From positions 1 through 27,483 of IMG/VR virus record IMGVR_UViG_3300009104_000099: a DNA stretch of 27,483 nucleotides; one strand, given 5' to 3'. Below are positions 1 through 27,483 of the stretch, one piece after another; within the stretch, counting starts at the first letter, position 1, and every line of letters begins with the position of its first letter. The translations under genes were made by a program, and so were the position numbers. The notes beneath the pieces were generated by a model. The model saw only the letters and a program-made list of their open reading frames with translations. It was not told the DNA's origin and made no database searches. This DNA comes from a virus.

Positions 1-6
1 AAAAAA

Positions 7-423
7 ATGCCAACTATTTTTACAAAACCTTTGAGTCAGGCTACTCGCCAATGGAGTGATCTGGACTTGAATTTCGAAGCTCACCCAGTTACCAAAGATG
101 TTACACGAAAGCTGAATGTTGAGGCTATAAAAAGATCAGTAAAGAATCTCATCTTAACAAATAAGTATGAGCGTTTATTTCATCCAGAAATAGGGTCTGG
201 TCTTACTGGTCTGTTATTTGAATTGGTTTCTCCGACTACAGCTGCTATTGTTGAATCTACTATTAGACAGACTATTAATAATTACGAGCCTAGAGTCATT
301 CTTAATGATGTTCTTGTACAGGGCAATATAGATAGAAACGGATATAATGTTACAATAAACTTTGTAACAATAAATGTTTTGCAACCAGTAACGATAGAAT
401 TCTTCTTGGAGAGGTTAAGATAA
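7..423 (+). CDS. 25: Baseplate wedge protein, gp25-like
   Basis: This 138-aa protein looks like the T4 gp25/GPW family, a small wedge component that helps start sheath assembly at the baseplate. T4 gp25 is about 132 aa, so the length fits. The family's best conserved stretch is visible at about residues 59-72 (HPEIGSGLTGLLFE), preceded by a helix rich in charged residues (NLILTNKYERL). The ATG lies six bases from the window edge, so its ribosome binding site cannot be judged, but the N-terminus has a plausible family length. The stop codon overlaps the start of the next gene by one base (TAATG), which fits translational coupling with the gp6-like gene. Confidence 0.9.
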   Translation: MPTIFTKPLSQATRQWSDLDLNFEAHPVTKDVTRKLNVEAIKRSVKNLILTNKYERLFHPEIGSGLTGLLFELVSPTTAAIVESTIRQTINNYEPRVILNDVLVQGNIDRNGYNVTINFVTINVLQPVTIEFFLERLR

Positions 424-2246
424 TGCCATCAAAGAAATTAAATATAACTGATTTAGATTTTGATGATATAAAATCTAATTTAAAAACTTATCTAAGCTCT
501 CAGGAACAATTTGAGGATTATGATTTTGAAGGTAGTTCCATGAGCATTTTGTTAGATATATTATCTTACAATACTCATTACATGGGTTTCTATGCTAACA
601 TGCTTGCGAATGAAATGTTTTTAGATTCTTCAGCGTTGAGAGATTCTATTGTTTCTCATTCTAAACATCTTAACTTTACACCCACTTCAAAACGATCCGC
701 TACTGCAAAATTAGATTTTACTTTTACTCCATCTGGTTCACCATCTCAAATAACTATACTAAAAGGTACAACTTTCACTTCAAGTATTGATGGTGTTAGA
801 TATACTTTTACTACAGATGAAGCACATACAGTACCAAGAGCATTGGATGGTACATATAGTCTTACTGGTGTTAAAATAGTTGAGGGTAAAGTTTTAAATA
901 AAAGATATACTGTTAATGGTGCAGATAAAACACAAAGATTTATTTTACCAAATTCTGATATTGATACGCAATCAATTAAAATGAATATTCAAACATCTGG
1001 AAGTGATACTACACTTGAGACATTTACTAATGCTTCAAGTATAGATATTAATGTGATTAAAAGTACTGATGCTGTATTTTGGGTAGAAGAAATAAAAGAT
1101 CAAGAATACGAAATTATTTTTGGAGATGGTTCAGTTGGTAAACAGTTGATAGATGGAAATATTGTTTTCATAGAATACATGACTACAAATGGATCAGCTG
1201 CAAATAATGCTAGTACCTTTACTGCAACGAGCGTAGTTGCTGGTTTGGATTCTGGAAATTATGTTATAACAACTAACACAATCGCAAATGGTGGTTCTGA
1301 TATTCAGACATCTGATTCTGTAAAATTTCTTGCACCAAAATTATATTCTGCACAGAAAAGAGCTTGTACAAAAGAAGATTATAAAGCAATTTTGTTAGAA
1401 CAAAGACCAGACATTGAATCCATAACTGTTTATGGTGGTGAGGAGGCAGACCCAGTACAGTATGGAAAAGTTTTTATTGCAGCCAAACCAGCTGGTAATA
1501 ATGTTTATAGTACTTCTACTAAAGAGAATATTCGTGATACCGTTCTTAAAAAGTTAAATGTTGTTACAATACAACCAGAGATTATTGATCCAGTTTTCTT
1601 TTATGTTCTAATTGATAGTGTAATAAATTTTGATCCTGTTAAACTGTTAACAGATCAGACTACTCTTTCGACAAATATCAATACATCTATTCAATCTTAC
1701 ATTCAGAATAATCTAGAAAAGTTCGATCAAAAGTTTAGGTATTCACAATTAGTTTCTTCTATTGATGATACTAGTTCTGCTATTAGAAATAATAAAACAA
1801 TGATTAAGTATCGCCAAAGAGTTATACCAACTCTTTTGAATCAAGCACAGACCTTTACAATGAATTTTAATAATGCAATAAAAAAGGGAAGTATTACCTC
1901 AGAATCTTTTGTTGGTTCAGACGGAAACACATATGTATTGATTGATGATTCGGAAGGAAAAATTAAAGCTGCAAAAACTACTAATGGTGTACAGGATGCT
2001 CCTGCTGTTTACTTAGTACAACCAGACGGTACAAAGAATCAAGGTGAGATTGATTATACTACTGGTAAGATAACATTAAATAGTTTAACTATCGTTTCAA
2101 TTACATCTGGTGAACAATTTATTAGATTTACTGTAACACCTGATAGTAATAATTCGGATATTACTCCTTTGAGAGAACAAATTTTAACTTATGATGTAAA
2201 TGAAACAGATGCTATTACTATAACAATGGTTTCAGAAACAATTTAA
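423..2246 (+). CDS. 6: Baseplate wedge protein, gp6-like
   Basis: This 607-aa protein resembles T4 gp6 (660 aa), the wedge protein that forms the ring around the baseplate hub and belongs to the broad gpJ-like group. The N-terminal segment (about residues 33-60; YDFEGSSMSILLDILSYNT, then an FYANMLANEMFL helix) is the typical gp6 beginning. A FGDGSVGK motif sits near residues 234-241, and a conserved block with RACTKEDYKAILLEQRPDI lies near 312-330. The C-terminal 150 residues are beta-rich and less recognisable. The gene starts inside the gp25-like stop codon and is followed after a single base by the gp7-like gene, so the three are probably translated as a unit. T4 also has 6-7-8 in this order. 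Confidence 0.88.
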   Translation: MPSKKLNITDLDFDDIKSNLKTYLSSQEQFEDYDFEGSSMSILLDILSYNTHYMGFYANMLANEMFLDSSALRDSIVSHSKHLNFTPTSKRSATAKLDFTFTPSGSPSQITILKGTTFTSSIDGVRYTFTTDEAHTVPRALDGTYSLTGVKIVEGKVLNKRYTVNGADKTQRFILPNSDIDTQSIKMNIQTSGSDTTLETFTNASSIDINVIKSTDAVFWVEEIKDQEYEIIFGDGSVGKQLIDGNIVFIEYMTTNGSAANNASTFTATSVVAGLDSGNYVITTNTIANGGSDIQTSDSVKFLAPKLYSAQKRACTKEDYKAILLEQRPDIESITVYGGEEADPVQYGKVFIAAKPAGNNVYSTSTKENIRDTVLKKLNVVTIQPEIIDPVFFYVLIDSVINFDPVKLLTDQTTLSTNINTSIQSYIQNNLEKFDQKFRYSQLVSSIDDTSSAIRNNKTMIKYRQRVIPTLLNQAQTFTMNFNNAIKKGSITSESFVGSDGNTYVLIDDSEGKIKAAKTTNGVQDAPAVYLVQPDGTKNQGEIDYTTGKITLNSLTIVSITSGEQFIRFTVTPDSNNSDITPLREQILTYDVNETDAITITMVSETI

Positions 2247-2247
2247 T

Positions 2248-4305
2248 ATGACAACTAAAGTAAAACCAAATCAACCTATTCATCCTAAGTTTGATGAGAG
2301 ACTTAGTGTAAGAATAGAAGGACAACTTCCTGAGTTTGTCAAAACAGATCATCCTACGTTTGTAGCTTTTCTTGAAGCGTATTACGAATATATGGAACAG
2401 CAGGGGAAACCCTACGAGATCATTGGTAATTTAAATAATTATGCAGACCTCGGAAGTACTACGGAAGATTTTTTAAAATACTTTAAAGAGCAGTATGCCG
2501 TAGATATTCCAGAAGCAGTTTTTGCAAACACAAGTAAACCATTTGTATTAAAACATCTCAGAGATTTCTATCGTGCAAAGGGTAGTGAGAAATCATTTCA
2601 GTTATTTTTTAGATTACTTTATAATCAAGAAATAGAACTTTATTTTCCTGCCACGGATATGCTTCGTACCTCTGATGGTAGATATAATAAAAGTAAAATT
2701 ATAAGAGTGATTGATACTAGTGCTGATGATAGTGTATTTAAATTAGTAGGAAAAAAAATTACTGGTCAAACTTCTACCGCTACTGCTATTGTTGAAAATA
2801 TATTGAAAGAGAGTGTAGGTTCTTATGTTGTTTCTACATTATATCTTTCTGGTGTTCTAGGCACCTTCTCAATGAATGAAGTTATTTCAGATGGAACATT
2901 AACATTTACATTGGGGTCAATGGTAACTGGTAGTTCCATACAAGTTGCTGGAAATAATTATTCTGTTGGAAGTTCAATACCAATATCTGGCGGTGGTGCA
3001 AATAATTCTGGTGCGGTTATAAAGATTAATAAATTAACCGCTGGTAGTATATTGAAAGTTAATATTACCAATGGTGGTACTGGTTATCAAGTTGGTGATA
3101 AGTTTGTTTTCAATAATTCTGGTAAGATGAATATTAATGGTAGAACTGCAAGTTTAATTGTCAAAGCTGTTGATGGTAGTGGAACGATTACGGAACTTGA
3201 ATTAGAAAACATGGGTAGAGGTTACACTTCCCTACCAACAATATCTGGTGGTAGTGGTAATGGTTTTGTTCCAGAAATTATTGGATGGAACATTGGTGGT
3301 ATTTCAGAATTAAAAATTCAAAATAATGGTTTCGGTTTTAGTAGTACACCAACATTAGATTTAACAGGACTTGGTGATGGTGATGCACAGGTAAGTGTTA
3401 CAGTAGGTTCATATGAACCAAAGTTCAATGTTGGTTTTATTTCTGATAATGGATTTCTATCTGCTAATAAATATTTACAGGATAGTAATTACTATCAATT
3501 ATTTTCTTATGTTCTTACTGTTGGAGAAACGATTGATAAATGGAGAGACATTGTTAAACGTGCGATACATCCAGCTGGTCTAGCGTTGTTTGGAAGGTAT
3601 CAATTAATATCTAATATAAAAACAAATTTCTCTTTAACTAATCTTGATTTATCTGATAGATATACAATTATTTTCCATGATGGCGATATTGAACCGCCAG
3701 TAAGATTAAATTTAAAAATAGATTCATGTGAAGGTGATAGTGAACTAATTGTTAATGCTGAAGATTATAAACTTATTTCTGATAGTGTAGAGGAAACGGA
3801 AGATCATGGTTTGATAACACAGATGGTTGATGATGGTGAGGACTATAAATTAATATCTCAACTTGTTAGTGCATTTTCTGAACCAACTAAATGTCAGATT
3901 TATGAGCAAGACTTAGGTATTCAGAAATTAGTTGATGGTGGTTTTGATGATTACCTTTTTGTTAATGTAGTTGCTACTAGAAGTGGAGATTTTGGTTTCA
4001 TAGTTGGCCCAACTGCTAACCCTATGGATTATGGTACTGTTAGTGAGTCAGACCAATTCGGTTCTTCACAATTAAGACTTGGGCCGATAAGAAGAAGCCT
4101 GGATAGAATGAAGTTTCTCAATCAAGGTGGGTATAGTCAGGTTATTGGTTCTGGCAATCAGTCTGGTACAACTATTGAGAATTTTAAAAATGAAATAATT
4201 TCAGAGTATGTTTTCTTTAATGGAAAGAAACATAGAAGATTAACGAATGCTACAGTAACTCAATATGTAACTGGTGATGAAGCAAATGCTTTACCGCCTT
4301 CATAA
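2248..4305 (+). CDS. 7: Baseplate wedge protein, gp7-like (reduced)
   Basis: This 685-aa protein sits exactly between gp6-like and gp8-like genes, the place of gp7 in T4. Its first about 137 residues resemble the C-terminal third of T4 gp7 as I remember it: a HPTFVAFLEAYYEYM helix, then RDFYRAKGSEKSFQLFFRLL followed by YNQEIEL. A second match is at residues 414-450 (IDKWRDIVKRAIHPAGLALF). T4 gp7 is 1032 aa, so the large N-terminal part of gp7 seems absent. Residues about 230-390 are glycine-rich repeats (GGTGY, GRGYTSLPTI), and residues near 500-550 carry an imperfect EDYKLIS repeat. There is no clear ribosome binding site, and start follows stop by one base, so coupling to gp6 is likely. Annotation only as a structural protein would also be defensible. 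Confidence 0.72.
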   Translation: MTTKVKPNQPIHPKFDERLSVRIEGQLPEFVKTDHPTFVAFLEAYYEYMEQQGKPYEIIGNLNNYADLGSTTEDFLKYFKEQYAVDIPEAVFANTSKPFVLKHLRDFYRAKGSEKSFQLFFRLLYNQEIELYFPATDMLRTSDGRYNKSKIIRVIDTSADDSVFKLVGKKITGQTSTATAIVENILKESVGSYVVSTLYLSGVLGTFSMNEVISDGTLTFTLGSMVTGSSIQVAGNNYSVGSSIPISGGGANNSGAVIKINKLTAGSILKVNITNGGTGYQVGDKFVFNNSGKMNINGRTASLIVKAVDGSGTITELELENMGRGYTSLPTISGGSGNGFVPEIIGWNIGGISELKIQNNGFGFSSTPTLDLTGLGDGDAQVSVTVGSYEPKFNVGFISDNGFLSANKYLQDSNYYQLFSYVLTVGETIDKWRDIVKRAIHPAGLALFGRYQLISNIKTNFSLTNLDLSDRYTIIFHDGDIEPPVRLNLKIDSCEGDSELIVNAEDYKLISDSVEETEDHGLITQMVDDGEDYKLISQLVSAFSEPTKCQIYEQDLGIQKLVDGGFDDYLFVNVVATRSGDFGFIVGPTANPMDYGTVSESDQFGSSQLRLGPIRRSLDRMKFLNQGGYSQVIGSGNQSGTTIENFKNEIISEYVFFNGKKHRRLTNATVTQYVTGDEANALPPS

Positions 4306-4320
4306 ACTTTAAAAAAGTAT

Positions 4321-4328
4321 TATAAATA
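4321..4328 (+). promoter_or_regulatory. T4-type late promoter (TATAAATA)
   Basis: The exact T4 late-promoter octamer TATAAATA lies in the 65-nt gap between the gp7-like and gp8-like genes, 42 nt before the gp8 start. In T4 this -10 box is read by the gp55-gp33 modified host RNA polymerase. A second exact copy precedes the next gene, which supports a real regulatory role. Confidence 0.75.
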
Positions 4329-4370
4329 TCGAAGTACAGATAACAAAACAATTAAAAGGAACGAATAATT

Positions 4371-5699
4371 ATGAGTGCTATAATCCATAACAGTTTTAGA
4401 AAATATAACGCAGATAACTTTATTGATTCATTAGGATCGAATAAGGTCTATTTGATGATCGGTAAAGATTCGCCTTGGAGTGGAGCTAGCGCTGGTGAAT
4501 ATAACGAAACAACGCCGAGTGATACTATTATACCCATTCCGATTGATACTACATCATCTCAATATATACATCATGCTTCTATGATTGCAGCTAAACTAAT
4601 TCCCGCTTCTAGTGTTTCTCATGTTATCAAGAGAGTTGATTGGACTACTGGTACAGTTTATGTTGAGTATGATAATTTGACAGATGATATTATAGATCAG
4701 GACTTCTTTGTTTTTACAAGTGCATTTAGAGTTTATAAGTGTATTAGTAATTATGGTGGAGCCGCTTCTACGGTAGAACCAACTGGTGTTTCTGCTGACA
4801 TTATTGAAACAGCAGATAATTATAGATGGAAGTTTATGTTTGAAGTTCCACAAGGAGATGTTTTAAAATTCGTAACAACCGATTGGATTCCAGTAAAAAC
4901 TCCAGCGACTGCTGGTACGGATCAGGAAACAGTAGAAGGTGCAGCTGTTGATGGAGCATTAGATCATATAGCAGTTACTGGTGGTGGTACTGGATATAAA
5001 TTCCATGTTGGTACTGCACAGTCAGGATCAGGAACTACTGCTGTTCTAGATGTTGGTGCTGATGCTACAGATGATTATTATAATGGAATGACAATCTTTA
5101 TTACAAATGGTGAAGGTAATGGACAGTTAAGAACAATTACAGATTATGATGGAACAACTAAAACAGCTACAATCGATTCTGCATGGTCAACTGATTTAAA
5201 TAACACAAGTGATTTTTCTGTTGCACCAGTTGTAACAATAACTCCTAGTGCTAATGATGGTACTGGTGCAGTTGCTAGAGTTTCAAGTGTAGAGTCAGGT
5301 GTCGTTAAAAAAATATCTATGGTAACAATCGGTTCTGGATATCGTTTTGTAACTGCAGCTGTAACAAGTGGTGGTGGTGCTGGTGCCGTAATTAATCCTA
5401 TAATTTCACCTACGGGCGGACATGGTAGTAATGCTGTAAGTGAATTGGGTGGTGCATTTGTTATGTTGAATGCTAGACTAGTTGGTAATGAAGGTGCTGA
5501 CTTTCCAGTAGGAGATGATTTTAGAAAAGTACATCTCTTGGCTAATCCTAAAACTGGTGGTGTTGCAGCTACTGGTACAACCTATAACGCTGATGAAATA
5601 GATGACGGTTCGGGTTCAATAATTTATACAGAATTTAGAACACCAATTAATAGAGCATCTGATTCAACCGAAGATATAAAACTAGTTGTCGAATTCTAG
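4371..5699 (+). CDS. 8: Baseplate wedge protein, gp8-like
   Basis: This 442-aa protein resembles T4 gp8 (334 aa), the dimeric wedge protein of the outer baseplate. Shared features are the N-terminal FRKYNADNFIDSLG region, the GKDSPW motif near residues 31-36 (T4 has GRSEPW), a YRWKFMFEVP segment (T4: YVWEYLFEIP), FRKVHLLANP near the C-terminus, and a C-terminal end with RTPINRASDSTEDI (T4: RPPIIMAMDQTEEI). Compared with T4 it carries about 100 additional residues between about 198 and 360. These are glycine-rich and contain GGGTGYKF and IGSGYRF, like the repeats in its two neighbours. An AAGGA-type ribosome binding site and a late promoter precede the ATG. Confidence 0.88.
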   Translation: MSAIIHNSFRKYNADNFIDSLGSNKVYLMIGKDSPWSGASAGEYNETTPSDTIIPIPIDTTSSQYIHHASMIAAKLIPASSVSHVIKRVDWTTGTVYVEYDNLTDDIIDQDFFVFTSAFRVYKCISNYGGAASTVEPTGVSADIIETADNYRWKFMFEVPQGDVLKFVTTDWIPVKTPATAGTDQETVEGAAVDGALDHIAVTGGGTGYKFHVGTAQSGSGTTAVLDVGADATDDYYNGMTIFITNGEGNGQLRTITDYDGTTKTATIDSAWSTDLNNTSDFSVAPVVTITPSANDGTGAVARVSSVESGVVKKISMVTIGSGYRFVTAAVTSGGGAGAVINPIISPTGGHGSNAVSELGGAFVMLNARLVGNEGADFPVGDDFRKVHLLANPKTGGVAATGTTYNADEIDDGSGSIIYTEFRTPINRASDSTEDIKLVVEF

Positions 5700-5707
5700 T
5701 ATAAATA
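5700..5707 (+). promoter_or_regulatory. T4-type late promoter (TATAAATA)
   Basis: An exact TATAAATA lies directly behind the gp8-like stop codon (5697-5699) and 24 nt before the ATG of the giant structural protein. The following leader is a short A-run and AAAGGT ribosome binding site. Its position in a 32-nt intergenic gap suggests a late promoter for the 1781-aa gene. Confidence 0.75.
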
Positions 5708-5731
5708 ATTAAAAAAAACTAAAGGTAAATT

Positions 5732-8700
5732 ATGTCTAATAACATTACAGTCAATACAAACCAGAATCCTTATTTTGATGATTTTGATGAGAATGATAAT
5801 TTTCATCAGGTCATGTATAAACCATCTCTGCCCGTACAAGCTAGAGAATTAACTACGCAACAATCCATACTCCGAGATCAAGTAAAGAAATTCGGAGATC
5901 ATGTTTTTAAAAATGGAAGTAAAGTAACTGGCGCTGATGTAACATTAAATTTAGATTATGAGTTTGTTAAACTACAAAGTCAGTTAAATGGTGTAGATAT
6001 TAATGTTGATAACTTTGCTGGTAAAACTATTACTGGTAATGAATCTGGAACTAAAGCTTTAGTTATTGGTACTGCTAAACTTGATACTGATTCTGGCGAT
6101 CCTAATACAGTATTTGTTAAGTATATTACTGGTGGTGCAGTAACGGACGGTGTACAGGGAATTAAAGTTCTCAATGTTGGTTCTGGATATACTAGTGTTC
6201 CTACAGTAGTTATTACGCCAACAAATGGAGGTTCTGGTGCTACTGCTGTTGCGAATGTTAACAATGGTACAGTAACTTCCGTTGATGTAACCAATTCTGG
6301 AACTGGTTATCTTTCTGCTCCAACAATTACTTTTGCAGGCGGTAGTGGTTCGGGTACAACCGCAACATCTACGATTGAAACATCACCAACATTTCTTGGT
6401 AATGAAAGAGTAAGTGCAACTGATTTAAGTATATCTGCATTGACACAATCAAGTTCACCTACTGGTACTGGTAGTTCTGTTTCTTTAAGTGAAGGTGTTT
6501 TCTATATCAATGGTAATTTTGTTAAAACAGCTACACAGACAATCGTTCTTGACAAATATACAAATACCCCTTCTTATAAAATTGGTGTAACCGTACTAGA
6601 GAGTATTATAACTTCTGGTGATGATTCAACATTGTTGGATAATGCACAAGGTTCTTTTAACTTCTCTGCTCCTGGCGCAGATCGTTTGAAACTTGCATTG
6701 ACATTAACAAAGAAAACACTTGATTCGGAAGATGATACAGACTTCTTTGAAGTGTTAAGAGTCGATAACGGTTTAAAACAATTAGATGTTGCTGTTCCTC
6801 TTTATTCTGCTTTGGAACAAACATTTGCAAGAAGAACATTTGATGAGTCTGGTAGTTATACTGTAAGACCTTTTAACATTCAGTTAAAAGACGATCCATT
6901 AGATAGTACAAAATTTATTGCAAGACTTGATCCTGGCAAAGCTTTCATTGAAGGTTTTGAATATGAAACAATTATTTCAACAGACTTGTCTATTGAAAAA
7001 GCACGAACAACAGTAAACGTAAATAACTTTGATCGTCTAATGCAATATGGTAACTATATTATTGTAACAGGCTACAAAGGTATGTTTGATATTACATCTA
7101 ATGTAAAGATTGACTTGCATAATGCTGATCATGCATCTATCGTTACAACTGATTCTGGAACTTATGCAAACACAAAAATTGGTGAAGCACGTATTAGAAG
7201 TGTTCAACATATTTCTGGTACTGGTGTAACTGCTACATATAGATTATATATCTATGATATTCAAATAACAACTTCTACCTTTGCAGAGGTTGAATCGGTT
7301 GTAATACCAGAAAGTCCTCTATCTGGTGCTATTGATTTTATTGGTTATGCTAATATTGATGATAGTGGTAAGGATGGTGGAACATCTGGTGGCGATGCAA
7401 AGTTATTTGAAACATCTGAGAATAGTATGTTATTCAAACTTCCTCAGAATACTATACAAACTATTCGTGATGAAAGTTCTGGTATTGACACAAGTTATAC
7501 TATAAAAAGAGTTTTTAAAGATGTTCCGTTTACAGTAGGTCAAGCAACGATTCCTACTGGTGGTGTTACTGAAACATTTTTAGGTACTGGTAGTTTAAGT
7601 AATACTAATAAAGTAGAGAACTATCTTATTACGGTAAAAACAGTTGGAACTTCTGCTTTTAGTGTAGGTGATGTTATTTCTTTAGATGATCCAGCAACTG
7701 CAACTGTTAATGGCCCAGATAATATATCGGTTACATTTGATGCTAATACCGCTACAAACTTTACAGCAGATATTATTGCGACATTGAATATCGATAATAA
7801 ACAAGAGAAAACAAAAGCGTTAACTAAGTGTCATAGTAAAACTATTGCATCTCCTAATACATCTATGTTGAGTAGTGATTCATTGGAAATTTCTGATGTT
7901 TATACTCTTGATGCGGTTTATGATTCTGAAGATTTAGCAACTGATCCTACTCTACCAACATTGAATGTTAATCAAACATCAGATTCATTGACACCAGGCG
8001 AAACTATAACAGGATTAACTTCTGGTGCAAAGGGTAAAGTAATTGCAGGCGCTGGTGGAACAACAACAGTTACTTATGTATTAATGAGTGGAACTTTTGT
8101 TGTAGAGGATGTTATTGGAGCAACATCTGGATTTACAAAAACTGTTACAACTGTTGTTGCTGGTTCACCAGAAATTTCATCTAGATATTCTCTTAATACT
8201 GGCCAGAAAGATAATTTTTACGATCATGGTTCTATTAAGTTGAAAGATGGTTCAACCGCACCTACTGGAAGAATTACTGCTGTCTTTACTTATTTTACTC
8301 ATACTGGTATAGGATATTTTTCAGTTGACTCTTATACATCATCCGTTGGTTTTGATAATATTCCAACTTATACATCACCCATAACTGGTGATACAGTTGA
8401 GTTAAGAGATTGTATTGATTTTAGACCAAGACGAGATGATGGTGGTGTTGGTGTTTCAAATGCTGAAGTACCATCACCCAATACAAACTGGTCTGCTGAT
8501 TATAGTTATTATCTCCCAAGAGTTGATACTGTTTATTTAAGTAGAGAAAGAAAATTCGGAAGTAACATGGGTGTTCCTTCCTTAACAACTGTACCCCCTA
8601 TTAGATTAGATGGTACTATGAACTTGTATGCATTGGAGATTCCAGCATATACATTTAAAGCATCAGACGTTAATGCAAAATATATTGAAAACAAAAGATA

Positions 8701-11077
8701 CACAATGCGAGACATTGGTGCATTGGAAAAACGTATAGACAATATAGAATATTATGCTTCATTATCTTTATTAGAAAGTGAAACAGAAGCATTAGTTATT
8801 AAGGATGCAAATGGTTTAGATAGATTTAAGAATGGAATTTTAGCTGATCCGTTTAGGGGTCATGGTGTTGGTGATGTTTTAAGTGCAGATTATAAATGTG
8901 CAATCGATTTTGCAGAACAAACATTAAGACCAAGTTTTAATTCTAATATTACAGATGTGTCTTATGAATCTGGTGATTCACAGAACGTAACGAAAAAGGG
9001 AGATTTAATTACACTTCCATATACTACTGCAACATTTGTAAATCAAACAATAGCATCCCAATCGATTAATGTTAATCCTTATGCGGTATTAGCATGGATA
9101 GGAACGGTTGATCTTACACCGCCTAATGATAACTGGATTGATACTGCTAATCAACCCGAAGTAGTTGTAAACCTTCAAGGTGAAAATGATGCATGGTCAA
9201 GATTAGTTGGTCTAGGGTTTGGTACACAGTTTAATGATTGGCAAGATATTGGTACTGGTCGAAATGAAAGGGTAACGGGAACGCAAGGAAGTTTTGTATC
9301 GGGTCGTGCTATTATTCAAAGACAAACTGTTAGAGTAGATCAACAACAAAGTCGAACTGGTATTCGTAATGAAATTGTTGGAACAGATACAGTAAGAAAT
9401 AGTATCGGTGATAGAGTAGTTGATGTTTCTGTTATACCATTTATTCGTTCAAGGGATGTAGCGGTTTCTGTTACTGGAATGAAACCAAACACTAGAGTAT
9501 ATGCTTTCTTTGATGGTGTTGACGTTACTGCTCATTGTACACCAACAGAATTATATACAGATTCATCTGGTGCTATTACATTAACCTTTACTATTCCCAA
9601 TACTGATACACTACGATTCAGAACTGGTGAAAGACAATTCCTGTTAGTCGATAATACAAATGGGGATTTAATTTCTGCATCTACATATGCGGAAGTTATT
9701 TATCAAGCACAAGGTTTATTGCAAACAAGAGAAAATGTTGTAGTATCTTCAAGAGTTCCTAGAATACAACAGTTTGCTATGGGTAGTGCTACAGAGTTTA
9801 GAACAACGACAAATCAGTTTACCAGAAATGCAGTAGTAGGATGGATTGATCCTCTTGCTGAAACATTCTTGGTTGATGAAGCATTATATCCAGATGGAAT
9901 TTTTGTTTCAGACGTTGATTTGTTTTTCAAAACAAAAGATACAGATGGTTTACCAGTAACACTACAAATTAGAGATACACTAAATGGTTATCCAACTCAA
10001 ACAATATTACCATTCTCGGATGTTGCTTTAACACCCGATCAAGTTAATATAAGTGAGGATGCGACAAGTGCAACTAAGTTTACATTCCCATCATTGGTTT
10101 ACTTGCAGCCTGGTGAATATGCTCTTGTTATCATAAGTAATAGTACGAAATATGAAGCGTTCATTTCTGAAATGGGGCAGAACATTATTGGTACAAACCG
10201 AAAGGTATCTGAACAACCTTATGCTGGTGTATTCTTCAAATCACAGAATGCTTCAACATGGAGTCCAGATCAGAATCAAGATTTAACTTTTAGAATTAAT
10301 AAAGCAGTGTTTGATAATACTTTAACATCAGAAGCTGTCTTTAAGGATGGAACAGCGTCTGCTGATGTTAAAGCAGATATTATTGATATAATTCCTCAAA
10401 CGGTTAGGGTTAATAGTACGGATATTGCTTGGGGAGTTAAGATGACAAGTGTAGGTACATCATTATTAGATACTAGTTATACTTCCGTAACACAAAATAA
10501 TAATTACCAATGGAATGTACAAAAACTTATTACTCAATCAGCAGGAAGTTATATACAAAGAGGAACATTGACATCTTCTAGTATTCACGTTAGTCCTGTT
10601 ATTGATACAGCGAGGAATAGTGTTATTACCATTGAAAATATTATTAACAATTTAACTAGTGGTGAGGAAGTTCAAGAAGGTGGAGATGCACTTGCGAGAT
10701 ATCTTTCAAGAAGGGTAACACTAAAGGATGGTTTTGATGCTACAGACTTAAAAGTTTATATGACTGCTAATAGACAAAGTGGTACAACAATTACTATGTA
10801 TTATAAAGTCCTTTCGCAATTTGATGCTGACGATTTTGATGATAAGTTATGGGTAAAAATGCAAGAGGTAACAAATACAAATACAGTTTCCGCAAATGAT
10901 GATAGTGAAGAATATTTGGAACTGGAATTTTCACCTAGTACAGCTAATACAAATTATACAGTTGGTGCAGTAACATATGATAGTTTTAAAACATTTGCAG
11001 TTAAAATTGTTATGACATCAACCAATACAACTAAAGTTCCTCTTATTAAAGACCTAAGATGTATTGCATTGGCATAA
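5732..11077 (+). CDS. Giant virion structural protein, DUF4815-type (baseplate/fibre connector)
   Basis: This 1781-aa protein is the largest in the window. Its start (about residues 1-75; YKPSLPVQARELTTQQSILR) and later conserved blocks are typical of the large DUF4815-type structural proteins of T4-like marine phages. Residues about 149-216 are two GSGYTSVPTV/GTGYLSAPTI beta repeats. Near residue 1000 there is a conserved helix (IGALEKRIDNIEYYASLSLL). Residues about 1230-1290 contain VIPFIRSRDVAVSVTGMKPN, and residues about 1372-1530 contain DPLAETFLVDE, a VDLFFKTKD motif and QIRDTLNGYP. The exact place in the virion is inferred: the gene follows gp8 and precedes the fibres, where T4 has gp9 and gp10, so it may link baseplate and fibres. 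It has its own late promoter. Confidence 0.8.
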   Translation: MSNNITVNTNQNPYFDDFDENDNFHQVMYKPSLPVQARELTTQQSILRDQVKKFGDHVFKNGSKVTGADVTLNLDYEFVKLQSQLNGVDINVDNFAGKTITGNESGTKALVIGTAKLDTDSGDPNTVFVKYITGGAVTDGVQGIKVLNVGSGYTSVPTVVITPTNGGSGATAVANVNNGTVTSVDVTNSGTGYLSAPTITFAGGSGSGTTATSTIETSPTFLGNERVSATDLSISALTQSSSPTGTGSSVSLSEGVFYINGNFVKTATQTIVLDKYTNTPSYKIGVTVLESIITSGDDSTLLDNAQGSFNFSAPGADRLKLALTLTKKTLDSEDDTDFFEVLRVDNGLKQLDVAVPLYSALEQTFARRTFDESGSYTVRPFNIQLKDDPLDSTKFIARLDPGKAFIEGFEYETIISTDLSIEKARTTVNVNNFDRLMQYGNYIIVTGYKGMFDITSNVKIDLHNADHASIVTTDSGTYANTKIGEARIRSVQHISGTGVTATYRLYIYDIQITTSTFAEVESVVIPESPLSGAIDFIGYANIDDSGKDGGTSGGDAKLFETSENSMLFKLPQNTIQTIRDESSGIDTSYTIKRVFKDVPFTVGQATIPTGGVTETFLGTGSLSNTNKVENYLITVKTVGTSAFSVGDVISLDDPATATVNGPDNISVTFDANTATNFTADIIATLNIDNKQEKTKALTKCHSKTIASPNTSMLSSDSLEISDVYTLDAVYDSEDLATDPTLPTLNVNQTSDSLTPGETITGLTSGAKGKVIAGAGGTTTVTYVLMSGTFVVEDVIGATSGFTKTVTTVVAGSPEISSRYSLNTGQKDNFYDHGSIKLKDGSTAPTGRITAVFTYFTHTGIGYFSVDSYTSSVGFDNIPTYTSPITGDTVELRDCIDFRPRRDDGGVGVSNAEVPSPNTNWSADYSYYLPRVDTVYLSRERKFGSNMGVPSLTTVPPIRLDGTMNLYALEIPAYTFKASDVNAKYIENKRYTMRDIGALEKRIDNIEYYASLSLLESETEALVIKDANGLDRFKNGILADPFRGHGVGDVLSADYKCAIDFAEQTLRPSFNSNITDVSYESGDSQNVTKKGDLITLPYTTATFVNQTIASQSINVNPYAVLAWIGTVDLTPPNDNWIDTANQPEVVVNLQGENDAWSRLVGLGFGTQFNDWQDIGTGRNERVTGTQGSFVSGRAIIQRQTVRVDQQQSRTGIRNEIVGTDTVRNSIGDRVVDVSVIPFIRSRDVAVSVTGMKPNTRVYAFFDGVDVTAHCTPTELYTDSSGAITLTFTIPNTDTLRFRTGERQFLLVDNTNGDLISASTYAEVIYQAQGLLQTRENVVVSSRVPRIQQFAMGSATEFRTTTNQFTRNAVVGWIDPLAETFLVDEALYPDGIFVSDVDLFFKTKDTDGLPVTLQIRDTLNGYPTQTILPFSDVALTPDQVNISEDATSATKFTFPSLVYLQPGEYALVIISNSTKYEAFISEMGQNIIGTNRKVSEQPYAGVFFKSQNASTWSPDQNQDLTFRINKAVFDNTLTSEAVFKDGTASADVKADIIDIIPQTVRVNSTDIAWGVKMTSVGTSLLDTSYTSVTQNNNYQWNVQKLITQSAGSYIQRGTLTSSSIHVSPVIDTARNSVITIENIINNLTSGEEVQEGGDALARYLSRRVTLKDGFDATDLKVYMTANRQSGTTITMYYKVLSQFDADDFDDKLWVKMQEVTNTNTVSANDDSEEYLELEFSPSTANTNYTVGAVTYDSFKTFAVKIVMTSTNTTKVPLIKDLRCIALA

Positions 11078-11078
11078 T

Positions 11079-11276
11079 ATGAAAATAGTAAATAAACAAT
11101 TAGAACGTGATATGAATTCTAAAGCTATTCTGAATACTAACAGGAGTGCTTTAGAACAATATAAGATAGAACGTGAAAGACGACAAAAGGAAAAGGACGA
11201 TATAAATAATATTAAAAAAGATTTAGCAGAACTTAAAGATATGGTTCAAAAACTTATAGGAAAACAAGATGGCTAA
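11079..11276 (+). CDS. Small coiled-coil protein
   Basis: This 65-aa protein is highly charged and predicted by eye to be almost entirely helical, with heptad-like spacing in its second half (IKKDLAELKDMVQKLIG). I chose the ATG at 11079 because an upstream TTG in frame (11064) would lie inside the end of the giant gene. The ATG follows that gene's stop after one base, and no ribosome binding site is visible, so coupled translation is likely. It overlaps the next gene by 8 nt. A small coiled coil between baseplate protein and fibre could be an oligomerisation or attachment factor, but there is no specific evidence. I do not recognise a named family. Confidence 0.72.
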   Translation: MKIVNKQLERDMNSKAILNTNRSALEQYKIERERRQKEKDDINNIKKDLAELKDMVQKLIGKQDG

Positions 11277-12363
11277 TATTATACAAAGACGTAGGGGAAC
11301 AACTTTACAGCATAGTACATTTACAGGTGCTGAAGGTGAAATAACGATTGACTTGGACAAAGATACCGTAGTTGTCCATGACTCAGTTCAAGTTGGTGGA
11401 TTTCCATTAGCAAGAGAGGACATGAGTAATGTTATAAACGGTGTTGGAGTTCAAGCGTTAAAACTTTCAGAAGGTACAGCAGGACAAGTTCTACAAACAG
11501 ATGGTGCTGGTACTATTAGTTTTACCAGTTCACCAAATATAAGTTCAGCTGCAGTTGGTGGTGATGTTACTGGTACGGTTGGTTCAATTCAAATTGGTGC
11601 AAACTCAATCGGTGTAACAGAATTAAATCTTTCGGATGGTACTGCTGGTCAAGTATTAACCACAGATGGTAATGGTAATATAAGTTTCGGTAGTACGGTT
11701 GATGTTGGTAGTGCTGTTGTTGGTGGTGATCTTTCTGGTACAGTAGGTAATGCACAAATTAATGTTGGTGCTGTTGGAGATCAAGAACTTGCAGATGATG
11801 CTGTAACAACAACTAAAATTTTAGATTTGAATGTTACTAATCAAAAATTGGCAGTAGACGCTGTAACAGCTGCTAAAATTAAAGATGGTGAAGTAACCAA
11901 TTCTAAGATCGTATCAATGTCATCAAGTAAACTAACTGGTGCTTTACCCCCTGTTAGCGGATTTGCATTAACCAGTATTGATCCTACTAGTCATGTTCAT
12001 ACCAATCCATATGACGTATCATTTATAGCAGGGTATGATGCGGAAACACTAGCTGATGATATAGTTGTTCAAATATACGGTGAAATGGTTATGGCAAGAA
12101 CTGGAACATTTGAAGGGGAACAAGCACATATAGAAGTTGGCCCTGCTGGTTCTGCATTAATTATTGACATAGAGAAAAATGGATCATCAATCTATTCTAC
12201 TAAACCAGAATATGCAGATGCTGCTGGTGCAGGCGGATTAACTGCTGGTGTAATCGCAACATCTGGTTTTGTTGCTGGTGATAGAGTTACTTTTAGAGTA
12301 ACGCAAATTGGTTCTGGAACTGCTGGTAAAGGTTTAAGATTTATGATGAAATGTTCGGTATAA
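11269..12363 (+). CDS. Tail fibre protein with Mtd-like N-terminus
   Basis: This 364-aa protein has a modular tail-fibre layout. Residues 1 to about 55 (IIQRRRGTT, GEITIDLDKDTVVVHD, GGFPLA) match the N-terminal domain of major tropism determinant-like fibre proteins, which serves as the virion attachment end. Next come two copies of a repeat of about 23 residues (DGTAGQVLTTDGNGNISF type), two VGGDxxGTVG segments, and AKIKDGEVTNSKI-type short repeats. The last about 120 residues form a beta-rich domain (SFIAGYDAETLADD onward), probably the receptor-binding tip. The ribosome binding site AGGA lies in the end of the preceding gene. The same N-terminus occurs in the fibre gene at 14032, so the two may compete for or share the same attachment point. 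Confidence 0.85.
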   Translation: MANIIQRRRGTTLQHSTFTGAEGEITIDLDKDTVVVHDSVQVGGFPLAREDMSNVINGVGVQALKLSEGTAGQVLQTDGAGTISFTSSPNISSAAVGGDVTGTVGSIQIGANSIGVTELNLSDGTAGQVLTTDGNGNISFGSTVDVGSAVVGGDLSGTVGNAQINVGAVGDQELADDAVTTTKILDLNVTNQKLAVDAVTAAKIKDGEVTNSKIVSMSSSKLTGALPPVSGFALTSIDPTSHVHTNPYDVSFIAGYDAETLADDIVVQIYGEMVMARTGTFEGEQAHIEVGPAGSALIIDIEKNGSSIYSTKPEYADAAGAGGLTAGVIATSGFVAGDRVTFRVTQIGSGTAGKGLRFMMKCSV

Positions 12364-12366
12364 CAA

Positions 12367-13212
12367 ATGGCATTTATTAATAGTCAAAGACATATTGGTA
12401 CTGTTGGTTTACAACCGCCAGAAACTCTTGGTGGAACTGAAACCTTCTACAGTAATTTTAAAGTACATACGTTTTTAACATCTGGAACATTTACTGTTTT
12501 AGGTAGTGAGGATGTAACGTGTGATGTACTTGCGATTGCTGGTGGAGGCGGAGGCGGAACAAACCAAGGCGGTGGCGGAGCAGGAGGCATGGTTGAACAA
12601 CCTACTGTAACAATTTCGCCTGGCGTTTATAACATTGTAGTTGGAAATGGTGGAACGCAAACCTCGGATGGTTTTGATACTACCACAGGAATTTCTGGTG
12701 TAGCAACTGCTGTTGGTGGCGGACATAACAACGGGGCAGGTGGTTCTGGTTCGGGTGGTGGAACGTCAAGCCAAGGTGGTGGGGCTGGAACAGCTGGACA
12801 AGGAAATAATGGCGGGGGCGGAGCAAACTGCGGAGGCGTAACTGGTGGCGGAGGCGGTGGCGGTGCAGGAGCCGCTGGTAATGGAGCGCCAGGTTTTGGT
12901 GGATGCCCAGGCTGTGGTGGATGTAACGGTGGTGGTTCTGGCGTTGGCGGAGTTGGATTAGAAAATTTATTTCGTACAGGATCAAATCAATTTTACGCTG
13001 GAGGCGGCGGAGGCGGAGGCGGTAACGTATCTGGTAATGGTGGTGAAGCTGCTGGTGGTAATGGTGGCGGTGGAAATCCAGGCGCAAGTCCAGGCCCTGC
13101 TGACGGTGGTGAAAATCAAGGTGGTGGTGGACATGGACAGGGTAGTGGTTCAAATCCAGGCACTGGCGGAAGGGGAATAGTTGTTATACGAGCACCTTTC
13201 CCGATAGTATAA
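12367..13212 (+). CDS. Glycine-rich adhesin-like protein (polyglycine domain)
   Basis: This 281-aa protein has a short N-terminus, then a beta segment (KVHTFLTSGTFTVLG, DVLAIAGGGGGGTNQ) and a long polyglycine region to near the C-terminus, which ends GGRGIVVIRAPF. This layout matches glycine-rich fibre tip domains, and runs of glycine can pack as polyglycine-II helices as in the gp38 adhesin of T-even phages. Three cysteines stand close together at residues 180, 183 and 186 (CPGCGGC), with another at 155. The gene starts three bases after the preceding fibre stop without a clear ribosome binding site, so it may be translated together with it and act as its tip adhesin. Local GC content is clearly higher than around it because of GGC/GGA codons. 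Confidence 0.8.
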   Translation: MAFINSQRHIGTVGLQPPETLGGTETFYSNFKVHTFLTSGTFTVLGSEDVTCDVLAIAGGGGGGTNQGGGGAGGMVEQPTVTISPGVYNIVVGNGGTQTSDGFDTTTGISGVATAVGGGHNNGAGGSGSGGGTSSQGGGAGTAGQGNNGGGGANCGGVTGGGGGGGAGAAGNGAPGFGGCPGCGGCNGGGSGVGGVGLENLFRTGSNQFYAGGGGGGGGNVSGNGGEAAGGNGGGGNPGASPGPADGGENQGGGGHGQGSGSNPGTGGRGIVVIRAPFPIV

Positions 13213-13222
13213 GGAACTTATT

Positions 13223-13726
13223 ATGGGAAGTTATGCCAAGGTTATAAATAATAAAGTAGTTAATGTTATTGCCGCTACAAAAGAATTCATAGATAACTAT
13301 GATGATGGTTTAGGTGGTGAGTGGATTAAAACCTCTTACAATACGCATGGTGGAAAACATTACGATCCTGTTACTGGTTTAGAAGATGATAAACCAGCAT
13401 TAAGATATAATTATGCTGGTAGAGATTTTACTTATGATCCAGTAAAGGATGCGTTTATACCTCCGAAACCATTTCCAAGTTTTGTATTAAACGAAACAAC
13501 TATGAGGTATGAACCCCCTATCCCTTATCCAGAAGGGTTAGACGGTGGGCCGAATAGATTTATTTGGGTTGAAGAATGGTATCAAGAACATGGTGAGTGG
13601 TTTGATCGCTGGGACACTTCCGATTCTCATTCGCAATACAATCCAGATTCAAAATATTATTTGGAAGATTTACCGAAGTATGAAGATGCGGATTATCCAT
13701 TTGATGATAAAGGATGGCGATGGTAA
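13223..13726 (+). CDS. Conserved marine-phage type protein in fibre cluster
   Basis: This 167-aa protein is acidic and rich in Tyr, Pro and Trp. It has an N-terminal SYAKVINNKVVNVIAATKEF segment, a central RYNYAGRDFTYDPVKDAFIP and a Pro-rich tail part (PPKPFPSFVLNE, PPIPYPEG), then WVEEWYQEH and FDRWD. I recognise this pattern from memory as common among proteins encoded beside tail-fibre genes in marine T4-like phages, where no function is firmly known. A role as a structural or fibre-assembly protein is only suggested by its place between fibre genes. It has a good AAGGAA ribosome binding site and its stop is followed after three bases by the next small gene. Confidence 0.72.
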   Translation: MGSYAKVINNKVVNVIAATKEFIDNYDDGLGGEWIKTSYNTHGGKHYDPVTGLEDDKPALRYNYAGRDFTYDPVKDAFIPPKPFPSFVLNETTMRYEPPIPYPEGLDGGPNRFIWVEEWYQEHGEWFDRWDTSDSHSQYNPDSKYYLEDLPKYEDADYPFDDKGWRW

Positions 13727-13729
13727 TAT

Positions 13730-14017
13730 ATGAAAGCAAGTGAAGCGAGAGAACAAGCACGAACTCAAGCACAGCGGGAACAAAATATGACATGGCAGGA
13801 AATTCGTGATGACTCTATTAGTAAATTAAAAGATATAGCAACAGCAGTAACTAGTGGTTTTATAGAAAAAGAAATACAAGCTGAACGATATTCAATATGT
13901 GAGGATTGTTCTCAATTTAAAAAATCAACAAGACAATGTAAAATATGTAGTTGTTTTATGCCTGCAAAGACATTGTTTAATAGGTCGAGATGTCCTAAAG
14001 GTTATTGGAATAAATAA
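13730..14017 (+). CDS. Small Cys-rich, zinc-binding-like protein
   Basis: This 95-aa protein has a helical, charged N-terminal half and a cysteine-rich C-terminal part with C57-x2-C60, C70-x2-C73-x-C75 and C88. The two CxxC pairs suggest a zinc ribbon or knuckle, and the end CPKGYWNK is similar to small Cys-rich proteins I recall from marine phages (DUF6171-like; not verifiable here). The start is the first ATG, three bases after the preceding stop, with an AAAGGA further upstream in that gene. Its position among fibre genes might indicate an assembly factor or minor structural part, but a regulatory or unrelated role is equally possible. Confidence 0.7.
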   Translation: MKASEAREQARTQAQREQNMTWQEIRDDSISKLKDIATAVTSGFIEKEIQAERYSICEDCSQFKKSTRQCKICSCFMPAKTLFNRSRCPKGYWNK

Positions 14018-14031
14018 AAGGGTAAACTCTT

Positions 14032-15669
14032 ATGGCTAAACAAGTAAAAAGACGAAGGGGTACAACATCAGAACATGGAGCCTTTACTGGTGCTGTTGGT
14101 GAGACAACTGTTGATACTGATTTAAACACAGTTGTCGTACATGACGGCTTATTGGCTGGTGGTTATCCTCTTGCTAAAGCAGACTTAACAAATGCTGATC
14201 TTTCAAATAAAATAAATGTTAATGAGTTAGCAACTACGGATGGAAGTGCTGGAGATGTTTTAACTACAGATGGTGCTGGGAATGTTACATTTACATCACC
14301 AGGCGGTGTTAATCCAAACTCAGTTGGTGTAACCGAACTTAATACGAGTGATGGTCTTGCTGGAACTCATTTAACAACAAACGGTGCTGGTGTATTATCT
14401 TTCTCCGCTCCAAGTGTCGGTGTTGATGAATTAGAATGTGCAGATGGTACAGCAGGACAAGTATTGACCACAGATGGTGCTGGTGGAATAAGTTTTACTA
14501 CACCAGCAACTGGATCATTAACTCCAAATTCAGTTGGTATAACGGAACTCAATACAAGTGATGGTTCAAATGGTCAAGTCTTATCCACAGACGGTATGGG
14601 TAACTTATCATTCGTAACTCAAACTGGTGTTGGTGGTTCTGGTAGTTCTAATTTTGTTGAAGATACTTTTTCTGGTAATGGTTCAACTGCAACATTCACT
14701 TTAAGTACAGCTGCACCTTCCGAAGAAAGTATTTTATGTTTTGTTGATGGTGTTTCTCAACCAACCACTTCATATACTTTACCAACAACAACTAGTATTA
14801 CTTTCTCTCCCGCTCCTCCGAATGGTTCTGCAATAAAAGTATTACACTTAGGAATTGCAAGTACAGTTGCTGATGGTAGTGTAACAACTGCTAAGTTAGC
14901 TAACAATTCAGTTACCATAGAAAAACTTGCAGTAGCGGATGGAACAGCTGGACAAGTACTTACTACGGATGGTGCTGGAACATTATCATTCGCAGATGAT
15001 TCTACAAATGTTGGTGCAACTGCTGTTGGTGGTGATGTTACTGGTACAGTTTCTAATATTACAATTCCGAATAATACTATTACATCTGCTATGATCGGGA
15101 ACGGTGTTATTGTTGCACAAGACATCGCTACGAATTCTATAAACGGAACACATCTCGCTATGGGGTCTGATGCTCTTGGTGATTTGTTACGCAATAATGG
15201 TACAGACTTTGAAAGATTACCTATCGGTACTGTTGGTCAGATACTATCAGTAGTAGGAGGCGTACCAACATGGACAAGTGGTGGTGCGTTACAAGCAGCT
15301 GTTATAGGTGGCGGTGGAACTTTTAGTGGTTCAACTACTCAGACTCTTACTGGTACTGGGTTTACGCCGACAGTTGCTATATTATTTGGTAGTAGTACAT
15401 CTGGTGCTGGTACGAGATGGTCGATAGGGGTTGCTGGTGCTGGTGGAAATTCTAATATTTGTGTAGGAACAACTGACTCTGACAATTATGATGCGACTTT
15501 GTTATATACGGATCGTTGTTTAATGATTGGTGATATTGACACATCAAATGGCGGCAGTGGTGGTTCAACATCATATACTTTTAATGCTTTTAATAATGAT
15601 GGTGCTGTTTTTAATATCTCAGGTCATGCAAATATTAATGTAACATTACAGGTATTATTTTTAGGATAA
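14032..15669 (+). CDS. Large tail fibre with Mtd-like N-terminus and multiple repeats
   Basis: This 545-aa fibre begins with the same N-terminal domain as the fibre at 11269 (KRRRGTT, GETTVDTDLNTVVVHD, GGYPLA). Five copies of the DGxxGQVLTTDGxGxxSF repeat follow, starting near residues 66, 103, 134, 173 and 299. Between the fourth and fifth lies a small beta domain (about 204-277; FVDGVSQPTTSYTL) that resembles in layout the terminal domain of the FDEW-type fibres. Near residues 383-415 is a GDLLRNNGTDFERLP module like that at the end of the 834-aa fibre. The C-terminal about 125 residues form another beta-rich, Gly/Thr-rich domain, presumably the tip. The start is supported by an AAGGG ribosome binding site. 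It appears to be an enlarged relative of the 11269 fibre with a different tip. Confidence 0.85.
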   Translation: MAKQVKRRRGTTSEHGAFTGAVGETTVDTDLNTVVVHDGLLAGGYPLAKADLTNADLSNKINVNELATTDGSAGDVLTTDGAGNVTFTSPGGVNPNSVGVTELNTSDGLAGTHLTTNGAGVLSFSAPSVGVDELECADGTAGQVLTTDGAGGISFTTPATGSLTPNSVGITELNTSDGSNGQVLSTDGMGNLSFVTQTGVGGSGSSNFVEDTFSGNGSTATFTLSTAAPSEESILCFVDGVSQPTTSYTLPTTTSITFSPAPPNGSAIKVLHLGIASTVADGSVTTAKLANNSVTIEKLAVADGTAGQVLTTDGAGTLSFADDSTNVGATAVGGDVTGTVSNITIPNNTITSAMIGNGVIVAQDIATNSINGTHLAMGSDALGDLLRNNGTDFERLPIGTVGQILSVVGGVPTWTSGGALQAAVIGGGGTFSGSTTQTLTGTGFTPTVAILFGSSTSGAGTRWSIGVAGAGGNSNICVGTTDSDNYDATLLYTDRCLMIGDIDTSNGGSGGSTSYTFNAFNNDGAVFNISGHANINVTLQVLFLG

Positions 15670-15687
15670 GAATAGAGGAATAAAAAC

Positions 15688-16560
15688 ATGGCATTAATAA
15701 CTGTCAATTTAGTAGACACCTTTGATGAGTGGAGAGTTAAGACCAATAGTATTAGTGTAACTACTGGTGATCTTAATTCACTTAACACAAGTAATCAAAA
15801 TAGTTTAGTAGAATCCATTAATGAATTATTGGTAATCTCTGCAAGCAATTTGGATAATGTCGTTGAAGATACAACGCCTGAGCTTGGTGGCGATTTAGAC
15901 TTGAATGGAAACAACATAACTGGAACTGGTAATATATCTATTACTGGTACTTTTAGTGGAGTACTTTCTGGAACGGTTACTGGTGTTACTCAAACAACTG
16001 GTGATGTTTCAGATAAACTTGCTACTACACAATTTGTTGCTAATACAACTATGTTACTTCCTCTTGCTGGTGATATTACTGGTAATGCTGGAGCAACTCA
16101 AATTGCTACGAATGTTGTTGGTATTACAGAGTTAGATGTTAGTGATGGAACAAATGGACAGTTACTTTCTACGGATGGTTCTGGAAATTTAAGTTTTGTT
16201 GATTCGGATTTAACAGTTGGTGGTGATTTATCAGGTACGTTAAGTAATGCACAGATAGTTGCTAATTCAGTTGGTATCAATGAACTTAATTTAGTGGATG
16301 GCACATCAGGTCAAGTATTAACGACAGATGGTTCTGGTGGAATAAGTTTTAAAACTGTTTTTACCGAAACTACTGTTACTCCAACCGCTAATCAAACAAT
16401 ATTTCCAATAGTATATGAAGTAGGTAGAATTTGTGTATATTTAAATGGTGTTAAGTTAGTAGGTGGTGGTTTAGACTATACTGCTAGTAATGGTACAGAC
16501 GTTACCCTTACTGCTGGTGTTAATACAACTGATACAGTCGAGTTCCATACATTTTTATAA
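15688..16560 (+). CDS. Tail fibre protein, FDEW-type N-terminus
   Basis: This 290-aa fibre starts with a helical head domain (DTFDEWRVKTNSI, NSLVESINELL) shared with the fibre at 21387. It then has the DTTPELGGDLDLNG motif (about residues 60-74), a beta repeat region with two DGxxGQxLxTDGxGxxSF copies and a VGGDLSGTLSNAQI segment, and a C-terminal domain of about 65 residues (VTPTANQTIF, VYLNGVKLV, DYTASNGTDV). That last domain is also present at the end of the 21387 fibre and as the separate 85-aa gene at 22736. The start has an AGAGGA ribosome binding site. A hairpin follows the gene, so it probably ends a transcription unit. Confidence 0.85.
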   Translation: MALITVNLVDTFDEWRVKTNSISVTTGDLNSLNTSNQNSLVESINELLVISASNLDNVVEDTTPELGGDLDLNGNNITGTGNISITGTFSGVLSGTVTGVTQTTGDVSDKLATTQFVANTTMLLPLAGDITGNAGATQIATNVVGITELDVSDGTNGQLLSTDGSGNLSFVDSDLTVGGDLSGTLSNAQIVANSVGINELNLVDGTSGQVLTTDGSGGISFKTVFTETTVTPTANQTIFPIVYEVGRICVYLNGVKLVGGGLDYTASNGTDVTLTAGVNTTDTVEFHTFL

Positions 16561-16575
16561 AAATTAATTTAAAAT

Positions 16576-16604
16576 AATCTGCTATTTGAGATAGTCGATT
16601 TTAT
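16576..16604 (+). terminator. Possible terminator hairpin behind fibre gene
   Basis: An inverted repeat (AATCTGCTAT / ATAGTCGATT) has one T-C mismatch and one G-U pair, a five-base loop and a short T-rich 3' side (GATTTTA). It lies between the fibre stop (16560) and a late promoter. The T-tract is short, so the terminator is plausible but weak. Confidence 0.4.
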
Positions 16605-16609
16605 AAATA
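16602..16609 (+). promoter_or_regulatory. T4-type late promoter (TATAAATA)
   Basis: An exact TATAAATA follows the hairpin and stands 27 nt before the ATG of the first 2OG oxygenase-like gene. It implies that this enzyme is made late in infection together with virion proteins, unlike most metabolic helper genes of such phages, which are usually early or middle genes. Confidence 0.72.
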
Positions 16610-16636
16610 TATTATAATGCAATAAAGAGGAGAGAA

Positions 16637-17521
16637 ATGTCAGAGTTTATTTTAAATGACCAAGATGTAAATGCGAATGATAAGTACTTGTCTGATAAAC
16701 ACCCACTTAAATCACTTTTTAGTATAAAGCAGTGTTGGACAACCCCTATTGGAGAGATAGATATAAATCTTCCAGAGGATATGCGAATAGCATTGATTGA
16801 GTATATTGCATCAAAGGGTTACTGTACAACAATGGGAACTCATAAGAGAACTCAAACTAGAGAGTTTGAAGAAAATCATTATAATCTTTTTGATGAGAAA
16901 GATAATAACGAACATATAAAAAAGTTTGAGGAATATTCTTCTGAATTGATTAGGTATTATATTGCCAATGGTTATAATATTGGGAATGTAGAAACCTTTG
17001 ATATTGATGCTAGAGCATTTGGTAATATGCAAACAGCGGGAAGAAGAACTTATCCGCATTATCATCATGGGTTTGATGGAGTTATGATATGCTATCTTAC
17101 AGTAGGAAGTGAATTTGTATTAACGACAGATTTAGAAGGTACAGATGATACGCAATTAGTTGTATCGCCTGGTTCTAGTATTTGTCGAATACCACAAACC
17201 GAATTAAAAAAAATAGAAGATACTTCAAATGAAGTAAAAGCAGATTATGGTAGTTTTGAGTTAAAGGTACAGGATATGCCGTGTGAGGGTGATGGTACTA
17301 TGTTACTCCAAGACCCACGGCCTGCGATTAATTATCCTTATAATAATAAAGCTCAAGACTATCAACCGAAAGTTGGGAGATGTGTTTTTCACCCAGCATA
17401 TATTTGGCATGAGTCCAACACCTATAACACTAAGGGTGTTCGGGCAGCAGTTGTAGTTAACTACCGTGTGCTTACACACAATAATAGTGGATTAGTAAGA
17501 CCTTTATCAAAACCCGAATAG
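16637..17521 (+). CDS. Putative 2OG-Fe(II) oxygenase (paralogue 1)
   Basis: This 294-aa protein has the layout of putative 2OG-Fe(II) oxygenases of the PF13759 type, which use 2-oxoglutarate, oxygen and iron to hydroxylate or otherwise oxidise a substrate. Visible motifs are YPHYHHGFDGVMICYL (H141, H143, D147 as candidate metal ligands), LLQDPRPAINYP, and HPAYIWHESN with H258 as the distal ligand, followed by R269 in RAAVVVNYRV as the likely 2OG-binding residue. It is a clear paralogue of the protein at 19205, from which it differs by a longer insert after the first motif (about residues 154-217). The ATG has a strong AAGAGGAGAG ribosome binding site and a late promoter. The substrate is unknown; neighbouring fibre-like proteins are candidates. 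Confidence 0.75.
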   Translation: MSEFILNDQDVNANDKYLSDKHPLKSLFSIKQCWTTPIGEIDINLPEDMRIALIEYIASKGYCTTMGTHKRTQTREFEENHYNLFDEKDNNEHIKKFEEYSSELIRYYIANGYNIGNVETFDIDARAFGNMQTAGRRTYPHYHHGFDGVMICYLTVGSEFVLTTDLEGTDDTQLVVSPGSSICRIPQTELKKIEDTSNEVKADYGSFELKVQDMPCEGDGTMLLQDPRPAINYPYNNKAQDYQPKVGRCVFHPAYIWHESNTYNTKGVRAAVVVNYRVLTHNNSGLVRPLSKPE

Positions 17522-17561
17522 TAGTAAATACATTTATATTATAACCTATATATAGAAATAT

Positions 17562-17569
17562 TATAAATT
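17562..17569 (+). promoter_or_regulatory. Near-match to late promoter (TATAAATT)
   Basis: TATAAATT differs from the late-promoter octamer only in the last base. It lies in the gap before the Cys-rich fibre-like gene, 24 nt before its ATG, the same distance seen at the exact sites. The surrounding gap is very AT-rich, so chance cannot be excluded. Confidence 0.4.
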
Positions 17570-17593
17570 TTAATCTTATAAGAGGAAAAAGAA

Positions 17594-18007
17594 ATGACTA
17601 TTGCACGACAAATCGCTGACCTAATTGATACAGGTGGAGATGTTAAATTAAGTAACTTGGATAATGTTCCGCCTAGTGATTGGAATACTCTTTTGAATAG
17701 ACCAGATCATGCGAATACAGATACACGAAATGCAAGCAACATCACTTCTGGTACTTTGTCCCAAGCTCGTATGGGTTCTGGAACAACGAATAGTTCAACA
17801 TACTTGCGTGGTGATGGTACATGGACTGCTGCTTGTCAAACTACAGTTTATACAAATTGTAATAACACAAGTGGAAACTGTACAAACCATGCGAATTGTG
17901 CCACAGCTGGTAGTTCTTATACCAACTGTAACTTTTCAACATCTAAAGTAAATCAAATTAATGCATTTAATTGTGCTTGCGATTGTGCTTGCGCTTGTAA
18001 CTGTTAA
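17594..18007 (+). CDS. Short fibre-like protein with Cys-rich C-terminus
   Basis: This 137-aa protein has two very different halves. Residues 1-80 look like a short phage fibre segment (VKLSNLDNVPPSDWNTLLN, then SGTLSQARMGSG and TYLRGDGTWTA) and contain no cysteine. Residues 81-137 contain 11 cysteines (81, 89, 96, 102, 112, 127, 129, 131, 133, 135, 137) and end in alternating CACDCACACNC, with Cys as the final residue. Asn precedes Cys six times. Such a tail could bind metal, form disulfides, or be the substrate of a modifying enzyme; the radical SAM protein nearby makes the last idea attractive. An AAGAGGAAA ribosome binding site supports the start. No known family is recognised for the Cys-rich part. 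Confidence 0.75.
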   Translation: MTIARQIADLIDTGGDVKLSNLDNVPPSDWNTLLNRPDHANTDTRNASNITSGTLSQARMGSGTTNSSTYLRGDGTWTAACQTTVYTNCNNTSGNCTNHANCATAGSSYTNCNFSTSKVNQINAFNCACDCACACNC

Positions 18008-18013
18008 TAAAGA

Positions 18014-18039
18014 GACACTAATTTTTTAATGACACTAAT
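18014..18039 (+). repeat. Short direct repeat GACACTAAT x2
   Basis: Two identical 9-base copies (18014-18022 and 18031-18039) lie in the 52-nt gap between the Cys-rich gene and the next gene, just before its AAAGGAG ribosome binding site. It may be incidental, since the gap is AT-rich. Confidence 0.35.
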
Positions 18040-18059
18040 AATAAAGGAGTAATAAAAAA

Positions 18060-19130
18060 ATGTTTAGAAAAATGTATGACAGTCTCTCTATGCCAGTTCA
18101 CGTTGAATTATTGGTATCAGATGATAATATCTGTCTAAAAACATGGGTAAGAATTACAGAAGAAATTTATAACATGAGTTATAATGATAGCTCACGTGGA
18201 GATGATAAACCTTCAAGAAGTTTGTTGATTAACAACAATACCGCTTACATGGATTTCCCAGGCGATTCATCTGGTGTTTATCATACTAAACTTCCTGCTG
18301 GTCGTTTCGGTGGTGGAACAAAAGCAAGAGGGGAAGATTTTTTACCAAATATTCCTGCTGATATCAGGGATGATTATACCGACAAACTTGCTGGTACATA
18401 CTGGCAGTGTAATTCATATAGTTGGATTGATCCAACTGATCCATCTATCTTAGGTGGTGAATTATCTGATGCAGCTTGTTGGAGTATTGGTATTGGTGCT
18501 CGTACTTTACCTGAAATTAAAGTTGATCCAGATGAAGAGCAATATCATTCTATGTATATGCATCTTTATCCTGCTTATCCATCACAGAATGCTTTGGCAA
18601 TATCTAGAAACACAAAAGGACATCCGCTTCGTGAATCACGAAGATATGGTGCTCCTGTTTCTTTGATGGTTTATCAACCTTTCATGGATACAGCATTTAC
18701 TGCAAGTTCAATGACCTTGAAGTATAATAAAGCTTCTGGTTTCTCTACTAACATAGGGGATTGGACAGTTGGTGTTGACCATAAAGAAATGTTTAATATG
18801 TCTGGTACAGGATATAACTATCTTGGACATCTTAAAGAAGGTTTGCCTGGTTTTGAAGTAACAAGTGGCGGTGGTTCTATTGACGCTGATGGTTATGATA
18901 CCGTTAATTTTAAAATGGTAGATAATGACGGTTCAACAATTAACCATGCAACAACCGTTCATCTTGAACATACAGGCGGTTATTTACCTCACCAACGTAT
19001 CGACATAACTGATGGTACAGGATCATTCAAAGTTGGTGCTTTAGGAATGACAAGTGGAGATGTATTTAAAGTAAAAATTGGTTTTAGAAATTATACTGGT
19101 GTTGCAGACGTAGAATATACTGTAGCATAA
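18060..19130 (+). CDS. Unrecognised structural-type protein with Ig-like C-terminus
   Basis: This 356-aa protein belongs to no family that I recognise. The first about 260 residues are rich in Tyr, Ser, Asp and Gly, with segments such as AYMDFPGDSSGVYHTKLPAG, TYWQCNSYSWIDPTDP and a Met-rich stretch (YHSMYMHLYPAYPSQ). The final about 95 residues (FEVTSGGGSIDADGYDTVNF, TTVHLEHTGG, VEYTVA) read like an Ig-like or similar beta sandwich, common in virion surface proteins. No signal peptide or membrane segment is seen. It has a good AAAGGAG ribosome binding site and is followed by a terminator-like hairpin. Together with its neighbours it is most likely a virion or fibre component, and could also be a substrate of the flanking enzymes; both are inferences. 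Confidence 0.72.
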   Translation: MFRKMYDSLSMPVHVELLVSDDNICLKTWVRITEEIYNMSYNDSSRGDDKPSRSLLINNNTAYMDFPGDSSGVYHTKLPAGRFGGGTKARGEDFLPNIPADIRDDYTDKLAGTYWQCNSYSWIDPTDPSILGGELSDAACWSIGIGARTLPEIKVDPDEEQYHSMYMHLYPAYPSQNALAISRNTKGHPLRESRRYGAPVSLMVYQPFMDTAFTASSMTLKYNKASGFSTNIGDWTVGVDHKEMFNMSGTGYNYLGHLKEGLPGFEVTSGGGSIDADGYDTVNFKMVDNDGSTINHATTVHLEHTGGYLPHQRIDITDGTGSFKVGALGMTSGDVFKVKIGFRNYTGVADVEYTVA

Positions 19131-19151
19131 GTATAGTAGTAATACACAATG

Positions 19152-19186
19152 TTAGAGGGGGGAAAATTTATTCCCCCCTAATTTTT
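19152..19186 (+). terminator. Rho-independent terminator-like hairpin
   Basis: A stem (TTAGAGGGGGGAA / TTCCCCCCTAA, with a two-base bulge on the left arm) with a six-base loop is followed by ATTTTT. It is the best terminator-like structure in the window. It lies 22 nt behind the 356-aa gene and only 18 nt before the next ATG, so genes downstream depend on read-through or on a promoter that I do not see. Confidence 0.8.
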
Positions 19187-19204
19187 ACAGTTGAGAGGAA
19201 ACGG

Positions 19205-20020
19205 ATGAGCAAACCAGAACATTTAAAATACTACGAAAATTTAGAACCAGAGGCAAAAGATACTAGAAAGCATCATTTAGACGATCATGTAAGAATAGAT
19301 CATAAGTGGACAACACCATTTTTTGAAATGGATGGTGTATTGCCTAAAAAAATGAGAGATGATTTATGTCGAGTCTTGGAAAAAAAAGAACTTGACATGA
19401 AAGCTGTGAAAGAAAAAGAACCCGAATTTTATTCTATTGCACAATCAAAGGGTTTCTATGCAACAACTCATTACAATCTTTTTGCTGAAGAAGATATGAA
19501 TGAGTTTCCAAATGAAAAAGAATCCATACTAGCTTATGAAAAATTAGCTATGGAGCAAATTCGTTATTACATTCGTAAAGGTTGGGGTGTACAACAAGCA
19601 GATGACATGAGACTTGAAGGAAGATGTTTTGGTAATGTCCAAAGTGCAAGTGATCAGCAAGGTGGAGCTCGAACTTATCCTCACTATCATCAAGATATGA
19701 ATGGTGTATTAGTTCATTACCTAAGAATCGGTGATGAAGAAGTGCCTCTTGATAAACAACTACAAGTTGGTCAGGAGCAGTCATCAAGACATGGTTCACA
19801 TCAAGTTTTATTTCAAGACCCTCGCCCCTCTATCAACTATCCTTTTTGGGAAAAGATTTATGCGGTATCGCCGAGAGTAGGACTTACACTCATTCATCCA
19901 AACTATGTTTGGCATGAAACTAATCCATGGCTAGGAAAAGGTACAAGGGTATGCATTGTTGTTAATTTTAGAGTTATGTCGCATGGATATAACGAATTGT
20001 CAATACCACTTAGGGGATAA
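19205..20020 (+). CDS. Putative 2OG-Fe(II) oxygenase (paralogue 2)
   Basis: This 271-aa protein is the paralogue of the one at 16637. Shared blocks are an N-terminal WTTPFFEMDGVLPKKM, HYNLFAEED, EQIRYYIRKGWGV, FGNVQSA, YPHYHQDMNGVLVHYL (H160, H162 candidate metal ligands), LFQDPRPSINYPF, and HPNYVWHETNPW with H237, followed by R248 in RVCIVVNFRV. At the place of D147 in paralogue 1 it has N166, so the exact metal ligands cannot be fixed by eye. It lacks the long insert of paralogue 1. A GAGAGG ribosome binding site precedes the ATG. The radical SAM gene follows six bases after its stop, suggesting that both enzymes are made together and act on related substrates. Confidence 0.75.
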   Translation: MSKPEHLKYYENLEPEAKDTRKHHLDDHVRIDHKWTTPFFEMDGVLPKKMRDDLCRVLEKKELDMKAVKEKEPEFYSIAQSKGFYATTHYNLFAEEDMNEFPNEKESILAYEKLAMEQIRYYIRKGWGVQQADDMRLEGRCFGNVQSASDQQGGARTYPHYHQDMNGVLVHYLRIGDEEVPLDKQLQVGQEQSSRHGSHQVLFQDPRPSINYPFWEKIYAVSPRVGLTLIHPNYVWHETNPWLGKGTRVCIVVNFRVMSHGYNELSIPLRG

Positions 20021-20026
20021 TATAAT

Positions 20027-21406
20027 ATGGCACAGTTTAAATTTTATTTAGAGAGAGCTGCTACAGAAGATCGGCCTGCAGAAAAAGATGTTTTAACTTA
20101 TGATAACATGACCTCTCAAATGTGGATGCAAAATGGTGATATCTGTTTACCTCAAGATTTGTTTAATGATTGGGATGAGCTTGAAGCATGGAAGATGAAT
20201 GCTGGTAAAGGAAACCTAAAGAAAATAAAAATCAACTTGGGATTAAAATGTAATTACTCTTGTGATTATTGTTCACAGAGATTTGTTCCAAGAAATAAAG
20301 ACGATCATTTGGACACATCAGATTTTTATAGTATATCTGATGCAGAGATCGAAGAATATGTTAACAAGTTTGACAGCATAAGCATAGATAAAGAACCCCA
20401 CTTTGAGTTATGGGGTGGTGAACCATTTTTATATTGGAAAACAATGAAACCTTTAATTGAAAGGTTACATGAAAAATGGCCAGAATCTACTTATAGTGTT
20501 ATTACTAATGGTTCAATGTTTACAGATGAAATTATAGATTTCATTGTTAAACATAATATACAAATTTCTGTTTCACATGATGGGCCAGGACAACCAACTA
20601 GAGGGCCTGATCCATTTGATGATCCAGAAAAAGCAAAGATGATTCAGAAACTAAAAAACAAATTAGCACCTAATGGTAAGATGTCTTTTAATTCTATGAT
20701 TCATAAAGACAATCCAAGTAGGGCTGAAGTTCAAAGATATTTTCGCAACAAAGTAGGAAATATGCCTATTGGAGAAGGTGGTACAGTAGATGCATATGAT
20801 GAAGGTGGATTAAATAATTCTTGGCGTACCGAAGAAGAACATTTAGAGTATAGAAGAAATGCTTTTTCAGAAATTGTTACAGGAAAAGCACCAAACTTTA
20901 TTATCATAAGACAAAAGATTGATAATTGGGTTAAATCACTAAGAGGACAAAGACCTGCTGAAGCATTAAATCAAAAGTGTGGTATGGATGATCCTCAAAC
21001 TATGGCAGTTGATATGAATGGTAATATAACAACTTGTCAAAATGTTACAGCATCATCAACCAATAGTGCTGGAATAAGTCATAAGATTGGAAATCTTGAT
21101 GAAGGGGATGAAGGTCTTTCAAAAATCAAGATCAATCCAGGCACACATTGGTCTGATAGAAAAGAATGTGGTGATTGTCCTGTATTACAATTATGTCATG
21201 GGTCTTGTTTATTTCTTGCACCCGATTCAGAGTATTGGGATATATCTTGTAACAATGCTTTTAGTGATAATGTAGTTTGGTTAGCAGCTGCATTATATGA
21301 GTTGTCAAATGGAATGGTACTTTATAAAATCGAAGGCCCACAAAGGGAATCTAGACAAGATATATTTGGATTTGAGGCGATAGAAAATGCAAGTAACAAT
21401 AACTAA
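20027..21406 (+). CDS. Radical SAM protein with SPASM domain
   Basis: This 459-aa protein has the radical SAM cluster motif C75-x3-C79-x2-C82 (CNYSCDYC) and the SAM-binding GGEP motif at 130-133. Its C-terminal part carries all seven SPASM cysteines in the expected spacing: C318-x13-G-x4-C337, C381-x2-C384-x5-C390-x3-C394 and C408. SPASM proteins hold two further iron-sulfur clusters and typically modify peptides or proteins (sulfatase maturation, thioether bonds, epimerisation). No RiPP precursor gene or recognisable leader-binding domain is seen. The gene is behind the second 2OG oxygenase-like gene and overlaps the next fibre gene by 20 nt, so production of enzyme and fibre is probably linked. 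The substrate is unknown; the Cys-rich fibre-like protein and the overlapping fibre are the obvious candidates. Confidence 0.85.
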   Translation: MAQFKFYLERAATEDRPAEKDVLTYDNMTSQMWMQNGDICLPQDLFNDWDELEAWKMNAGKGNLKKIKINLGLKCNYSCDYCSQRFVPRNKDDHLDTSDFYSISDAEIEEYVNKFDSISIDKEPHFELWGGEPFLYWKTMKPLIERLHEKWPESTYSVITNGSMFTDEIIDFIVKHNIQISVSHDGPGQPTRGPDPFDDPEKAKMIQKLKNKLAPNGKMSFNSMIHKDNPSRAEVQRYFRNKVGNMPIGEGGTVDAYDEGGLNNSWRTEEEHLEYRRNAFSEIVTGKAPNFIIIRQKIDNWVKSLRGQRPAEALNQKCGMDDPQTMAVDMNGNITTCQNVTASSTNSAGISHKIGNLDEGDEGLSKIKINPGTHWSDRKECGDCPVLQLCHGSCLFLAPDSEYWDISCNNAFSDNVVWLAAALYELSNGMVLYKIEGPQRESRQDIFGFEAIENASNNN

Positions 21407-22289
21407 AAAAGATTCTTTCAAATCTTGGATTGAAAAAACAAATTTAATCTCTGAAAATATTGGGGATTTAGATGATTTGAATACTACAAATAAAAGTAAT
21501 ATTGTTAATCCAATCAATGAAACATTAGGAACACTTCAAGGTGAATTGCAAAATGTTGTAGAAGATACTAACCCTGCTTTGGGTGGCCATTTAGACTTGA
21601 ATAGTTTTAAGATTACTGGGAATGGCAATATATCTATTATTGGTACAATGGATGTTACAAGTATTGTTGGTTCAACATTAGGATTCACTCAACTGTTGAC
21701 AGACGAATCTGATAAAATAGCAACAACAGCATATACAGGTGCAAAGGTAAGTGCTGTCGCTCCATCCGTTACATTTTCGGGTGATATATCAGGTGCTCCG
21801 CTTAGTAATCAAATTGAACCAAATGTAGTTGGTTTAACTGAATTAGATACAACCTTTTTTGATTCAGGTGGTCTTTTATTTGTCTCAACTCAAGGTAATG
21901 GGCAATTAAAGTTTATAAATACAGATAGTGTAGGTGCGATTGGTGGCGGTGATATCTCTGGTTCTATTGACTACCTAGAGATTAATCAAGGAGTAATAAA
22001 CGTCGCTGAACTTGATTTAGCAGATAGTTCAGTAGGACATATTGCGACTACGGATGGTGTGGGTGTAATTAATTTTAGACCTTCCGTAATAATTGATACG
22101 TTAACGCCCAATATCGGAGATCACACGTTTTTAGTTAATTATAATATTGGTAAAATAGTGGTTTATATGAACGGCATTAAGTTGGTTAATGGGGTTGATT
22201 TTACAGCAACCAATGGAACTCAGGTAGTGCTAACGCCTGCGGTTTCAACAAATAATACGACTCTTGAGTTTCAAAGATATTGTGTTTAA
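21387..22289 (+). CDS. Tail fibre protein, FDEW-like N-terminus (paralogue)
   Basis: This 300-aa fibre is related to the one at 15688 along its whole length: head domain (DSFKSWIEKTNLI, IVNPINETLG), DTNPALGGHLDLN motif (about residues 59-72), a variant TDGVGVINF repeat, a GGDISGSIDYLEI segment and the C-terminal domain of about 65 residues (VVYMNGIKLVNGVDFTATNG). Repeat units are more degenerate than in the other fibres. I chose the ATG at 21387, which lies inside the end of the radical SAM gene, because it gives the shared N-terminus and has a GAGG ribosome binding site. The 20-nt overlap suggests translational coupling with that enzyme. Confidence 0.83.
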   Translation: MQVTITKKDSFKSWIEKTNLISENIGDLDDLNTTNKSNIVNPINETLGTLQGELQNVVEDTNPALGGHLDLNSFKITGNGNISIIGTMDVTSIVGSTLGFTQLLTDESDKIATTAYTGAKVSAVAPSVTFSGDISGAPLSNQIEPNVVGLTELDTTFFDSGGLLFVSTQGNGQLKFINTDSVGAIGGGDISGSIDYLEINQGVINVAELDLADSSVGHIATTDGVGVINFRPSVIIDTLTPNIGDHTFLVNYNIGKIVVYMNGIKLVNGVDFTATNGTQVVLTPAVSTNNTTLEFQRYCV

Positions 22290-22354
22290 GTATTAAGGAA
22301 TGAGTAGTCAAATAAATCTAATAATAACTTTATAGAAATAAGGAAACACGCCAA

Positions 22355-22681
22355 ATGGGTACAAACACATTTAAAAATGCACAAGCAGCATCTGTTACAA
22401 GTGTTACAACGGTTTATGCAGCTCCCGCTGGTAAATCATCAATCGTATTGGAATTGGACGTAGCTAATACATCTGGCAGTACAGCATCTATTGACGTAAT
22501 AGTTATAGATAGTTCTGGTGGAACATCTGCATATCTTGTTAAAGGTACAAACGTATTAGCTGGTTCATCTATGAAAATAGTATCTGGACAAAAAATTGTT
22601 TTGGATGGTAGTGATTCAATTACGGTTACATCTGACCAAACAGTAGATGTTATGTGTTCAGTTCTTGAAGATGTTAATTAA
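22355..22681 (+). CDS. Small beta-sandwich-like virion protein
   Basis: This 108-aa protein looks like a single beta-sandwich: SVTTVYAAPAGKSSIVLELD, a run of hydrophobic strands (ASIDVIVIDSS), YLVKGTNVLAGSSMKIV, GQKIVLDGSDSITVTS and DVMCSVLED. From memory, small proteins of this pattern are frequent in phages near fibre or neck genes and are treated as structural, but no precise role is established here. It has an AAGGAAA ribosome binding site. The gaps before and after it (65 and 54 nt) contain no exact late promoter sequence, so it is probably read with its neighbours. Confidence 0.75.
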   Translation: MGTNTFKNAQAASVTSVTTVYAAPAGKSSIVLELDVANTSGSTASIDVIVIDSSGGTSAYLVKGTNVLAGSSMKIVSGQKIVLDGSDSITVTSDQTVDVMCSVLEDVN

Positions 22682-22735
22682 TACAATTCAGTAATTTAAA
22701 TTTACATAATACTTTCATAGAAAAGGAAAATAAAT

Positions 22736-22993
22736 ATGTCATCAACAACAGATTTTATGGGAACGCAACCATCTGGTGTGAGGAGCATGATCGTTACACC
22801 TACAGCGAACCAGACGGTATTTAGTATAACATATACACCCAATAGGTTGTTCGTGTTTCTCAATGGTATTAAGTTAATAAGTGGTACAGATTATACTGCA
22901 ACAAACGGAACGAGCGTTACTTTTACTACTGGTGTGCAAACATCAGATAGAGTTGAATTTAATTGTTTCGATCTATGGGATGCTGACGTATAA
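22736..22993 (+). CDS. Stand-alone fibre C-terminal domain protein
   Basis: This 85-aa protein is essentially one domain: VTPTANQTVFSITYTPNRLF, VFLNGIKLISGTDYTATNGT and TSDRVEFNCF. It matches the C-terminal domain of the fibre at 15688 at roughly 60% identity by eye, and more distantly that of the fibre at 21387. There is no fibre-like head domain. An AAAAGGAAA ribosome binding site and full gene spacing indicate that it is an independent gene and not a truncated fragment. It might cap or exchange with a fibre tip, but this is inference. Confidence 0.78.
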   Translation: MSSTTDFMGTQPSGVRSMIVTPTANQTVFSITYTPNRLFVFLNGIKLISGTDYTATNGTSVTFTTGVQTSDRVEFNCFDLWDADV

Positions 22994-23046
22994 TCAATTA
23001 TATATTAACTAACACATCAACAACATTACAATAGGGGAAACGACGA

Positions 23047-25551
23047 ATGGCTGCAATATCTGAATCACTAAGGATGATAGCCGGTGAGCAAAAACCAAGT
23101 AATTTGACTTTCTCACGGGCATCACAAGGTACAAGAGTAAATAAAATTGGACACATTGAAACCATGGCAACGGATGAAGTTCGTATGGACTATTATCCTT
23201 CCATGAGTTTGGTTGGTGTTCGCAGAGGTTATTTGTTAGAAGAAGCTTCTACAAATATGCTTTTACAATCATCAGATTTTTCTACAACATGGGCAGTTGA
23301 TACAGCTGCTACCTTAACAAACTTAGGTGGTATGTCTGCAAATGGTACAGATTTCATGTCGCCTGACGGTTTGAAAACTGGTGATTATCTTAACGCTGCT
23401 TCAACTGGTACTGGTATCGTAGCAGCAAGACAAACAGGATTGACTTTTACAAACGGAACAAAATATACAGTTTCAGTTTGGGCTAGAAAATCATTAGGTT
23501 ATGATTATCTTGAAATATCTAATCTTGATAATGATGCCGCTGGACGTACATTCGCAAAAACATTTAATCTTTCTACTGGTGCGGTTGGAACAGCTGGTAA
23601 CGGTGCAGATGCTTCTGGAATGGACGAATATTCTGGTGGATGGTATCGCTGTTGGGTAACTTTTACTGCTGATGCTTCTTCAGCTGGTGAAATTTATTTC
23701 AAAGCAAGAAATGATGATGATATTTCTACGACTTCAGCACATACTGCTGGTAATAAGATTCATCTTTGGGGTGCTCAATGTGAAGCACTTGCATACATGA
23801 CTTCTTATGTTCCAACAACTACATCTACAGTTGCAAGAGCTGCTGACGTTGCTTTGATTTCTGCTACGGATGATGCATGGAACTGGAACGCTGGTGTTTC
23901 TATGTGGTGTGATTATGTTCCTTTGAACACTACTGAAACAGTAACACCAATTTTTCATTATGCTGATTCTACTAATGCAAACTACATGACATTGTTGAGT
24001 GATGGTAAAGTTAGAGTTGTATCTAACTCCGAATCTCAATTAGCAAGTGATCCTTTTGATGCTGGTATTGGTTTAGTATCAAAGACACAATATCGTGGTT
24101 TGATGTCAATGAAGATTAATCATTTCCATTATTCATCTAATGGTGTTTTGTCTGCAAATCTTCCAGATACATCAATTACAGTACCTTTGAAAACTGGTAG
24201 TTCTAATTATTCTGCTAAGTTCTTTCATGGTACAGGATATGCTAACTCAGGTAGTGGTTGGTTGAAGGGTTTTGAGATTTATCCTCAAGCACTTGCTACA
24301 ATCGATATGCAAAATCGTTCTATTGAAGTTAATACTGATCTTTCTACAATTCAGATTTCTTCATCTGGTACGGTTTCAGATAATACTGTTAGTGAATCTA
24401 AGTTAATGGCTGGTTCAGTTACAGAAACTAAGATTGGTGCTAGTGCGGTAACGGAAGGTAAACTTGCTGATGGAGCAGTTACTGGAAATAAATTAGGTAA
24501 TGACTCTATTGCACAAAACCATATCCAAGATAATGCAATTCAAAACGAACACATCTTAGATAATGCAATTACATCTAGTAAGATTGCCTTTGATGTTATC
24601 GTTGCTGATGATATTGCTAATAATGCAATTACAGTTGCAGAATTGAGTAATGATGCAGTTGAAACTGCTAAGATCAAAGACTTGAATGTTACAAGAGCAA
24701 AACTTGCTAATGATGTTATTGATGGAACTAAAATTGCTGATGATGCAGTTGATAGTGAACATTTAGCTGCTGGTGGTATCGACGCTGAACATATAGCTAA
24801 CGACGCTGTTGATTCTCAACATTATGCTGCTGGTTCTATCGACGCTGAACATATAGCTAACGACGCTGTTGATTCTCAACATTATGCTGATGGTTCTATC
24901 GACACAGCTCACATTGGCGATCTTCAAGTTACAGTTGACAAGGTTGGAAGTAATGCAATCACAACTGCTAAGATTGTTGACTTGAATGTTACAAATGCTA
25001 AGTTGGCTGCTGATTCAGTAACAACTGCTAAGATAGTAGATGGTAATATTACATCAGCTAAGATTGCTGCTGGACAGATCAATGCTTCTCATATTGCTGA
25101 TGGTACTGTTGTTGAAGCAGAACTTGCTGACAATTCAGTAACCGCTAACAAACTTGCTGATGATTCAGTTGATACAGCTGCAATCGTTGATGCGAATGTT
25201 ACGGAAGCAAAAATTGCTGATGGTGCAGTTACAAATGCTAAGTTGGGTGCAAACTCAATTACATCTGATAAGATCGCACTTGACATTATCGTTGCTGAAG
25301 ACTTAGCAGCTAATAGTGTTACATTTGCAGAGATTCAAGATGGTGCAGTAAGACTTGCTAAGATTCAAGATGGTGCTGTTGATGGTACTAAGATTGAATT
25401 GACAGGTAATGCACATGGCGACATTATGTACTATGATGGAACTGATTGGGTAAGACTCGAAGCTGTAGAAAGTTGTTATTTACAGTCTAACGGTGCTGGT
25501 GCAGCTCCTTCATGGGTAAGTAGTTCTACTTTAGCAATCGCTCTAGGTTAA
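23047..25551 (+). CDS. Large tail fibre with lectin-like domains and long repeat shaft
   Basis: This 834-aa protein begins with a module seen in many phage fibres and tailspikes (LTFSRASQGTRVNKIG, then GYLLEEASTNMLLQSSDFS). Two beta-rich regions follow (about 85-265 and 270-430) that look like carbohydrate-binding or concanavalin-like domains. Residues about 441-784 form a shaft of degenerate 10- and 20-residue repeats (AKIADGAVTNAKL, DAEHIANDAVDSQHYAAGSI types). The end carries a GDIMYYDGTDWVRLE module and AGAAPSWVSS. The first half is likely to bind glycans and the shaft to extend or trimerise. One repeat is freshly duplicated at DNA level. A GGGGAAA ribosome binding site supports the start. 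Confidence 0.83.
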   Translation: MAAISESLRMIAGEQKPSNLTFSRASQGTRVNKIGHIETMATDEVRMDYYPSMSLVGVRRGYLLEEASTNMLLQSSDFSTTWAVDTAATLTNLGGMSANGTDFMSPDGLKTGDYLNAASTGTGIVAARQTGLTFTNGTKYTVSVWARKSLGYDYLEISNLDNDAAGRTFAKTFNLSTGAVGTAGNGADASGMDEYSGGWYRCWVTFTADASSAGEIYFKARNDDDISTTSAHTAGNKIHLWGAQCEALAYMTSYVPTTTSTVARAADVALISATDDAWNWNAGVSMWCDYVPLNTTETVTPIFHYADSTNANYMTLLSDGKVRVVSNSESQLASDPFDAGIGLVSKTQYRGLMSMKINHFHYSSNGVLSANLPDTSITVPLKTGSSNYSAKFFHGTGYANSGSGWLKGFEIYPQALATIDMQNRSIEVNTDLSTIQISSSGTVSDNTVSESKLMAGSVTETKIGASAVTEGKLADGAVTGNKLGNDSIAQNHIQDNAIQNEHILDNAITSSKIAFDVIVADDIANNAITVAELSNDAVETAKIKDLNVTRAKLANDVIDGTKIADDAVDSEHLAAGGIDAEHIANDAVDSQHYAAGSIDAEHIANDAVDSQHYADGSIDTAHIGDLQVTVDKVGSNAITTAKIVDLNVTNAKLAADSVTTAKIVDGNITSAKIAAGQINASHIADGTVVEAELADNSVTANKLADDSVDTAAIVDANVTEAKIADGAVTNAKLGANSITSDKIALDIIVAEDLAANSVTFAEIQDGAVRLAKIQDGAVDGTKIELTGNAHGDIMYYDGTDWVRLEAVESCYLQSNGAGAAPSWVSSSTLAIALG
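24781..24900 (+). repeat. Tandem duplication, 2 x 60 bp
   Basis: Positions 24781-24840 and 24841-24900 are identical except for one base (C at 24830, A at 24890, Ala to Asp). Each unit encodes 20 residues (DAEHIANDAVDSQHYA...). The reading frame is kept, so the event lengthened the fibre shaft by one repeat. Confidence 0.95.
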
Positions 25552-25575
25552 TTTTTTCTTAAAGGAGTATAAACA

Positions 25576-25917
25576 ATGCCAATGAATAGAAATGATTATT
25601 TGTTATTATCAACTCAAGGTGAGAAATATGCAAAAGAAAAGTTAACTTTTTTAACAGCTGAAGATAACTTTACTGGTGAATTGATTTGGGAAAAATCAAC
25701 TATTGAATATAGTTGGAATCCCTTTGGTAAATTAATTAAAAAACCGGCTAGGATACTCCCCAATGGGAGTATCCTTGAGCATAAAAAACATTACCATGGC
25801 TGGTTTGGTATGTTAAATTGCACAGATGAATTTTATGAAAAACATAAAGAAGTCCTTGACGAATTCATTACTACTGATAAATTTTTTAGTAGAAAATGGT
25901 TGCCAAAGACTTTATAA
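25576..25917 (+). CDS. Small unknown protein
   Basis: This 113-aa protein is rich in Lys, Phe, Trp and Tyr (WEKSTIEYSWNPFGKLIKK, HYHGWFGMLNCTDEFYEKH) and is not a repeat or fibre protein. It resembles no family that I recognise. The first ATG has an excellent AAAGGAG ribosome binding site. A later in-frame ATG two codons on is less well spaced. An 11-bp perfect hairpin lies inside the gene (25750-25775), and the stop codon sits inside a late promoter sequence for the next gene. A role in fibre assembly, similar to other small genes between fibre genes in phages, is possible but not supported by any motif. Confidence 0.7.
   Translation: MPMNRNDYLLLSTQGEKYAKEKLTFLTAEDNFTGELIWEKSTIEYSWNPFGKLIKKPARILPNGSILEHKKHYHGWFGMLNCTDEFYEKHKEVLDEFITTDKFFSRKWLPKTL
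25750..25775 (+). other. Perfect 11-bp inverted repeat inside coding sequence
   Basis: The arms AGGATACTCCC and GGGAGTATCCT are perfect complements with a four-base loop (CAAT). It lies in frame in the middle of the 113-aa gene and is not followed by a T-run. Such a strong hairpin is otherwise seen only at the terminator in this window. Confidence 0.9.
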
Positions 25918-25920
25918 ATA
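25913..25920 (+). promoter_or_regulatory. T4-type late promoter overlapping a stop codon
   Basis: An exact TATAAATA covers the stop codon TAA (25915-25917) of the 113-aa gene and stands 33 nt before the ATG of the last fibre gene. Its distance fits the other late promoters of this window (24-42 nt). Confidence 0.68.
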
Positions 25921-25953
25921 ATTCAAAAATCTAACAGATTGTAATTTTTTGTT

Positions 25954-27483
25954 ATGACAATAAAGATAAAAATAAAAAGAAGCGAATCTGCCAATTCCGT
26001 TCCTACTACTAGCGAATTAGAAGTAGGTGAAATCTGCATGAATGTCGCAGATCAAAAAATCTATACTAGGAAGTCAGATGATTCAATCGTTACGATTTCT
26101 GAAACAAACACAGGTAAGCCTTCTTTAGAATTGACATCTACGGATGCTGGTTCTACGGAAGGCCCAACCTTAAATTTATATAGAAATTCTTTTTCTCCAT
26201 TTGACTCTGATGCTATCGGGAATATAAGGTTTTATGGAGAGAATGATAATACTAATAAAATTGTATATGCGAATATTGTAAGTAAAATAAATGATGCAAC
26301 TTCTTCAACGGAAGATGGTGAATTAGAACTTCAAGTTAGAAATGATGGTGCGGTTGAACAAATTGCAACCGTAAAAACGGATGGTTTACATATTGCAAGT
26401 GGTAAAGCATTAAATTTTGCAGATGGAACATCCATGACAACTAAGCCTGGGGATGAATATGGTATTGCCCTAGACGGTCTTTTAGTTAAAAATCCAGATG
26501 GTAGTAGTGGTGGTATTTCGATTGATGGGATATTAACCAAAGCGGGTGCGAATGATGCAATAGGAAAGATTGGTAAGCTACTGGATGATACTTCACCAAT
26601 GCTTGGTGGCACATTAGATTTAAACAACAATAATATATCTGGTACTGGTACGGTAACTGCAACAAGTTTTCACGGTGATGGATCAGCATTAACAGGGGTT
26701 GGAGTTGATCTCTCTGGTATTCAGGCAGACATTTTAAAATTAGCAATTAGTCAAGCGGTAGATGGTAATAGAGTTGCATTTAGTTTAAATGATTGTTTCA
26801 TAGATGGCTTTGAAGATGATACAGGGATAGCTACTGAAACTACAGTTGATCGTGATGTAGATGATGAGTATGTTGCAAGTGTCATACAGAGTTTGGTTGA
26901 AACTCCAATAGCTGCTTCTGATTGGGGTGGGGGAACAAGTGGATATACTTTGACTACTGGTGGTGCAGATCAAACATCAAGTAATTATAGTATCTATACA
27001 ACCAAAACCTTTTCGGGTGATTTTACTTTTCAAGCAGATAATAGTTGGACAGGCAATACAACTGGATTTGTTGGTATTTTTGATAACAATGAATTAGGTT
27101 CTTTTGGTAGTTACCCAAAAGATAGAGGTAACTTAGAAAATATGACGGTAAGTTATCATGCTGATTCATGGTATCCCGGCAGTAACGGAAATCAGGCTTA
27201 TTATGGGGGGAGTACACAGGGTAGCACATATCCATCTGTTGCAAACGGCGAGACAATTAAGTTTGAAAGAGTTGGAACAACCATCAAACTTTATATAGGT
27301 GGCAACCTGAGACATACTTACGCATCTCACCCTTCAAGTGCTACTTTTAGAGGTGCAATAGCAGGACAAGATGCTAGTACGAATATGACAAATATTAAGT
27401 GGACAGAAACGCAAACAACTTGTAATAGTTCAACTGGTACTTTAGTTTCTGTTACACAAACTGCTTCATCAAGTAGAACTTCT
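25954..27483 (+). CDS. Tail fibre protein, 3' end outside the window
   Basis: The reading frame stays open for 510 codons to the window end. The first about 50 residues match a frequent fibre head module (SVPTTSELEVGEICMNVADQ, KIYTRKSDDSIVTIS), which supports the start at 25954 although no ribosome binding site is visible. Then come DDTSPMLGGTLDLNNNNISG (about 211-230), FHGDGSALTGV (about 239-249) and an FIDGFEDDTG segment near 282-291. Residues about 320-495 look like a lectin or SPRY-like beta sandwich (FVGIFDNNELGSFG, IKFERVGTTIKLYIGGNLRH), probably a glycan-binding part. It shares its LGGxLDLN motif with the fibres at 15688 and 21387 but has another head domain. A late promoter lies upstream. 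Confidence 0.85.
   Translation, partial: MTIKIKIKRSESANSVPTTSELEVGEICMNVADQKIYTRKSDDSIVTISETNTGKPSLELTSTDAGSTEGPTLNLYRNSFSPFDSDAIGNIRFYGENDNTNKIVYANIVSKINDATSSTEDGELELQVRNDGAVEQIATVKTDGLHIASGKALNFADGTSMTTKPGDEYGIALDGLLVKNPDGSSGGISIDGILTKAGANDAIGKIGKLLDDTSPMLGGTLDLNNNNISGTGTVTATSFHGDGSALTGVGVDLSGIQADILKLAISQAVDGNRVAFSLNDCFIDGFEDDTGIATETTVDRDVDDEYVASVIQSLVETPIAASDWGGGTSGYTLTTGGADQTSSNYSIYTTKTFSGDFTFQADNSWTGNTTGFVGIFDNNELGSFGSYPKDRGNLENMTVSYHADSWYPGSNGNQAYYGGSTQGSTYPSVANGETIKFERVGTTIKLYIGGNLRHTYASHPSSATFRGAIAGQDASTNMTNIKWTETQTTCNSSTGTLVSVTQTASSSRTS

Follow-up and report, generated by a model that had tools for sequence, protein, structure and literature searches.

A cysteine-tailed phage fibre-like protein as a candidate substrate of a co-occurring radical SAM/SPASM enzyme

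Introduction

Radical SAM enzymes that carry the full SPASM signature usually target cysteines, either in ribosomal peptides or in small regions of proteins. PapB joins Cys to Asp by a thioether, CcpM matures Cys-rich peptides, and CteB is another thioether former. Phage radical SAM genes have been catalogued with the auxiliary metabolic genes or the Fe-S genes, and we know of no virion protein modified by such an enzyme; a phage fibre tip would be the first, if the reading developed below is true.

By analogy, the best precedent in logic for the maturation of a fibre tail would be QhpD, a SPASM radical SAM enzyme that forms thioethers from Cys to Asp/Glu within a protein (PMC8172795). In the QhpD/QhpC pair, in which QhpC is the gamma subunit of quinohemoprotein amine dehydrogenase, the enzyme acts on the Cys of a working protein and not of a natural-product peptide, as we propose for the phage system; however, that pair is not viral, and its substrate as described in PMC8172795 has no alternating xCxC tail. 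The substrate of PapB is a short precursor peptide that carries Cys-Asp/Glu motifs (PMC9413430), and the PapB/freyrasin ranthipeptide system resembles ours in having a Cys-rich substrate with several modification sites, whereas the phage candidate substrate is the end of a fibre with [N/A/D]C motifs. Anaerobic sulfatase-maturating enzymes (anSMEs) are alike in fold, SPASM domain and action on Cys, but the tail described here carries no CxPxR site. Radical SAM cassettes have been reported inside the host-recognition cluster of pelagimyophages (PMC7029224), and many radical SAM genes in T4-like environmental viral genomes (PMC5332604); the portions of these two sources available to us make no connection to a Cys-tailed fibre or to fibre modification. 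Nor did the literature searched, which excluded preprints and most subscription journals, hold an earlier description of a radical SAM enzyme linked to fibres or virions. New here would be the move of a SPASM maturase and its Cys-rich substrate, a relation that we infer, into the structure of the virion.

Results

A fibre-like protein ending in alternating cysteines

The window, by which we mean the whole stretch of DNA analysed, is a 27.5 kb viral fragment. The surroundings of its Cys-tailed fibre-like gene are T4-like and structural, with the baseplate wedge genes phrog_261, phrog_219 (Gp6-like) and phrog_438, and a DUF4815 protein, after whose gene come several fibre-like proteins in succession, a pair of 2OG-Fe(II) oxygenase-like genes and the gene for the SPASM enzyme (Table 1). 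The ATG of the fibre-like ORF is preceded by AAGAGGAAAAAGAA. An earlier note, made from the DNA alone, had described the product as fibre-like, free of Cys over residues 1–80 and then bearing 11 Cys, six of them after Asn and six alternating at the end (CACDCACACNC). The residue count agrees throughout: Cys occupies positions 81, 89, 96, 102, 112, 127, 129, 131, 133, 135 and 137, preceded in order by A, N, N, N, N, N, A, D, A, A and N. The fibre-like character held up as well, on the homology of the head to proteins of isolate phages and on the fibre-like neighbourhood; if either homology or neighbourhood is taken as the criterion for a phage tail fibre, the protein meets it. Its head is common to tail-less fibres of pelagiphages and roseophages, and the proteins of isolate phages with the same head sit close behind annotated tail fibres.

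Table 1. Features of the proposed cassette in the window.
Feature	Coordinates	Strand	Remarks
2OG-Fe(II) oxygenase-like protein	16637..17521	+	phrog_81; accessory
Cys-tailed fibre-like protein, 137 aa	17594..18007	+	head module MTIARQIADLIDTGGDVKLSNLDNVPPSDWNTLLNRP, then Cys region
Cys region, residues 81–137	17834..18004	+	NC/NCTNHANC repeats and terminal alternating cysteines; proposed substrate region
Tail core CACDCACACNC, last 11 residues	17972..18004	+	final CACNC invariant in 22/22
Conserved partner protein, 356 aa	18060..19130	+	next gene after the Cys-tailed fibre; Ig-like residues 262–356
Second 2OG-Fe(II) oxygenase-like protein	19205..20020	+	PF13759; directly before the radical SAM gene
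Radical SAM/SPASM protein, 459 aa	20027..21406	+	proposed tail maturase

Searches of the fibre-like protein against Pfam and PHROGs matched no family. It has no Hint domain, and the tail itself is the end of the protein. RiPP precursors, understood as short peptides with a leader and a core, are not an adequate description of these candidates, which among the matches listed are fibre-like proteins of 81–1084 aa with a terminal Cys tail. No virion proteomics for Cys-tailed fibres was found in the literature text searched.

Other genes of the window have features of their own. A Gly-rich fibre-like protein (12367–13212; PF21722) holds an internal Cys cluster, GGCPGCGGCNGG, perhaps a metal site or a second target. 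A small protein at 13730–14017 (phrog_13558, of unknown function) has CxxC and CxxCxC motifs, and a relative is present in the cassette loci L085 and L092. Two similar-looking fibre-like proteins (15688–16560 and 21387–22289) stand one on each side of the cassette, possibly as a duplication or recombination frame.

The tail is conserved at the level of amino acids

A protein search of IMG/VR found ten loci with the head MSxARxIADLLDxxGDV..LDNxPxxDW and an end of ACACNC or a close variant, some of them with two or three tandem copies of the Cys-tailed fibre gene. Scanning DNA for ACACNC followed by a stop gave 28 stretches; wherever these lay in real ORFs, the product was this fibre protein, with the exception of L019, a different fibre with an Mtd-type head. 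When 22 distinct relatives were aligned, the end CACNC was invariant in 22/22, and the roughly 40 residues before it were divergent and not alignable in detail. The Cys codons of the relatives' tails were 89 TGT and 21 TGC, and Ala was encoded by GCT, GCC, GCA and GCG. Since the residues of CACNC are fixed and the Cys and Ala codons differ only synonymously, selection acts on the amino acids of the tail; the same variation rules out slippage or a DNA repeat artefact as the source of the tail.

The Cys tail is more than chance: a terminal C.C.?C, at most two residues from the stop in ORFs of at least 80 aa, occurs in 1/953 control viral ORFs vs 54/2162 ORFs near a radical SAM gene (matches listed). 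The 54 representative tails among the listed matches hold 478 Cys, 67% of them after Asn, 18% after Ala, 4% after Asp and 4% after Gln; Asn makes up 17% of the non-Cys residues in the last 60 of these 54. In the same listed tails the commonest Cys-Cys offset is 2 (190 pairs), with 138 pairs at offset 4 and only five adjacent. An [N/A/D]C pattern with period-2 spacing is what a site-selective enzyme working repeatedly along the chain would be expected to leave. The fibre heads that bear the tail fall into several groups without detectable similarity to one another, and two Pelagibacter phages (HTVC204P and Gjalp) and Roseobacter phage CRP-804 have the head of the window protein with no Cys tail attached. 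In L099, L008, L010, L106, L213 and L229 the Cys-tailed fibre gene is repeated in tandem, as two or three copies that have diverged, looking as if several tips were displayed or exchanged.

A SPASM enzyme outside the curated subfamilies

Both the radical SAM domain (PF04055, 41.1 bits, cut-off 29.5) and the SPASM domain (TIGR04085, 36.1 bits, cut-off 27) of the enzyme were matched above cut-off. The CX3CX2C motif at 75/79/82, GGEP at 130–133 and the SPASM ligands C318-X13-G-X4-C337, C381-X2-C384-X5-C390-X3-C394 and C408 are invariant in 10 relatives; the SPASM signature is full, with ligands for two auxiliary clusters. PapB (NF047865) was the best NCBIfam match with 69 bits (4e-19), below its cut-off of 340, followed by CcpM (TIGR04068, 60 bits, below 500), anSME (TIGR03942, 56.8 bits, below 349) and the QHNDH maturase QhpD (TIGR03906, 56.3 bits, below 453). 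Going by these scores the enzyme is in no curated subfamily, and since all matches to named maturases lie far below their cut-offs, its reaction cannot be read from the family. The nearest solved structures by sequence are 8vpo (TigE), CteB and anSME; the best fold matches of the enzyme model are CteB and anSME, with the epimerase EpeE also among them. The model itself is of moderate quality (pLDDT 74, low at the cluster loops).

Tail and enzyme co-occur in both directions

For the tail the earlier note had offered metal binding, disulfide linkage or a role as substrate of the nearby SPASM enzyme, and it proposed co-occurrence with the radical SAM gene as a check, with many tail homologues lacking a radical SAM gene as the refuting case. 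From the enzyme side, a profile had 370 matching stretches in IMG/VR, with seven more in genomes, of which the best 80 were kept; the best 80 of 370 together with the other loci gave 62 enzyme clusters at 90% identity, 48 of them with at least 4.5 kb upstream. In 46 of these 48 dereplicated loci (best 80 of 370 plus others) the tail was found by pattern. The tail of L109 is cut by the contig start (NYNCNCNCACTCK*), which brings the total to 47/48 enzyme loci with a Cys-tailed fibre-like gene among the matches listed, and L155 is the sole enzyme of the 48 clusters without such a gene in reach, again among the matches listed. That enzyme may have another substrate. The L155 record also holds a second radical SAM gene. 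Because the tail pattern was refined after the first matches had been seen, we also give a uniform criterion (ORFs of at least 80 aa ending in C.C.?C), by which 46/53 representative enzyme loci among the matches listed have the tail vs 1/40 control loci.

What about the opposite direction? There are 13 ACACNC records that exceed a 4.1 kb fragment in length, and a radical SAM gene (40–100% identity) is present in every one. A second scan, for NCNCNC followed by a stop, ignored the enzyme and found, among the matches listed, fibre-type ORFs with quite different heads. Chance NCNCNC ends were split off from the fibre type and served as controls; they comprise 22 short, spurious frames and three protein families that are unrelated. 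Among the 50 NCNCNC records searched in the listed matches, 35 hold the enzyme at E 5e-77 or better; eight fibre-type records without it end 72–1420 bases after the tail, and the remaining 7/50 belong to three unrelated non-fibre families without a SPASM relative, with one weak radical SAM match in one family only (both counts from the matches listed). These families are L178, L225 and L237; L181, L211 and L230; and L219. A ninth tail record without the enzyme, L010, is the 4.1 kb fragment. Every tail record that runs on for more than about 1.5 kb behind the tail (at least 47 in number, and 33 when dereplicated) holds the enzyme, vs 1/36 control records (Fisher p = 6e-19); that single control record has a real Cys-tail ORF ending just before the enzyme. 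The three isolate genomes with the same head and no tail (HTVC204P, CRP-804 and Gjalp) have no enzyme. The refuting case was thus absent among the fibre-type proteins of the matches listed, where a tail without the enzyme was seen only in the three non-fibre families, which share just the last six residues. The pairing holds in both directions, with L155 as the one real exception (matches listed).

Among candidates set aside, radical SAM matches in Campylobacter phages (26% coverage) have neighbouring genes without such a tail, and the JWF relatives Lumi and Seuss have a hub protein without a C.C motif and do not appear among the enzyme matches.

Other members of the cassette are common but vary between loci

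The genes often follow one another in the order fibre, partner, 2OG, enzyme. Relatives of the partner gene occur in 37/49 loci among the matches listed, which rules it out as an obligatory component. Its model is confident (pLDDT 87) and shows an Ig-like domain at the C terminus, similar to those of intimin, invasin and the neck protein of phage Chi (Z ~10), which fits a virion or adhesion role; for the N-terminal part there was no match among those listed, the Ig domain filling the list. The second 2OG-like copy reaches PF13759 (31.9 bits, cut-off 27) and the first stays below it (22.0 bits). Loci hold 0–7 copies of 2OG-like genes, and only 30/49 have any (both among the matches listed), so that we regard these oxygenases as accessory and not as obligatory partners; the iterative 2OG profile may, moreover, have drifted to general 2OG proteins. 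The earlier note had named 2OG genes beside the radical SAM gene in its refuting case: the pairing with the radical SAM gene stands, and the 2OG part is weaker.

Among the matches listed, the tail gene lies 1 to 5300 bases upstream of the enzyme; it lies downstream in L147 and L074, and in L077 and L079 the fibre and enzyme genes are adjacent, with no 2OG or partner gene between them. The pair of tail and enzyme is the only constant element across the listed loci. At the level of gene content, tail and enzyme form a near-constant pair over very different phages, heads and neighbourhoods.

Discussion

Our data support the interpretation of the tail as a SPASM substrate; neither the chemistry nor the presence of the protein in virions has been shown. 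We consider it rather probable that, taken as a whole, the window gene encodes a small host-recognition fibre-type protein on which the SPASM enzyme at 20027–21406 acts, with the C-terminal 57 residues as its substrate. The parts of this explanation are not equally secure. That the enzyme modifies the fibre tail, as inferred from gene pairing and tail pattern, is very likely; a role of the tail at the receptor-binding tip, in contact with the host, is likely; and whether the inferred modification consists of thioether cross-links is a question on which we see the chances as even. The pairing speaks for a functional link and is not proof of an enzyme-substrate link: both proteins could serve a third.

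In the proposed mechanism, the enzyme would abstract hydrogen from residues at [Asn/Ala/Asp]-Cys sites, and the Cys sulfur would be joined to a carbon of a nearby residue, giving thioether bridges in the alternating tail. Thioethers would be useful for a tip because the phage assembles in the reducing cytoplasm, where disulfides do not form; made there, they would yield a rigid, redox-proof fibre tip that can meet the surface of the host once the phage is released. In loci with 2OG oxygenases, these may add hydroxylations, and the Ig-domain protein may accompany the tip as a partner in the virion or in assembly.

The enzyme could also act on the tail without forming thioethers, by epimerising alternate residues as PoyD-type enzymes and EpeE do, or by oxidising Cys to formylglycine as anSME does. 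The period-2 alternation (190 Cys pairs at offset 2 and 138 at offset 4 in the matches listed) would suit a chemistry that addresses every second residue, anSME and EpeE are among the fold matches, and the enzyme of phage JWF is annotated as an anaerobic sulfatase-maturating enzyme. On the other hand, the Cys region of the window protein contains neither the anSME motif CxPxR nor any proline, and the best family match (PapB) and the best fold match (CteB) are both thioether formers; we therefore hold this reading to be unlikely, without dismissing it. More improbable still is an unmodified tip that binds iron, zinc, copper or a cluster, with the enzyme serving something else in the host-recognition island. 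CxC ladders do resemble metal ligands, and iron-containing tail parts are known in other phages. Host-recognition islands of pelagimyophages gain radical SAM cassettes, as far as the available part of PMC7029224 reports. Yet the enzyme tracks the tail and not the island (47/48, matches listed), including loci without 2OG or partner genes and other phage backgrounds, and fibres with the same head and no tail are also without the enzyme.

Shared descent needs no substrate at all: both genes might merely travel in a mobile host-recognition cassette. The often-kept gene order does point to a real common descent of the cassette, but what divergent members still share is tail and enzyme alone: the heads, the partner, the 2OG genes and the distance between tail and enzyme (1 to 5300 bases) all vary, and L147 and L074 have the tail gene on the other side of the enzyme, so that only a slim chance is left for linkage by descent alone. 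A tail joined by disulfides after release, with no enzyme needed, would account for the high Cys content; we reject it as hardly credible, since it leaves the constant enzyme unexplained, the Cys of an alternating xCxC pair poorly with their neighbours, and phages assemble in the cytoplasm before any oxidation.

Returning to the tail as an enzyme substrate, a broader proposal is that phages have a dedicated SPASM maturase which, after translation, gives their fibres a thioether-laddered or otherwise radical-modified tip, and that siphoviruses, T4-like myoviruses and unclassified aquatic phages all use this tip as an exchangeable part for receptor binding; this may or may not prove right, and we would not lean to either side. 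If it is true, covalent radical chemistry joins the ways in which viruses build receptor-binding tips. A radical SAM subfamily of 370 IMG/VR stretches gains a concrete, testable substrate candidate, and peptide engineering is offered a new family of enzymes whose substrate, [N/A/D]C repeats, is simple and encoded in the sequence.

With the Achromobacter phages JWF and 2-1, two cultured isolates with tail and enzyme are at hand in which the pairing can be tested. Burkholderia paludis MSh1 (L162) and Limnohabitans sp. Rim28 (L160) hold the pair in apparent prophages and are therefore further culturable hosts. In JWF and 2-1 a T4 gp36-like fibre (annotated as such in JWF) bears an NCNCDCNC tail with a Hint domain directly behind it, followed by one gene and then the enzyme; in JWF gene 28 the Cys tail ends in ...RQNCNCDCNCNCS before the Hint domain (PF05203, 47.5 bits, cut-off 32.1). 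The order tail-Hint recurs in B. paludis MSh1 and L075. Hint domains excise themselves, and the tail would therefore again become the C terminus, a step that we infer; in JWF-like phages, self-removal of the Hint domain would expose the same end that the window protein has from the start. Providencia phage PSTNGR1 resembles JWF gene 28 in having a Hint domain at the end of a fibre, but without a Cys tail, whereas in JWF, 2-1 and MSh1 a tail immediately precedes that domain and the enzyme gene is close by; the Hint domain is therefore not specific to the tail/enzyme system. In L147 (11262–11290) and L074 (5372–5440) the Cys tail is followed by a SKIICTKL...EYGEWL domain, a third C-terminal state after the tail besides none and Hint.
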